Assembly (NCBI GenBank): GCA_947588605.1
Contig: CANPYK010000001.1
Location: 62,001-126,000, forward strand
Reading direction: 5' to 3'
Source of the DNA: an uncultured Oscillospiraceae bacterium
Lineage (GTDB): Bacteria > Bacillota > Clostridia > Oscillospirales > Oscillospiraceae
Length of the DNA: 64,000 nt
The position numbers and the translations under genes are program-made. Below are positions 1 to 64,000 of the stretch, piece by piece; position 1 is the first letter of the stretch, and each line of letters starts with the position of its first letter. The notes beneath the pieces were generated by a model, which ran no database searches, was not told the origin of the DNA, and was given only the letters and a program-made list of their open reading frames with translations.

Positions 1-17
1 TCAAGGAGGTGATAAAA

Positions 18-269
18 ATGTTTATTAACAAGTCCCCTTGCGGAAAGAATAACATTTGCGGGGAAACACTAGCCCGCTTGAGAAAGCAGCGCAAGCTGTC
101 CCAGCGTGCATTAGCTGATGCTCTTCAACTCGCCGGTCTTGACATTGATAAAAACGCTATCCAGCGCATTGAGGCCGGGAAAAGGTTTGTGACAGATATA
201 GAGGTCCTGGCGTTTTCCTCAATTTTTGATATGACCCCCAACGAATTGCTCAACCCAGAACACGATTGA
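18..269 (+). CDS. small XRE-family helix-turn-helix regulator
   Basis: An 83-residue protein consisting almost entirely of one Cro/C1-type HTH domain (ETLARLRKQRKLSQRALADA and on, residues about 15-75), so probably a DNA-binding repressor with no sensor domain. ATG at 18 is preferred over GTG at 9 because AAGGAGGT at 3-10 is then 7 nt away. The longer-than-usual segment between recognition helices (LQLAGLDIDKNA) and the IEAGKR.VTD.E.LA pattern are shared with the XRE protein at 5236-5484, so the two look like one subfamily. It is more AT-rich than most neighbours. Target unknown; the second XRE gene follows by 38 nt. Confidence 0.8.
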   Translation: MFINKSPCGKNNICGETLARLRKQRKLSQRALADALQLAGLDIDKNAIQRIEAGKRFVTDIEVLAFSSIFDMTPNELLNPEHD

Positions 270-307
270 CAGCACGGTTATTATCCCGTCAAAAGGCTGG
301 TGAGAAA

Positions 308-517
308 ATGTTTAGAAAACGTCTTCGCGGGGCGCGGATGGGGGCTGGGCTTACGCAGCAGCGGATGGCGGACCTTTTGGGGATCTCGCTCAACGGCTAT
401 CAGAAGTACGAGCAGGGGGAGACGCAGCCGCCGCTGGATACGCTGGTCAGGCTTTCCCGTATCCTGAACGTCACAACGGACTACCTTCTTTGCAACGACC
501 GGCCGCCCGAGGAATGA
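308..517 (+). CDS. small XRE-family helix-turn-helix regulator
   Basis: A 69-residue HTH protein of Cro/C1 type (GAGLTQQRMADLLGISLNGY, then EQGETQPPLDTLVRLSRILN and a terminal TDYLLC motif). It covers one domain and nothing more. The ATG at 308 is chosen; an in-frame TTG at 266 would add 14 residues and overlap the preceding gene but has no good ribosome-binding site. It probably shares a transcript with the XRE gene just upstream, making a two-regulator unit immediately before the L10 leader. Function beyond DNA binding cannot be inferred. Confidence 0.75.
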   Translation: MFRKRLRGARMGAGLTQQRMADLLGISLNGYQKYEQGETQPPLDTLVRLSRILNVTTDYLLCNDRPPEE

Positions 518-574
518 GCCCGGCTTACAAGCCCTCGCCGCCCCTGAAAAATCCCAAAAACCTTGAAAAAATCC

Positions 575-603
575 TTGACAGGCGGGAAAAGGTGTGGTAT
601 GAT
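575..603 (+). promoter_or_regulatory. sigma-A promoter of rplJL
   Basis: TTGACA at 575-580 and TATGAT at 598-603 with a 17-nt spacer, an almost perfect housekeeping promoter placed directly before the L10 leader. Confidence 0.85.
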
Positions 604-609
604 GCCATA

Positions 610-745
610 GCGTTCCAAAGACAGCAGGTGTGGAGACACGTAAATCCTGCCGAGGGCGGCAAATGTGATTTGCTTTACCGTGCCCCGATGCTTTGCGCGT
701 CGGGGCATTTTCTGTGGACGCCATCATAACCGTGGAGGTGAAAAA
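610..745 (+). ncRNA. ribosomal protein L10 leader
   Basis: The untranslated leader of rplJ carries the hallmark strings of the L10 leader family (AAAGACAGCAGGTG near 616, then AAATCCTGCCGAGG near 641), where L10 or the L10(L7/L12)4 complex binds to repress its own operon. A hairpin with arms 682-688 and 700-706 (GCCCCGA/TCGGGGC), followed by a short T-run, may act as the attenuator. Assignment is by remembered family sequence; a covariance-model search would settle it. Confidence 0.75.
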
Positions 746-747
746 TC

Positions 748-1281
748 ATGCCCAACGCAAAGGTCCTGAGCGAGAAGCAGGCCATCGTCGCCGCGCTCAA
801 GGAGAAGCTCAAGGGAGCCAAGGCCGGCGTGCTGGTGGATTACTCCGGCATCACCGTGGCCGACGACACCGCCCTTCGCCGCAAGATGCGCGAGGAGAAG
901 GTGGAGTACGCCGTCGTCAAGAACACCCTGGTCCGCTTCGCCATCGACGACGCCGGATACGCAGAGCTCGATCCCCTGCTCCATGGCACCACGTCCCTGG
1001 CCATCTCCCATGAGGACGAGCTGGCCCCCGCCAGAGTCGTCGCGGAGTACGCCGAGAAGCTCCAGAACTGCTTCGAGATCAAGGGCGGCTTCATGGACGG
1101 GAAGGTCATTTCCGTGGACGAGATCAAGGCCCTCGCCAAGATCCCCCCGCTGCCCATCCTGCGCGCCCAGGTGCTCGGCACCATGCTGGCCCCCATTTCC
1201 CAGCTGGCCTGCGTGCTCAACGCCATCGCCGAGAAGCAGGGCGCCCCTGCCGGCGAGCCCGAAGCGGCTCCCGCCGAGTAA
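748..1281 (+). CDS. rplJ: 50S ribosomal protein L10
   Basis: A 177-residue L10: it forms the base of the ribosomal stalk, binding 23S rRNA through its N-terminal domain and L7/L12 dimers through its C-terminal helix. Diagnostic strings are GVLVDYSGITVA near residue 28, the VVKNTLVRFA segment and the L..PISQLACVLNAIAEK C-terminal region. The start has GGAGGTG 7 nt upstream. It is followed at 44 nt by rplL. In most Firmicutes rplJL lies directly after rplKA; here rplKA is 42 kb away on the opposite strand (see findings). Confidence 0.97.
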   Translation: MPNAKVLSEKQAIVAALKEKLKGAKAGVLVDYSGITVADDTALRRKMREEKVEYAVVKNTLVRFAIDDAGYAELDPLLHGTTSLAISHEDELAPARVVAEYAEKLQNCFEIKGGFMDGKVISVDEIKALAKIPPLPILRAQVLGTMLAPISQLACVLNAIAEKQGAPAGEPEAAPAE

Positions 1282-1325
1282 AAACAAACTGAAAAAATCA
1301 AAATTCTTACAGGAGGAACAATACA

Positions 1326-1706
1326 ATGGCTGCTGAAAAAGTCACCGCCCTGATCGACGAGATCAAGGCTCTCACCGTTCTTGAGCTCTCTGAGCTCGTA
1401 CATGCTCTCGAGGAGGAGTTCGGCGTCTCCGCCGCCGCCATGGCCGCTCCCGCCGCCGGCGCCGCCGCCGCTGCCCCCGCCGCCGAGGAGAAGACCGAGT
1501 TTGACGTGGTCCTGGCCGGCTTCGACGCCGCTTCCAAGATCAAGGTCATCAAGGCCGTCCGTGAGATCACCAACCAGGGCCTCGCCGAGGCCAAGGCCAC
1601 TGTCGAGGGCGCTCCCAAGACCATCAAGGAAGCCTGCTCCAAGGACGAGGCCGAGGAGCTCAAGAAGAAGCTGGAGGAAGCCGGCGGCAAGGTCGAGCTG
1701 AAATAA
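1326..1706 (+). CDS. rplL: 50S ribosomal protein L7/L12
   Basis: A 126-residue L7/L12 stalk protein, usual length. N-terminal dimerisation helices (residues 1-33), an Ala/Pro-rich flexible hinge (about 37-56, including [16 protein letters not shown]), and the globular C-terminal domain that recruits translational GTPases ([20 protein letters not shown], then [17 protein letters not shown]). Ribosome-binding site AGGAGG lies 8 nt upstream. The canonical next genes rpoB and rpoC are absent; instead a structured repeat begins one base after the stop codon. Confidence 0.97.
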
Positions 1707-1707
1707 A

Positions 1708-1893
1708 CTGGCGAAAAATGGCTGCGCCATTTTTCTGCCAAAAGGAACGTGCGGAAAACCTCCGGCGAAAGGTCTGCGGACCTTTCGCCGGAGGTTTTCC
1801 TGCTGTTTTGCTGCGCGCACGGCCCCTATGGGGCCGCACACTCCGCAAAACAAAAGGTATTTTTTCCGACGTACATGCCGCCGGAAAAAATGG
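1708..1893 (+). repeat. structured 3'-UTR element, copy 1 (after rplL)
   Basis: Starts one base after the rplL TAA with CTGGCGAAAAATGG and ends GGAAAAAATGG. Order: short hairpin GAAAAATGG/CCATTTTTC; linker CTGCCAAAAGGAACGTGC; a perfect palindrome 1753-1800 with 22-bp arms and TGCG loop; TGCTG linker; a second stem (TTTTGC/GCAAAA) enclosing GCGCAC and GCACACTC; linker AAAAGGTA; terminal stem TTTTTTCCG/CGGAAAAAA. Copy 2 lies after spo0A (22285-22463) with the same linkers but different stems that are again self-complementary. Confidence 0.8.
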
Positions 1894-2100
1894 CTCGATG
1901 GGAGGGAATAAGGTTGCGGCGCTTTGCGCCGCCTTGATAAAAAATGCGCCGCAAAGCGGCGCATCCTTTTTAAGCCCCCTCCTCGTAGGAGGGGGGCAGG
2001 GGGGTAGCGAACGTGGGATGATAGAACGGTTCCGATGAACGCACCAGCCAATGCCCCTCCTACGGAGGGGTGGCCGCGCAAAGCGCGGCCGGGGTGGTCC
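1894..2100. repeat. intergenic palindromic mosaic, family II
   Basis: Consecutive GC-rich hairpins between rplL and spoIVB: TGCGGCGC/GCGCCGC hairpins either side of an AT-rich linker (about 1915-1968), the CCCCCTCCTCGTAGGAGGGG hairpin near 1976, the linker ending AGCGAACGTGGGATGATAG, and a GCCCCTCCTACGGAGGGG hairpin with GGCCGCGC/GCGCGGCC near 2051-2092. The same blocks recur at 4746, 19664, 30040, 36470, 43117 and elsewhere. No coding sequence. Confidence 0.8.
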
Positions 2101-2123
2101 CGTTTATTATAGGCGGTCGTCCG

Positions 2124-3125
2124 TTATTTCCTCTTCCACATGCTTTCCAAAAACACCCCATACCCTTTTTCCGGGTCGTTGATGAGGACGTGGGTGACGG
2201 CGCCGACGAGGCGGCCTTGCTGGAGGATGGGGGAACCGCTCATGCCCTGGACGATGCCGCCGGTGAGGGCCAGGAGGTCGGGGTCGGTGACCTTGATCAT
2301 CATGTCCCGGCCGTTCCCGCCGCTGTAAAGGCGGGTGATCTCAATGGCGTACTCCCGGCGCTCGCCGGAGACGTCGCTGAGGATGACGGCCTTGCCGGCC
2401 TTCACCGCCGAGGCCGGGGCGGTGGGGACGCTCTCGCAGACGCGCAGGTCCTCCCGGCCCTGACCGAAGATGCCCACGGCGCAGTTGACGTCCACCGTGC
2501 CCAGCACGCCAGCGTAGTCCAGCTCGCCGCCCAGCTGTCCCGGCGATCCGGCGCGGCTCTTGGTGATGCCGGTGAGGCGCGCCCGCAGCAGGCTTCCCTC
2601 CCGCACCGGCACGATGACGCCGGTGGCGCTGTCGGCGATGGAGTGCCCCAGCGCCCCGTAGAGGCCGCTTTCCGGGTCATAGAAGGTGACGGTCCCGATG
2701 CCGGAGACGCTGTCCCGCACCCAGACGCCCAGGTACCCCGTCTCCCCGTCGAACCAGGGCTTCACCGCCGCCTGGCGCTCCTTTCCGTCCCGGGTATAGC
2801 GGACGGTGACGGACTCCGGCGCTCCCTCCAGCGCCGCCATCATGTCCTGGGCCGAGGCCACGGGGACGCCCTCGATCATGGTGATCACGTCCCCCGGACG
2901 AAGTCCCGCGTCCCTGGCCGGGGCGCAGGTGCCGGAGGCGGTCTTGAATTCCGAAAGCTCCGACACCACCGCCCCGTCGGCCTTCACCGCGATGCCCACC
3001 GCCTCGCCCACCGGCACCAGCCGTTCCGGCAGGTCCGCCGCCGCCGCGGGGGACGCCAGCGCCAGCGCCGTCAGAAGAGCGGCCGCGCATACGGCCGCCG
3101 TCCTTTTCAAATCAAGTTTTTTCAT
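2124..3125 (-). CDS. spoIVB: SpoIVB sporulation serine peptidase
   Basis: A 333-residue signalling protease which, in sporulating Firmicutes, is secreted from the forespore and starts pro-sigma-K processing by cleaving SpoIVFA. Layout: N-terminal membrane or signal segment (residues 9-29), PDZ domain (about 45-125), S55 peptidase domain with GALGHSIAD (His161) and GMSGSPILQ (Ser296); Asp281 lies 15 residues before Ser296, the same spacing as the B. subtilis triad. The C-terminal THVLINDPEKGYGVFLESM is a family hallmark. The start has GGAG 8-9 nt upstream; the longer frame to 3275 lacks one. Unlike B. subtilis, spo0A is not next to it but 19 kb away. Confidence 0.95.
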   Translation of the reverse strand: MKKLDLKRTAAVCAAALLTALALASPAAAADLPERLVPVGEAVGIAVKADGAVVSELSEFKTASGTCAPARDAGLRPGDVITMIEGVPVASAQDMMAALEGAPESVTVRYTRDGKERQAAVKPWFDGETGYLGVWVRDSVSGIGTVTFYDPESGLYGALGHSIADSATGVIVPVREGSLLRARLTGITKSRAGSPGQLGGELDYAGVLGTVDVNCAVGIFGQGREDLRVCESVPTAPASAVKAGKAVILSDVSGERREYAIEITRLYSGGNGRDMMIKVTDPDLLALTGGIVQGMSGSPILQQGRLVGAVTHVLINDPEKGYGVFLESMWKRK

Positions 3126-3374
3126 ATTTTCCCGCTCCCCATTTTTCTTTGGCTCAACGCCGCCTTTAATATGTCCCCCGAAAAACGATTGAGGCATAGA
3201 AATACTTTTCGCTTTTGGGCTGGCGGAAAACGGCTGTTCCCGCATGAGCGCCCTTTTGACGCCGGCGGGGCGCAAATTGTCCCACTTTCCCGAAAAAACG
3301 GTTATCCGGTCTTTTCCGCTTTTTCAAATCATAAAATAGGGGAGTACTATAAAGAGTAAAGGGGGAAACTCATT

Positions 3375-4661
3375 TTGGTTAAAGTTTTACGTCTGGGAGA
3401 CCGGGGCCCGTGGGTGGAGCTGCTGCAGCTGGGCCTCGGGCGGGCCGGATACCTTCGCTTTGCCCCGGACGGCGTCTTCGGGCCGGAGACGCTGGCCGCC
3501 ACGCGTGCCTACCAGGCCGCCTTCGGCCTTGTCCCCGACGGCGTGGCGGGCAGCCGGACCTGGGCGTCGCTGGAAAGCTGGCTCACCGGCTTCTTCCGCC
3601 GCACCGTCCGCCCCGGGGACACCTTATATAACCTGGCGCGGGCCAACGGCATCACCGTCCGGGCGCTGGAGACCGCCAACCCCGGCGTTACGCCCACGCG
3701 CCTGCGGGTGGGCTCCATGCTCACCGTCCCCCGGCCCTTCGACGTGGTTGACCCCGGCATCCGCTTCACCCCCACGTACCTCGCCCTGTGCCTCCGGGGC
3801 CTGGCCGCCCGGTATCCCTTTCTGGAGCTGGGCTCGGCGGGAACCAGCGTCATGGGCCGGCCTTTGCACACGGTGAAGCTTGGCGCCGGCCCCAACCAGG
3901 TCTTCCACAACGCCTCCCACCACGCCAACGAGTGGATCACCACGCCGGTCCTCATGAAATTTCTGGAAAAGTACGCCCACGCCTACGCCTCCGGCCTCAC
4001 CGTCTTCGGCCAGAACGCCCAAAGCCTTTATGAGCGCTCCACGCTCTACGTGATGCCCATGGTCAACCCGGACGGCGTGGCGCTGGTCACCGGGGAGCTG
4101 ACGGAGGGGCCGTTTTTTGAGGGCGCGCGGCAGATCGCCGCCGACTATCCCGCCATCGCCTTCCCCGCGGGCTGGAAGGCCAACATCCAGGGCGTGGACC
4201 CCAATCTCCAGTACCCCGCCGGGTGGAACGAGGCCCGCCAGATCAAATTCGCACAGGGCTATGTTTCCCCGGCGCCCCGGGATTATGTGGGCGCCGCGCC
4301 CCTGGAGATCCCGGAAAGCCGCGCGGTCTACAATTTCACGCGGCAGCACGATTTTTCCATTACCCTCTCCTACCACACCCAGGGCCAGGTGATATATTGG
4401 AAATATTTAGATTATCTTCCGGAAAGCTCCTACGAGATCGCCCTCCAATTCGCCGCCGTCAGCGGTTACGAGGTCTCCCTCACCCCCGCCGCCTCCGCCT
4501 ACGCCGGCTACAAGGACTGGTTCATCGCGGAGTTTGACCGCCCCGGCTACACCGTCGAGGCCGGCCAGGGCCTCGCCCCCCTCCCCCTCTCCCAGTTCGA
4601 CCAGATCTACCGCAACAACGAGGGCATCCTGGCCCTGAGTCTCACCGTCACGGCGGGGTGA
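3375..4661 (+). CDS. M14 zinc carboxypeptidase with peptidoglycan-binding and LysM domains
   Basis: A 428-residue cell-wall peptidase resembling gamma-D-glutamyl-(L)-meso-diaminopimelate peptidases of spore formers. Domains: PG_binding_1 (residues 2-66), LysM (about 77-119, RPGDTLYNLARANGITVRAL), M14 peptidase (about 130-425). Zinc ligands His183 and Glu186 in HHANEW, third ligand His334 in SYHTQ, catalytic Glu395 in YTVEAG; NPDG at 231-234 is typical. No signal peptide is seen, which would fit action inside a spore compartment. TTG start, with a GGGGG ribosome-binding site 9 nt upstream. The exact substrate bond is inferred from the family. Confidence 0.9.
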   Translation: MVKVLRLGDRGPWVELLQLGLGRAGYLRFAPDGVFGPETLAATRAYQAAFGLVPDGVAGSRTWASLESWLTGFFRRTVRPGDTLYNLARANGITVRALETANPGVTPTRLRVGSMLTVPRPFDVVDPGIRFTPTYLALCLRGLAARYPFLELGSAGTSVMGRPLHTVKLGAGPNQVFHNASHHANEWITTPVLMKFLEKYAHAYASGLTVFGQNAQSLYERSTLYVMPMVNPDGVALVTGELTEGPFFEGARQIAADYPAIAFPAGWKANIQGVDPNLQYPAGWNEARQIKFAQGYVSPAPRDYVGAAPLEIPESRAVYNFTRQHDFSITLSYHTQGQVIYWKYLDYLPESSYEIALQFAAVSGYEVSLTPAASAYAGYKDWFIAEFDRPGYTVEAGQGLAPLPLSQFDQIYRNNEGILALSLTVTAG

Positions 4662-4745
4662 CGCCGGGCCTTTAACCACCCCTGCCGCTTCGCGGCTGTC
4701 CCCGACCTTGGAGGGGCTAAAGGAGGCAGGTCGTGTTACCGGAAT

Positions 4746-5190
4746 GATTCCGATAAATCGCACCCACCCCCGATTGAGAGCCCTCCCCGCAGGGCGGGGA
4801 GGGGGAGGGGTGAGGTGGGAGCCGAAGGGCTTTGAGTGGCTGCGATGAACACACCCACCTCATCCGGCGCCTGCGGGCGCCACCTTCCCCGCCCTGCGGG
4901 GAAGGCTAAGACGGGGGACGGGGGTTCGAATACCCCGCCGCCGCGGCGGCACCCCTTTTTCCGAAAAAGGGGTCGGGGGAACAAGGATGCGGCGCTTCGC
5001 GCCGCCTTTATAAAAATTGCGCCGCATAGCGGCGCAAACCTTTTTGACCCCCTTTGGGGCAAAGGGGGTAGGGGGGATTCGAGCCCCCGTCCCCGCCGCA
5101 GCGGGCAAATCAAAAAAATGCGGCGAAGCCGCAAACCTTTTTAAGCCCCCTCCTCGTAGGAGGGGGGCAGGGGGGAAGCGAGCGTCGGAA
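4746..5190. repeat. intergenic palindromic mosaic, family II
   Basis: About 450 bp of back-to-back hairpins with no gene: CCCTCCCCGC/GCGGGGAGGG, then GAGGTGGGAGCCGAAGGGC, CGGCGCCTGCGGGCGCC, CCCCGCCCTGCGGGG, a GGGGTTCGAATACCCC arm, GCCGCCGCGGCGGC, CCCCTTTTTCCGAAAAAGGGG, two GCGGCGC stems around TTTATAAAAATT, CCCCCTTTGGGGCAAAGGGGG, and finally the CCTCCTCGTAGGAGG hairpin. The block order matches 19664-20372, 30040-30595 (reverse) and 36470-36905 (reverse). Confidence 0.8.
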
Positions 5191-5235
5191 AAGAGAGCGG
5201 CCCCGACAAACCGCGCCCCCAAAGCCCTCCGGGGG

Positions 5236-5484
5236 CTATTTCTCCCGCCCTAAAAGCCAGTCTACGGAGACGTGCAGGACGTCGGCCAAGGCGCACAGCT
5301 CAAAATCCGTTACCGGCCGCTTTTGCCCCTCCAGAAGGGACAGGGCCGGGATGCTGATATCCACGCCGGAGGTCTGCAGACGGGCCAGCAGCTCGATCTG
5401 CTTCATCCCCAGCCGCAGCCGCGCCTGCGTCACACGGGCGCCCACGAGATTCCGATTGCCCAATTCAAGCTTCCTGGTCTTCAT
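5236..5484 (-). CDS. XRE-family helix-turn-helix regulator
   Basis: An 82-residue single-domain Cro/C1 HTH protein (GARVTQARLRLGMKQIELLA, then ALSLLEGQKRPVTDFELCAL and SVDWLLGREK). It shares the longer inter-helix segment (LQTSGVDI) with the XRE protein at 18-269. Ribosome-binding site GAGGTG lies just upstream. It is divergent from the membrane protein at 5637, whose promoter contains an inverted repeat between the -35 and -10 elements, so it is a good candidate repressor of that gene (inference). Confidence 0.82.
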   Translation of the reverse strand: MKTRKLELGNRNLVGARVTQARLRLGMKQIELLARLQTSGVDISIPALSLLEGQKRPVTDFELCALADVLHVSVDWLLGREK

Positions 5485-5522
5485 AAAGCACCTCTTTTCT
5501 TTAAGTATATGAAAAAAAGTGC

Positions 5523-5551
5523 TTTACAAATTTGGCAATACCAAATATAAT
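5523..5551 (+). promoter_or_regulatory. sigma-A promoter with operator-like inverted repeat
   Basis: TTTACA at 5523-5528 and TATAAT at 5546-5551, spacer 17 nt, upstream of the membrane protein at 5637. The spacer is filled by a perfect inverted repeat ATTTGG-CAATA-CCAAAT (5530-5546), a typical position for a repressor site; the divergent XRE protein is the obvious candidate. Confidence 0.7.
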
Positions 5552-5636
5552 ATTTATATTGACCTCCATTTCCCATACTTCCTTTTCGGACCATATGCCG
5601 GAATGGGGAAAAGAAAAAAGAAAAGAGGAAAAGTCA

Positions 5637-6191
5637 ATGAGTTACTTGACAAGCGAAAATACGGTGAAATGGGCGCGAATTGCCGGGTGCATCGGGATCC
5701 TTTGTTTTTTTCTCCCTTTTTTGAGGGTGAGAATCTTCGGGGAAACGGACAGCTATTCAGGTTTTAAATACCTTTTTGCGATCCTGAAAAACCTGGACGA
5801 CTATGAAAGACTGGATGCGGAGTTTAAAACGATCAATTTGTGGTTGATTGGCGCCCTCGTGGCGGGAATAACAGGCGTAGTTTCCTCGATCATCATGAGA
5901 GGAGGCTTGTTCAGCGCAATTGTGGATGTACTGGGAGTAGGCTGCCTTTTCTTTTTGCGGGATGAATACATTTTTTCCGTCCGTGACATTGGAAGCATGG
6001 GTGGTGGCTGGACCTTGGCGCTGATTGCGTACATCCTCGCGGCGGTCTTCGCCTTTGTCTCCTGGTTTCTGGCGGGAAGGGAATACGCGAATAGACGGCC
6101 CGGGGGCATTTCGGCCATGTCGGATGAGGAGTTCGACAAGCTTAAAAAGGAGCTGAATGATATCCGCGTCGACGACAGCGACAAGAAATAA
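5637..6191 (+). CDS. small integral membrane protein of unknown function
   Basis: A 184-residue protein with about four predicted membrane segments (near residues 12-32, 64-84, 88-106 and 122-146) and a charged cytoplasmic tail (SDEEFDKLKKELNDIRVDDSDKK). No family recognised. The ATG at 5637 is chosen because GAGGAA lies 7 nt upstream; the frame continues to 5532 but would start inside the promoter. AT-richer than surrounding genes, like the divergent XRE gene, so the pair may be a recent acquisition. The likely control is by the repressor-type site in its promoter. Confidence 0.72.
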   Translation: MSYLTSENTVKWARIAGCIGILCFFLPFLRVRIFGETDSYSGFKYLFAILKNLDDYERLDAEFKTINLWLIGALVAGITGVVSSIIMRGGLFSAIVDVLGVGCLFFLRDEYIFSVRDIGSMGGGWTLALIAYILAAVFAFVSWFLAGREYANRRPGGISAMSDEEFDKLKKELNDIRVDDSDKK

Positions 6192-6313
6192 CCAACGCGG
6201 CCGCGGGGGATGTCCATCCGGCGTATCCCGCGGCCCCTGTTTGCACTTTGCCCAACAAAAGCCGCGGGAAAAACGGTTGGATTATTTAAAGTGTAAAATC
6301 GAAAAACTTCCCC

Positions 6314-6342
6314 TTGACAGTGCCGAAAGTGTGTTGTATGAT
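6314..6342 (+). promoter_or_regulatory. sigma-A promoter of the leu-ilv cluster
   Basis: TTGACA at 6314-6319 and TATGAT at 6337-6342 with a 17-nt spacer, immediately upstream of the T-box leader. Confidence 0.85.
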
Positions 6343-6349
6343 GTTTGCA

Positions 6350-6637
6350 AATCAAAAAAGGCTAAGACGGGAACAAGGACGTTCGTGATGCTTCAGAGAG
6401 CCGCCGGGTGGTGCGAGGCGGCGCGGGGCGGACGGTCTACTCCTCCCTGAGCCGCGAGCTGAACGCGCAAGGACGCGTAAGTAAGTACAGCCGGGTTCTC
6501 CCGTTACAGAGAGGCCGCGTTGACGGACGCGGGTTGAGCGGGCGAGCATCGCCAAGAAGAGTGGTACCGCGGAAGATTTCTTTCGTCTCTTTATCCAAAA
6601 ATATGTCAGAGTATTTTGGGTAAACGAGACTTTTTTT
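6350..6637 (+). ncRNA. T-box leader, probably leucine-responsive
   Basis: Contains the conserved T-box antiterminator motif GAGTGGTACCGCGG (6559-6572), the upstream CCGTTACAGAGAG block, and a stem-I region with CAGAGAGCC and GGTGCGAGG. It ends in an intrinsic terminator with arms 6585-6607 and 6612-6630 and seven Ts (6631-6637). Uncharged tRNA pairing with the T-box would favour the antiterminator and read-through into leuA. Leucine codons CTA and CTC occur at 6437-6442 where a specifier is expected, but I could not fix which triplet is used. Confidence 0.88.
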
Positions 6638-6667
6638 GTACCCAAAATCACCCGGAAAGGAACAAGT

Positions 6668-8335
<1,668 letters not shown>

Positions 8336-8356
8336 GGAAGATACAGGAGTTTGTCT

Positions 8357-10033
8357 ATGAAACTGACAGGCGCACAAATCGTCGTGGAGACCCTCATCGA
8401 GCTGGGCGTCACCGACGTGTTCGGTTACCCCGGCGGGCAGGTCCTCAACCTCTACGACGCCATTTATGAAGCCGGCGACAGGCTTCACCATATCCTCACC
8501 GCCCATGAGCAGGGCGCGTCCCACGCCGCCGACGGCTACTCCCGGGCCACCGGGAAGGTGGGCGTGGTCATCGCCACCTCCGGCCCCGGCGCCACCAACC
8601 TGGTCACCGGCATCGCCACCGCCATGCTGGACAGCGTCCCCATGGTGGCCATCACCGGCAACGTGCCCCAGGACCTCATCGGCCGGGATTCCTTCCAGGA
8701 GATCGACATCACCGGCATAACCCTGCCCATCACCAAGCACAACTACTTCATCCACGACGTGAACAAGCTGGCGGACAAGATCCGCGAGGCCTTCCGTATC
8801 GCCAAGTCCGGCCGCCCCGGCCCGGTGCTCATCGACATCCCCAAGGATATCCAGACCGCCGTGGGGGAGTATGAGCCCAAGCCCGTCGACCCGCCCTTCC
8901 CCCAGCACATCCCCAGTGATGAGAAGATCGCCCAGGCCGCCGCGCTCATCGACTCCAAGTCCCGCCCCTTCATCCACATCGGCGGCGGCGTCATCGGCTC
9001 TCAGACCGAGGAGCTGGTCCTGGAGCTGGCGGACAAGATCGACGCCGTCATCGGCTGTTCCCTCATGGGCCTTTCCGGCATCCCCACGGATCACCCCCGC
9101 TTTCTGGGGATGCAGGGGATGCACGGGCACTACGCCTCCTCCGTGGCCTCCAACGACGCCGACCTCATCATCGCCATCGGCACCCGCTTTTCCGACCGGG
9201 CCACGGGCAACAAGGCCAAGTTTGCCCAGCACGCCAAGATCATCCACATCGACGCGGACTTCGCGGAGATCTCCAAGAACATCACCGCCAACGTGGGCAT
9301 CACCGGCGATATCGCCGTGGCCCTTAGAAAGCTCATCGACTCCGTCCACGAGGCCAACCACATGGACTGGATGGACCACATCGAGGACCTGCGGGACAAG
9401 GAAGCAAGCTTCCTCATGGACCCGCCGGGGGTTTTGACGCCCCTGAAGGTCATGGAGACGATCAACAAGTATAAGACCGCATACACCCCCGTGGCCACGG
9501 ACGTGGGCCAGCACCAGATGTGGGCCGCCCAGTATATCCGCTTCCAGAAGCCCCGCAAGATGGTGTCCTCCGGCGGGCTCGGGACCATGGGCTTCGGCCT
9601 GGGCGCGGCCATCGGCGCGGCGGTGGGCACCGGCGAGCATACCGTCCTCATCACCGGCGACGGGAGCTTCGGCATGAACCTCAACGAGCTTGCCACCGCC
9701 GTCACCTACCATGTCCCCGTCACCATCGTCCTCATCGACAACAAGACCCTGGGCATGGTCCGCCAGTGGCAGACGCTCTTTTTCAACCACCACTACGCCG
9801 ACACTAACCTGGACGTGCGCCGGACCGACTTTGTGAAGCTGGCCGAGGCCTTCGGGGCCGTGGGCGTCCTGGCGCAGACGCCGGAGGAATTCGAGGCGGC
9901 CTTTGAGAAGGCCATGGCTTCCGACGAGGTCACCGTCATCGACTGCCTCATCGACAAGGACGAGTTCGTCCTTCCCATGCTGCCCCCCGGCGGGGCCATC
10001 GACGACATCATCACCGTGAAGAAGGAGGTGTGA
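8357..10033 (+). CDS. ilvB: acetolactate synthase, large (catalytic) subunit
   Basis: A 558-residue thiamine-diphosphate enzyme making acetolactate or acetohydroxybutyrate, first common step to Val, Leu and Ile. Catalytic Glu51 in AHEQGASH; the ThDP/Mg motif begins GDGSFGMNL at residue 434 and ends at the LIDNKTLGMV segment. ATG at 8357 has CAGGAG 7 nt upstream and is preferred to the in-frame TTG at 8351. The gene for the regulatory subunit follows after 3 nt. Usual length. Confidence 0.97.
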   Translation: MKLTGAQIVVETLIELGVTDVFGYPGGQVLNLYDAIYEAGDRLHHILTAHEQGASHAADGYSRATGKVGVVIATSGPGATNLVTGIATAMLDSVPMVAITGNVPQDLIGRDSFQEIDITGITLPITKHNYFIHDVNKLADKIREAFRIAKSGRPGPVLIDIPKDIQTAVGEYEPKPVDPPFPQHIPSDEKIAQAAALIDSKSRPFIHIGGGVIGSQTEELVLELADKIDAVIGCSLMGLSGIPTDHPRFLGMQGMHGHYASSVASNDADLIIAIGTRFSDRATGNKAKFAQHAKIIHIDADFAEISKNITANVGITGDIAVALRKLIDSVHEANHMDWMDHIEDLRDKEASFLMDPPGVLTPLKVMETINKYKTAYTPVATDVGQHQMWAAQYIRFQKPRKMVSSGGLGTMGFGLGAAIGAAVGTGEHTVLITGDGSFGMNLNELATAVTYHVPVTIVLIDNKTLGMVRQWQTLFFNHHYADTNLDVRRTDFVKLAEAFGAVGVLAQTPEEFEAAFEKAMASDEVTVIDCLIDKDEFVLPMLPPGGAIDDIITVKKEV

Positions 10034-10036
10034 ACC

Positions 10037-11633
<1,597 letters not shown>

Positions 11634-11640
11634 CACATGC

Positions 11641-11665
11641 GGGCGGGTCTGGGACCCGCCCCTAC
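11641..11665. repeat. solo GGCGGGT hairpin inside the ilv operon
   Basis: GGGCGGGT/ACCCGCCC hairpin followed by CTAC, a single member of hairpin family I, sitting between ilvC and ilvD. No T-run follows, so it is unlikely to stop transcription fully. Confidence 0.7.
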
Positions 11666-11705
11666 TTCCAATGCCATTCTCCAAAACCAGAGGGAGGAAC
11701 CACTT

Positions 11706-13373
11706 ATGATCAAAGACACCGTTGTCAACGGCTACGAAAATGCCCCCCACCGCTCCCTTTACTACGCCCTGGGCCTCACCGACGAGGAGCTCCAGCGCCC
11801 CCTCATCGGCATCGTGAGCAGCTATAACGAGATCGTCCCCGGCCACATGAACCTCGATAAGATCACCGAGGCCGTGAAGACCGGCGTGGCCATGGCCGGG
11901 GGCACCCCCATCGTCTTCCCCGCCATCGCCGTGTGCGACGGCATCGCCATGGGCCACGTGGGGATGAAATATTCCCTGGTTACCCGCGACCTCATCGCCG
12001 ACTCCACGGAGTGCATGGTCATGGCCCACGGCTTTGACGGCCTCGTCATGATCCCCAACTGCGACAAGAATGTTCCCGGCCTCCTTATGGCCGCGGCGCG
12101 GCTCAATCTCCCCACCGTCTTCGTCTCCGGCGGCCCCATGCTGGCCGGGCGCGTGGACGGGCACAAAACCAGCCTTTCCAGCATGTTCGAGGCCGTGGGC
12201 GCCTACTCCGCCGGGAAGATAGACGAGGCCAAGCTGCGGGAATACGAGTGCAAGACCTGCCCCTCCTGCGGCTCCTGCTCCGGGATGTACACCGCCAATT
12301 CCATGAACTGCCTCACCGAGGTCCTGGGCATGGGCCTCCGGGGCAACGGCACGATTCCCGCCGCGTACTCGGCGCGCATCAGTCTTGCCAAGCGGGCCGG
12401 AATGCAGGTGATGGAGCTGGTGCGGCGCAACATCCGCGCCCGGGACATCATGACTGAGGCCGCGATCCGCAACGCCATCACCGCCGACATGGCCCTGGGG
12501 TGCTCCACCAACTCCATGCTCCACCTCCCCGCCATCGCCAACGAGTGTGGCGTGGACTTCGACATCAGCATGGCCAACGACATCAGCGCCCGGACTCCCA
12601 ACCTCTGCCACCTGGCCCCCGCCGGCCCCACCTATATGGAGGACCTGAACGAGGCCGGCGGCGTCTACGCCGTTTTGAAGGAGCTGACGAAGCGAAACCT
12701 CCTGGACACCTCCGTCATGACCTGCACCGGCAAGACCCTGGGGGAGAATCTGGAGGGCGTGGAGAACCTGAACCCCGCCGTCATCCGCCCCATCGACGAC
12801 CCCTACTCCGAGACCGGCGGCATCGCCGTCCTCTACGGGAACCTGGCGGAGAACGGCTGTGTGGTGAAGAGAAGCGCCGTGGCCCCGGAAATGCTGGTCC
12901 ACGAGGGCCCCGCCCGTGTCTTCAACAGCGAGGAGGAGGCCATCAAGGTCATCCACAACCGCGGCATTAACCCCGGCGACGTGGTGGTCATCCGCTATGA
13001 GGGCCCCGCCGGGGGACCCGGTATGCGGGAGATGCTCAACCCCACCAGCGCTATCGCCGGCGCGGGTCTCGACAAGTCCGTCGCCCTCATCACCGACGGG
13101 CGCTTTTCCGGCGCGACCCGGGGCGCGTCCATCGGCCACGTGAGCCCTGAGGCCGCCAGCGGCGGGCTCATCGCTTACGTCCATGAGGGGGACCTTATCG
13201 CCATCGACATCCCCAACCACACCATCACCCTGAAGGTCCCCGACGAGGAGCTGAGCGCCCGCAAGGCCGCCGAAAAGCCGCTCACGAAAACCGACATCAC
13301 CGGCTACCTCAAGCGCTACGCCCAGCAGGTCAGCTCCGCCGACAAGGGCGCCATTATCAACAAAAGGGGGTGA
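11706..13373 (+). CDS. ilvD: dihydroxy-acid dehydratase
   Basis: A 555-residue iron-sulfur dehydratase giving 2-ketoisovalerate and 3-methyl-2-oxovalerate. Cluster and metal motifs: NCDKNVPG with a Cys ligand near residue 119, [19 protein letters not shown] near 190, and the C-terminal [11 protein letters not shown], signature of the IlvD/Edd family. ATG at 11706 has GGGAGGAA upstream; the frame extends 69 nt further back into the repeat hairpin, which is not coding. leuC follows after 4 nt. Confidence 0.97.
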
Positions 13374-13377
13374 GCCT

Positions 13378-14643
13378 ATGTCCATGACCATGTCCCAAAA
13401 GATCCTGGCCGCCCACGCCGGCCTTGAGCGCGTGGAGGCGGGACAGCTCATCCTCTGTAAGCTCGACCGCATCCACGGCAACGACATCACCTCTCCGGTG
13501 GCCATCCGGGAATTTAAAAAGATGGGGTTTGAGAAGGTGGCGGATCCCGACCGCGTGACCCTCATCATGGACCACTTCGTTCCCAACAAGGACATCAAGG
13601 CCGCCCAGCAGTGCAAGTGCTGCCGGGACTTCGCCAACGAGCAGGAGCTTGAGAGCTTCTTCGATGTAGGCCGCATGGGCATCGAGCACGCCCTAATCCC
13701 CGAGGAGGGCCTGGTGGTCACCGGGGACGTCGCCATCGGCGCGGACTCCCACACCTGCACCTACGGCGCGCTGGGAGCCTTCTCCACCGGCGTGGGCTCC
13801 ACGGACATGGCCTTCGGCATGGCCACCGGCAAGGCCTGGTTCAAGGTTCCCTCCGCTATCAAATTCGTCCTCACCGGCGCGCTCCCCCGCTGCGTCTCCG
13901 GCAAGGACCTCATCCTACATATCATCGGCATGATCGGCGTGGACGGGGCGCGGTATAAGTCCATGGAGTTCACCGGCCCCGGCGCGCGGTCCCTTTCCAT
14001 GCCCGACCGCCTCACCGTCTGCAACATGGCCATCGAGGCCGGCGCGAAAAACGGCATCTTCGAGGTGGACGACGTGACCCTGGCCTACGAGAAAGAGCAC
14101 GCCAGGCGCGAGCTCAGGATTTTCAAGGCCGACGAGGACGCCGTCTACGACGCCACGTATGAGATCGACCTCTCCGAGCTGCGCCCCACCGTCGCCTTCC
14201 CCCATCTTCCCGAGAACACCCACACCGTGGACGAGATCGGGGAGGTGAAAATCGACCAGGTGGTCATCGGCTCCTGCACCAACGGCCTTTTCAAGGACAT
14301 GGCGGAGGCCGACGAGATTTTGAAGGGACGCAAGGTCGCCCGTAACGTCCGGGCCATCATCATCCCCGCCACCCAGGACATCTACCTCAAATGCCTGGAG
14401 GCCGGCTTCATCCGGGACTTCATCGAGGCCGGCTGCGTCGTCTCCACCCCCACCTGCGGGCCGTGTCTCGGCGGCTACATGGGCATTCTCGCCGAGGGTG
14501 AGCGGTGTGTCTCCACCACCAACCGCAACTTTGTGGGCCGCATGGGCCATGTGGACAGCGAGGTCTATTTAGCCAGTCCCGCCACCGCCGCCGCCAGCGC
14601 CGTGCTGGGCCGCATCGCGTCCGCCGAGGAGGTGCTGAAATGA
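13378..14643 (+). CDS. leuC: 3-isopropylmalate dehydratase, large subunit
   Basis: A 421-residue aconitase-family subunit that isomerises 2- to 3-isopropylmalate with LeuD. Iron-sulfur Cys ligands lie in VIGSCTNG (about residue 299) and in [14 protein letters not shown] (about 359-372), with [15 protein letters not shown] as a substrate-site hallmark. This is the archaeal/clostridial short form. The GGGGGTGAG ribosome-binding site overlaps the end of ilvD, and the stop overlaps the start of leuD (ATGA), so the two subunits are probably translationally coupled. Confidence 0.97.
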
Positions 14644-15134
14644 AATGCACAGGTAAAGCCGTCAAATACGGCGACAACGTGGATACCGACGTCATCATCC
14701 CCGCCCGGTATCTGAACACCAGCGACCCTCGTGAGCTTGCCGCCCACTGCATGGAGGACATCGACAAGTCCTTTCACGCCAAAATAGCCCCCGGCGACAT
14801 TTTAGTGGGCGGTGAGAACTTCGGCTGCGGCTCCTCCCGTGAGCACGCTCCCATCGCCATCAAGGCGTCGGGCATCAGTCTCGTCATCGCCAAGAGCTTC
14901 GCCCGCATCTTCTACCGCAACGCCATCAACATCGGCCTGCCCATCGTAGAGTGCCCCCAGGCCGCCCAGTCCATCGAGGAGGGCCACGAGGTCACCGCCG
15001 ACCTGGACGCCGGCGTCATCACGGATGTCACCACCGGCCAAACCTTCAAAACCGAGCCCTTCCCCGCGTTCATCCAGAACATCATCTCCGCCGGCGGACT
15101 GGTGGAGGCGGCGAAAGCCGGGATCATAGGGTAG
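14640..15134 (+). CDS. leuD: 3-isopropylmalate dehydratase, small subunit
   Basis: A 164-residue swivelling-domain partner of LeuC ([15 protein letters not shown] near the N-terminus; [15 protein letters not shown], the substrate-recognition loop; [17 protein letters not shown]). The start overlaps leuC by 4 nt (ATGA). Length is usual for the short LeuD form. A 323-bp MITE-like repeat begins 5 nt after the stop codon and separates it from leuB. Confidence 0.96.
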
Positions 15135-15138
15135 CCTT

Positions 15139-15461
15139 ATACTAATATCTAATTAAAACAAGACATTCGCGACGGTCTTTTTCGCGTCGTCGTCGCTGAA
15201 CACGCTTTGCTTCGGGCTCCCGTTGGTCGCCCATCTCGGCCCAAGAGCCGCCGCTGCGCGGCGGTTGGCCTCGAAACACGCCTGCGGGCGCAGTCAGGCG
15301 CTGTGTTCGCTCCTCCTCTCCCCAGCGGGCTTTGCCCGCCGGGGACCTCAGGGGGCGTCAGCCGCCTTGGAAATACCAATGGGTATTCCCTGCGGCGTCT
15401 TCCAAGCCTTACGCGAAAAATCCTCGCCGCTCGGTGTCTCCTTTTAAATAGATATTAGTAT
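15139..15461. repeat. MITE-like palindromic element, copy 1
   Basis: A 323-bp element with imperfect terminal inverted repeats of about 50 bp. Left end ATACTAATATCTAATTAAAA, then GCGACGGTCTTTTTCGCGT; right end ACGCGAAAAATCCTCGCCGC, then TTTTAAATAGATATTAGTAT. The core (GGCGTCAGCCGCCTTGG, GTATTCCCTGCGGCGTCTTCC) matches copy 2 at 38900-39060. This copy holds about 150 bp more, including the nested module at about 15229-15294. No ORF with plausible coding content. Confidence 0.8.
15229..15294 (-). repeat. nested palindromic module, copy 1
   Basis: Reverse-oriented copy of a roughly 67-bp module (GACTGCGCCCGCAGGCGTGT, CCGCCGCGCAGCGGCGG, GGGCCGAGATGGGC on the minus strand) inside the MITE-like element. 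Other copies: 19992-20060 and 37263-37330. Confidence 0.75.
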
Positions 15462-15471
15462 TACTGCCATG

Positions 15472-15556
15472 TGGGCCGCCGTGGGCGGCGGCCCCTACAA
15501 CGTTTTTTCGTACGGCTGCATCAGAAGCCGTACGGGCCGCCGCCCACGGCGGCCCA
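15472..15556. repeat. long hairpin upstream of leuB
   Basis: Inverted repeat GGGCCGCCGTGGGCGGCGGC near 15472 and GCCGCCGCCCACGGCGGCCC near 15536, with a smaller CGTACGGCT/AGCCGTACG stem in the middle. It is a member of hairpin family I, in the leader of leuB. Confidence 0.75.
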
Positions 15557-15585
15557 TGAAACCTCTAACATTTCAGGTGATCGAC

Positions 15586-16662
15586 ATGACATACAACATC
15601 GCCCTTCTCCGGGGCGACGGGATCGGACCGGAGATCGTGGACAGCGCCGTGCGCGTCCTGGAGGCCGTCGGGAAAAAGTACGGCCACACCTTCAACTTCA
15701 CCCCCTACCTCATCGGCGGCGCGGCCATCGACGCCACCGGCGCGCCGCTGCCGCAGGAGACGGTGGACGGGTGCTTAGAGTCCGACAGCGTCCTTCTCGG
15801 CGCCGTGGGCGGGCCCAAGTGGGACACCCTTCCGGGGAATCTCCGCCCGGAGAAGGCCCTTCTCGGCATCCGCGCGGCGCTGGGGCTCTTCACCAACCTG
15901 CGCCCGGCGAAGCTCTACCCGGCCCTCGCCGGCGACTGCCCTCTGCGGCCCGACATCGTGAAGGACGGCTTCGACATCATGATCGTCCGGGAGCTCACCG
16001 GCGGCATCTACTTCGGCGACCGGGGCTATCGGGAGGGGAGCTACGGCCAGGAGGCTTTTGACACCGAGTGCTACTCCCGCTTTGAGATCGAGCGCATCGC
16101 CCGCGTGGCCTTTGAGACGGCCCGCAAGCGCCGGGGCAAGGTGAGCTCCATCGACAAGGCCAACGTCCTGGAGACTTCCCGCCTCTGGCGTAAGACCGTC
16201 CACGAGATTCAAGCATCTGACTACCCGGAAGTTGAGTGCAACGACGTGCTGGTGGACAACGCCGCCATGCAGCTGGTGAAGAACCCGGCGCAGTTCGACG
16301 TCATCGTCACATCCAACATGTTCGGCGATATCCTCTCCGACGAGGCCAGCCAGATAACCGGCTCCATCGGGATGCTGCCCTCCGCCAGCCTCAACGAGAC
16401 GACCCGGGGCATGTACGAGCCCATCCACGGCTCCGCCCCCGATATCGCGGGCCGTGGCATCGCCAACCCCATCGCCACCATCCTCTCCGCCGCCATGATG
16501 CTGCGCTACTCCTTCGACCTCGCCGCCGAGGCGGACGACATCGAAGCGGCGGTGGATAAGTGCCTGAACGACGGCCTTCGCACCGCCGACCTGGTGGGCG
16601 CCTCCGGCAGGACGCCCCTGGGCACCGCGGCCATGACCGACGCCGTCATCGAGAGGCTCTGA
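15586..16662 (+). CDS. leuB: 3-isopropylmalate dehydrogenase
   Basis: A 358-residue NAD-dependent oxidative decarboxylase of the isocitrate/isopropylmalate family. Opens with [30 protein letters not shown] and the metal/substrate segment [18 protein letters not shown] are family hallmarks, as is [21 protein letters not shown] at 15586 has AGGTGA upstream; the frame extends 39 codons back through the long hairpin, which is not coding. It ends one base before the next gene. Confidence 0.97.
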
Positions 16663-16663
16663 G

Positions 16664-17863
16664 ATGCTGGACACCATGCCGAACGCCGCCGCGTCCATCG
16701 CCTCCATCGTGGTCTTTCGCGGCGTGAAAAACGGCCCCGTGCTCCGGGCCCTCCGGGACCTCTTCGAGTGCGAGGGGGACGAGTCCGAGCGGGTAGAGCA
16801 CTACGCCGACTTCGTCGCCGCCCTCGCCCAGCACGGCTGGGACCTGAGCCGTTATCTTCTGGACGCCGCCGCCGAGGACGAGAACCAGTATACCGTCCTC
16901 AGAGCCAACGCCGCGCCCATCCCCCCGGCGCTTCAAACCTGCGTGGAGGGGGAGCTGGAGCTCTTTGCCGAGCTTGCCGCCCTCACGCCGGAAAAGCTCC
17001 GGGCCCTTATGGGCTATGTGGGGTACCTGCCGGCCTATGAGACGACCGAGCTTGATTTTTCCACCGCCTTCGAGGCCCGGATGGCCGGCATCCGCACCTC
17101 CGGCTACGGCCAGTACGCCCGCCACACCATGTTCCGGGTGGTGGAGGGCGAGATTCGCCCCGTCCGCACCCCGGACACCACCAGTATGTCGGACCTCGTG
17201 GGCTACGAGCTCCAGCGCGGCCAGCTCCTGGACAACACCCGCGCCCTGCTCAAGGGCCTCCCGGCGGCCAACGCCCTTTTAGTGGGCGACGCCGGCACGG
17301 GCAAGTCCAGCTCCGTCAAGGCGGTGACCAACCTCTTCGCCCCGGAGGGCCTGCGCCTCATCGAGGTCCCCAAGGCAGAGCTTGCCCACATCCCCGCCAT
17401 CATGGAGCACCTGCGGGACAACCCCCTCAAGTTCATTCTCTTCATCGACGACCTGAGCTTCGAGAAAAACGACGACGCCTTCTCCGCCATGAAGGCCATT
17501 CTGGAGGGCTCCGTCAGCGTCCGGGCGGCCAATACCGTCATCTACGCCACCTCCAACCGCCGCCACCTGGTGAAGGAATCCATGTCCGACCGGGACGGGG
17601 ACGACATCCATTTAAACGACACCATTCAGGACACCGTGGCCCTCTCCGACCGCTTCGGGCTCACTATCCTCTTCACCAAGCCGCCCAGAGCGCTCTATCT
17701 GCGCATCGTCCACGAGCTTGCCGTGAAGAAGGGCATCCCGGAGACGCCGGACCTGGACACGCGGGCCTGTGCCTTCGCGCTCCGGCGGGGCGGCATGACG
17801 CCCCGGGCCGCCGAGCAGTTCACGGACAGCATCCTGTCCAAGCCATGGGAGGAAACCACATGA
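16664..17863 (+). CDS. DUF815-type P-loop ATPase
   Basis: A 399-residue protein with a C-terminal AAA-like ATPase domain: Walker A GDAGTGKSS at 208-216, Walker B ILFIDDLSFE at about 254-263, and a sensor region at TVIYATSNRRHL. This matches the uncharacterised DUF815 family; its substrate is unknown to me. The N-terminal 170 residues are mainly helical with no recognised motif. It begins one base after leuB stops and overlaps ilvA by four bases, so it is firmly inside the branched-chain operon although no pathway step needs it. A chaperone or remodelling role for a pathway enzyme is speculation. Confidence 0.85.
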   Translation: MLDTMPNAAASIASIVVFRGVKNGPVLRALRDLFECEGDESERVEHYADFVAALAQHGWDLSRYLLDAAAEDENQYTVLRANAAPIPPALQTCVEGELELFAELAALTPEKLRALMGYVGYLPAYETTELDFSTAFEARMAGIRTSGYGQYARHTMFRVVEGEIRPVRTPDTTSMSDLVGYELQRGQLLDNTRALLKGLPAANALLVGDAGTGKSSSVKAVTNLFAPEGLRLIEVPKAELAHIPAIMEHLRDNPLKFILFIDDLSFEKNDDAFSAMKAILEGSVSVRAANTVIYATSNRRHLVKESMSDRDGDDIHLNDTIQDTVALSDRFGLTILFTKPPRALYLRIVHELAVKKGIPETPDLDTRACAFALRRGGMTPRAAEQFTDSILSKPWEETT

Positions 17864-19059
17864 TCTCACTTGACAAGATCTACCACGCCCGCTACGTCCT
17901 CAAGGAGGTCATCCGGGACACGGACGTGATATACGCCCCGCGCCTCAACCCGGACGCCCAGGTCTATTTAAAGACCGAAAATCTCCAAATCACCGGCTCC
18001 TTCAAGGTCCGCGGCGCGTACTACAAGATAAGCCAGCTCTCCGATGAGGAGAAGGCCCGGGGCGTCATCGCCTGCTCCGCCGGCAACCACGCCCAGGGCG
18101 TGGCCCTGGCCGCCCAGAAGGCGGGCATCAAGGCCGTCATCTGCCTGCCCGACGGGGCCCCCATCTCCAAGGTGGAGGCCACCAAGCGCTACGGCGCGGA
18201 GGTCGTGCTGGTGGAGGGCGTCTACGACGACGCCTACGAGCGCGCCCTGCAGCTCCGGGACGAGCGCGGCTACACCTTCATCCACCCCTTCGACGACGAG
18301 GCCGTCATCGAGGGCCAGGGCACCATCGGCCTGGAGCTCATGGAGCAGCTGCCCGATCTCGACGCCGTCATCGTCCCCGTGGGCGGCGGTGGGCTCATCT
18401 CCGGCCTCGCCTTCGCCGTGAAGGCCCTGAACCCCGCCGTGAAGGTCTACGGCGTCCAGGCCGCCGGCGCGCCCAGCATGGTCAACTCCATCCATCAAAA
18501 GGAGATCGTCCACCTCCCCACCGTCTCCACCATCGCCGACGGCATCGCCGTGAAGGTGCCGGGGGAGAACACCTTCGCCCTCACCAGCCAGTACGTGGAC
18601 GACGTGGTCACCGTCACGGACGACGAGATCGCCGCCGCCATCCTGGCCCTTATGGAGCAGCAAAAGCTGGTCACCGAGGGCGCTGGCGCTATCTCCGTGG
18701 CCGCCGCCATGTTCAATAAGGTCCCGGTGAAGGGCAAGAAGGTGGTCTGCCTCCTCTCCGGTGGCAACGTGGACGTCTCCATCCTCTCCCGCGTCATCGA
18801 CCGGGGCCTTCTCATGTCCGGCCGCCGCTGCCAGCTCACCATTGAGCTTGTGGATAAGCCGGGCCAGCTGGAGAAGGTCGCCGGGTGCATCGCCCGGGAG
18901 GGCGGCAACGTCGTCTCCGTCCACTACGAGCACGCCAACGAGGGCTCCGACATCAACGGCTGCTACCTGCGCCTGGAGCTGGAGACCCGCAACTTCGAGC
19001 ACATCAAGACCATCCGCCAGTCCCTGAAGGCCCAGGGCTTCAAGCTGGTGGACGAATAA
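17860..19059 (+). CDS. ilvA: threonine ammonia-lyase (threonine dehydratase)
   Basis: A 399-residue PLP enzyme converting threonine to 2-ketobutyrate, the entry to isoleucine. PLP lysine Lys49 in GSFKVRGAYYK; phosphate-binding VGGGGLISG; CLLSGGN near residue 300. The C-terminal 70 residues form an ACT domain (CQLTIELVDKPGQLEKVAGC), the short single-ACT layout, so its allosteric behaviour may differ from the double-domain E. coli IlvA. The start overlaps the ATPase gene by ATGA with GGAGG upstream. ridA follows after 14 nt. Confidence 0.94.
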   Translation: MISLDKIYHARYVLKEVIRDTDVIYAPRLNPDAQVYLKTENLQITGSFKVRGAYYKISQLSDEEKARGVIACSAGNHAQGVALAAQKAGIKAVICLPDGAPISKVEATKRYGAEVVLVEGVYDDAYERALQLRDERGYTFIHPFDDEAVIEGQGTIGLELMEQLPDLDAVIVPVGGGGLISGLAFAVKALNPAVKVYGVQAAGAPSMVNSIHQKEIVHLPTVSTIADGIAVKVPGENTFALTSQYVDDVVTVTDDEIAAAILALMEQQKLVTEGAGAISVAAAMFNKVPVKGKKVVCLLSGGNVDVSILSRVIDRGLLMSGRRCQLTIELVDKPGQLEKVAGCIAREGGNVVSVHYEHANEGSDINGCYLRLELETRNFEHIKTIRQSLKAQGFKLVDE

Positions 19060-19073
19060 AGGGAGGAATCACC

Positions 19074-19454
19074 GTGAACAAAACCATCCATACCGACACC
19101 GCCCCCGCCGCCATCGGCCCCTATTCCCAAGCCGTCGTCGCCGGGGACCTCGTCTTCACCTCCGGCCAGATCCCCATCGACCCCGCCACGGGCAACGTGG
19201 AGGCCCAGGGCATCGAGGCCCAGACCCACCAGGTCATGCGCAACCTGGGCGAGGTCCTGAAGGCCGCCGGCTCCGGCTATGACCGGGCCGTCAAAACCAC
19301 CTGCTTCTTAGCCGACATCGCCGACTTCGCCGCCTTCAACGCCGTCTACGCCCAGTACTTCACCTCCAACCCCGCCCGCAGCTGCGTCGCCGTCAAGGAC
19401 CTGCCGAAGGGCGTCCTCGTAGAGGTCGAGGTCGTCGCCACGGTGGAGCGGTAA
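19074..19454 (+). CDS. ridA: RidA-family 2-iminobutanoate/2-iminopropanoate deaminase
   Basis: A 126-residue RidA/YjgF protein. Hallmarks: AAIGPYSQAVVAGDLVFTSGQ at 12-32, and RSCVAVKDLPKGVLVEVEVVA with the conserved Arg near residue 105. RidA hydrolyses reactive enamine/imine products released by PLP dehydratases, and here it is directly downstream of such an enzyme, ilvA, which fits its known role well. GTG start with GGGAGGAA upstream. Last gene of the branched-chain cluster. Confidence 0.95.
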   Translation: MNKTIHTDTAPAAIGPYSQAVVAGDLVFTSGQIPIDPATGNVEAQGIEAQTHQVMRNLGEVLKAAGSGYDRAVKTTCFLADIADFAAFNAVYAQYFTSNPARSCVAVKDLPKGVLVEVEVVATVER

Positions 19455-19508
19455 TACCTGTATTATACCACAAATTAAGTAAATTGTCAAGTATTATAAA
19501 GCAAAAAA

Positions 19509-20372
19509 TGTAGGGGCGGGTTCCAAACCCGCCCCTACAGGGGATATGGAAGGTTATACCATTCAACCGACATCAGAAGTCATCGAAACGCGGGCCGCCG
19601 GGGACGGCGACCCCTACGGCGTAATTGGGAAGGATACGGATCCTCGGGACCGTTCTGACATCCGACGTTCGCTTCCCCCCTGCCCCCTCCTACGAGGAGG
19701 GGGCCCTGAGACGGGAGCGGTTGCGATTTTTTGAAACCGTTCCGTTATCGTACCCTCTCTTGCCCCTCCTACGGAGGGGTGGCCGAGCGAAGCGAGGCCG
19801 GGGTGGTTCCGAAATTCGCCTCCCGGAAGCCCCAGCGACGCTCCACGGGCTCGAATACCTCGCCGCTGCGGCGGCACCCCTTTTTCCGAAAAAGGGGTCA
19901 AGGGGAATAAGGTTGCGGCGCTACGCGCCGCGTTTATAAAAAATTGCGCCGCATAGCGGCGCAAAACCTTTCTGACCCCCTTTGGGGCAAAGGCTGCGCC
20001 CGCAGGCGCGTTTCGGAGGCCAACCGCCCCGAAGGGGCGGCTCTTAGGCCGGAGATGGGCAGGGGGGATTCGAGCCCCCGTCCCCGCCGCAGCGGATAAA
20101 TCAAAACAGCGGCGAAGCCACAACCATTTTCGCCCCCTCCTCGTAGGAGGGGGGCAGGGGGGCAGCGAGCGTGGGATGACTACGCGTTTCCGACAAACCG
20201 CCCCAGCCCCCGGTTTAGAGCCCTCCCCGCAGGGCGGGGAGGGGCAGGGGTGAGGTGGGAGCCGAAGGGCTTTGGGCGGTTTCGATGAACGCACGCACCT
20301 CATCCGGCGCCTGCGGGCGCCGCCTTCCCCACTTTGTGGGGAAGGCTAAGACGGGGGACGAGGGAATACCTC
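19509..20372. repeat. composite repeat block (families I and II)
   Basis: Fills the gap after ridA. 19509-19623 is a partial family I copy in reverse orientation (TAGGGGCGGG hairpin, linker with ATACCATTCAACCGACAT, then a GCCGCCGGGGACGGCGACCC hairpin of mixed type). 19664-20372 is family II: CCTCCTACGAGGAGG, GCCCCTCCTACGGAGGGG, CCCCTTTTTCCGAAAAAGGGG, GCGGCGC stems, CCCCCTTTGGGG interrupted by the nested module at 19992-20060, CCTCCTCGTAGGAGG, CCCTCCCCGCAGGGCGGGG and GGCGCCTGCGGGCGCC. Confidence 0.8.
19992..20060 (+). repeat. nested palindromic module, copy 2
   Basis: GGCTGCGCCCGCAGGCGCGT onward with stems GGCC/GGCC and CCGCCCC/GGGGCGG. It interrupts a CCCCCTTTGGGGCAAAGGGGG hairpin that is intact at 5047-5072, which defines the insertion. 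Confidence 0.78.
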
Positions 20373-20407
20373 CCACTTTCTCCCTCCCGACCCGTCAAAA
20401 TGCACAG

Positions 20408-20432
20408 AAAACGCCCGGTTTTGGGCGTTTTT
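20408..20432 (+). terminator. intrinsic terminator
   Basis: AAAACGCCC-GGTTTT-GGGCGTTTTT hairpin with a T-run, just before the glycosyltransferase promoter; it insulates that gene from the repeat block. Confidence 0.8.
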
Positions 20433-20447
20433 CTGTATTTTACCCGA

Positions 20448-20476
20448 TTGCAACCGGCAGGGGAACGTGGTATAAT
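20448..20476 (+). promoter_or_regulatory. sigma-A promoter of the glycosyltransferase gene
   Basis: TTGCAA at 20448-20453 and TATAAT at 20471-20476, spacer 17 nt, 31 nt before the GTG start. Confidence 0.82.
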
Positions 20477-20507
20477 TTCAGGGATTCGACGGAAAGGAGG
20501 GGACCGA

Positions 20508-21791
20508 GTGGACACGTTTTTGAAGATCTGGGCGGTGGTCACCGCGGCGTGGGCCCTGCTCAAGTCCTTCCGGTACGTCTACGACGTGGTGGGCTTTTTC
20601 TCGAAGGCAAAGTCCTTTCCGCCGGCGGCGGAGGACCACACCTACGCCATCGTCATCGCCGCCCGCAACGAGGAGCGGGTCATCGGGCACCTTCTGGACA
20701 GCATCGCCCTGCAGGACTACGACCAGTCGCGCCTTCACGTCTTCGTAGTGGCGGACAACTGCACGGACAACACGGCGGAGATCTGCCGGGCGCGGGGGGC
20801 CACGGTCTACGAGCGCCACGAGCCGGAGAAGGCCCGGAAGGGCTGGGCCATGGAGTTCCTCTTCGACCACATCGAGCAGGACTTCGGCATCGAGAGCTTT
20901 GACGCCTACCTCTTCTTCGACGCGGACAACCTCCTGGCCAGGACCTTCGTCTCCGAGATCAACCGGGCCTTTGACAGCTGCGGCGATGTGGTCCTGGGCT
21001 ATCGAAACACCAAGAATTTTGACACCAACTTCATCTCCGCCGGCTACGGCCTGCACTTTTTCAACTCCATCCTCCGCTACCACCGTCCCCGGGCCTTCTT
21101 CGGCCTGAGCACCCACGTGGCCGGGTGCGGCTACGCCGTGGCCTCCCGCATCCTGAAGGACGGCTGGCACTGGACGGGCCTTACCGAGGACGCCCAGTTC
21201 TACTCCGAGCAGGTCGCCCTGGGCCGGCACATCGAATTTTGCGAGCGGGCGGAATTTTTCGACGAACAGCCCTATTCCCTGGGCGTCATGATCCGCCAGC
21301 GCCTGCGCTGGGTGAAGGGCCGCCTTGTGTGCTTTTTCCAGATGACGCCCAAGCTGTTTATGGGCCTTTTCCGGTGCAAAAAGCGGAAATTCTCCTGCCT
21401 CGACATTTTCTTCTACATAACTCCCGGCTCCATTATCTCGGCGCTGAAGTACGCCTGGAGGCTCCTGAAGCTCCTGGTCACCACCGTCGTCGCCGTGGGC
21501 CTTCCCGTGGCGCTGACGGTCAAGCTCCCGGCGGCCATCCCCGCGGCCCTGGCGGCCTTCGGCCTCGACTGGCTCCGCCGCGTGGCGCGGGCGTCCCTCA
21601 TCTCCATCCGTGAGCGCCGCCACATCCACTGCTCCACCCCCAAGCTCATCCTCTACACCTTCCTCTACCCCTTCTTCGACCTCTCCGGTATCCCCATCGC
21701 CTTCGCCTGCCTCTTCATGCGCGTCAAATGGAAGCCCATCCGCCACGACGAGGCCATTGCCATCACCGACCTCGACACCGTCAAAAAATGA
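20508..21791 (+). CDS. membrane glycosyltransferase family 2
   Basis: A 427-residue processive-type GT-A glycosyltransferase. N-terminal membrane helix (residues about 5-25), nucleotide-sugar domain with AIVIAARNEERVIGHLL, VVADNCTDNT, the DxD-type FFDADN, acceptor motif GLTEDAQF and QRLRW (the QxxRW motif of cellulose/hyaluronan-synthase-like enzymes), then C-terminal membrane helices (about 290-340 and 380-405). GTG start with GGAAAGGAGGGG upstream and its own promoter. The sugar is unknown; an exopolysaccharide or spore/cell-surface glycan is plausible. Single-gene unit between repeat blocks. Confidence 0.88.
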   Translation: MDTFLKIWAVVTAAWALLKSFRYVYDVVGFFSKAKSFPPAAEDHTYAIVIAARNEERVIGHLLDSIALQDYDQSRLHVFVVADNCTDNTAEICRARGATVYERHEPEKARKGWAMEFLFDHIEQDFGIESFDAYLFFDADNLLARTFVSEINRAFDSCGDVVLGYRNTKNFDTNFISAGYGLHFFNSILRYHRPRAFFGLSTHVAGCGYAVASRILKDGWHWTGLTEDAQFYSEQVALGRHIEFCERAEFFDEQPYSLGVMIRQRLRWVKGRLVCFFQMTPKLFMGLFRCKKRKFSCLDIFFYITPGSIISALKYAWRLLKLLVTTVVAVGLPVALTVKLPAAIPAALAAFGLDWLRRVARASLISIRERRHIHCSTPKLILYTFLYPFFDLSGIPIAFACLFMRVKWKPIRHDEAIAITDLDTVKK

Positions 21792-21799
21792 CCGCGCCC

Positions 21800-22270
21800 C
21801 CGCCCCCCCCCCTCCTGCGAGGAGGGGGCTTTTTTAAAAGGTTGCGGCTTCGCCGCATTTTTTATTATCCGCGCGGCGGGGACGGGGGACGGGGGACGAG
21901 GGGACGGGCGGGTTTGGAACCCGCCCCTACAGTTTTTGGAACGTTTCCGAGCAACACCGTAGGGGCCGCCTCCCTTGGCGGCCCGCGTTGCAGGGTTCGG
22001 ATTGCCCCCAGTTACCGTCGTAGGGGTCGCCGTCCCCGGCGACCCGCGTTTCAATGACCTCCTATGTTAAATGAATGGGATACCTTTCCAATTCACCTGT
22101 AGGGGCGGGTTCTAAACCCGCCCGTGCCACGTTGCGGGACGGGAACGGTCCCGATAAAACGGAAATTGGTGGTCAACCGGGGAAGGGCCGCTGTGGGCGG
22201 CGGCCCGTACGGCGTTGATTGGAACGAGTCAATAAACGAGAGGCGGGTCGTCGAGGACGGCGACCCCTAC
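21800..22270. repeat. composite repeat block with full family I array
   Basis: 21800-21903 is a short family II segment (CCTCCTGCGAGGAGG, GCGGCTTCGCCGC). 21906-22270 is a complete six-hairpin family I array, forward: GGGCGGGTTTGGAACCCGCC; GGGGCCGCCTCCCTTGGCGGCCC; GGGTCGCCGTCCCCGGCGACCC; GGGGCGGGTTCTAAACCCGCCC; GGGCCGCTGTGGGCGGCGGCCC-type; GGGTCGTCGAGGACGGCGACCC. Conserved linkers include ATGAATGGGATACCTTTCC and GACGGGAACGGTCCCGATAA. Confidence 0.82.
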
Positions 22271-22284
22271 AGCCCCTCATCGAT

Positions 22285-22463
22285 CATTTTTTCCGGCGGC
22301 ATGTACGTCGGAAAAAATACCTTTTGTCAAATCGAGTGTGTGAGCGAAGCGAGTGCGCGAGATTTGACAGCAGGAAGACCTTCTGGAAAAGCCCGCAGGC
22401 TTTTCCAGAAGGTCTTCCGCACGTTCCTTTTGGCAGGAAAATGGCGCAGCCATTTTTCGCCAG
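22285..22463 (-). repeat. structured 3'-UTR element, copy 2 (after spo0A)
   Basis: On the minus strand this begins two bases after the spo0A TAA with CTGGCGAAAAATGG and ends CCGGAAAAAATGA. Linkers match copy 1 (CTGCCAAAAGGAACGTGC, TGCG loop, TGCTGT, GCGCAC..CACACTC, AAAAGGTATTTTTTCCGACG), but the large palindrome has different arms (GGAAGACCTTCTGGAAAAGC and its complement) and the next stem is TCAAATC/GATTTGA instead of TTTTGC/GCAAAA. Confidence 0.8.
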
Positions 22464-22465
22464 CC

Positions 22466-23239
22466 TTATTTCGCCTGTTTCTTCTGCAAATACAGCCTGT
22501 CGGCGATCATGGCGATGAACTCGGAGTTGGTGGGCTTGCCCTTGATGCCGGAGACGGTGTAGCCGAAGAAGCGCTGGAGGGTCTCCACGTCGCCGCGGTC
22601 CCAGGCCACCTCGATGGCGTGGCGGATGGCCCGTTCCACACGGGAGGGGGTGGTGCCGAAGCGCTTGGCCACCTCCGGGTAGAGGACCTTGGTCACCGCG
22701 TTGATGATGTCCATATCCCGGACGGTGAGGATGATGGCCTCCCGCAGGTACTGGTAGCCCTTGATGTGGGCGGGGATGCCGATCTCGTGGATGATCTCCG
22801 TCACCACGCTCTCCAGGTCCGGCTCAAAGCGCTCCGTCAGGTCCCGCCGGAGGGCGCCGTCCTCCAGGCAGAGCTTCTTGACGCGCTCCAGAAGATACGA
22901 AAGGTCGCAGGGCTTCTGCATGAAGTACGCCGCTCCCGCCCGGGACGCCTCCGCCAGAAGCCGCTCGCCGGCAAAGCCGGAGATCATCACCGCGATGGGC
23001 CGCTCCCCCTCCGGAAGCTCCGCCGTCCGCTCCAGCACGCCCAGCCCGTCAAGACCGGCGAGGGCCAGCTCCGTCAGGAGCACCCGGGGACGCCGGGCCT
23101 TTATCAGCTCCACCGCCTCAAGCCCGTCGCCGGTGGCGCCCACCACTTCAAACGCCCCGTCACTCTCCAGCGCTTCGCCCAGCACCCTCAGGAAATCCTC
23201 ATTCGCGTCGGCAATGAGGGTCCTGATCTTCTCATCCAT
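22466..23239 (-). CDS. spo0A: Spo0A-family sporulation transcription factor with degenerate receiver
   Basis: A 257-residue protein. The C-terminal domain (about 140-257) is unmistakable Spo0[60 protein letters not shown]. The N-terminal receiver is unusual: aligning [16 protein letters not shown] with the B. subtilis segment PDVLVLDIIMPHLDGL puts Glu57 at the phospho-acceptor aspartate, and the acidic pair Asp-Asp is Asp11-Ala12. Ser87 and Lys109 fill the other switch positions. Phosphorelay control may be altered or lost. Ribosome-binding site AAAGGAGG. It is followed directly by a structured repeat, and spoIVB is not adjacent. Confidence 0.93.
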
Positions 23240-23440
23240 CTTTTATCCTCCTTTGTGAATTAATCGTGACTCTTCCATCCCCAACCGGTCTCTCTACCAA
23301 TAAACTACCACAAAATTCCAAACTTTGCAAGACGAAAATGACGGTTTTTTCAAGAAAATTTCCAAAAAATTTCACTTTTTTAGTGGTATTCCGACCGGTT
23401 ACACCACAATATATTGTGTCCTTCTATATTTCGCCATTTT

Positions 23441-23447
23441 TCGACAA
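23441..23447 (-). promoter_or_regulatory. candidate 0A box upstream of spo0A
   Basis: TGTCGAA on the minus strand, an exact match to the Spo0A-binding box, about 200 nt upstream of the spo0A start and after the terminator of the preceding gene. A 7-mer can occur by chance, so this is suggestive only. Confidence 0.4.
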
Positions 23448-23455
23448 ACAGGAAG

Positions 23456-23480
23456 GCCCCCGCCAGGGCGGCGGGGGCCA
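23456..23480 (-). terminator. intrinsic terminator of the VanX-like gene
   Basis: GGCCCCCGCC/GGCGGGGGCC hairpin 6 nt after the stop codon of the peptidase gene; the following minus-strand sequence TTCCTGTTTG is only moderately T-rich. Confidence 0.6.
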
Positions 23481-23485
23481 AAGGG

Positions 23486-24430
23486 TCAATTGAGAGGTTC
23501 CACAGCGAATTGGAAGTACATATCGGGGTGGGGCTCGTCCTTCAGGGTGAAGTGCCACCACTCGGTGGAGATGCCCTGGAAGCCGAATGTCTCCATAGCT
23601 TCCCGGAGGACGCGGCGGTTGGCGATCTGCTCCTTCGTCAGCCCCTCGGTGGCGTCGGCGTGGGAGACGGCCCCGAAGAAGTCGAAGGGCGAGCCCATGT
23701 CCACGTATGTCCCGGCGGCCATGTCAAAGAGTGTCACGTCCACGGTGGAGCCCCGGGAATGGGAGGACTGGGCGGCGATGTAGCCCTTCTCGATGAGCGT
23801 CGCCTTGTCCTCGTCGGGGTAGAAGTACGGCTTCATGCTGAGCTCCTCAGGGTCCTGGGTCCACTCCACAAAGGCGTCCACGGCGGCCTGAGGACGGTAG
23901 GCGTCCAGGACCACCAGGCGGTAGCCCTGGGCCATAAGGCTGTCGCTGACGACCTTCAGGGCCCCGGCAGCCTCGGAGGTCAGGAGGGCGACGGGGGCGT
24001 AATAGCCCGGCACGCGCTGGCCGGTGAAGTTGAAGCTTGTGTAGTAACGCATATTGAGCATGATGTCCGGCACGTACTCCGCCAGGTCCACGAAGCCCGC
24101 CGGGTCCAGCTCCGGCGGCAGCTCCTCCGCCGGGGGCGTCAGGTCCTCCGCAGCCTGGGCGTAGCCGGCCTCGAAGCCCTCGTCATACCCGGCCTTGCGG
24201 GACTCCTCGCCGACAGCGGCGGAGGCGGCGGCGTACCCGGCGTCGTAGGCCTCCTTGTCCGGGCCCTCGGCCCGGCCGTCGGTATACCCGGCGTCGTAGC
24301 CGGCCTCATACCCGCCGGCATAGCCCTCGCTCCTGGCCTTGGCCAGAGGATCGGAGCAGGCGGAAAGCCCCAGGGCCAGGGTCAGCGCGGCGGCCAGGGC
24401 GACGATCGATCTTGGCTTTCTCTCTTTCAT
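23486..24430 (-). CDS. VanX/VanY-type D-Ala-D-Ala peptidase lipoprotein
   Basis: A 314-residue predicted lipoprotein: signal peptide with lipobox GLSAC (Cys25), a low-complexity stretch rich in AGYxxG units (residues 33-92, for example GGYEAGYDAGYTDG), then an M15 zinc peptidase domain. Zinc ligands His224 and Asp231 in SSHSRGSTVD and His293 in EWWHF, with Glu290 catalytic; LDAYRP at 175-180 holds the conserved Arg. The NMRYYTSFNFTG segment is closer to VanX-type dipeptidases than to VanY. The likely substrate is D-Ala-D-Ala or stem peptides outside the membrane. ATG at 24430 has GAGG 8 nt upstream. Confidence 0.87.
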   Translation of the reverse strand: MKERKPRSIVALAAALTLALGLSACSDPLAKARSEGYAGGYEAGYDAGYTDGRAEGPDKEAYDAGYAAASAAVGEESRKAGYDEGFEAGYAQAAEDLTPPAEELPPELDPAGFVDLAEYVPDIMLNMRYYTSFNFTGQRVPGYYAPVALLTSEAAGALKVVSDSLMAQGYRLVVLDAYRPQAAVDAFVEWTQDPEELSMKPYFYPDEDKATLIEKGYIAAQSSHSRGSTVDVTLFDMAAGTYVDMGSPFDFFGAVSHADATEGLTKEQIANRRVLREAMETFGFQGISTEWWHFTLKDEPHPDMYFQFAVEPLN

Positions 24431-24455
24431 GTCGGTCAACCTCGAATATGTCTTT

Positions 24456-25442
24456 TTACAGGAGGAACTGGGCGCCGCAATACCCGGCGTAGACGCACAA
24501 GAGCGTGATGCCCTGCCAGCGGGAGAGCTTGCCCCGGATGAGGGCCGGGACGGTCAGCAGGAGCATGACGGCGAACATCACCGGGATGTCCATGACGAGA
24601 CTTGCGTTGTTCCCCGCGATGGCGACGGCTTCGGGAGGCTGGGGGATATGGAAGGGCCCGACGGCGGAGGCCATGCCGCTCACCAGCACCAGATTGAAGA
24701 GGTTGGCGCCGATGACGTTCCCCAGGGACAGGGACCCGTGGCCCTTGACGAGGGAGGTGATGGCGGTGACGAGCTCGGGAAGGGAGGTCCCCAGCGCCAC
24801 GAAGGTCAGGGCGATGACCGTTTCCGGCACGCCCAGCGCCGTGGCGATCTTGGTGCCGTTGTCCACCAGGAGACGCGCACCCACGGCGATGAGCGCCGCG
24901 CCCACGATGAGCAGGACGATGTTGAGCCATGTCGCCCGCTCCTTCTCCCCGCTGTCCGCCTCCGGCGCGTCGGGGGAGCCCTTCATCTGGAGGACGGTGA
25001 GGACCATGTAGACCAGGAACCCGGCCAGGAGGATAATGCCCACGGTCCGGGAAAAGTACCCGGTGGTGTAGGCGATGGCGGCGTAAAAGGCGGCGGCGAT
25101 AAAGAAGAACAGCACCGGCGTGCGCAGGGCCTTGCGCTCCACCTTCCCCGGCTTCGCCGCCACGGTGATGGCGGCGATGAGGGCGGTGTTGCAGATGACG
25201 GAGCCGATGGCGTTGCCGTAGGCGATGGAGCCGGTGCCCTCGATGGCGGCGGTGGTGGAGACCATCACCTCCGGCAGGGTAGTGCCGATGGACACCACGG
25301 TAGCGCCGATGAGCAGCTCGGGGAGACGGAACCTCCGGGCGATGCCCGTGGCCCCCTCCACGAACCAGTCCCCGCCCTTGATGAGGCACACCAGCCCCAC
25401 GGCGAAGAGCAGCACGGCCTGAACGGTTTGCATAGGCGTCAT
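24456..25442 (-). CDS. CaCA-family calcium/sodium antiporter
   Basis: A 328-residue membrane exchanger of the YrbG/CaxA type with about ten helices in two inverted halves. Each half has an alpha-repeat: VVSIGTTLPEVMVSTTAAIEG in the N-terminal half and FVALGTSLPELVTAITSLVKG in the C-terminal half, including the ion-coordinating Glu. A cytoplasmic loop rich in charged residues (SPDAPEADSGEKER) separates them. ATG at 25442 with AGGAG 8 nt upstream, in the stop region of the preceding gene 5 nt away, so the two are co-transcribed. Confidence 0.93.
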   Translation of the reverse strand: MTPMQTVQAVLLFAVGLVCLIKGGDWFVEGATGIARRFRLPELLIGATVVSIGTTLPEVMVSTTAAIEGTGSIAYGNAIGSVICNTALIAAITVAAKPGKVERKALRTPVLFFFIAAAFYAAIAYTTGYFSRTVGIILLAGFLVYMVLTVLQMKGSPDAPEADSGEKERATWLNIVLLIVGAALIAVGARLLVDNGTKIATALGVPETVIALTFVALGTSLPELVTAITSLVKGHGSLSLGNVIGANLFNLVLVSGMASAVGPFHIPQPPEAVAIAGNNASLVMDIPVMFAVMLLLTVPALIRGKLSRWQGITLLCVYAGYCGAQFLL

Positions 25443-25447
25443 AATGA

Positions 25448-26464
25448 TCACTCCTGAGAGCTCGTAGGATCGCCGGCGGTTCCGCCGGCGGCGGGGTCAT
25501 AAGCGGCGTCCGGCGCCTGAGGCCGGCCGTAGGGGACAGCGGAGGCGAGGACGCCCTGGGCGTCCTTCACGTCGGTCCGGTTGGTGCGGGAGATCTGCCC
25601 CCAGGTCAAAACGATGCCCAGCGCCGCGAACACAAGGCACTTGAGGAAATCCCCGCTCCCGGAGATCTCCGCCCAGACCTCCGGGTCGCCCAGGAGCGAC
25701 GGCACCTTGGGGAGGACGTCCCGTATGGAGAGGCCGTATTCCTCGGCGGCGTAGTAGAGCTGTACGGTAAAATTGAGGAGATACACGCCCAAAAGGCTGA
25801 ACACGATGGCCAGCACCAGGGCCGCGTAGTTCATCTTCCCCTTGCACAACCTGTATCCGGCGCAGCTGGCCAGGGGGATGAGCATGAAGAGCAGGACGTA
25901 GATCTTATGCAGGGCGATGATGGTGAAGAGAGAGGGGAGAATGCCCACGACGGCGCCGAGAAGCGCGCCCAGCGCGCCCAGCACGTAGCTTCCGGCGTTC
26001 TTTTCGGCCTTGGCCTGGGCGCCCCGGACGGAGCCTTCCAGACAGGCGCGGTGCGCCGGGACGTAGGCGGCCCCCCGTGGGACGGCGCAGTCACAGCCGG
26101 TCCCGCCGCACAGGGGACAGGCGTCCGGGACGGCGAAGCCCAGGCCCCGGAGCACGTCCAGCACCCCCAGGACCCCCTGACCGTACACGTCCGGGAGCTT
26201 TTTGGTGTTGAGGAAGAAGGTGAGGACGCCGTTTGCCCAGGAGAAGCCGGCGGCCTTGCCCAGACGGTCCCGGAGGTCCCTGTTGAGGGCCTTCAGATAC
26301 GTCTTCTCGTCGTCCTTCCCAGTGGGGAGGCTGACGGAGACGCGGTTTTTGCCCGCGTACTGGACGGCGACGAAATAACCCCGTTCCCAGCCGACGGCGC
26401 GGATGTCCGAGACAGGCGTGAGCGCGTGGGACCGGCACAGCTGATGGAATTCTTCCTTTGTCAT
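25448..26464 (-). CDS. membrane protein of unknown function with Cys-rich motif
   Basis: A 338-residue protein, no family named. The N-terminal half (1-115) is soluble. A Cys-rich segment CPLCGGTGCDC (about 117-127) resembles a DnaJ-type zinc knuckle and is followed by the single Cys of HRACLEG. Then come about four or five membrane helices (about 155-300) and a polar tail. ATG at 26464 with GGAGGAA upstream. It lies 5 nt before the antiporter gene in one operon, so a link to ion transport is possible but unproven. Confidence 0.78.
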   Translation of the reverse strand: MTKEEFHQLCRSHALTPVSDIRAVGWERGYFVAVQYAGKNRVSVSLPTGKDDEKTYLKALNRDLRDRLGKAAGFSWANGVLTFFLNTKKLPDVYGQGVLGVLDVLRGLGFAVPDACPLCGGTGCDCAVPRGAAYVPAHRACLEGSVRGAQAKAEKNAGSYVLGALGALLGAVVGILPSLFTIIALHKIYVLLFMLIPLASCAGYRLCKGKMNYAALVLAIVFSLLGVYLLNFTVQLYYAAEEYGLSIRDVLPKVPSLLGDPEVWAEISGSGDFLKCLVFAALGIVLTWGQISRTNRTDVKDAQGVLASAVPYGRPQAPDAAYDPAAGGTAGDPTSSQE

Positions 26465-26538
26465 AAGCGTTCCTCCCAAAAGAGCGGGTTTTTCCCCCTG
26501 AAATAATACAACAGCGGACGGCCTTTTGTCAATCCCTC

Positions 26539-26567
26539 TTGCCTTTTTGCGGGAATTGGTGTATAGT
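26539..26567 (+). promoter_or_regulatory. sigma-A promoter of the DUF308 gene
   Basis: TTGCCT at 26539-26544 and TATAGT at 26562-26567 with a 17-nt spacer, 41 nt before the start codon. Confidence 0.65.
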
Positions 26568-26608
26568 GTTTTCAGCGGTTCCATCATTCTACATAGGAGG
26601 AAAAGCGT

Positions 26609-27151
26609 ATGGAAAAAATAAAAGAATCCGCCGCGAAGCTCATCGTGTGCGCGGGCGAGGCCGCCGTCGGCATCGTGCTCCTCATCGACCCCACTGCATT
26701 CACCAGATTTGTGCTCATTGCCGTCGGCATCCTCTTCGCCGTGCTGGGGGCGCTGTCCATGATCAGCTACTTCCGCATGGACCCGGCCGAGGCGGCGCTG
26801 AGCCAGGAGCTGGCCCGCGGCCTTGTGGAGCTGGCCTTCGGCGTGCTCATCATCTGGAAGGCCGACTGGATCACCGGCAGTCTCAAGTACCTGGCCGTGC
26901 TCTACGGAGGCGCCGCGATCTTCGTGGGCTTTTTGAAGCTCCAGTGGACCGTGGACATGGCCCGCCTCAAAACCGGCCTCTGGCAGTCCGGCGCCGTCTC
27001 CGCCGCCCTGTCCATCATCCTGGGCATCGTCGTCCTGGCTTACGCCCGGAAGGCCCTGTGGGTATTCGCCGGCGTCTCCCTCATCGTCACCGCCGTCAGC
27101 ACCCTCCTCACCATCTTCCTCAAGCCCGGGAAGGGGACGGACGTAGAGTAA
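26609..27151 (+). CDS. DUF308/HdeD-like membrane protein
   Basis: A 180-residue protein with six predicted membrane helices in three two-helix units (for example VGIVLLIDPTAFTRFVLIAVG, then ELAFGVLIIWKADWI, and LSIILGIVVLAYARKALWVF), the pattern of the HdeD/DUF308 family. The function in Firmicutes is unknown. Start with AGGAGGAA upstream. Single-gene unit with its own promoter and terminator. Confidence 0.85.
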   Translation: MEKIKESAAKLIVCAGEAAVGIVLLIDPTAFTRFVLIAVGILFAVLGALSMISYFRMDPAEAALSQELARGLVELAFGVLIIWKADWITGSLKYLAVLYGGAAIFVGFLKLQWTVDMARLKTGLWQSGAVSAALSIILGIVVLAYARKALWVFAGVSLIVTAVSTLLTIFLKPGKGTDVE

Positions 27152-27171
27152 GGCCAAAAGAAAACAAGCGA

Positions 27172-27213
27172 AAAGGCTTCGGAAACGTCCGCGGACGTTT
27201 CCGGGGCCTTTGT
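27172..27213 (+). terminator. intrinsic terminator
   Basis: AAAGGC..GGAAACGTCC-GC-GGACGTTTCC..GCCTTT hairpin about 20 nt after the DUF308 gene, followed by TTTGTT. Confidence 0.75.
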
Positions 27214-27300
27214 TCGTTGTTCAGGCCCGTGCGGCGGCGGGGAAAAGGTTTGCGGCTTCGCCGCATTTTTTATATTTCCCACCCGCCCGCCCCCGCCGCC

Positions 27301-27667
27301 GTAGGGGTCGCCGTCCCCGGCGACCCGCCCATCGTCGATTGACCCGTCCCGAACACCGCCGTACGGGCCGCCGCCCACGGCGGCCCACCCTCCGATAACC
27401 ACCAATTTCCGTTTTATCGGGACCGTTCCGTCCCGCAACGCGGGCACGGGCGGGTTTGGAACCCGCCCCTACAGGGGATATGGAAGGTCATACCATTCAA
27501 CCGACACCGGAGGTCATCGCAACGCGGGCCGCCAAGAGAGGCGGCCCCTGCGGCGTTCATCGGGGGCAATCCAAAATCTGCAACGCGGGCCGCTGTGGGC
27601 AGCGGCCCGTACAGCGTTGCTTGGAAAAATTCCAAAAACTGTAGGGGCGGGTTCCAAACCCGCCCGT
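27301..27667. repeat. family I hairpin array, reverse orientation
   Basis: A complete six-hairpin array in the orientation opposite to 21906-22270. Linkers match (ATACCATTCAACCGACACC, ATCGGGACCGTTCCGTCCCG, CGATTGACCCGTCCCGAACA), but the hairpins at two homologous positions have changed type: GGGCCGCCAAGAGAGGCGGCCC stands where the other arrays have GGGTCGCCG stems, and GGGCCGCTGTGGGCAGCGGCCC where they have GGCCGCC stems. No gene here. Confidence 0.82.
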
Positions 27668-27699
27668 TAACCTCCCCCAGGGGGGATCAGCATCTCCCT

Positions 27700-28722
27700 T
27701 CACACCGTCTCCAGCGTCGTTCCCGGGTAATAATTCTCCAGGATCTCCCGGTACGTCTTCCCCTCGGCGGCGAGGACGTTGGCGCCGTATTGGCTCATGC
27801 CCACGCCGTGGCCGTAGCCGCGGGTGGTCATGGTGACGGCGTCCTCGCCCACGGTAAACTGGATGGCGGCGCTGCGCAGGCCGAAGAGGGAGCGCACCTG
27901 GGCGCCGGTGAGGAGGACGCCGCCGAAGGTAACGGAGCCCAGGCGGCCGGAGGCGTCCAGGACGCTGGCGCCGATCCAGCTCTCTATGCCGCCGGAGAGG
28001 TCGGCGTCCGGGTATTTGGCCAGCACCGTCTCCTTAAATTCGCCGGCGGAGACGGTGACGGACTGGACGAAATTGGGCACCGTGTCCTCGCCCTCGGGGC
28101 TTTCCACGCTGACAAGATACGGCACCGCCTCCCGCCAGACGCCGGCGCTGTCCTGGGTCCTGCCGGCGGAGGAGGAGTGGAAGGCCGCCATGGCCGGCGC
28201 GCCGTCGTAGGTGAGGATGGTGTCCGCCGTGGCGTCCACCGCCGAGGCGATCTTTTCCATATACACGTCGAAGTCCGCGCCCCACTTGCCCCGGAGGTAC
28301 GCCTCGTCCTTATAGGCCGCGCAGCAGGCGCTGTCGGCGCAGATGTCCGCCTCCGGGTGGGCGGCGGGCCGGTGGAGGCGGCGGTAGAAGAGGTAGGAGC
28401 GCAGGGCCACGGCCTGGGCCTTCAGCGCCTCCGGCTCAAAGGACGCCGGCATCTCCGAGGCCACGGCCCCCAGCAGGTACTCCCGGACGGTGACGGTCTT
28501 CACCTCGCCGCCCGCCAAAAGGGCCACGGCCTCCGTATCTCCCGGCGACGGCGCCGAGGCCGGCGGGGGAGCGCTCTGGGTGCTCGCGGGCGCGGTCCCC
28601 TCGGCGGAGCCGGAGGGCTCGGTGGGCTCGGCGGGGTCCCCGGCGCTTTTCCAGGCGGCGGCTACTGGGAAAATGACGGCGAACAGGACCAGAAAAACGG
28701 TGAGCGGCAGAACAACTTTCAC
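27700..28722 (-). CDS. spoIID: SpoIID-family sporulation protein
   Basis: A 340-residue secreted or membrane-anchored protein: N-terminal helix (residues 5-23), a Pro/Ala/Ser-rich linker (about 28-62), then the SpoIID domain ([32 protein letters not shown] in two overlapping motifs, HSSSAGRT, and the C-terminal [14 protein letters not shown]). SpoIID is the lytic transglycosylase of the DMP engulfment complex, with the Glu in SEMPA as the expected catalytic residue. GTG start with GGAGG 8 nt upstream. spoIIP and spoIIM are not in the window. Confidence 0.9.
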
Positions 28723-28743
28723 GGCGAACCTCCATTTGTACCA

Positions 28744-28772
28744 TTGACTTACCAGGCCGGGCGTTGTAAAAT
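28744..28772 (+). promoter_or_regulatory. sigma-A promoter
   Basis: TTGACT at 28744-28749 and TAAAAT at 28767-28772, spacer 17 nt, between spoIID (divergent) and the membrane protein at 28820. Confidence 0.75.
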
Positions 28773-28819
28773 AGGACAGGACCCTTCTGGGAACAATCTA
28801 TGGAACAGTGGTGCTGAAT

Positions 28820-29635
28820 ATGCGAAAATGGCTGCGTACTTTGCCGCCTCTGGCGCTGATCCTTGGCGTCCTGGGGGCGTTTTTGCGTCATGTGGAGCTG
28901 ACGGACGGCTTCGAGCCCTACCGGGGCCGGGACGTGGGCAAGGAGCTGCGGGGCCTGGCCGCCCCGGGCTGTGCCGCCCGCTGGGGGCTGGTGGCCCTGA
29001 CGGCGGCGCTCTTCGCGGCGCTGGCGGTGATCGCCCTGCTGACCGTCCGCCGCGTGAAGGCGGGGGACAGCTTCCGCAAGGCGTTTTACACCAGGGGCTA
29101 CCTGGCCTTTGCCGCCATGGCCCTCCTGGGCCTGGTCGTCGTTGTCTGCGCCGCGATCTGCGTGCGCGCCCAGTTCTCCCTGGTGGAGCTGGAGGGTATG
29201 TCCCGGTGGGCCTTCGTGCTCTTTTTGGCCCTGGCGGGCCTGGGGATGACGGTGATGGCCCTGAGCGCCTACACCCAGAAGGATTCCTCCTTCCTGCGGC
29301 TGGGGAGTATCATGCCCGCCGCCCTCTACTGCTACTGGCTGGTGGCCCTCTACCGGGTGAACGCCGGCAACCCGGTGCTGGCCGATTACGTCTACGCCGC
29401 CCTGGCCTTCGCCTGCGCCGCCGTGGGCTTCTACTACGCCGCCGGCTACGCCTTCGGCCGCCGCAACCTGGGCGGCAGCCTCCTCACCGGTCCTATGTCC
29501 GTCTACCTCCTCACCGTCACCGTCGCCGACCCCTGGCCCACCCCCCTCCGCGTCGTCCTCATCGCCACGGCGGTGTATATGACGGTGAGCAATATGCAGT
29601 TTTTCTCCTCCCTGGAGCCGGCGGAGAAGAAGTGA
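28820..29635 (+). CDS. polytopic membrane protein of unknown function
   Basis: A 271-residue protein with about eight predicted hydrophobic helices, no recognised family, and no enzymatic motif. Short cytoplasmic ends (MRKWLRT; SSLEPAEKK). The start is uncertain: ATG at 28820 has no strong ribosome-binding site, and GTG at 28808 is an in-frame alternative. It is divergent from spoIID with its own sigma-A promoter. Confidence 0.7.
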   Translation: MRKWLRTLPPLALILGVLGAFLRHVELTDGFEPYRGRDVGKELRGLAAPGCAARWGLVALTAALFAALAVIALLTVRRVKAGDSFRKAFYTRGYLAFAAMALLGLVVVVCAAICVRAQFSLVELEGMSRWAFVLFLALAGLGMTVMALSAYTQKDSSFLRLGSIMPAALYCYWLVALYRVNAGNPVLADYVYAALAFACAAVGFYYAAGYAFGRRNLGGSLLTGPMSVYLLTVTVADPWPTPLRVVLIATAVYMTVSNMQFFSSLEPAEKK

Positions 29636-29652
29636 CAAGATTTAAATGAAGC

Positions 29653-30021
29653 ACGGGCGGGTGTGGAACCCGCCCCTACAGTTTTTGGAATGTTTCCAAT
29701 CAACGCCGTAGGGGCGGCCTCTCTTGGCCGCCCGCGTTTCAGGTTTCAGATTGCCCCCGACAAACGCCGTAGGGGTCGCCGTCCCCGGCGACCCGTGTTG
29801 CGATGATTTCCGAAGGTGGTTGAATGGTATTGCCTTCCAAATTTTCTGTAGGGGCGGGTTCTAAACCCGCCCGTGCCACGTGGCGTGACGGGAACGGTTC
29901 CGATGAAACGGAAATTGGTGATTATCGGGGGGCAAGGGCCGCTGTGGGCAGCGGCCCGTACGGCGTTGTTCGGGGCGGGTCAATGGTCGAGAGGCGGGTC
30001 GCCCGGGAGGGCGACCCCTAC
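29653..30021. repeat. family I hairpin array, forward orientation
   Basis: Six hairpins in the same order and with the same linkers as 21906-22270. The second hairpin is GGGGCGGCC/GGCCGCCC here rather than GGGGCCGCC/GGCGGCCC, and the last is GGGTCGCCCGGGAGGGCGACCC; in both cases the two arms changed together. Confidence 0.82.
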
Positions 30022-30039
30022 ATGGACGCATTATTGGGA

Positions 30040-30595
30040 CCGCTCTATCATCCAACCTTCGCTGCCCCCCTGCCCCCCTCCTACGAGGAGGGGGCGAAAA
30101 AAGGATGCGCCGCTTTGCGGCGCAATTTTTATATAAAGGCGGCGCGAAGCGCCGCAACCTTATTCCCCCGACCCCTTTTTCGGAAAAAGGGGTGCCGCCG
30201 CAGCGGCGGGGTATTCGAGCCCCCGTCCCCCGTCCCCCGTCCCTCGTCCCCCGTCTTAGCCTTCCCCACAAAGTGGGGAAGGTGGCGCCCGCAGGCGCCG
30301 GATGAGGTGGGTGCGTTCATCGGGGCCGATTGCAGCCCTTCGACTCCCACCTCACCCCTCCCCCTCCCCGCCCCGCAGGGAGGGCTCTGAGTCGGAGCGG
30401 GTGCGATGATTTGGGCGGTCAGATAGACGGAACCACCCCGGCGCTTCGCGCCACCCCGACCTGGGAGGGGCAAGAGTAGGTGCGTTGACGGACCAGTTCC
30501 GATAAAACACGCCATCCCCGGTCTTCGGGCCCCCTCCTCGTAGGAGGGGGGCAGGGGGGTAGCGAGCGTTGGAGACAGACTGGTTCCGACAAACC
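30040..30595. repeat. family II palindromic mosaic
   Basis: The gap before the TetR gene is filled by CCTCCTACGAGGAGG, GCGCCGC stems around TTTTTATATAAA, CCCCTTTTTCGGAAAAAGGGG, GCCGCCGCAGCGGCGG, a tandem of CCCCCGTC units (30223-30254), the GGCGCCCGCAGGCGCC hairpin, CCCCGCCCCGCAGGGAGGG and a final CCTCCTCGTAGGAGG hairpin. No gene. Confidence 0.8.
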
Positions 30596-30603
30596 TTTTC
30601 CCC

Positions 30604-31155
30604 TCACGCGAACAGGGCGCCGTTGAGGAGGTTGCGGGTGAGGCCGGTGAGGGCGTCGACGGGGAGGCCCTGGTCGCGGGTGATCCAGAGGGTCAGGAGC
30701 TCGTAGGTGACGCCGGCGAGGCTCGCTTTTATGTAGGGCAGCTGCCAGGGCTCGCAGTGGAAGAGAGGGTCGAGGACGGCAGTGTCCTCCACGAAGAAGG
30801 CTCGGTTGCAGTCCTGGAAGAGGTACCCCAGCTCCTGGCCGTAGAGCAGCGACAGGAAGTCCCGGCTGTCGCCCCAGAAAAGGAAGTAGTCGATCATCAG
30901 ATTCTCCGGCACCGGGCAGGCGGCGGTGATCTTGTCCAGATACCGCCGGAAGAGGCCGTGGAGGAGGTAGATGAGGATGTCCTCCTTGCGCTGGAAATTC
31001 GTGTAGAAGGTCTGGCGGGAGAGGCCCGCCCGGGCGGTGATGTCCGTGATGGCGATCTGGGAAAAGGGCTTGTACATCATGAGCTTCAAAAGCGTCTGGG
31101 ACAGGGCGTTTTTGGAGCGGATGGCCATGGGATTCTCCTTCTTGTCGGTGAGCAT
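30604..31155 (-). CDS. TetR/AcrR-family transcriptional regulator
   Basis: A 183-residue repressor-type protein: N-terminal TetR helix-turn-helix (IAITDITARAGLSRQTFYTNF at about residues 34-54) and a helical C-terminal ligand domain unlike named subfamilies. Two starts each have a Shine-Dalgarno sequence: ATG at 31155 (AAGGAG 8 nt away) and ATG at 31128 (AAGGAG 6 nt away). The gene has its own promoter with overlapping inverted half-sites, which suggests autoregulation, and lies downstream of the TauE/SafE genes that it might also control. Confidence 0.85.
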   Translation of the reverse strand: MLTDKKENPMAIRSKNALSQTLLKLMMYKPFSQIAITDITARAGLSRQTFYTNFQRKEDILIYLLHGLFRRYLDKITAACPVPENLMIDYFLFWGDSRDFLSLLYGQELGYLFQDCNRAFFVEDTAVLDPLFHCEPWQLPYIKASLAGVTYELLTLWITRDQGLPVDALTGLTRNLLNGALFA

Positions 31156-31182
31156 GTCCTCGTCTCCTTCGGTTCAAAAACT

Positions 31183-31217
31183 TTTACAATTGTAAATGCT
31201 TTTACAGACCATGTCAA
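31183..31217 (-). promoter_or_regulatory. tetR-type promoter with overlapping operator half-sites
   Basis: Minus strand: TTGACA (31212-31217), 17-nt spacer, TACAAT (31189-31194). The palindrome TTTACAATTGTAAA (31183-31196) covers the -10 box, and a further TGTAAA half-site in the spacer forms TGTAAA-AGCA-TTTACA with its left arm, giving three half-sites in alternating orientation. Confidence 0.75.
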
Positions 31218-31220
31218 GCT

Positions 31221-31571
31221 TTATTTTTTCAATAACATTTTAACACCGACGATGACGCAAAACATGCCGAAAAGGCGGCGCAAAAGCGTGGGATCTACGC
31301 TCGTGGCGCAAAGGGCCCCGAGGGCGGCGGCCAGCGTCCCGGGGAGGGCGAGGGCCAGGACCAGCCTTTTGTCGATGAGCCTGTGCCTGACGTGGGAGAC
31401 GAGGGCGGCGGCGGAGGCGGGCAGGAAGTAGAGGAGGTTGATCCCCTGGGCCAGCCTTTGGGAAAGGCCGCCCAGGTTCGTCATATAGAGGAGCAGCAGC
31501 GACCCGCCGCCGATGCCGTACCCCGACAAAACGCCGCACACAAGGCCCGCCAGAACGGACAGTACGCTCAT
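31221..31571 (-). CDS. TauE/SafE-family exporter, C-terminal half protein
   Basis: A 116-residue protein of about four membrane helices: an opening VLAGLVCGVLSGYGIGGGSLLLLYM with the glycine-rich TSUP motif, then a second hydrophobic pair ending CVIVGVKMLLKK. TauE/SafE (TSUP) transporters are normally about 250 residues made of two such repeats; here each repeat is a separate gene. ATG at 31571 overlaps the preceding gene by four bases (ATGA). The substrate is unknown; family members export sulfite, sulfoacetate or similar anions. Confidence 0.85.
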   Translation of the reverse strand: MSVLSVLAGLVCGVLSGYGIGGGSLLLLYMTNLGGLSQRLAQGINLLYFLPASAAALVSHVRHRLIDKRLVLALALPGTLAAALGALCATSVDPTLLRRLFGMFCVIVGVKMLLKK

Positions 31572-31906
31572 CCCAGCACGCTCCTCAGGCCCCCGAAGAG
31601 GATGACGAGGGCAAAGGCGCGGGTGAGGAGCTTCGGCGGCAGGCGCTTGAAGCTCAGCCCCGAGAGGATGCCGCCCAGAAGCCCGCCGGCGAGGTAGGGG
31701 AGGGCGGCGGCGAGGTCCAGACCGCCCCGGAGGGCGTAGGCCCCGGCGGAGACGGCGCACAGGGGGAGCATCACGGCCACACTTGTGGCGAAGGCACGCT
31801 TGTCCTCCAGCTTCAAGGGCCCCCGCAGGAGCGGCACCAGCACCATGCCGCCGCCTCCGCCGAAAAAGCCGTTGACGAGGCCGGCGAGGGCGCCCAGGAG
31901 GATCAC
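31568..31906 (-). CDS. TauE/SafE-family exporter, N-terminal half protein
   Basis: A 112-residue protein of about four membrane helices beginning VILLGALAGLVNGFFGGGGGM, the first glycine-rich TSUP repeat. GTG at 31906 overlaps the ytvI stop (GTGA); an in-frame TTG at 31933 is the alternative. The pair with the following gene is best read as a heteromeric two-gene TSUP transporter rather than a frameshifted one, because both halves have their own start, and the overlap is a clean ATGA. Confidence 0.83.
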   Translation of the reverse strand: MILLGALAGLVNGFFGGGGGMVLVPLLRGPLKLEDKRAFATSVAVMLPLCAVSAGAYALRGGLDLAAALPYLAGGLLGGILSGLSFKRLPPKLLTRAFALVILFGGLRSVLG

Positions 31907-32991
31907 TTTTCCTGTTTGTCCGCGGTTTTCCAAAGTCGGATCGTTCCTTTCGCGTTCATCTGATTGAGGAGCATGAGGAGGAAGGGAAAGAGCACCATGC
32001 CGGTGACGCCGAAGAGCCTGAAGCCCGCGTACATGGCAAAAAGCGCCGCCGCCGGAGCCACGCCGAACCGGTCGCCGATGAGCTTGGGCTCCAGACACTC
32101 GTGGACCACGGTGACCAGGAGGTACGTGACCAGCAGGCCCACCGCCCGGGTGGTCCCGCCGGTGAGGAAGGACGCCAGCGCCCAGGGCAGGAGCACCACG
32201 CCGGTACCGAAGACCGGCAGGGCGTCGATGAGGGCGGTGAGGAGGGCGATGACGGCGGCGTACTCCACGTCCATGAGCAGGAAGGCGGCGGTGAGCTCCA
32301 GAAAGGTGACGCCCAGCAGCGCTGCCTCGGCCCTCAGCCACCGGCCCACGCTGTCCAGTACGTCGGCCTTCACCGCCCGGGCGGTGTCCCTGGCGCGGGG
32401 CGGGACCTGGCGGATGAGAAAGGCCCGGATGGAGGGGAAGCCGGCGCTGATGAAGAAGGACCCGATGGCGTAGGTGGCCAGGGCCAGCACCGTCCCCGGC
32501 GCGCCGGCGGCGGCGGAGCTGAGCTTTGAAAGCGCCCACGCCGAGAGGGCGGCGGGCAGTTGGGCCGCGCGCTGGCCCACGCTTTTCAGGGCCTCGTCCA
32601 AATACCCCCGCAGGGAGGGCGGTACGGCCTGGGAAAGGCGGGAGAGGGCGTTTTCCAGCCGCTCGATGAGCCCCGGCAGGGAGGAGGCCAGCCGGGGAAG
32701 CTCCCCCACGAAGCCCACCGCCTCGTCCGCCAGCCGCACCACCACCAGAAGGAAAAAGCCCAGGAGGGAGGCGAGGACCGTGAGCACGCACAGCGCCGAG
32801 GCCACGCCCCGCCGGAGACGCGCCTTCTCCGAGAGGACCTTCACCGCCGGCTCGCAAAGGGCGGCGGTGAGGAAGGCCAGCGCGAAGGGCATGAGGCACG
32901 GCAGGAGCCACCGGAAGAAGCAAAAGACCAGGACGCCGCCAAGGACCGCCCAGAGGAGCGCCTTTCCGCCCCGCCCCAGCATGAAGTTCAC
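31903..32991 (-). CDS. ytvI: AI-2E/YtvI-family membrane protein
   Basis: A 362-residue integral membrane protein of the AI-2E/PerM superfamily; the length and layout (two N-terminal helices, a long amphipathic region around residues 85-165, then five or six helices with DALPVFGTGVVLLPWAL) fit the sporulation protein YtvI. The transported substrate is unknown. Start uncertain: GTG at 32991 has GGGAGG 6 nt upstream; TTG at 33015 has none. First gene of a minus-strand unit running through the TauE/SafE pair. Confidence 0.85.
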   Translation of the reverse strand: MNFMLGRGGKALLWAVLGGVLVFCFFRWLLPCLMPFALAFLTAALCEPAVKVLSEKARLRRGVASALCVLTVLASLLGFFLLVVVRLADEAVGFVGELPRLASSLPGLIERLENALSRLSQAVPPSLRGYLDEALKSVGQRAAQLPAALSAWALSKLSSAAAGAPGTVLALATYAIGSFFISAGFPSIRAFLIRQVPPRARDTARAVKADVLDSVGRWLRAEAALLGVTFLELTAAFLLMDVEYAAVIALLTALIDALPVFGTGVVLLPWALASFLTGGTTRAVGLLVTYLLVTVVHECLEPKLIGDRFGVAPAAALFAMYAGFRLFGVTGMVLFPFLLMLLNQMNAKGTIRLWKTADKQEK

Positions 32992-33075
32992 GGCCAGCCC
33001 TCCCGTCTTGGACAAATTGACAGTTTTTTCGCCCCAAACAGGGCCATTTTTCCCTTGTTCCGGGCGAATTCTTTC

Positions 33076-33104
33076 TTGCGCCGGGGAATGCGTTGTGATA
33101 AGAT
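33076..33104 (+). promoter_or_regulatory. sigma-A promoter of hom
   Basis: TTGCGC at 33076-33081 and TAAGAT at 33099-33104 with a 17-nt spacer. Confidence 0.65.
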
Positions 33105-33173
33105 AGGGAATGGTTCAAAAAGTATTGTTTGTACATGCCAAAGAATTATTTATACCGGGGGAGAGGCGGAAGC

Positions 33174-34394
33174 ATGGTAAATATTGCTATACTTGGCTTT
33201 GGGACCGTGGGGTCCGGCGTGGCCGAGGTCATGGCGGAGAATAAGCTCAGCATCACCCACAACGCCGCCGAGGAGATCGGCGTCAAGTACATCGTGGACA
33301 TCCGGGATTTCCCCGATTCGCCCTTCGCCTCCAAGCTCATCCGGGACTTTGACCTCGTGGAGAACGACCCGGAGGTCCAGATCGTCGTGGAGACCATCGG
33401 CGGCAAGACGGTGGCCTACGACTACACCAAGCGGGCGCTTTTAGCCGGCAAGAGCGTGGTCACCTCCAACAAGGAGCTGGTGGCCGCCTACGGCCACGAG
33501 CTTCTGGAGATCGCCCGCCAAAAAAACGTCAACTACCTCTTCGAGGCCAGCGTGGGCGGGGGCATCCCCATCATCCGCCCCATCACCCAGTGCCTCACCG
33601 CCAACGAGCTGGACGAGATCTACGGCATCCTCAACGGCACCACCAACTATATCCTCACCCGCATGATCACCGACGGCGCGCCCTTCGGGGAGATCTTGAA
33701 GGACGCCCAGCGCCTGGGCTACGCCGAGGCCGACCCCACCGCCGATGTGGAAGGATATGACGCGGCGCGGAAAATATGTATCCTGGCCGACCTGTGCTTC
33801 GGTAAGAGCGTGGACCCGGAGGCCATCCGGGTGGAGGGCATCTCCGGGGTGACGCTGGAGGACATCGAGTACGCCCGGCGTCTGGGCTGTAAGCTCAAGC
33901 TCCTGGGCCGGGCCTACCGCCTGCCGGACGGGCGCGTCACCGCCTATGTGGCGCCCCACCTCATCAGCAAGACGAGCCTTCTTTCCAACGTGGACGGGGT
34001 CATGAACGGCATCGTGGTCCACGGCAACGCCCTGGGCGAGTGCATGTTCTACGGCGCCGGCGCGGGCAAGCGCCCCACCGCCAGCGCGGTGGTGGCGGAC
34101 GTCATCGACGCGGTGAAGCACCTGAAGGCCCGGAAATACCTGGGCTGGGAGGAGGCCGAGCCCGGGTATCTGGCGGACGCCGAGGAGGTCCCCAACCGCT
34201 GGTATCTGCGCACCGGCTCGGGCTTAGCTGCTATCGGCCGCGCCTTCGGCGACGTGCGCCTCATCAGCTACCCCGGCGACTACCCCGGCGCGGGCCCCGG
34301 CGAGTACGCCTTCGCCACCCCGGCCATGACAGGGCGCGAGCTTGCGGAAAAGACCGTGGGGATGGACATCCGCTCCCGGTTCCGGATTTTGTGA
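33174..34394 (+). CDS. hom: homoserine dehydrogenase
   Basis: A 406-residue NAD(P)-dependent enzyme reducing aspartate semialdehyde to homoserine, for threonine and methionine. Rossmann motif ILGFGTVGSGVAEV; catalytic region ANELDEIYGILNGTTNYILT, with EASVGGGIPIIRP before it and AEADPTADVEGYDAARK after it. The C-terminal about 65 residues are shorter than a normal ACT domain and look degenerate, so threonine feedback may be weak. ATG at 33174 has GAGG 7 nt upstream. lysC follows after 67 nt. Confidence 0.95.
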   Translation: MVNIAILGFGTVGSGVAEVMAENKLSITHNAAEEIGVKYIVDIRDFPDSPFASKLIRDFDLVENDPEVQIVVETIGGKTVAYDYTKRALLAGKSVVTSNKELVAAYGHELLEIARQKNVNYLFEASVGGGIPIIRPITQCLTANELDEIYGILNGTTNYILTRMITDGAPFGEILKDAQRLGYAEADPTADVEGYDAARKICILADLCFGKSVDPEAIRVEGISGVTLEDIEYARRLGCKLKLLGRAYRLPDGRVTAYVAPHLISKTSLLSNVDGVMNGIVVHGNALGECMFYGAGAGKRPTASAVVADVIDAVKHLKARKYLGWEEAEPGYLADAEEVPNRWYLRTGSGLAAIGRAFGDVRLISYPGDYPGAGPGEYAFATPAMTGRELAEKTVGMDIRSRFRIL

Positions 34395-34461
34395 GCGGGC
34401 ATATACTGGAGCGCGGGATATCGCGCCTGTGAATACGTGATTTGATCAAAGGAGGCCGGTT

Positions 34462-35670
34462 ATGGCACTCATTGTACAAAAATTCGGCGGGAGCTCCGTG
34501 GCGGACGTGGAGAAGGTCCGGCGGGTCGCCGGGATCATCGAGGAGTGTTACCGGGCGGGGAACGACGTGATCGTGGTCCTCTCGGCCCAGGGTAAGACCA
34601 CGGATAAGCTCATCGCCACAGCCCACGAATATAACCCCCGCCCCTCCAAGCGGGAGATGGATATGCTCCTCTCCACCGGCGAGCAGCAGTCCGTGGCGCT
34701 GTGCGCCATGATGCTGAACGGCATGGGCGTCCCGGCGGTGAGCCTCGCCGGGTGGCAGGTGGATTTCAAGACCAACACCAACTACTCCAACGCCGCCATC
34801 AAGTCCGTGGGCTCCGAGCGCATCCGCAAGGAGCTGGACGGCCGGCGGGTGGTGCTCATCACCGGCTTTCAGGGCGTCAACAAGTACGACGACATCACCA
34901 CCCTGGGCCGCGGGGGTTCGGACACCTCGGCGGTGGCCATCGCGGCGGCCATGCACGCGGACCTTTGCCAGATCTACACCGACGTGGACGGCGTTTACAC
35001 CGCCGACCCCAACAAGGTCCGGGGCGCCAAGAAGCTGGACGAGATCACCTTCGACGAGATGCTGGAGCTGGCCAGCATGGGCGCCAAGGTCCTCCACAAC
35101 CGCTCCGTGGAGATGGCCAAGCGCTACAACGTGGACCTGGAGGTCCTCTCCAGCTACGAGAGAAAACCCGGTACTAAAGTCAGGGAGGTAAAGAAATTGG
35201 AACAGGTAGAAGTCAGCGGCGTCGCCAAGGACGTCAACGTGGCGCGTTTTACTTTGGTGGGCATCCAGGACGAGCCCGGCATCGCCTTTAAGATCTTCCG
35301 CATCCTCGCCAACGAGAAGATCAACGTGGACATCATCATCCAGTCCCTGGGCCGCGAGAACACCCAGGACGTGACCTTCACCGTCACCCGCGCCGACGCC
35401 GACGCCGCCCGTGAGGCCCTGGAGGCCAGCGCCGACATCCTGGGCTACAAAAAACTGGACCTCGACACCCACGTGGCCAAGATCTCCATCGTAGGCGCCG
35501 GGATGCTCATGACCAGCGGCGTGGCCGTCAAGATGTTCGACGCCCTGGCCAAGAAGAAGATCAACATCAAGATGATCTCCACCAGCGAGATTAAGGTCTC
35601 CGTCCTCGTCGACGAGGACGACGCCGACAAGGCCGTCCAGGCCGTGCACGATAAGTTCTTCGGAGATTGA
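34462..35670 (+). CDS. lysC: aspartate kinase
   Basis: A 402-residue enzyme for the first step of the Lys/Thr/Met pathway. N-terminal kinase domain opens VQKFGGSSVADVEKV; TLGRGGSDTSAVAIA and the ATP-site YTDVDGVYTADP follow. Two C-terminal ACT domains (about 265-330 and 340-402; ISIVGAGMLMTSGVAVKMF, NIKMISTSEIKVSVLV) give feedback control. Start with AAGGAGG 7-8 nt upstream. A strong terminator follows. No attenuator or lysine riboswitch is visible. Confidence 0.96.
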   Translation: MALIVQKFGGSSVADVEKVRRVAGIIEECYRAGNDVIVVLSAQGKTTDKLIATAHEYNPRPSKREMDMLLSTGEQQSVALCAMMLNGMGVPAVSLAGWQVDFKTNTNYSNAAIKSVGSERIRKELDGRRVVLITGFQGVNKYDDITTLGRGGSDTSAVAIAAAMHADLCQIYTDVDGVYTADPNKVRGAKKLDEITFDEMLELASMGAKVLHNRSVEMAKRYNVDLEVLSSYERKPGTKVREVKKLEQVEVSGVAKDVNVARFTLVGIQDEPGIAFKIFRILANEKINVDIIIQSLGRENTQDVTFTVTRADADAAREALEASADILGYKKLDLDTHVAKISIVGAGMLMTSGVAVKMFDALAKKKINIKMISTSEIKVSVLVDEDDADKAVQAVHDKFFGD

Positions 35671-35684
35671 AAAAGGATAAAACG

Positions 35685-35718
35685 AACCCCCGGGCGGCGG
35701 CTGACTGCCCGGGGGTTT
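35685..35718 (+). terminator. intrinsic terminator of hom-lysC
   Basis: AACCCCCGGGC-(11 nt)-GCCCGGGGGTTT hairpin with T-rich tail 15 nt after lysC. Confidence 0.85.
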
Positions 35719-35742
35719 GTGTGTGAATATTCGAATCATGTA

Positions 35743-35771
35743 TTGCAAACAGCTATACAATATGGTACAAT
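35743..35771 (+). promoter_or_regulatory. promoter of the toxin-antitoxin operon
   Basis: TTGCAA at 35743-35748 and TACAAT at 35766-35771, spacer 17 nt, 25 nt before the antitoxin start. Confidence 0.75.
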
Positions 35772-35796
35772 CGAGCCAGAAAGGCAGGTGCTCAAA

Positions 35797-36093
35797 ATGG
35801 CGACAAAAAGCGCCAATGTAACGGCTCGTGTTCAACCGGAGATCAAGCGGCAGGCGGAGGAGGTCCTGGACAGGCTCGGTCTGCCCGTTTCGGTCCTGAT
35901 CGATACCCTGTACAGACAGATCATCATGACGGGCGGCGTCCCGTATTCTCTCACCGTGCCGAGACTGCCCACAAGAGACACCATGACGGACGAGCAGTTT
36001 CACGCGATGATGGAAAAAGGCACCCGTCAGGCAAATTCCGGCGACGGCCTGCCCCTTGACGAAGCCTTCGAAAAAATCCGCGAGGGGATATGA
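35797..36093 (+). CDS. RelB/DinJ-family antitoxin
   Basis: A 98-residue protein with an N-terminal ribbon-helix-helix domain (ANVTARVQPEIKRQAEEVLD at about 6-25, then LGLPVSVLIDTLYRQIIMTGG) as in RelB/DinJ antitoxins, and a C-terminal tail that should wrap the toxin. The domain normally binds the operon promoter and is relieved by toxin excess. The stop overlaps the toxin start by ATGA. ATG at 35797 is preceded by a weak GGCAGGTG. Context: alone with its partner between lysC and a repeat block. Confidence 0.9.
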   Translation: MATKSANVTARVQPEIKRQAEEVLDRLGLPVSVLIDTLYRQIIMTGGVPYSLTVPRLPTRDTMTDEQFHAMMEKGTRQANSGDGLPLDEAFEKIREGI

Positions 36094-36437
36094 CCATGCG
36101 GTATGAGGTCAAGCTGACCACGCAGGCGATCGGGCAAGTTGAAGAAACGGTCCAGTATATCTCAAAGACCCTCTTGGAGCCGGGGACCGCACGGAAATGG
36201 GCTGATACCTTGCAACGGGAGATAGGGAAGCTGGATGCCATGCCCTCAAGATACCCTCTCACGCAGGAAGAACCGTGGCGCACAAACGGTATCCGCAAAA
36301 TGCCCGTCAAGAATTTTCTCGTTTACTATCTGGTGGACGAGGAAAAGAAGACCGTGTGGATCACCGCGGTGGTCTACGGACGCAGAGATCAGCTCACTGC
36401 CCTGTCAGAGGTGCCGCATGACAATGCTGAATCGTAG
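36090..36437 (+). CDS. RelE/ParE-superfamily toxin
   Basis: A 115-residue protein with the RelE/ParE fold (VKLTTQAIGQVEETVQYISKTL opening; GIRKMPVKNFLVYYLVDEEKKTVWITAVVYGRRD core strand pattern). Whether it cleaves mRNA on the ribosome or poisons gyrase cannot be read from sequence alone. It is translationally coupled to the antitoxin (ATGA). Oddly, its stop codon TAG is the TAG of the conserved GTAGGGGCGGG start of a repeat hairpin, so the repeat defines the C-terminus (residues NAES). Confidence 0.9.
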   Translation: MTMRYEVKLTTQAIGQVEETVQYISKTLLEPGTARKWADTLQREIGKLDAMPSRYPLTQEEPWRTNGIRKMPVKNFLVYYLVDEEKKTVWITAVVYGRRDQLTALSEVPHDNAES

Positions 36438-36905
36438 GGGCGGGTTCCAAACCCGCCCGCTTTTTCGATATCGGCACATTCATCCCACGCTCGCTGCCCC
36501 CCTGCCCCCCTCCTACGAGGAGGGGGCGAAAAAGGTTTGCGCCGCTATGCGGCGCAATTTTTATAAAGGCGGCGCAAAGCGCCGCAACCTTATTCCCCTT
36601 GACCCCTTTTTCGGAAAAAGGGGTGCCGCCGCAGCGGCGGGGTATTCGAGCCCTCGTCCCCCGTCTTAGCCTTCCCCACAAAGTGGGGAAGGTGGCGCCC
36701 GCAGGCGCCGGATGAGGTGGGTGCGTTCATCGAAACCGGTTGCAGTCCTTCGGCTCCCACCTCACCCCTGCCCCTCCCCGCCCTGCGGGGAGGGCTCTAA
36801 ATCGGGGGCGGGTGCGTTCATCGGAACCGTGTGCAGGCTTCAAACCCGGTATCCGCCGCGGCGGGGACGACCCTTTCGGCGCTTCGCGCCACCTCCCCCA
36901 GGGGG
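36434..36905. repeat. solo family I hairpin plus family II mosaic
   Basis: 36434-36460 is a GTAGGGGCGGGTTCC-type hairpin that starts inside the toxin stop codon. 36485-36905 is family II in reverse: CCTCCTACGAGGAGG, GCGCCGC stems around TTTTTATAAA, CCCCTTTTTCGGAAAAAGGGG, GCCGCCGCAGCGGCGG, GCGCCCGCAGGCGCC, CCCCGCCCTGCGGGG and GGCGCTTCGCGCC. No gene. Confidence 0.8.
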
Positions 36906-36913
36906 GAGGTTAA

Positions 36914-37341
36914 CGGGCGGGTTTGGAACCCGCCCCTACAGTTTCCAGATTGCGTTCAATCCCCGCCATAGGGGCCGCCTCTCTTGGCGGCCCGCGTTTC
37001 GGGTTTCGGATTGCCCCCAATAAACGCCGTAGGGGTCGCCGTCCCCGGCGACCCGCGTTTCGACAACCTCCCATGTCGGTTGAATGGAATACCCTTCCTC
37101 ATCCCCTGTAGGGGCGGGTTCCAAACCCGCCCGTGCCGCGTTGCGGGACGGGAACGGTTCCGATAAAACGGTAAATGCCGGTCAACGAAAAAGGGCCGCT
37201 GTAGGCAGCGGCCCGTACGGCGTTGTTCGGGATGGGTCAATGGTCGATAGGCGGGCCGCCAAGACTACGCCCGCAGGCGTGTTTCGAAGCGCAACCGCCG
37301 CGAAGCGGCGGCTCTTAGCGCGCAGATGAGGCGGCCCCTAC
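36914..37341. repeat. family I hairpin array interrupted by nested module
   Basis: A full forward array with the same linkers as 21906-22270. Its sixth hairpin (GGGCCGCC/GGCGGCCCCTAC) has the roughly 68-bp nested module (37263-37330) inserted in its loop. Confidence 0.82.
37263..37330 (+). repeat. nested palindromic module, copy 3
   Basis: GACTACGCCCGCAGGCGTGT onward, with GCGC/GCGC and CCGCCGC/GCGGCGG stems replacing the GGCC/GGCC and CCGCCCC/GGGGCGG stems of copy 2: both arms changed together. Inserted in a family I hairpin loop. Confidence 0.78.
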
Positions 37342-37356
37342 AAGCGCTCCATTGAA

Positions 37357-37370
37357 CCATTTTTCGCCAG
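37357..37370 (-). repeat. remnant of the 3'-UTR element after guaB
   Basis: CTGGCGAAAAATGG on the minus strand begins two bases after the guaB TAA, the same start and position as the elements after rplL and spo0A. It continues TTCAATGGAG, like the sequence that follows the far end of the full element, as if the middle had been deleted between AAAAATGG direct repeats. Confidence 0.6.
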
Positions 37371-37372
37371 TT

Positions 37373-38878
37373 TTATTTTTTTACCCCCGTGTTCTCCTTC
37401 AGCACCACGTCGTGGGCGCCGCCTTCGACGATGCTGGTGGCGGAGACCAGGGTGAGCTTGGCGCTTTTCTGGAGCTCCGGGATGGTGACCGCGCCGCAGT
37501 TGCACATGGTGTGGCGGACCTTGCTGAGGGTGAGGGCCACGTTGTCGTGGAGGGAGCCGGCGTAGGGAACGTAGCTGTCCACGCCCTCCTCGAAGGCCAT
37601 GCCCTCCTTGCCGCCCACGTCGTAGCGCTGCCAGTTGCGGGCGCGGGAGCTGCCCTCGCCCCAGTACTCCTTCATGTAGCTGCCGCCGATGCTCACCCGG
37701 CGGCTGGGGCTTTCGTCGAACCGGGCGAAATACCGGCCCAGCATGAGGAAATCCGCGCCCATGGCCAGGGCCAGGGTGAAGTGGTAGTCGTGGACGATGC
37801 CGCCGTCGGAGCAAACGGGGACGTAGACGCCCGTCTCCGCGAGATAGCGGTCGCGCTCGGCGCACACATCGATGAGGGCGGTGGCCTGGCCCCGGCCGAT
37901 GCCCTTCTGCTCGCGGGTGATGCAGATGGACCCGCCGCCGATGCCCACCTTCACGAAGTCCGCCCCGGCCTCGGCCAGGAAGCGGAAGCCCTCGGCGTCC
38001 ACCACGTTGCCCGCGCCCACCTTGACGGCGTCGCCGTAGTGCTCGCGGATCCAGTTAATGGTCATGCGCTGCCACTCGGAGAAGCCCTCGGAGGAGTCGA
38101 TGCACAGCACGTCCGCGCCGGCCTCCAGAAGGGCGGGGACGCGCTTTTCGTAGTCGCGGGTGTTGATGCCCGCGCCCACCACGTACTTTTTGCTCTTGTC
38201 CAGGAGCTCCAGGGGGTTTTCCTTGTGGGAGTCGTAGTCCTTGCGGAAGACGAAGTAGACGAGTCCGCCGCCGTCATTCACGATGGGCAGGGTGTTGACC
38301 TTGTGCTCCCAGATGATGTCGTTGGCCTCCTTGAGGGTGGTGGAGGCGGGGGCGGTGACCAGCTTGTCCAAGGGGGTCATGAAGCTCTCCACCGTCTCAA
38401 GGCCGGTCATGCGGGAAAGGCGGTAGTCGCGGCGGGTCACCATGCCCAGGAGCTTTCCGTTGGGGCCGCCGTCCTCGGTGACGGCCACGGTGGAGTGGCC
38501 CGTGCGGGCGGTGAGCTCCAGAAGCTCATTGAGGGTGGCGGTGGGCTTGATGTTGGAGTCGGAGATGACGAACCCGGCCTTGTACGCCTTGACCCGCGCC
38601 ACCATGGCGGCCTGGTCCTCCACGGACTGGGAGCCGTAGATGAAGCTGACGCCGCCCTCACGGGCCAGGGCGACGGCCATTTTGTCATCGCTGACCGCCT
38701 GCATGATGGCGGAGGTCATGGGGATGTTCATGGAGATAGCCGGCTCCTCGCCCACCTTATACTTCACCAGGGGCGTGCGCAGGCTCACGTTGTCGGGGAC
38801 GCAGTTGGGGCCCGAATAGCCGGGCACGAGGAGATACTCGCTGAAGGTGCGCGAGGGTTCCGGGTAGTAGTAGGCCAT
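37373..38878 (-). CDS. guaB: IMP dehydrogenase, Tritrichomonas-like type
   Basis: A 501-residue enzyme oxidising IMP to XMP, the committed step to GMP. TIM barrel interrupted by a CBS pair (about 98-220). Catalytic Cys319 in [19 protein letters not shown]; flap and C-terminal region [16 protein letters not shown]. The opening [20 protein letters not shown] and the active-site numbering match, from memory, the IMPDH of the protist Tritrichomonas foetus (also Cys319) better than ordinary bacterial GuaB. Start with AAGGAGGAA. Its 5' leader contains the MITE-like copy 2. Confidence 0.93.
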
Positions 38879-38899
38879 GGTCTGATTCCTCCTTATTTG

Positions 38900-39060
38900 A
38901 TACTAATCGCCAAATAAAATCTTTCATTCGCGGCGGTCTTTTTCGTGTCATGCGGCGTCAGCCGCCTTGGGAATACATACAGTATTCCCTGCGGCGTCTT
39001 CCTTGCCTGACGCGAAAAATCCTCGCCGCTCGGTGAAAGCTTTTAATCGGCGATTAGTAT
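38900..39060. repeat. MITE-like palindromic element, copy 2
   Basis: A 161-bp element. Left end ATACTAATCGCCAAATAAAA, right end TTTTAATCGGCGATTAGTAT; inner arms GCGGCGGTCTTTTTCGTGTCA and TGACGCGAAAAATCCTCGCC. It shares its core with copy 1 (15139-15461), but the terminal octamers ATACTAAT are followed by CGCC here and ATCTA there, each matched in the opposite arm. It lies about 10 nt upstream of the guaB ribosome-binding site. Confidence 0.8.
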
Positions 39061-39246
39061 GATCGCTCCTATTGTCACGTATGTTACCATTTTTCGCGCA
39101 TGACTGTCAAGATTTTTTCCGCCGATAATGGAAGTCGTATCAACGGGCAACTCCGGCAATTTCACATAAAGCGCGGGGCGCGGGCGTATTTTTTCCCGGC
39201 GGCGTGGCAAGCTAGTCCCGATGAATCAAAAATGCGTGGTGATCAT

Positions 39247-40263
39247 ATGTCTTCCAAGCTCATCGGCAAACAGACCTTCGCCCTGTGGAATCCGCCCTCC
39301 TTCGCGGGACACGCCTGCGCGGTGGGGAAGAAGGAGGGCGACGGGCCCCTGCGGGACTCCTTCGACTTCATCACCCAGGACCCCTTTTTCGGGGAAAAGA
39401 GCTGGGAGAAGGCCGAAAGCGCTTTTGTGAAAAAGGCCGTCTCCCTGGCGCTTACCAAGGCGTCCCTGGCCCCCACGGACGTCAACTGCGTCTTCTGCGG
39501 GGACCTTCTCAACCAGTGCACCGGCACCACCTTCGGGATGCGGGAGCTGGGCATCCCTATGTTCGGCGTCTACGGGGCCTGCTCCACCATGGCCGAGACG
39601 CTGGCTCTGGCCGCCCTCACCATCGACGGCGGCTTCACCGACAAGGCCATGGCGGTGACCAGCTCCCACTTCTGCTCCGCCGAGCGCCAGTTCCGCACCC
39701 CCCTGGAGTACGGCGGCCAGCGCCCGCCCTCCGCCCAGTGGACCGTCACCGGCGCCGGCGCGGCGATCTTGTCCGTCGACGGCCCCGGGCCTTATGTGAA
39801 ATTTATCACCCCCGGCAAGATCGTGGACAACGGCACCACCGACGCCAACCACATGGGCGCGGCCATGGCCACCGCCGCCTACGACACCATCAAGACCCAC
39901 CTGGAGGACCGGGGCGTGGGGCCCGAGGCCTACGACCTCATCGTCACCGGGGACCTGGGGGCCATCGGCAGCCGGATCCTCTGCGACTTCTTCGCCGCCG
40001 ACGGGGTGGACCTGGCCCCGCGGCACGCGGACTGCGGCCTTCTCATCTTCGACCGCAAGAAGCAGGACGTCCACGCCGGCGGCTCCGGCTGCGGCTGCTC
40101 CGCCAGCGTCCTGTGCGGGTATCTGCTCAACGGGATGCGGGAGGGCAAGTGGCGCAACATCCTCTTCACCGCCACCGGCGCGCTCCTTTCTCCCACCACC
40201 ACCCAGCAGGGGGAGTCCATCCCCTCCATCGCCTGCGCGGTGGCCATTTCCTGTGACAAATGA
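39247..40263 (+). CDS. spoVAD: stage V sporulation protein AD
   Basis: A 338-residue thiolase-fold protein of the SpoVA channel that moves dipicolinic acid into the forespore and out at germination; SpoVAD binds DPA. Hallmarks: NCVFCGDLLNQCTGTTFGMR, FGVYGACSTMAETLALA, and VTSSHFCSAERQFRTPLEYG. ATG at 39247; the ribosome-binding site is weak, and the frame extends 49 codons upstream without support. A loose sigma-G-like pair (GCGTATT at 39184, CAAGCTA at 39208, spacer 17) precedes it. spoVAC, usually next to it, is absent. Confidence 0.93.
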   Translation: MSSKLIGKQTFALWNPPSFAGHACAVGKKEGDGPLRDSFDFITQDPFFGEKSWEKAESAFVKKAVSLALTKASLAPTDVNCVFCGDLLNQCTGTTFGMRELGIPMFGVYGACSTMAETLALAALTIDGGFTDKAMAVTSSHFCSAERQFRTPLEYGGQRPPSAQWTVTGAGAAILSVDGPGPYVKFITPGKIVDNGTTDANHMGAAMATAAYDTIKTHLEDRGVGPEAYDLIVTGDLGAIGSRILCDFFAADGVDLAPRHADCGLLIFDRKKQDVHAGGSGCGCSASVLCGYLLNGMREGKWRNILFTATGALLSPTTTQQGESIPSIACAVAISCDK

Positions 40264-40272
40264 GGTGAACGT

Positions 40273-40638
40273 ATGGAAGTTCTGGACTATGTGAAAGCCT
40301 TCGCCGTGGGCGGCCTCATCTGCGCCATCGGCCAGATCCTGGTGGACAAGACAAAGCTCACCCCCGCCCGCATCCTCACAAGCTTCGTGGTGGCCGGCGT
40401 CCTCCTGGGGGCTCTCGGCCTTTATGAGCCCATCGTCAAATTCGCCGGCGCCGGCGCCACCGTCCCCCTCACGGGCTTCGGCAACAACCTGGCCAAGGGC
40501 GTCAAAAAAGCCGTGGAGCAAAAGGGACTCCTGGGCGCCTTCACCGGCGGCTTCACCGCCGCCGCCGGAGGCCTGGCCGCAGCCGTGTTCTTCGGGTATC
40601 TGGTCGCCCTGCTCTTTAAGCCGGGGGCGAAGAAATAG
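40273..40638 (+). CDS. spoVAE: stage V sporulation protein AE
   Basis: A 121-residue membrane subunit of the SpoVA DPA channel with about three or four helices (FAVGGLICAIGQILVDKTKLTPARILTSFVVAGVLLG, then GFTAAAGGLAAAVFFGYLVALLF). Starts 9 nt after spoVAD with GAGGTGAA upstream, so the two are co-expressed. Same length as SpoVAE(b) of other Clostridia. A degenerate family I repeat follows. Confidence 0.92.
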   Translation: MEVLDYVKAFAVGGLICAIGQILVDKTKLTPARILTSFVVAGVLLGALGLYEPIVKFAGAGATVPLTGFGNNLAKGVKKAVEQKGLLGAFTGGFTAAAGGLAAAVFFGYLVALLFKPGAKK

Positions 40639-40646
40639 GACAGTGG

Positions 40647-40781
40647 ACGGGCGGGTTTGGAACCCGCCCCTACATTTTTTAAATTGCCTTCAATAGATGC
40701 CGTACGGGCCGCCGCCCAGGTTGGCCCTTTTTATGGGATTTCTTCCTATTTCCCTTGTAGGGGCGGGTTCCAAACCCGCCC
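40647..40781. repeat. degenerate family I array
   Basis: GGGCGGGTTTGGAACCCGCC hairpin, decayed GGGCCGCCGCCCAGGTTGGCCC hairpin, and a GTAGGGGCGGGTTCC hairpin, with worn linkers. Shorter than the full arrays. Confidence 0.72.
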
Positions 40782-40828
40782 TTTAACATTCCCTTCCCCC
40801 GTCGGGGAAATTTTTTTTGCAAAACCCC

Positions 40829-40875
40829 TTGACAAACCGCCGAAACTGTATTATTGTATTAATCGCTTAGTACAA
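40829..40875 (+). promoter_or_regulatory. promoter and operator of the GntR-ABC operon
   Basis: TTGACA at 40829-40834 and TATTGT at 40852-40857, spacer 17 nt. Overlapping and downstream of the -10 is the near-perfect inverted repeat TTGTATTAA-TCGC-TTAGTACAA (40854-40875), similar to operators of YtrA-type GntR repressors, so autoregulation is likely. Confidence 0.75.
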
Positions 40876-40895
40876 TCACACGAAAGGAGGACGTT

Positions 40896-41276
40896 ATGGA
40901 GTGGAGGCTTGACGGGGACGGGCCGATTTGGGCGCAGATGGTGGAGAACGTGAAGCGGGGGATCGTGACCGGGGAATTCGGGCCGGGGGAGCGGCTGCCG
41001 GCGGTGCGGGAGATGGCGCTGGAGGCGGGGGTCAACCCCAACACCGCCCAGCGGGCGCTGACGGAGCTGGAGCGCCAGGGGCTGGTGTACGCCCAGCGCA
41101 CGGCGGGCCGGTTCGTCACCGAGGACGCCGGGACCATCCGGCGCCTCCGGCGGGAGCTGGCGGACGGGAAGGTCCGGGCGTTTTTGGAGGACATGAGGGC
41201 CCTGGGCTTTTCCCGGGAGGAGATCGAACAACTCATCAGCAATCAAAAAGGAGGAATTGACCATGGCGATACTTAA
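40896..41276 (+). CDS. GntR-family (YtrA-type) transcriptional repressor
   Basis: A 126-residue regulator: winged helix of GntR type (WAQMVENVKRGIVTGEFGPG, then LPAVREMALEAGVNPNTAQRALTELERQGLVY) and a short dimerisation tail, the YtrA subfamily that controls linked ABC exporters. AAAGGAGG upstream. The last 14 nt overlap the ABC ATPase gene. The operator in its own promoter suggests that it represses the operon until an envelope-active compound is present, as in B. subtilis YtrA (by analogy). Confidence 0.9.
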   Translation: MEWRLDGDGPIWAQMVENVKRGIVTGEFGPGERLPAVREMALEAGVNPNTAQRALTELERQGLVYAQRTAGRFVTEDAGTIRRLRRELADGKVRAFLEDMRALGFSREEIEQLISNQKGGIDHGDT

Positions 41277-41958
41277 ATGCGCGGGCCTTTCCAAGCGCTA
41301 CGGGAGCGTCAGCGCCCTGGAGGGGCTGGACCTGGCGGTGGAGCCGGGGCGCATCGTGGGCCTTCTGGGGCCCAACGGCAGCGGGAAGACGACCCTCATC
41401 AAGCTGGCCAACGGCCTTCTCCGGCCCAGCGAGGGGAAGGTCCTCATCGACGGGTGGGAGCCGGGGGTGGAGTCGAAAAAGCTCGTCTCCTACCTCCCTG
41501 AGCGGGCGTGCCTGCCGGAGTGGATGACCGTCCAGGGGCTTCTGGGCTTTTACGGGGACTTCTACGCAGATTTTGACCGGGCGGCGGCCACGGATATGCT
41601 CTCCCGGCTGGAGATCGACCCCAAACGGAAGCTCCGGCACCTGTCCAAGGGCAACCGGGAGAAGGTCCAGCTCATCCTGGTCATGTCCCGAAAGGCGAAG
41701 CTTTACCTGCTGGACGAGCCCATCGGCGGCGTGGACCCGGCGGCCCGGGATTTCATCCTCGGCACCATCATCCAAAGCTACAACCCGGAGGCGGCGGTGA
41801 TCATCTCCACCCACCTCATCGCCGACGTGGAGAAGGTGCTGGACGACGTGGTCTTTATAAGCCGGGGAAAGCTCCTGCTGAACGCCTCGGCGGACGATCT
41901 GCGGGAACAGCGGGGCAAAAGCGTGGACGAGGTCTTCAGGGAGGTGTTCAAATGTTAG
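41263..41958 (+). CDS. ABC transporter ATP-binding protein
   Basis: A 231-residue ATPase: Walker A GPNGSGKT at 36-43, Q-loop region LPERACLPEWMTV, degenerate signature LSKGNREKVQ, Walker B LYLLDEPIGGVDP, switch His in ISTHLIADVE. It matches the YtrB-like class paired with GntR regulators. ATG at 41263 has AGGAGGAA upstream; the TTG at 41257 is less likely. The stop overlaps the permease start by 7 nt. The substrate is unknown. Confidence 0.92.
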   Translation: MAILKCAGLSKRYGSVSALEGLDLAVEPGRIVGLLGPNGSGKTTLIKLANGLLRPSEGKVLIDGWEPGVESKKLVSYLPERACLPEWMTVQGLLGFYGDFYADFDRAAATDMLSRLEIDPKRKLRHLSKGNREKVQLILVMSRKAKLYLLDEPIGGVDPAARDFILGTIIQSYNPEAAVIISTHLIADVEKVLDDVVFISRGKLLLNASADDLREQRGKSVDEVFREVFKC

Positions 41959-42758
41959 GAAAGCTTTTAAAGCACGAGCTCCGGGCCACGGCCCACACCA
42001 TGCTGCCACTCTTCGGCCTTCTGCTCCTGGTCGCCGCGCTGACGAATGTGGGCGTGCGCACCCTGAACGGGAAGGACGTCCCGGCGGCGCTGGCCATCCT
42101 CTTTACCATCCTCATCATCGTCTTTGGCGTGGGGATGCTGGCCGTGGGACTGGTCACCGTCTTCGCCATGGTCCAGCGGTTCCGCAATAATCTTCTGCGG
42201 GACGAGGGGTACGTCATGCACACCCTGCCGGTGAGCATCCACGCCCACATCTGGGCCAAGGTCATCGTCTCCGCCCTCTGGTACTGCCTGGCGGCGGTGG
42301 TGTTCGTCCTGTCGGCCCTCCTCGTCGCGGCGGACGCGGAATTCATCCACGATATGGCGAATGTTTTCATGGAGCTTCTGAAGGTACTGGGAGATTTTAA
42401 GAACCGGGAGATCCTGGCGGAGGTCCTGGGCCTCATGATCCTGGGGAGCGTCTACCTGAGCCTGATGATCTACGCCTCCCTGGCGGTGGGCCACGCCTTT
42501 TCCTCCCCGAAGATGCTGTGGAGCATCCTGACGTTCCTGGGCCTGTCGTTCGCGGCGAGCCTTCTCACCAACGGCGGCGTCCGGCTGGTGAACATCGTGA
42601 TGGATGCCCTGGATCTGCGCCTCGACCTCTCCGGCGCCACCTTCATGGCCGGCTGGCGCATCCTCTGCGCCCTCGGCGCGGGATACCTGGTCCTCTTCTC
42701 CGCTGTCTATTACGCCATCACGGTGTGGTTCATGAGGCATCGGTTGAATTTGGAGTAA
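41952..42758 (+). CDS. ABC transporter membrane subunit
   Basis: A 268-residue membrane protein with about six helices (LLLLVAALTNVGV at 23-35, AALAILFTILIIVFGVGMLAVGLVTVFAMV, ALWYCLAAVVFVLSALLV, and three more). A conserved-looking cytoplasmic segment RFRNNLLRDEGYVMHTLPVS, typical of ABC-2-like permeases in YtrA-linked operons, should contact the ATPase. The gene overlaps the ATPase gene by 7 nt and has GGGAGG upstream. Last gene of the operon; a solo GGGCGGGT hairpin follows 11 nt after the stop. Confidence 0.85.
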   Translation: MLGKLLKHELRATAHTMLPLFGLLLLVAALTNVGVRTLNGKDVPAALAILFTILIIVFGVGMLAVGLVTVFAMVQRFRNNLLRDEGYVMHTLPVSIHAHIWAKVIVSALWYCLAAVVFVLSALLVAADAEFIHDMANVFMELLKVLGDFKNREILAEVLGLMILGSVYLSLMIYASLAVGHAFSSPKMLWSILTFLGLSFAASLLTNGGVRLVNIVMDALDLRLDLSGATFMAGWRILCALGAGYLVLFSAVYYAITVWFMRHRLNLE

Positions 42759-42768
42759 AACGCGATAA

Positions 42769-43470
42769 GGGGCGGGTTTAGACCCCGCCCGCTTTTTCGA
42801 TACCGCCCTGTCATCCCACGTTCGCTACCCCCCCTGCCCCCCTCCTACGAGGAGGGGGCGAAAAAGGTTGCGGCTTCGCCGCAGATTTGATTATCCGCTG
42901 CGGCGGGGACGGGGGACGAAGGACGGGCGGGTTTAGAACCCGCCCCTACAGTTTCCAATTTACCTTCCATCCCCGCTGTAGGGGCCGCCTCTCTTGGCGG
43001 CCCGCGTTTCGATGACCTCCGGTGTCGGTTGAATGGGATAACCTTCCACATCCCCTGTAGGGGCGGGTTCCAAACCCGCCCGCGCCACGTTGCGTGACGG
43101 GAACGGTTCCGACAAATGGCACCCGCCCCCGTCCCGGAGCCCCCTCCTCGTAGGAGGGGGGCAGGGGGGAAGCGAGGGTTGAGGGACAGAGCGGTATCGA
43201 CAGAACGTACCTGCCCCCGTCCCGGAGCCCTCCCCGCGGGGCGGGGAGGGGCAGGGGTGAGGTGGGAGCCGAAGGGCTTTGGGCGGTTCCGATGAACGCA
43301 CCCACCTCATCCGGCGCCTGCGGGCGCCACCTTCCCCGCCTTGCGGGGAAGGCCAGGACGGCGGACCCTTCCGCCTCGCTACGCTCGGCACCTCCCCCAC
43401 GGGGGAGGTTATGAAGCTCCCCCGTGGGGGAGCTGGCACGGCCGAAGGCCGTGACTGAGGGGTTCCGCCG
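42769..43470. repeat. composite repeat block next to rplA
   Basis: 42769-42792 solo GGGGCGGGTTTAGACCCCGCC hairpin; 42785-42920 family II (CCTCCTACGAGGAGG, GCGGCTTCGCCGC); 42923-43116 a shortened family I array (hairpins 1, 2 and 4 of the usual six); 43117-43470 family II (CCTCCTCGTAGGAGG, CCCTCCCCGCGGGGCGGGG, GGCGCCTGCGGGCGCC, CCCCGCCTTGCGGGG, then CTCCCCCACGGGGGAG and GGCCGAAGGCC). No gene. The right side abuts the rplA terminator. Confidence 0.8.
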
Positions 43471-43483
43471 CCCTCTACATAAA

Positions 43484-43514
43484 AACCTTGGGAGGCCGTT
43501 CGGCCTCCCAAAGC
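43484..43514 (-). terminator. intrinsic terminator of the rpmG-rplA operon
   Basis: TTGGGAGGCCG-AA-CGGCCTCCCAA on the minus strand followed by GGTTTTT, beginning about 7 nt after the rplA stop. Confidence 0.88.
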
Positions 43515-43517
43515 GGT

Positions 43518-44210
43518 TTATAAGGTTTTCTGCGCGTTGATCTTGATGCCGGGGCCCATGGTGCTGGCGGTGACGCAGGAGCGGATATACTGGCCCTTGG
43601 CGGCGGCGGGCTTGGCGCGCAAGAGGGCGGTCATGAGAGCGTTGTAGTTCTCGGTGAGCTTCTCCGCGCCGAAGGAGACCTTGCCGATGGGGCAGTGGAT
43701 GATGTTGGTGCGGTCCAGACGGTACTCGATCTTACCGGCCTTGACCTCGGTGATGGCCTGGGTCAGGTTGGGGGTGACGGTGCCGGCCTTGGGGGAGGGC
43801 ATCAGGCCCTTGGGGCCCAGGATCTTACCGAGGCGGCCCACCACGCCCATCATGTCGGGCGTAGCGATGACCACGTCGAAATCGAACCAGTTCTCCTTCT
43901 GGATCTTCTCCACCATGTCCATGGCGCCGACAAAATCGGCGCCGGCGTCGATGGCCTCCTGCTTGCGCTCATCCTTGCAGAACACCAGGACCCGACGGGT
44001 CTTGCCGGTGCCGTGGGGCAGGACGACGGCGCCGCGGACCTGCTGGTCGGCGTGGCGGGAGTCGACGCCGAGCTTCACGTGGAGCTCCACCGTCTCGTCG
44101 AACTTGGCCTTGCTGGTCTTGGTGATGAGGTCGAAGGCGTCCTGGGGCTCATACTGCACGGAGCGGTCAATGAGCTTGGCGGCGTCCTGATAGTGCTTTC
44201 CTCTAAACAT
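43518..44210 (-). CDS. rplA: 50S ribosomal protein L1
   Basis: A 230-residue L1 stalk protein that binds 23S rRNA and, in many bacteria, represses the L11 operon. Hallmarks: [66 protein letters not shown]. Starts 4 nt after rplK. The canonical next genes, rplJ and rplL, are not here but at 748-1706 on the other strand; a strong terminator and a repeat block follow instead. Confidence 0.97.
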
Positions 44211-44214
44211 GGTC

Positions 44215-44643
44215 TCAGCCCTCCTCTACTACGATGCCCATGCTGCGGGCGGTACCGGCGACCATGCTCATGGCGGCTTCGATGGAGCCGGCGTTCAGGT
44301 CGTTCATCTTCGTCTCGGCGATCTTGCGGACCTCCTCCTTGGAGATCCTGGCGACCTTGTCCCGCTGGGGGACGCCGGAGCCCTTCTCGATGCCGCAGGC
44401 CTTCTTCAGGAGGACGGCGGCGGGGGCGGACTTGGTGACGAAGGTGAAGCTGCGGTCGGAGTAGACGGTGATGACCACGGGGGTGATCATGCCCATGTCG
44501 GCCTTGGTGCGCTCGTTGAACTCCTTGGTGAAGGCGCCGATGTTGACGCCGTGCTGGCCGAGGGCGGGGCCTACCGGGGGCGCGGGAGTCGCGCGGCCGG
44601 CGGGGATCTGAAGCTTGATGATTCCTGTAACTTTCTGTGCCAC
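44215..44643 (-). CDS. rplK: 50S ribosomal protein L11
   Basis: A 142-residue L11 of the GTPase-associated centre. N-terminal domain with [20 protein letters not shown], the proline-rich surface contacted by elongation factors and thiopeptides, and C-terminal rRNA-binding domain ending [15 protein letters not shown] start with GGAGG 9-10 nt upstream. The 93-nt gap after nusG contains two small hairpins (GCGCG-TT-CGCGC and GGAAC-AGAAA-GTTCC) that may belong to an autoregulatory leader. Confidence 0.97.
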
Positions 44644-44736
44644 TTTAAGTGAACCTCCATATGTTAGATGTGGTTGAGCGGAACTTTCTGTTCCTCCCAC
44701 AGCGCGAACGCGCTTGTGCCCGTTGGGGCGTGTCTC

Positions 44737-45261
44737 TTAGTCCTGGAGCGCCTCGACCTGGTCGAAGTCCAGCTCCACCGGCGTTTCCCGGCCGAACATG
44801 GAGACGACGACGCGGACGATCTTCTTGTCCATGTCGATCTCCTCCACCGTGCCGAAGAAGCCCTCCAGCGGGCCGTCGTTGACCTTGACGCGGCCTCCCA
44901 CGGCGAAATCCACGTGGAATTCGTGGCGCTCCACGCCCAAGGACGCGATCTCTTCGTCAGAGAGGGGGATGGCCTTGTTGCCGGTGCCCACAAAGCCCGT
45001 GCAGCCGCGGACGTTGCGCACCAGGTGCCAGCTTTCGTCCGTCATCACCATCTTCACCAGCACATAGCCGGGGAAGACCTTGCGCTCCACGGTCTTTTCC
45101 ACGCCGTCCACCGTTTCGGTGACGGTCTCCATGGGGATGTTGACCTCATGGATGAGGTCGGTCATGTTCCTGTTCTCGGCGGATTTCACCACCGTGTCGG
45201 CTACGGCGTTTTCGTAGCCGGAGTAGGTATGGACCACATACCACTTCGCTTCCTGCGCCAT
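44737..45261 (-). CDS. nusG: transcription elongation/antitermination factor NusG
   Basis: A 174-residue NusG: NGN domain opening AKWYVVHTYSGYENAVAD that binds the RNA polymerase clamp, the FPGYVLVKMVMTDESWHLVRN segment, and a C-terminal KOW domain (GGRVKVNDGPLEGFFGTVEE). It joins polymerase to the ribosome or Rho. AAGGAG upstream of the ATG. It sits between secE and rplK, the standard bacterial order, on the minus strand. Confidence 0.97.
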   Translation of the reverse strand: MAQEAKWYVVHTYSGYENAVADTVVKSAENRNMTDLIHEVNIPMETVTETVDGVEKTVERKVFPGYVLVKMVMTDESWHLVRNVRGCTGFVGTGNKAIPLSDEEIASLGVERHEFHVDFAVGGRVKVNDGPLEGFFGTVEEIDMDKKIVRVVVSMFGRETPVELDFDQVEALQD

Positions 45262-45270
45262 GTCCTCTCC

Positions 45271-45486
45271 TTAAATGAGGTCGATGAGCACCTCGACGAG
45301 GGTGTTGGCCAGCCAGTCGAAGCCTCCCAGGACGACGGCGAAGGCGGCGCACACGGCCAGCACCACGCCGGTGTTGTTGACGGTCTGCCTGGCGGTGGGC
45401 CATACAACCTTCTTGAGCTCGCTCTTCATGCCCCGGAACCAGTCCTTGACGCGGGTGAAGAACTTCTTCTTTTCAGTCTTTGCCAT
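45271..45486 (-). CDS. secE: preprotein translocase subunit SecE
   Basis: A 71-residue single-span SecE: basic N-terminus, the conserved amphipathic helix FRGMKSELKKVVWPTARQT and one membrane helix (about 41-68). It stabilises SecY in the translocon. Starts 18 nt after rpmG and ends 9 nt before nusG. Length is normal for Firmicutes. Confidence 0.95.
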   Translation of the reverse strand: MAKTEKKKFFTRVKDWFRGMKSELKKVVWPTARQTVNNTGVVLAVCAAFAVVLGGFDWLANTLVEVLIDLI

Positions 45487-45504
45487 GTTCCTTCTCCTTT
45501 GCGC

Positions 45505-45666
45505 TTACTTCGTCTCGGTGTGAAGCGTATGCTTACGGCAGAAACGGCAGTACTTCTTGAGTTCCAGCTTCTCGGGCGTGTTGCGCTTGTTCTTGGTCGT
45601 GTTGTAGTTGCGCTGTTTGCACTCCGAGCAGCGCAGGACGACCTTGACTCTGTTTTCAGCGGCCAT
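45505..45666 (-). CDS. rpmG: 50S ribosomal protein L33
   Basis: A 53-residue L33 read directly from the minus strand: [20 protein letters not shown] at the N-terminus and [13 protein letters not shown] near the end. It keeps both CxxC pairs, so it is the zinc-binding (C+) form. AGGAGG ribosome-binding site upstream. First gene of the rpmG-secE-nusG-rplK-rplA operon. Confidence 0.95.
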
Positions 45667-45776
45667 TTGTTCGGCACCTCCTATAAATTTGCCTCCCTGC
45701 TTTGAATTGGCCGAGCAAGCCGCCTTGTCCCGCGCGGACGCACGAAAACAAAGCCTCTCAGCCGACAGGTGAAGAG

Positions 45777-45805
45777 ATTATATCACCACGAATCCCGGAA
45801 GTCAA
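45777..45805 (-). promoter_or_regulatory. sigma-A promoter of the rpmG operon
   Basis: Minus strand: TTGACT (45800-45805) and TATAAT (45777-45782), spacer 17 nt, with a roughly 110-nt leader before rpmG. Confidence 0.85.
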
Positions 45806-45825
45806 CAGCTTTTTTGAGAAAAACA

Positions 45826-45855
45826 TTGAAAAGACGGGGAAATATCCTTTATAAT
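45826..45855 (+). promoter_or_regulatory. sigma-A promoter of ruvX
   Basis: TTGAAA at 45826-45831 and TATAAT at 45850-45855, spacer 18 nt; divergent from the rpmG promoter. Confidence 0.75.
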
Positions 45856-45887
45856 GTAAGGGAAACTTTTCAAAGGAAGTGACGCAT

Positions 45888-46304
45888 ATGCGTATCATGG
45901 CGATCGACTACGGCGACCAGCGCACCGGCGTGGCGGTGTCGGACCTCACCGCCACCCTGGCGGGGGAGGCGTTCGTGATAAAGGAATGGGACCCGGAGGC
46001 GCTGGCGGATAAGCTGGTGGGTGAAGCCGAAAGGCGGGACGTGGGGCAGCTCGTCCTGGGCAACCCCCTCAACATGGACGGCTCCGCCGGGCCCCGCAGC
46101 GACAAGGCCCGGGCCTTCGCCCAGCTTCTCCGGGCGCGGACGGACATCCCCGTGGCCCTCTGGGACGAGCGGCGCACCACCGTGGAGGCCCACGACATCC
46201 TCTCCGCCAACGACCGCCACGGCAAAAAGCGCCGGGAGACGGTGGACGCCGTGGCCGCCACCCTCATCCTGGAGGGGTATCTGGCGCGGCAAAGGAATAG
46301 CTGA
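45888..46304 (+). CDS. ruvX: RuvX/YqgF RNase H-fold nuclease
   Basis: A 138-residue YqgF-family protein, implicated in pre-16S rRNA 5'-end processing or Holliday junction resolution. Hallmarks: IMAIDYGDQRTGVAVSD at the N-terminus with the first catalytic Asp, LVLGNPLNMDGSAGPRS, and WDERRTTVEAHDIL. ATG at 45888 has AAGGAA upstream; GTG at 45879 is in frame but less likely. Not overlapping any neighbour; rnfC follows after about 180 nt with its own promoter. Confidence 0.9.
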   Translation: MRIMAIDYGDQRTGVAVSDLTATLAGEAFVIKEWDPEALADKLVGEAERRDVGQLVLGNPLNMDGSAGPRSDKARAFAQLLRARTDIPVALWDERRTTVEAHDILSANDRHGKKRRETVDAVAATLILEGYLARQRNS

Positions 46305-46393
46305 TTTTATCAAAACTGTTAAATAATTATCATTCCCGCCCCGCCTCACAGGGCAAATAGACGAAAAAAACATAAAAATGTCCTGATTCTTCA

Positions 46394-46422
46394 TTGCAAC
46401 GCCCCCGCCGGCATGATATACT
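46394..46422 (+). promoter_or_regulatory. sigma-A promoter of the rnf operon
   Basis: TTGCAA at 46394-46399 and TATACT at 46417-46422 with a 17-nt spacer, 59 nt before the rnfC start. Confidence 0.78.
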
Positions 46423-46481
46423 AAGAAATGTTATCAGTCTCCTTGCGCGTATTCTTGGAAAGAGAACGGGAGGTAGGGAAT

Positions 46482-47855
46482 GTGAATTTACGCAAGCTGC
46501 ACGGCGCCCATGTCCCCCACAGGAAGAACACGGCGGACATGGCGCCGGTGAGGATGCCGGTACCGGCCACGGTCACCATCCCCATGTCCATGCACATCGG
46601 CGCCCCGGCGGCGCCGGCGGTGAAGGTGGGGGACAGCGTGAAGGTGGGCCAGCTCATCGCCAACGCCGGCGGGTTCGTCTCTTCGCCGGTGTACGCCAGC
46701 GTCTCCGGCAAGGTCAAGAAGATCGACGATATGCTCATGTCCACGGGCCGGTCCATGAAGGCCGTCACCATCGAGTCCGACGGGGAGCAGGCGGTCTTCG
46801 AGGGCATCAAGCCCCCGGAGGTCACGGACCTCCCGTCGTTCCTCAACGCCGTCCGTGACAGCGGCGTGGTGGGCCTGGGCGGCGCGGGCTTCCCCACGGC
46901 GGTGAAGCTCTCCGTGAAGGACTTAAGCCAGATCGAGGCCGTCATCATCAACGGCGCGGAGTGCGAGCCCTACGTCACCTCGGACACCCGCACCATGCTG
47001 GACGACGCGGACTGGATCGGCAAGGGCATCGGGCTTTTGCAAAAGTACCTGAAGGCCAGGCGGGTGATCGTCGGCATCGAGGCCAACAAGCCCCAGTGCG
47101 TCAAGGCCATGCAAACCATGGCAAGCGGCATGACGGGGGTGGAGGTCATGGCCCTGCCGCCGGTGTACCCCCAGGGCGGCGAGAAGGTGCTCATCTACCA
47201 CACCACGGGCAGGGTCGTGCCGGAGGGGAAGCTCCCCATCGACGCCGGGGCCGTGGTCATCAACTGCACCACTTTAGCCGCCATTGCCAAGTACATAGAG
47301 ACGGGGATGCCCCTCGTTGAGAAGGTCGTCACCGTGGACGGCTCGGCGGTGAGCGAGCCCAAGAACGTCATCGCCCCCATCGGCGCGTCCATGCAGTCGC
47401 TCTTCGACTTCTGCGGCGGGTTCAAGGCAGAGCCCAAAAAGGTCCTCTACGGCGGGCCCATGATGGGTATCGCGGTGCCCAATACCGAATTTCCCGTGAT
47501 GAAGAACACCAACGCCATCCTGGCCCTCGACGAAAAGGACGCCATATTGCCCGAGCCCACGGCGTGCATCCGGTGCGGCTCCTGCGTGGACGCCTGCCCC
47601 CTCAACCTCATGCCGGCGGCCATTGAGGCGGCGTACAATAAGCGCAACGTGGATAAGCTCCGCGCCCTCCACGCCAATCTGTGCATGGAGTGCGGCTGCT
47701 GCTCCTTTGTGTGCCCCGCGAAGCGGATGCTGGTGCAGACCAACAAGCTTGCCAAGGGCCTCATCGCCGCCGATAACGCCGCGAAGAAGGCCGAGGCCGA
47801 GCGCAAGGCCAAGGAGGCCGAGGAAAAAGAGAAGAAGGAGGCGGTTGCGAAATGA
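46482..47855 (+). CDS. rnfC: Rnf complex subunit C (NADH-interacting)
   Basis: A 457-residue peripheral subunit of the ferredoxin:NAD+ oxidoreductase. Order: biotin-carrier-like N-terminal fold, flavin/NADH domain with GLGGAGFPTAVKL and NGAECEPYVTSD, SLBB region, two [4Fe-4S] motifs CIRCGSCVDACP and CMECGCCSFVCP, and a charged Ala/Lys/Glu tail. GTG at 46482 has GGGAGG 8 nt upstream. First gene of rnfCDGEAB; the stop overlaps rnfD by ATGA. Confidence 0.96.
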   Translation: MNLRKLHGAHVPHRKNTADMAPVRMPVPATVTIPMSMHIGAPAAPAVKVGDSVKVGQLIANAGGFVSSPVYASVSGKVKKIDDMLMSTGRSMKAVTIESDGEQAVFEGIKPPEVTDLPSFLNAVRDSGVVGLGGAGFPTAVKLSVKDLSQIEAVIINGAECEPYVTSDTRTMLDDADWIGKGIGLLQKYLKARRVIVGIEANKPQCVKAMQTMASGMTGVEVMALPPVYPQGGEKVLIYHTTGRVVPEGKLPIDAGAVVINCTTLAAIAKYIETGMPLVEKVVTVDGSAVSEPKNVIAPIGASMQSLFDFCGGFKAEPKKVLYGGPMMGIAVPNTEFPVMKNTNAILALDEKDAILPEPTACIRCGSCVDACPLNLMPAAIEAAYNKRNVDKLRALHANLCMECGCCSFVCPAKRMLVQTNKLAKGLIAADNAAKKAEAERKAKEAEEKEKKEAVAK

Positions 47856-48784
47856 ACGAATTGACAGTCAGCGTATCCCCCCACCTGAGAAGCGGCCGCA
47901 CCACCCGGAAGATCATGCTGGACGTGCTCATCGCGCTCTCGCCGGCGCTCATCGCCTCCGTGGTCATCTTCGGCTGGCGGTGCCTCCTGCTGACCGGCGT
48001 TTCGGCGGCCATGTGCGTAGCGTGCGAGTTCGTCTGGGAAAAGCTCATGCGCCAGCCCGTCACCGTCACGGACCTGTCCGCCGTGGTCACCGGCGTGCTC
48101 CTGGCGTTCAACGTCCCCTCCACCATGCCCGTCTGGGAGCTTCTGGTGGGCGACGTGGTGGCCATCATCTGCGTGAAGATGCTCTTCGGCGGCATCGGGT
48201 GCAACTTTGTAAACCCCGCCCTGGTGGGCCGGGTGGTGATGTTCTTTTCCTTCACCGCCGACATGACGAATTTCCCCGCCCCGGAGGGCACCATTGACGC
48301 CCTCAGCTCCGCCACGCCCCTGGCCCTCATCCGTGAGGGGAGCATCGGCTGGAGCGAGTTCGGCCAGATCTTCATCGGCGTCCACGGCGGCGTGCTGGGC
48401 GAGACGTGCGCGGCGGCGCTCATTCTGGGCGGCCTCTACCTTTGCGTTCGAAAGGTCATCAAGCCCATCATCCCCCTGGCGTATGTGGGCTCCTGTATGC
48501 TTTTCAGCTGGATCTTCGGCTCCTCCCAGCCCGTGATCGCCGCCTTCTCCGGCGGGCTTTTGCTGGGCGCGATTTTCATGGCCACGGACTACGTGACCAG
48601 CCCCACCACGAATCTCGGCAAGCTCATCTTCGGCCTGGGGTGCGGGCTTCTCACCGCCATGATGCGCACCTTTGCCAGCTCCGCCGGGGCGGTGACCTTC
48701 TCCATCCTTCTCATGAACCTTGTGGTGCCGTACATCAACGACCTGACGGCCCCCAAGCCCTTTGGAGGTGTTGAGACAAAATGA
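47852..48784 (+). CDS. rnfD: Rnf complex subunit D
   Basis: A 310-residue integral membrane subunit with about nine or ten helices. The motif SSATPLAL (near residue 152) is where FMN is expected to be covalently attached to the Thr, as in other RnfD/NqrB proteins. IGCNFVNPALVGRVVMFFSF and FMATDYVTSPTT are family hallmarks. Overlaps rnfC and rnfG by four bases each, indicating tight coupling. Confidence 0.96.
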   Translation: MNELTVSVSPHLRSGRTTRKIMLDVLIALSPALIASVVIFGWRCLLLTGVSAAMCVACEFVWEKLMRQPVTVTDLSAVVTGVLLAFNVPSTMPVWELLVGDVVAIICVKMLFGGIGCNFVNPALVGRVVMFFSFTADMTNFPAPEGTIDALSSATPLALIREGSIGWSEFGQIFIGVHGGVLGETCAAALILGGLYLCVRKVIKPIIPLAYVGSCMLFSWIFGSSQPVIAAFSGGLLLGAIFMATDYVTSPTTNLGKLIFGLGCGLLTAMMRTFASSAGAVTFSILLMNLVVPYINDLTAPKPFGGVETK

Positions 48785-49317
48785 CAAAGACAGCCTTTCA
48801 GGAATACATAAAGCCCATTGTGGTGCTGGTGGTCATTTGCCTTGTGGTATCGGCGCTCCTGGCGCTCACCAACGCCCTGACGGCCCCCGTCATCGAGAAA
48901 AACGCCCAGGAGGAGGCGCGGCGCATCCGCCAGAGCGTCCTCCCGGACTCCAAGGACTTCGAGGAGATCGACTGCGATACCGAGGCCCTGGATATCGACA
49001 GCGCCTACCGGGAGACGAACGGGAAGGGCTACGTCGTCACCTCCTCCCATGTGGGCTACGGCGGCGGTGAGGTCACCGTCACCGTCGGTATCGACAACGA
49101 CGGCAAGGTGGTGGGCATCTCCGCCGACGTCTCCTCCCAGACCAAGGGCATCGGCTCCCGGGCGGGGGAGAGGAGCTACCTTGACAAGTACATGGGCATC
49201 AGCGGCACCGCCGAAGGGGTGGACACCATCGCCACGGCCACCCGCTCCAGCTCCGCCGTGCGGCAGAGCGTCACCGCGGCGCTCAACGCCTTCAACACGA
49301 TCAAGGGGGGCAATTGA
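48781..49317 (+). CDS. rnfG: Rnf complex subunit G
   Basis: A 178-residue subunit with one N-terminal membrane helix (residues 12-34) and an extracytoplasmic FMN-binding domain. The usual flavinylation motif SGAT-x-S is TATRSS here (about 158-163), retaining the Thr that would carry FMN but with altered flanking residues. GIGSRAGERSYLDKYMG is typical of RnfG/NqrC. ATGA overlap with rnfD. Confidence 0.94.
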   Translation: MTKTAFQEYIKPIVVLVVICLVVSALLALTNALTAPVIEKNAQEEARRIRQSVLPDSKDFEEIDCDTEALDIDSAYRETNGKGYVVTSSHVGYGGGEVTVTVGIDNDGKVVGISADVSSQTKGIGSRAGERSYLDKYMGISGTAEGVDTIATATRSSSAVRQSVTAALNAFNTIKGGN

Positions 49318-49318
49318 C

Positions 49319-49999
49319 ATGAAGGACAAACTGAAGATCCTCTTAAACGGTATGTTCAAGGAAAATCCCGTCCTCATCCTGGCCCTGGGCTGCTGCTCGG
49401 TGCTGGCGGTGTCCGTTTCCGTCTCCGGCGGCTTCGGCATGGGCGTGGCGCTCACCTTTGTGCTGGTGTGCTCCAACGTGGTCATCTCCCTTTTGCGCAA
49501 CATCATCCCCTCCAAGGTCCGCATCCCCTGCTACATCGTGGTCATCGCCACCTTCGTGACCTTAGTAGAGATGCTGATGGAGGCGTATTTAAAAAGCCTC
49601 TACGACTCTCTCGGCGTCTTTTTGAGCCTTATCGTGGTCAACTGCATCGTCCTAGGCAGGGCGGAGATGTTCGCCAGCAAGCACTCCGTCGCCGACAGCT
49701 TCTTTGACGGCCTGGGCATGGGCATCGGCTACACCATGGTCATCGTCGGGATGTCCGCCGTCCGGGAGCTCTTCGGCTCCGGGACGCTCCTGGGCTACCG
49801 GATCATCCCAGAGGGCTACCAGCTGGGCATCCTCACCCAGGCCCCCGGCGGGTTCTTCCTCTTCGGATGCGCCATGGCCATCTTAGTGGCCGCCATGGCC
49901 AAGCGCGGCAAGAAGTTCGAGCCGAAGATGGGGTGCGACGGCAACTGCGCCGCCTGCCACTCCGCCTGTGACGACCGGAAGGAGGCTGAAGCGAAATGA
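49319..49999 (+). CDS. rnfE: Rnf complex subunit E
   Basis: A 226-residue six-helix membrane subunit homologous to RnfA (GMFKENPVLILALGCCSVLAVS at the N-terminus, NCIVLGRAEMFASKHSVADS). With RnfA it binds a membrane [2Fe-2S] cluster through Cys residues. The C-terminal tail GCDGNCAACHSACDD carries four Cys (C-x3-C-x2-C-x3-C) that are not part of the helical core. It starts 1 nt after rnfG with AAGGGGGG upstream and overlaps rnfA by ATGA. Confidence 0.95.
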   Translation: MKDKLKILLNGMFKENPVLILALGCCSVLAVSVSVSGGFGMGVALTFVLVCSNVVISLLRNIIPSKVRIPCYIVVIATFVTLVEMLMEAYLKSLYDSLGVFLSLIVVNCIVLGRAEMFASKHSVADSFFDGLGMGIGYTMVIVGMSAVRELFGSGTLLGYRIIPEGYQLGILTQAPGGFFLFGCAMAILVAAMAKRGKKFEPKMGCDGNCAACHSACDDRKEAEAK

Positions 50000-50583
50000 A
50001 ATACATGCTCATACTCTTCACCCTGGTATTCACCGAAAACTACGTCCTGGTCCAGTTTCTCGGCATCTGCCCGTTTTTAGGCGTCAGCCAGAAGTTTTCC
50101 TCCTGCGTGGGCATGTCCGGGGCGGTCATCTTCGTCATGACCCTGGCCTCCGCCGTCACCTGGGGCATCTTCCAGGCGCTGATGATCCCCCTGCATCTGG
50201 AGTTCATGCGGACCATCATCTTCATCCTGGTCATTGCGGCCCTGGTGCAGCTGGTGGAGATCGTCCTTAAAAAGTACATGCCGCCCCTCTATAAGGCCCT
50301 GGGCGTCTATCTGCCGCTCATCACCACCAACTGCGCGGTGCTGGCGGTGACCATCCTCAACATCGACAACGCCTACGGCTTTTTGGAGTCCTGCGTGTCC
50401 GGCTTCTCCGCGGGCCTTGGGTTCTCCCTGGCGCTCATCCTCTTTTGCGGCGTGCGCAAGAGCCTGGAGCGGGCCCATCCCCCCAAGTGCTTTGAGGGCC
50501 TGCCCATCAGCCTCATCGCCGCGGCCTTTACCAGCATGACCTTCATGGGCTTCACCGGCATGGCCGAGAATATGTTCGGTTAA
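49996..50583 (+). CDS. rnfA: Rnf complex subunit A
   Basis: A 195-residue six-helix membrane subunit, paralogous to RnfE and inverted relative to it in the membrane (LFTLVFTENYVLVQFLGICPFLGVS, PLITTNCAVLAVTILN). The Cys in GICPFLG and TTNCAVL are the expected ligands of the membrane iron-sulfur cluster. ATGA overlap with rnfE; rnfB follows after 11 nt. Confidence 0.96.
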   Translation: MKYMLILFTLVFTENYVLVQFLGICPFLGVSQKFSSCVGMSGAVIFVMTLASAVTWGIFQALMIPLHLEFMRTIIFILVIAALVQLVEIVLKKYMPPLYKALGVYLPLITTNCAVLAVTILNIDNAYGFLESCVSGFSAGLGFSLALILFCGVRKSLERAHPPKCFEGLPISLIAAAFTSMTFMGFTGMAENMFG

Positions 50584-50594
50584 GGAGGGGCGAG

Positions 50595-51422
50595 ATGGAA
50601 ATTTTGTACGCTGTCCTGGTCCTGGCCGGCATCGGCGCGGTGTGCTCCGTGCTCCTGGTGCTGGCGGCCAAGTTCATGCACGTCCCCGTGGACGAGAAAT
50701 TCCCCAAGATCCGCGAGTGCCTCCCCGGCGCCAACTGCGGCGCCTGCGGCTACGCCGGGTGCGACGGCTACGCCTCCGCCCTGGCCTCCGGCGAGGAGGA
50801 GAAGATCAACAAGTGCGTGGCCGGCGGCGACGCCGTCGCCAAGGCCCTGGCCGCGGCTACCGGCGCGGAGTTTGAGGACGTCATCGAGCAGGTGGCCATC
50901 GTCCGTTGCTCCGGCGACTGCAACACCGTGAAGAACAAGGAGGCGTATCAAGGTTTGGCCTCCTGCGCGGCGGCCAAGCTCCTCTACGGCGGCCCCTCCA
51001 TGTGCGTCTACGGGTGCATCGGCCTGGGCGACTGCGAGCACGTCTGCCCGGAGCACGCCATCCGCGTGGTGGATGGCCTCGCCCGCGTCAATTACCGGGC
51101 CTGCATCGGCTGCGGCATGTGCGTCAAGGCCTGCCCCAACCAGGTCATTACCCTCATGCCCGACGTGGAGCGCGTCATCGTGGGCTGCCGGAACCGCGAC
51201 AAGGGCGCCAACACCCGCAAGGCCTGCGCCAAGGGCTGTATCGGCTGTAAAAAGTGCGAGCGGGAGTGCCCCCAGGGCGCCATCACGGTGGTTGACAATC
51301 TTTCACAAATCGATTATGATAAGTGCGTCGACTGCGGCCACTGTCAGGACGTCTGCCCCGTGGGCTGTGTCCACTTCCGAGACTTCCGGGGCGCCCACAA
51401 CGCGCCGGCCGGAACGAAATAA
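50595..51422 (+). CDS. rnfB: Rnf complex subunit B (ferredoxin-accepting)
   Basis: A 275-residue subunit: N-terminal membrane anchor (3-26), a Cys-rich Fe-S domain with NCGACGYAGCDGYA, then three more ferredoxin-like motifs (CIGCGMCVKACP, CIGCKKCERECP, CVDCGHCQDVCP), giving many [4Fe-4S] clusters for electron entry from reduced ferredoxin. GGAGGGG upstream. Last gene of the operon, in the clostridial order C-D-G-E-A-B, followed by a terminator-like hairpin. Confidence 0.96.
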   Translation: MEILYAVLVLAGIGAVCSVLLVLAAKFMHVPVDEKFPKIRECLPGANCGACGYAGCDGYASALASGEEEKINKCVAGGDAVAKALAAATGAEFEDVIEQVAIVRCSGDCNTVKNKEAYQGLASCAAAKLLYGGPSMCVYGCIGLGDCEHVCPEHAIRVVDGLARVNYRACIGCGMCVKACPNQVITLMPDVERVIVGCRNRDKGANTRKACAKGCIGCKKCERECPQGAITVVDNLSQIDYDKCVDCGHCQDVCPVGCVHFRDFRGAHNAPAGTK

Positions 51423-51439
51423 GCTGTCAAGAGAGAATG

Positions 51440-51472
51440 CCGCCGAAGTTGACGCTTTGGCGGTGTTCTTTT
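51440..51472 (+). terminator. terminator-like hairpin after rnfB
   Basis: CCGCCGAAG-(5 nt)-CTTTGGCGG with following TGTTCTTTT, 17 nt after the rnfB stop; possibly partial, since dapF lacks a clear promoter of its own. Confidence 0.6.
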
Positions 51473-51494
51473 CGCCGTATCATGGGAGGTTATT

Positions 51495-52331
51495 ATGCGC
51501 TTCACAAAAATGCAGGGAGCCGGGAACGACTTCATCCTCATCGAAAACCTGGACGGGAACATCGACCCGGCGGACTATCCGCGCTTGGCGGCGCGCCTTT
51601 GTACCCGCCGCCTGTCTATCGGCGCGGACGGGCTCATGATCTTAGAGCCGCCCCGCGAGAGCGGGGACGTCCGCATGGCCTTTTATAACTCCGACGGGTC
51701 CGCGGGGGAGATGTGCGGCAACGGCGCCCGGTGTATCAGCCGCTACGCCATCGAGCGTGGCTTCGGCCGGGGCGGCGAGGTGGCTGTCGAGACCACCGCC
51801 GGCCTCGTCACGGGAAAATGTGTCTCAAAGCGCATGTACACCGTCCGCCTCAACGACCCCACCACCGTGGACCTCCGCCGCCCCATCGAGCTCCACGGCG
51901 TGACCTACGACTGCGCCTACGTGGAGCTGGGCAGCCCCGGCATCCCCCACTGCGTGGTCCTGTGCCCCGGCTGGCGGGACATCCCGGAGCCTGAGCTGCG
52001 GGAGACCTGCCGCGCCCTGCGCTTCCACGAAAGCTTCCCCAAGGGGGCCAACGTCACCTTCTGCCGCCTGGACGGGGAGAACAGCGTAGACGCCCGCACC
52101 TTTGAGCGCGGCGTGGAGGACTTCACCCTGGCCTGCGGCACCGGCTGCGGCTCCGCCGTCACGGCCCTCACCCTTCGCGGTCTGGTCCCCGGCGTCAACA
52201 CCCGCGTCACCATGCCCGGCGGCACCCTCTACGTCACCGTCGCCGTCGAGAACGGCACCCCCCACGACCTCATGCTCACCGGCCCCACCAACATTGTGGC
52301 CCAAGGCGAGATATTGGACGAGGACCTGTGA
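51495..52331 (+). CDS. dapF: diaminopimelate epimerase
   Basis: A 278-residue PLP-independent epimerase converting L,L- to meso-diaminopimelate for lysine and cell wall. The two active-site cysteines are in GEMCGNGARC and FTLACGTGCGSAV; the opening MQGAGNDFILIENLDG is a hallmark. GGAGG 7-8 nt upstream. It follows rnfB in the same direction with 72 nt between, so read-through from rnf is possible. Confidence 0.95.
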   Translation: MRFTKMQGAGNDFILIENLDGNIDPADYPRLAARLCTRRLSIGADGLMILEPPRESGDVRMAFYNSDGSAGEMCGNGARCISRYAIERGFGRGGEVAVETTAGLVTGKCVSKRMYTVRLNDPTTVDLRRPIELHGVTYDCAYVELGSPGIPHCVVLCPGWRDIPEPELRETCRALRFHESFPKGANVTFCRLDGENSVDARTFERGVEDFTLACGTGCGSAVTALTLRGLVPGVNTRVTMPGGTLYVTVAVENGTPHDLMLTGPTNIVAQGEILDEDL

Positions 52332-52338
52332 CCCACCC

Positions 52339-52366
52339 CGCCCCTCCGGAAGGAGGGGCGTTTTTT
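52339..52366 (+). terminator. intrinsic terminator of dapF
   Basis: CGCCCCTCC-GGAA-GGAGGGGCG hairpin followed by TTTTTT, 8 nt after the stop. Confidence 0.88.
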
Positions 52367-52369
52367 AAC

Positions 52370-52530
52370 CTCCCCCCCTGGGGGAGGCGGCGCGAAGCGC
52401 CGGAAGGGTCGTCCCCGCCGCGCGGGCAAATCCAAACTGCGGCGCAGCCGCAACCTTTTTTGCCCCCCTCCTCGTAGGAGGGGGGCAGGGGAGCGGCGAG
52501 CGTGGGATGACAGATCGGCCTCGATGACCC
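52370..52530. repeat. family II palindromic block
   Basis: CTCCCCCCTGGGGGAG, GCGCGAAGCGC, GCGGCGCAGCCGC and the CCTCCTCGTAGGAGG hairpin with the AGCGAGCGTGGGATGACAG linker; shared with the other family II blocks. Confidence 0.75.
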
Positions 52531-52638
52531 GCCGCCCTGAAATTCCGCCCCCGCAACTGAAAATTGACACAAATGCAACGCCCGCGCGGTTTCCTTTTTC
52601 GGGGGATGCGCTACAATAGAAGCGAAGGAGTGATGGAG

Positions 52639-53478
52639 ATGTTATCGAAAAAGCTGGCGGAGCTCAGAAAGGGAAGGGGCCTCTCCCAGATGGAGCTGGC
52701 GGAGAAGCTGGACGTGACGCGTCAGGCCGTGTCCCGGTGGGAGACGGGGGAGGCCGCGCCGAGTTTGGACAACCTCATCTCCCTCAGCGGACTCTACGGC
52801 GTGACGCTGGACGACCTTGTCCGGGACGACAAGCCCGTCCCCGCCGTGCCTTCGCCCGAACCGGTCCCGCCGGAGGCCGCGGTCCCCAAGCCCGCCCGGG
52901 CCAAATACAAGATCTGGGCCCTGGTCCTTGCCGCCGCCCTGGTCCTCGCCGTGCCGGCCCTATTTATCGGCGCGTTGCTCCTCCAGCTCCTGGCGCCGCC
53001 CAAGACGTCCCTGGCCCGCCCCACCGAGCCCGGTCCCGGACAGACGAGCCCTACCGCCCCGTATACGGCGGATCTGGAACAGGCTGACCCGCCCTTCGCG
53101 GCGACGGCGGACCTGCTCCCTGCCTTTACGGAGGAGAAGCGGGTTTTTCAGGACGCCGCCGCGCGGCATTCCCTGACGGCCCGGGGACAGGGAGACGGGA
53201 CATACGCCGTGTCCGAGGAGACTTTCACCCTCCCGGCCGCCTATACGCGCCTTGCGCTTCAATGTACCTGGAGCGGCTATGCGGACGTGACCGTGGGCCT
53301 TCGCGATACCGGCGCCGGCCAGGTCTATACCCTCCGCCTCACCGGCCGTTCCGCCGCCGGCTCCCTCTCTCTGCGCGCCCTGCCCCCGGGGGAGTATGAG
53401 GTCGTTTTGTACGGAGGGTACAGGTTTGAGGATGACCCCCTGGCGGTCATGTGGTATCAGCTCCAGGCCGGTGACTAA
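52639..53478 (+). CDS. membrane-anchored XRE-family regulator
   Basis: A 279-residue protein: N-terminal XRE helix-turn-helix (residues 3-62, LRKGRGLSQMELAEKLDVTR, VSRWETGEAAPSLDNLI), Pro-rich linker (65-87), one membrane helix (91-118), and an external domain of mostly beta character with no recognised family. The layout suggests a one-component membrane sensor that signals from the cell surface to DNA. ATG at 52639 has AAGGAG 8 nt upstream. It stands alone between repeat blocks; a loose -10 TACAAT lies at 52612. Confidence 0.82.
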   Translation: MLSKKLAELRKGRGLSQMELAEKLDVTRQAVSRWETGEAAPSLDNLISLSGLYGVTLDDLVRDDKPVPAVPSPEPVPPEAAVPKPARAKYKIWALVLAAALVLAVPALFIGALLLQLLAPPKTSLARPTEPGPGQTSPTAPYTADLEQADPPFAATADLLPAFTEEKRVFQDAAARHSLTARGQGDGTYAVSEETFTLPAAYTRLALQCTWSGYADVTVGLRDTGAGQVYTLRLTGRSAAGSLSLRALPPGEYEVVLYGGYRFEDDPLAVMWYQLQAGD

Positions 53479-53483
53479 GCAGG

Positions 53484-54065
53484 GGCGGGTTCCAACCCCG
53501 CCCGTTAACCTCCCCCCTGGGGGAGGCGGCGCGAAGCGCCGGAAGGGTCGCTGCGGCGGCATTTATCGGAACCGCTCTGTCAACCCACGTTCGCTACCCC
53601 CCTGCCCCCCTCCTACGAGGAGGGGGCTCCGGGACGGGGCGGGTACGGAGTATCGGAACAGTTTCGTCACGCCACGTGGCGCGGGCGGGTTTGGAACCCG
53701 CCCCTACGGTGGATATGGAATGTTATCCCATTCAACCGACATGGGAGGCCATCGAAACGCGGGCGGCCAAGAGAGGCCGCCCCTACGGCGTTTAACGAGA
53801 GGCAATTCGAAACCTGTAACGTGGGCCGCTGTGGGCAGCGGCCCGTACGGCGTTGCTTGGAAAAATTCCAAAAACTGTAGGGGCGGGTTCCAAACCCGCC
53901 CGTCCCCCGTCCCCGCCGCGCGGATAATCCAAACTGCGGCGCAAGCCGCAACCTTTTTCGCCCCCTCCTCGCAGGAGGGGGGCAGGGGGGCAGCGAGGGC
54001 TGGATGACAGAGCGGTATCGACAACCCCCCCCACCCCCGCCCCCTCCCAACGGGAGGGGCCAAGA
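53484..54065. repeat. composite repeat block (families I and II)
   Basis: 53484-53507 solo GGGCGGGTTCC hairpin just after the XRE gene; 53509-53640 family II (CTCCCCCCTGGGGGAG, GCGCGAAGCGC, CCTCCTACGAGGAGG); 53661-53902 a reverse family I array missing its outer two hairpins, with GGGCGGCCAAGAGAGGCCGCCC and GGGCCGCTGTGGGCAGCGGCCC stems; 53903-54065 family II remnants. No gene. The remaining 54066-54168 shows nothing recognisable. Confidence 0.8.
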
Positions 54066-54168
54066 GGCCCCAATTTCACCGATTGAATAATTTGCACGAA
54101 CCAAACTGGCAAATTGCAAATCGGCCTTGTGTAACCCGCCAAAATGGGGCGGAACTGCAAGAAATTCG

Positions 54169-54197
54169 TTGACAACCGGCAAGCGCGGTCATATAAT
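54169..54197 (+). promoter_or_regulatory. upstream promoter P1 of glnA
   Basis: TTGACA at 54169-54174 and TATAAT at 54192-54197, spacer 17 nt: perfect consensus. Its transcript would meet an intrinsic terminator about 45 nt later. Confidence 0.88.
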
Positions 54198-54204
54198 ACG
54201 GCGT

Positions 54205-54249
54205 GTAAGGGCAATGGTGCTTTTCTCGGGAAAGACCGTTGCCCTTTTT
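54205..54249 (+). terminator. terminator/attenuator in the glnA leader
   Basis: GGGCAATGGT/ACCGTTGCCC 10-bp stem (54210-54219 and 54235-54244) topped by CTTTTC/GGAAAG and followed by TTTTTG. Placed between promoters P1 and P2, it should end P1 transcripts as a roughly 45-nt hairpin RNA unless antiterminated. Confidence 0.8.
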
Positions 54250-54267
54250 GTGAACGTGTGATATAAT
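54239..54267 (+). promoter_or_regulatory. proximal promoter P2 of glnA
   Basis: TTGCCC at 54239-54244, inside the descending arm of the terminator, and TATAAT at 54262-54267, spacer 17 nt; it lies 30 nt before the glnA start. Confidence 0.75.
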
Positions 54268-54297
54268 CCCATCAATATATTGAAAGGAGCCATTCCC

Positions 54298-55629
54298 ATG
54301 AGCCATTACACCAAGGAAGACATTATCCGCATGGTCGAGGAGCAGGACGTAGAGTTCATCCGTATGCAGTTTACGGACATCTTCGGCCAGCTCAAGAACG
54401 TGGCCATCACCAAGAGCCAGATCCAGAAGGCGGTCAACAACCAGATCATGATCGACGGCAGCTCCATCGAGGGCTTTGTGCGCATCCACGAGTCCGACCA
54501 GTACCTCTATCCCGATCTCGACAGCTTTACGGTCCTGCCCTGGCGGCCTCAGTACGGCAAGGTAGCGCGGCTCATCTGCGACGTCTATAACCCGGACGGC
54601 ACGCCCTTCGTGGGCGACCCCAGAGGGGTTTTGAAGAAGATGCTCAAAAAGGCCGCCGACATGGGGTACTCCTTCAACGTGGGCCCGGAGTGCGAGTTCT
54701 TCCTCTTTGAGACGGACGACGAGGGCCGGCCCACCACCAAGACCGGCGACGAGGCGGGGTATTTCGACCTGGGTCCCCTCGACCACGGCGAGGGCACCCG
54801 GCGCGAGATCTGCCTGAACCTGGAGGCCATGGGCTTTGAGATCGAGGCCAGCCACCACGAGGTCGCCGCCGGCCAGCATGAGATCGACTTTAAGTACGAC
54901 GAGGCCCTCCGTGCCGCCGACAAGATCATGACCTTCAAGCTGGCGGTGAAGACCGTGGCCCAGAAGAACGGCCTGCACGCCACCTTCATGCCCAAGCCCG
55001 TCTTCGGCATCAACGGCTCCGGTATGCACACCAACATGTCCCTCTTCAAGGACGGCAAGAACGTCTTCTACGATCCCTCGGATCCCAGGGGCCTTTCCAA
55101 GGAGTGCTACAGCTTCATCGCGGGGCTTCTCGCCCACGTCCGGGGCTTCGCGGCTATCACAAACCCGCTGGTCAACTCCTATAAGCGCCTGGTCCCCGGC
55201 TATGAGGCGCCCTGCTACCTGGCCTGGTCTGCCTCCAACCGCTCCGCCCTCATCCGCATCCCCGCCGCCCGGGGCCAGTCCACCCGCGTGGAGCTTCGGT
55301 GCCCCGACCCCTCCTGCAACCCCTACCTGGAGCTGGCCTGCTGCCTGGCCGCCGGCCTCGACGGCATCGAGAAGGGCATGGTCCCGCCGGCGGAGATCAC
55401 CGAGAACATCTTCGCCATGGACCGCAAGACCCGCCACGCCCACGGCATCCACTCCCTCCCCGGCAATCTGGAGCAGGCCATCGACTGCCTGGAGGCCGAC
55501 GAGCTCATCTGCCAGACCCTGGGCGAGCACGTGCTGGAGCAGTACACCCAGGGCAAGAAGAAGGAATGGGACGCCTACCGCACCTACGTCTCCGACTGGG
55601 AGATCAACAAGTACATCGTTACTTACTAA
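54298..55629 (+). CDS. glnA: glutamine synthetase type I
   Basis: A 443-residue GSI-alpha enzyme (length without the adenylylation insert region of the beta form). Hallmarks: DGSSIEGFVRIHESDQYL, GPECEFFLFE, the ATP/metal region NGSGMHTNMSLFKDG and NPLVNSYKRLVPGYEAPCY. It makes glutamine from glutamate and ammonia. ATG at 54298 with GAAAGGAG upstream. The next gene, an ANTAR protein, lies 72 nt away across a GGGGCGGGCG/CGTCCGCCCC hairpin, and gltBD-amt follow, forming a nitrogen-assimilation cluster. Confidence 0.97.
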   Translation: MSHYTKEDIIRMVEEQDVEFIRMQFTDIFGQLKNVAITKSQIQKAVNNQIMIDGSSIEGFVRIHESDQYLYPDLDSFTVLPWRPQYGKVARLICDVYNPDGTPFVGDPRGVLKKMLKKAADMGYSFNVGPECEFFLFETDDEGRPTTKTGDEAGYFDLGPLDHGEGTRREICLNLEAMGFEIEASHHEVAAGQHEIDFKYDEALRAADKIMTFKLAVKTVAQKNGLHATFMPKPVFGINGSGMHTNMSLFKDGKNVFYDPSDPRGLSKECYSFIAGLLAHVRGFAAITNPLVNSYKRLVPGYEAPCYLAWSASNRSALIRIPAARGQSTRVELRCPDPSCNPYLELACCLAAGLDGIEKGMVPPAEITENIFAMDRKTRHAHGIHSLPGNLEQAIDCLEADELICQTLGEHVLEQYTQGKKKEWDAYRTYVSDWEINKYIVTY

Positions 55630-55701
55630 TGGCTTTATAAGCACCATCGCGCGGGGCGGGCGTTTCGTCCGCCCCGTCATTGATTATGGGGGGTGAAACC
55701 C

Positions 55702-56232
55702 ATGATACGCACCATCGTCGCCTTTGAGAAGGACGAGTCCCGGGACAAGATCGCCGACATGCTGGAGCGGTCGGGGATCCCCGTGCGCTACCGGTGCCGC
55801 ACCGGCGCGGAGGTCCTGCGGGCGGTGAAGACCATGGGCTCCGGGGTGGTGGTCTGCGGGCACAGACTGCCGGACAGGCCGGTGACCCAGTTGGCCCACG
55901 AGCTCCACGGCCAGGCCAAGTGCCTCATTCTCGCCAAGCAGTCGCAGCTGGAGCTGATGGACGACCCGGACGTCTTCAAGCTGCCCATCCCCGTCTCCGC
56001 CGCCGAGCTCCGGGGGAGCGTCAACATCCTCATCCAGCTCAACGACATCTCCGCCCGTGCCCAGATGCCCAAGCGCAGCGAGGAGGAGCAGGAGCTCATC
56101 CTTAGGGCCAAGGAGCTTTTGATGGAGTCCCGGGGCTTTTCCGAGGCGGAGGCCCACAAGTACCTGCAAAAGCGCAGCATGGAGACCGGCGCGAAGCTCT
56201 CCGAGATCGCGCGGCAGATCTTAGAACTTTGA
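55702..56232 (+). CDS. ANTAR-domain antiterminator (NitR-like)
   Basis: A 176-residue protein: a pseudo-receiver N-terminal domain (VAFEKDESRDKIADMLERSG at 5-24; the usual phosphoacceptor region reads VVCGHRLPDRP with no obvious Asp site) and a C-terminal ANTAR domain (about 122-174; LRAKELLMESRGFSEAEAHKY, then ARQILEL) that binds two-hairpin RNA and prevents termination. A glnA-linked gene of this type is called nitR in some clostridia. ATG at 55702 with GGGGGG upstream. It may respond to nitrogen status through a partner. Confidence 0.87.
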   Translation: MIRTIVAFEKDESRDKIADMLERSGIPVRYRCRTGAEVLRAVKTMGSGVVVCGHRLPDRPVTQLAHELHGQAKCLILAKQSQLELMDDPDVFKLPIPVSAAELRGSVNILIQLNDISARAQMPKRSEEEQELILRAKELLMESRGFSEAEAHKYLQKRSMETGAKLSEIARQILEL

Positions 56233-56261
56233 AAAATAGCATCACAAGGATGTGATGATGA

Positions 56262-60790
<4,529 letters not shown>

Positions 60791-60791
<1 letters not shown>

Positions 60792-62275
60792 TGGGCAAGC
60801 AGACGGGATTTCTGGAATACGAGCGTCGCGCCAACCCCTGCGAGGCTCCGGAGAGCCGGATCCGGCACTGGAACGAGTTCCACCCGGCTCTGGACATCGC
60901 CGAGCGGGAGCGTCAGGCGGCCCGGTGCATGGACTGCGGCGTGCCCTTCTGCCAGTCGGGCCTGAAGCTCGGCTCCGGCTACACCGGGTGTCCCCTTCAT
61001 AACATGGCCCCGGAGTGGAACGACCTTGTCTACCACGGCAATTTCGAGGAGGCGTACAAGCGCCTTCATAAGACCAACAACTTCCCGGAATTCACCGGGC
61101 GGGTCTGTCCCGCCCTCTGTGAGGCGGCCTGCACCTGCGGCCTTCACGGGGACGCGGTGACCGTCCGGGAGAACGAGCTTTTCACCGTGGAGCGGGCCTA
61201 CGCCGACGGCGTCGTGAAGCCCGAGCCGCCCAAGGTCCGCACGGGTAAGCGCGTGGCCGTGGTGGGCTCCGGCCCCGCCGGCCTTGCCGCCGCCGACCAA
61301 TTAAACCGGCGGGGCCACAGCGTCACGGTCTTCGAGCGGTCTGACCGGGTGGGCGGGCTTCTCATGTACGGCATCCCCAACATGAAGCTCCAAAAATCCG
61401 TGGTGGACCGCCGGGTGGAGCTCATGCGCGCCGAGGGCGTGGAGTTCAAGACCGGCGTGGACGTGGGCCGGGACTTCCCCGCCGGGGGCCTCGCCGCCGT
61501 CTTCGACGCGGTGATCCTCTGCTGCGGGGCCAGGCACCCGCGGGACCTGAAGGCGCCGGGAAGGGAATCCCAGGGCGTATACTTCGCCGTGGACTTCCTC
61601 AGCTCCACCACCAAGAGCCTTCTCGATAACGGCCTCAAGGCCGGGACCTACATCTCCGCCAAGGGCAAAAACGTGGTGGTCGTGGGCGGCGGCGACACGG
61701 GCAACGACTGCGTGGGTACCGCCATCCGCCACGGGTGCGCCTCCGTCACCCAGCTGGAGATGATGCCCCGGCCCCCCGTAGAGCGGGATTTCGCCGCCAA
61801 CCCCTGGCCCGAGTGGCCGCGGGTGGAGAAGACCGACTACGGCCAGCAGGAGGCCGTCGCCCTCTTCGGACACGACCCGCGCCTTTATCAGCGCACGGTG
61901 AAGGAGATCGTCCCGGACGAACAGGGGAGCGTCAAGGAGATCGTCACTGTCTCCCTCCTGCCAAGGACCGAGAACGGCCGGACGGTGATGGTCCCGGTCC
62001 CCGGCTCCGAGGAGACGGTCCCCTGTGAGCTTCTTTTGATCGCGGCGGGCTTTCTGGGCACGGAGAGCTACATCCCCGAGGCCTTCGGGGTGGACACCGA
62101 CGCCCGTGGCAACATCGCCACGGCGGAGGGCTCCTACCGCGCGTCCGTCCCCAAGATCTTCGCCGCCGGCGACACCCGTCGGGGCCAGTCCCTGGTGGTC
62201 CACGCCATCGCCGAGGGCCGCGGCGCGGCCAGAGAGGTGGACGAATTTTTAATGGGCTACACAAATTTAACATAA
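60791..62275 (+). CDS. gltD: glutamate synthase small subunit
   Basis: A 494-residue NAD(P)H-oxidising subunit feeding electrons to GltB. N-terminal [4Fe-4S] region ([29 protein letters not shown]), FAD motif [20 protein letters not shown] motif [15 protein letters not shown], and C-terminal FAD motif [15 protein letters not shown]. The start overlaps the gltB stop by one base (TAATG). A hairpin terminator follows. Confidence 0.97.
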
Positions 62276-62290
62276 ATCATCCGGTTCATA

Positions 62291-62322
62291 AGAGCGACGG
62301 TGCTTTTACCGCCGCTCTTTCT
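62291..62322 (+). terminator. terminator-like hairpin after gltD
   Basis: AGAGCG-A-CGGT-GCTTTT-ACCG-C-CGCTCT followed by TTCT. The loop-side sequence GGTGCTTTT recurs in the glnA leader hairpin. Confidence 0.7.
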
Positions 62323-62390
62323 ATATATCCGAATCCCGCCGCAAAGGTAAGACGGCCTTCGGAAATTCCAAATTTCAGGAGGAAACTACA

Positions 62391-64000
62391 ATGGATATGT
62401 CTGTATGGTATCTGGTGGGCGCGGTGCTGGTCTTCTTCATGCAGGGCGGCTTCGCCATGGTGGAGACGGGCTTGACCCGGGCCAAAAACGCCGGCAACAT
62501 CATCATGAAGAACCTGATGGACTTCTGCATCGGCACGGTGGTGTTCTCGCTCCTGGGCTACGGCATCATGATGGGCGAGCACGTCTTCTTCGGCCTCATC
62601 GGCAAGCCCGACTGGCAGCTTTTCACCGACTTTGACGGCGCGGACTGGAGCAGCTTCGTCTTCCAGCTGGTGTTCTGCGCCACGGCGGCCACCATCGTGT
62701 CCGGCTCCATGGCCGAGCGCACCAAGTTCTCCGCCTACTGCCTCTACTCCGGCGTCATCAGCCTCGTCATCTACCCCATCGAGGCCGGCTGGGCCTGGGG
62801 CGGCGGCTGGCTTGCCGACCTTCACTTCATCGACTTTGCCGGCTCCGCCGTCATCCACATGGTGGGCGGCTGGACGGCCCTCATCGGCGCGTGGCTGGTG
62901 GGCCCGCGCATCGGCAAGTATACAAAGGACAAGGACGGCAAGACCAAGGTCAACGCCATTCCCGGACACTCCATGACCCTGGCGGCGCTGGGCGTCTTCA
63001 TGCTGTGGTTTGCCTGGTACGGCTTCAACGCCGCGGCGGCGGAGGATGTCACGGAGATGGCCCAGATCCTGGGCACCACCACCATCGCCCCCGCCGTGGC
63101 CACGGTGGTCTGCATGTGCTATACCTGGCTGCGCACCGGCAAGCCTGACGTCTCCATGTGCCTCAACGCCTCCCTCGCGGGCCTCGTGGCCGTCACCGCC
63201 GGGTGCGCCAGCGTGGACGCCATCGGCGCGGCGGTCATCGGCGCCGTCTCCGGCGTGCTGGTGGTGGAGTCCGTCAACTTCATCGACCAGAAGGTGAAGA
63301 TTGATGACCCGGTGGGCGCCTTCTCCGTCCACGGCGTCCACGGCCTGTGGGGCACGCTGGCGGTGGGCCTCTTCGCCTGCAACGAGAAGTACGGCACAAA
63401 GGGCCTCTTCTACGGCGGAGGCTTTAGGCAGCTGGGCGTCCAGTGTCTCGGCATCGTCTGCATCCTCGCCTGGACAGTCGTCATGATGTTCATTGTCTTC
63501 AAGCTCATCGGCAAATGCACCCACGGCCTGCGCGTCAGCCCCGAGGAGGAGATCGAGGGCCTGGATATCGCCGAGCACGGCTTAGTCTCCGCTTACGCCG
63601 ACTTCGTCACGCCTCAGAACCTCTCCGTCTACGCCCTGGCCGCCTCCACCGTCCCCGGCGAGGCTGTGCAGGAGGCCGACGGCAAGGTCCCCGTGGAGGC
63701 CGCCGTCCCTGTCTACGGCCGCAAGAGCGACTCCAAGCCCGGTGAGAAGATCACCAAGGTGGAGATCATCATGAACATGAACCGCTTCGAGCCTCTGAAG
63801 AACGCCCTGGAGGACATCGGCGTCACGGGCATGACCGTCACCAACGTCATGGGCTGCGGCATCCAGAAGGGCCACACCCGCTACTACCGCGGCGTTCCCG
63901 TGGAGATCCAGCTCCTGCCCAAGGTCCAGGTGGACATCGTCGTCTCCAAGGTCCCCGTCAGCGACGTCATCCACACCGCCCGCAAGGTCCTCTACACCGG
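62391..64000 (+). CDS. amt: ammonium transporter fused to a PII (GlnB/GlnK) domain, 3' end outside window
   Basis: An open frame of at least 536 residues. Residues 1-400: Amt/Rh channel with FFMQGGFAMVETGLTRAKN, the pore histidines in FAGSAVIHMVGG and GAFSVHGVHGLWGT, and about eleven helices. Residues about 400-452: linker with SVYALAASTVPGEAVQEADG. Residues 453-536+: PII signal-transduction domain (VEIIMNMNRFEPLKNALEDIG, QKGHTRYYRG, LLPKVQVDIVVSK). T-loop Tyr46 is kept but the uridylylation Tyr51 position is Val. Separate GlnK proteins normally plug Amt; here the plug is covalent. AGGAGG upstream of the ATG; directly downstream of gltD. Confidence 0.93.
   Translation, partial: MDMSVWYLVGAVLVFFMQGGFAMVETGLTRAKNAGNIIMKNLMDFCIGTVVFSLLGYGIMMGEHVFFGLIGKPDWQLFTDFDGADWSSFVFQLVFCATAATIVSGSMAERTKFSAYCLYSGVISLVIYPIEAGWAWGGGWLADLHFIDFAGSAVIHMVGGWTALIGAWLVGPRIGKYTKDKDGKTKVNAIPGHSMTLAALGVFMLWFAWYGFNAAAAEDVTEMAQILGTTTIAPAVATVVCMCYTWLRTGKPDVSMCLNASLAGLVAVTAGCASVDAIGAAVIGAVSGVLVVESVNFIDQKVKIDDPVGAFSVHGVHGLWGTLAVGLFACNEKYGTKGLFYGGGFRQLGVQCLGIVCILAWTVVMMFIVFKLIGKCTHGLRVSPEEEIEGLDIAEHGLVSAYADFVTPQNLSVYALAASTVPGEAVQEADGKVPVEAAVPVYGRKSDSKPGEKITKVEIIMNMNRFEPLKNALEDIGVTGMTVTNVMGCGIQKGHTRYYRGVPVEIQLLPKVQVDIVVSKVPVSDVIHTARKVLYT

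Follow-up and report, generated by a model that had tools for sequence, protein, structure and literature searches.

The window, a 64-kb stretch of the 2.34-Mb genome G000 (68 contigs) of a gut-type bacterium, contains at 21906-22270 an array of small DNA hairpins that lies between a glycosyltransferase gene and spo0A, which are convergent. The element is about 370 bases long (a 369-base array served as search query), and a full copy holds six hairpins. The original prediction placed full six-hairpin arrays at 21906-22270, 29653-30021 and 36914-37341 and a reverse one at 27301-27667; all four were found there, each with the hairpin order h1-, h2+, h3+, h4+, h5-, h6-, and three of them are indeed full, but the h6 of 36914-37341 (about 37253-37341) is split by a hairpin-rich insert of ~65 nt. 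The features of the window are given below, with letters for the hairpin types described in the next paragraph.

21906..22270, plus strand: complete six-hairpin array, A- B+ C+ A+ D- C-; h1 21906-21930 A (-), h2 21960-21984 B (+), h3 22021-22045 C (+), h4 22100-22123 A (+), h5 22185-22210 D/d with one mismatch (-), h6 22245-22270 C with one mismatch (-)
27301..27667, minus strand: complete array, A- D+ B+ A+ d- C-; h1 27642-27665 A, h2 27587-27612 D (GTAC), h3 27526-27551 B, h4 27448-27472 A, h5 27362-27386 d (GTAC), h6 27302-27326 C
29653..30021, plus strand: complete array, A- b+ C+ A+ D- C-; h1 29655-29679 A-like, h2 29709-29733 b, h3 29770-29794 C, h4 29849-29872 A, h5 29936-29961 D (GTAC), h6 29996-30021 C variant GGGTCGCCC
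36914..37341, plus strand: array with interrupted h6, A- B+ C+ A+ D- and the split h6; h1 36915-36939 A, h2 36969-36993 B, h3 37030-37054 C, h4 37109-37132 A, h5 37193-37218 D
53683..53901, minus strand: four-hairpin array (h1-h4 only), A- D+ b+ A+
42925..43081, plus strand: three-hairpin form, A- B+ A+
19510..19617, plus strand: two-hairpin form, A+ C-
40649..40781, plus strand: two-hairpin form, A- A+
15473..15555, unstranded: two type d hairpins, mutually inverted, that overlap with the start of a gene model of the isopropylmalate/isocitrate dehydrogenase family
11641..11665, minus strand: lone type A hairpin in which one pair change is compensated (GGGCGGGTC/GACCCGCCC)

Each hairpin consists of an unpaired tag and a perfect stem of 8-9 bp that starts with GGG; the loops of array hairpins measure 3-6 bases, and a G usually comes after the closing CCC. 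The types with a GTAG tag are A (GGGCGGGTT-c(c/t)a), B (GGGCCGCC-tctctt, or with actcct or actctt), b (GGGCGGCC-tctctt), C (GGGTCGCCG-tccc), and F (GGGCGGAC-ccatgt), which is common in one sister species; those with GTAC are D (GGGCCGCTG-ccca) and d (GGGCCGCCG-ccca). The tag tracks the stem throughout the aligned arrays, with GTAC on D/d (n=87) and GTAG on A, B, b, C, and F (n=260). The surroundings differ as well: CT precedes type A hairpins in 47 of 57 array cases, and B, C, and D hairpins are embedded in an AACGCC...GCGTT context. Two arrays folded whole as single-stranded DNA gave z = -6.65 and -8.03 against dinucleotide shuffles, and this folding, together with the codon-preserving shuffles described below, excludes pure chance as the origin of the hairpins. 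A terminal-inverted-repeat transposon or MITE was also rejected, since the array ends are unmatched (h1 of type A and h6 of type C, in the same orientation). An Rfam search of the window returned only an L10 leader and no match to the arrays. Short palindromes with an unpaired end tag (GTAC in type D), present in high copy number and in intergenic positions, are what is expected of GTAG-type REPs, and several REPs in set orientations with conserved linkers between them are what is expected of a BIME; we are therefore highly confident that the arrays are composite, BIME-like elements of GTAG-type REPs.

Other repeats were observed alongside. The ~65-nt element (CATCTCCGCGCTAAGAGCCGCCGC...GCGGCGGTTGCGCT...CGCGCCTGCGGGCGCAG) sits within REP hairpins, mostly of type D after GGGCCG, and occurs at L007, L149, L154, L162-L164, L189, and L192 as well as in h6 of the window array 36914-37341; it is also present outside arrays. 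A second composite repeat family (CCCCCTGCCCCCCTCCTACGAGGAGGGGGC, with hairpins TGCGCCGC/GCGGCGCA), whose copies are up to 96% alike, lies near several arrays (window sites 1904-2044, 4692-5215, 19847-20365, 30033-30571, 36480-36816, 43091-43366, and 52429-54030). A 79-nt direct repeat (GTATTCCCTGCGGCGTCTTCC...; 85% identity) is located directly upstream of two long reading frames, at 15383-15461 and 38982-39060.

The array search recovered 203 matching pieces in G000, 41 of them scoring >190 bits, and perfect type A hairpins alone number 212 in its 2.34 Mb. Within the genus, matches of comparable strength were confined to G020 and G033, which were also the closest to G000 by Spo0A identity among the eight species checked (98% and 95%, respectively; the others, ≤73%). 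G000 and its relatives are draft genomes, and repeats break assemblies. The array at 21906-22270 is absent from the orthologous gap of G020, where other hairpin repeats sit, and in G033 a three-hairpin form adjoins spo0A, indicating that arrays are gained or lost. The larger catalogue that the original prediction had set as its test, with the stem type recorded per position, was assembled as an alignment of 75 arrays taken from stretches of these genomes (35 from G000, 35 from G033, and five from G020).

The pooled types at h1 were A (31) and F (8), and those at h4 were A (37) and F (38). At h2 they were B/b (29), D/d (33), and C (2), where two further calls of type A are, as read from the alignment, misalignments of truncated arrays; at h3, C/c (55), B/b (17), and D/d (2); at h5, D/d (63) and C/c (4); and at h6, C (51) and B (4). 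Only A or F therefore occupies h1 and h4, and only B, C, or D occupies h2, h3, h5, and h6. The claim that the hairpin at a given position differs from array to array held strongly at h2 and h3 inside one genome, but h1, h4, h5, and h6 were nearly type-fixed. Between genomes, h4 was A in 33 of 35 arrays of G000 and F in all 35 of G033, and a frequency difference of >0.8 between these two genomes was reached by eight h4 columns versus none of 170 linker columns.

The outer 8 bp were perfect in 320 of the 362 hairpins scored (those with ≤2 mismatches, in the three sister species). Cells changed on both sides and still Watson-Crick paired numbered 161, against 49 with any other change. The swapped unit includes the tag and loop as well as the two arms. 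One way to read this covariation is selection for a perfect hairpin combined with intrastrand template switching, in which one arm is copied from the other and the types diverge by stepwise compensated substitutions. That template switching can keep hairpins intact is known (PMC8794818, as far as its available part goes), and within-type pair flips are seen here with few mismatched intermediates: C:G/T:A at position 8 (D/d), C:G/T:A at position 4 (C/c), and C:G/G:C at position 5 (B/b). Arm copying could explain these flips, and point changes could yield the few hybrid hairpins found, in which a C stem carries a D loop or a d stem a C loop. Changes between types, however, alter the tag, the loop, and several pairs jointly with few intermediates, and arm copying leaves loop and tag unaltered. 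Because tag and loop change with the arms (e.g., from B, GTAG...tctctt, to D, GTAC...ccca), arm copying alone is insufficient, and we consider selection with arm copying an unlikely account of the exchange. The hairpins are exchanged as whole tag-stem-loop units, within two compatibility groups.

That stems are replaced while linkers stay was borne out by the flanking linkers, whose similarity was about equal for arrays of different and of the same stem type (0.672 and 0.693, respectively, at h2 of G000; 0.764 and 0.786 at h3 of G000; 0.798 and 0.789 at h3 of G033). Within G000 or G033, shuffled labels fitted the linker tree as well as the stem type did. Ectopic homologous recombination (gene conversion) between dispersed arrays could shuffle slowly diverged hairpins in such a way that no REP-specific exchange is needed, and the material for it exists, as there are dozens of dispersed array copies with ~75% linker identity and no correlation of stem type with linkers within a genome. 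Its traces may be present in an orthologous pair, G000 C5:96702 and G020 C107, which differs at h2 (B/d), h3 (C/b), and h4 (A/F): the h1-h4 linkers are also diverged and look paralogous, and the h5-h6 half looks orthologous. In a second orthologous pair (G000 C20:11319 and G020 C172) all six hairpin types were equal, with no swap. Orthology was called from long gene matches only, because linking loci by their small flanking reading frames often went wrong through other repeats. Recombination should carry linker variants along, yet arrays of the same type are hardly more alike in their flanking linkers, and two species that share linker variation are each almost uniform at h4, for different types. 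It also leaves the match of stem types to the RAYT-internal hairpins described below unexplained. We judge gene conversion to be a possible but rather doubtful source of the exchange. The original prediction had called for an active process (arm copying or gene conversion) or strong selection for structure; its interpretation is supported in part, namely in the replacement of whole stems beside unchanged linkers.

The genomic context could also suggest that the hairpins act as RNA, protecting mRNA 3' ends or terminating transcription, with stems kept by RNA-level selection. According to a simple gene model based on a codon-position rule, 70 of 71 clusters are intergenic, as are all 19 arrays with ≥4 hairpins; for the 18 of the latter with both neighbours known, eight gaps are convergent, ten tandem, and none divergent, as with REPs elsewhere (PMC3733652). 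The strand bias that had been proposed as a check did not appear, since G-T mismatches were not in excess over A-C mismatches on either the tag strand (17 vs 19) or the array strand (21 vs 15), which gives no sign of selection on RNA. Furthermore, the unpaired tag is as well conserved as the paired part, and the two change together; neither would be needed in a hairpin that stabilises RNA. RNA-level selection is thus very improbable as the cause of stem conservation.

GTAG-type REPs are linked to RAYTs, which are single-strand HUH nucleases (PMC2817692, PMC8266576, and the available part of PMC6006769). A RAYT of the genus matches TnpA_REP (PDB 4ER8), and the HUH and Tyr motifs are present. 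Hairpin-bearing RAYT loci were detected as weak matches in seven genomes of the genus by a Pfam search, and in an eighth, G017 (L199), by an alignment search. Their reading frames contain two tagged hairpins in mutually inverted orientation, one on each side of the HUH codons. The 104 loci examined in the family and genus yielded 93 RAYTs, of which 61 had a tagged perfect hairpin at both sites, from -105 to -204 nt before the HUH codons and from +32 to +66 nt after them. The two internal stems agreed in their first six bases in 56 of the 93, a fraction that may be inflated by the use of hairpin-bearing queries, which biases the sample to such genes; the permuted mean was 7.7 and the maximum 18 in 10,000 permutations. 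Synonymous-codon shuffling within each RAYT gene gave hairpin pairs in 0 of 4650 cases. The original prediction did not recognise what its hairpins are, namely GTAG-type REPs that have RAYT-internal counterparts in sister species.

Across the family (L169, L170, L172, L173, L175, L178, and L199-L288), the RAYT-internal stem varies from gene to gene and is the same in both copies. Extra copies of the same-stem hairpin lie ≤600 nt upstream of the RAYT at a few loci (L201, L205, L207, and L209). In L218, a RAYT of another genus, both internal type A hairpins occupy the same sites and point inwards, opposite to all other pairs. A second, longer Y1_Tnp-type protein of the genus (278-288 aa) is encoded by a gene without hairpins at L165 2271-3107, and similar genes of ~280 aa are present in G017, G029, and G032.

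Type A stems were found inside RAYTs L173 and L218, type B inside L170 and L174, type C inside L172, and type D, its GTAC tag included, inside L169 and L175; no RAYT with an internal type F or b was found among those recovered. On the RAYT protein tree, built with the hairpin-coded residues left out, the stem type required 34 changes, against 46.4 for shuffled labels (minimum 41), and the stem type is inherited along with the RAYT protein. The RAYTs of the genus with B, C, D, and E stems group in a single clade of eight (support 99), apart from the two A RAYTs, which pair with each other (support 93); this split of A from B/C/D coincides with the division of array positions into two compatibility groups. 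In the eight RAYT-bearing genomes of the genus, the RAYT-internal type is abundant in the genome, and only 14 of 20,000 reassignments were equally good. For example, the A and E RAYTs of G023 are accompanied by 32 A and 32 E hairpins, and types B, C, and D are absent there. The genomes with RAYTs also harbour further REP types for which no RAYT was found. Judging from these sequence correspondences, the stem classes are probably RAYT specificity classes.

No RAYT was found in G000 by the Pfam search, by an alignment search (9 of 174 candidates scored), or by tblastn over 560 kb of partly overlapping sequence; the genome of the window provisionally seems to have none, with the qualification that the Pfam profile missed at least one RAYT elsewhere (G017 C6). 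The Pfam search likewise found no RAYT in G020, and in G033 it yielded two short Y1_Tnp fragments and nothing more, so that any RAYT action in these three genomes would lie in the past.

We regard composite REP arrays, with classes matched to RAYTs and exchange of whole units in two groups, as the best explanation overall (probability about 0.6). Each class of tag, stem, and loop would correspond to the hairpin pair within the reading frame of a particular RAYT, as seen for A, B, C, and D. The array would have been duplicated as a unit into intergenic sites, and other REPs would then have taken over its REP sites time after time, A or F at h1 and h4 (with CT before) and B/b, C, or D at h2, h3, h5, and h6 (within AACGCC...GCGTT). 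For the step of exchange itself, we infer that RAYTs might cut and rejoin single-stranded hairpins at existing REP sites, a proposal that we put at somewhat below even odds. A bolder version, which we hold to be rather improbable, treats REP sites as sockets in which RAYTs of one clade swap hairpins, in arrays and in their own genes, within the same compatibility group and in a single step; if it were true, hairpin sequence would turn over in concert across the genome and the flanking DNA would not. How REPs spread, and why their stems stay perfect despite changing sequence, has long been asked. This system allows identical fixed positions to be compared among dozens of array copies, three close species, and many transposase genes, and most of the transposase genes sampled seem to contain their own substrate in copy. 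Both the exchange step and the match between enzyme specificity and hairpin specificity thereby become directly testable.

The hairpins resemble the GTAG REPs of Di Nocera et al. (2013; PMC3733652) in being palindromes of 20-40 nt with an unpaired GTAG at one end, a perfect stem of 8-9 bp, a short loop, high copy number, intergenic location, and variants with complementary stem changes. They differ in their host, as that paper lists Proteobacteria, Cyanobacteria, Chloroflexi, and the PVC group and ours is of the Bacillota (Oscillospiraceae), in the GTAC of type D, and in the joining of several classes in one fixed six-part element. A REP tag can guide the cutting site, and GTAC redirects cutting in one enzyme (PMC8266576); the CT found before type A hairpins is the usual cutting site. 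The arrays are also similar to the hybrid BIMEs of Stenotrophomonas (Nunvar et al., 2010; PMC2817692), in which oriented REPs of two RAYTs are combined with conserved linkers and palindromes are kept by complementary changes; here, however, the unit is a dispersed 369-nt element of six REPs from several type groups rather than a tandem of basic modules, and the type at a given position is exchanged between copies and species. Hairpin maintenance by template switching, in the available part of PMC8794818, shares the paired changes in both arms but involves no exchange of loop or tag. For TnpA_REP subclass 2.4, the accessible portion of Quentin et al. (2018; PMC6006769) describes REPs in frame inside the gene, between HUH and Tyr, and our RAYTs share this placement together with the MP(N/D)H(hydrophobic)H, WQ, and YI..NP motifs. 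In contrast to that portion, a second REP lies upstream of HUH in most sampled RAYTs, making an inverted same-stem pair at fixed sites, and the RAYT-internal stems match those of multi-REP arrays. Relative to what that portion of the paper covers, the upstream REP partner, the inverted same-stem pair, its near-fixed sites, and the link to array stems appear to be new.
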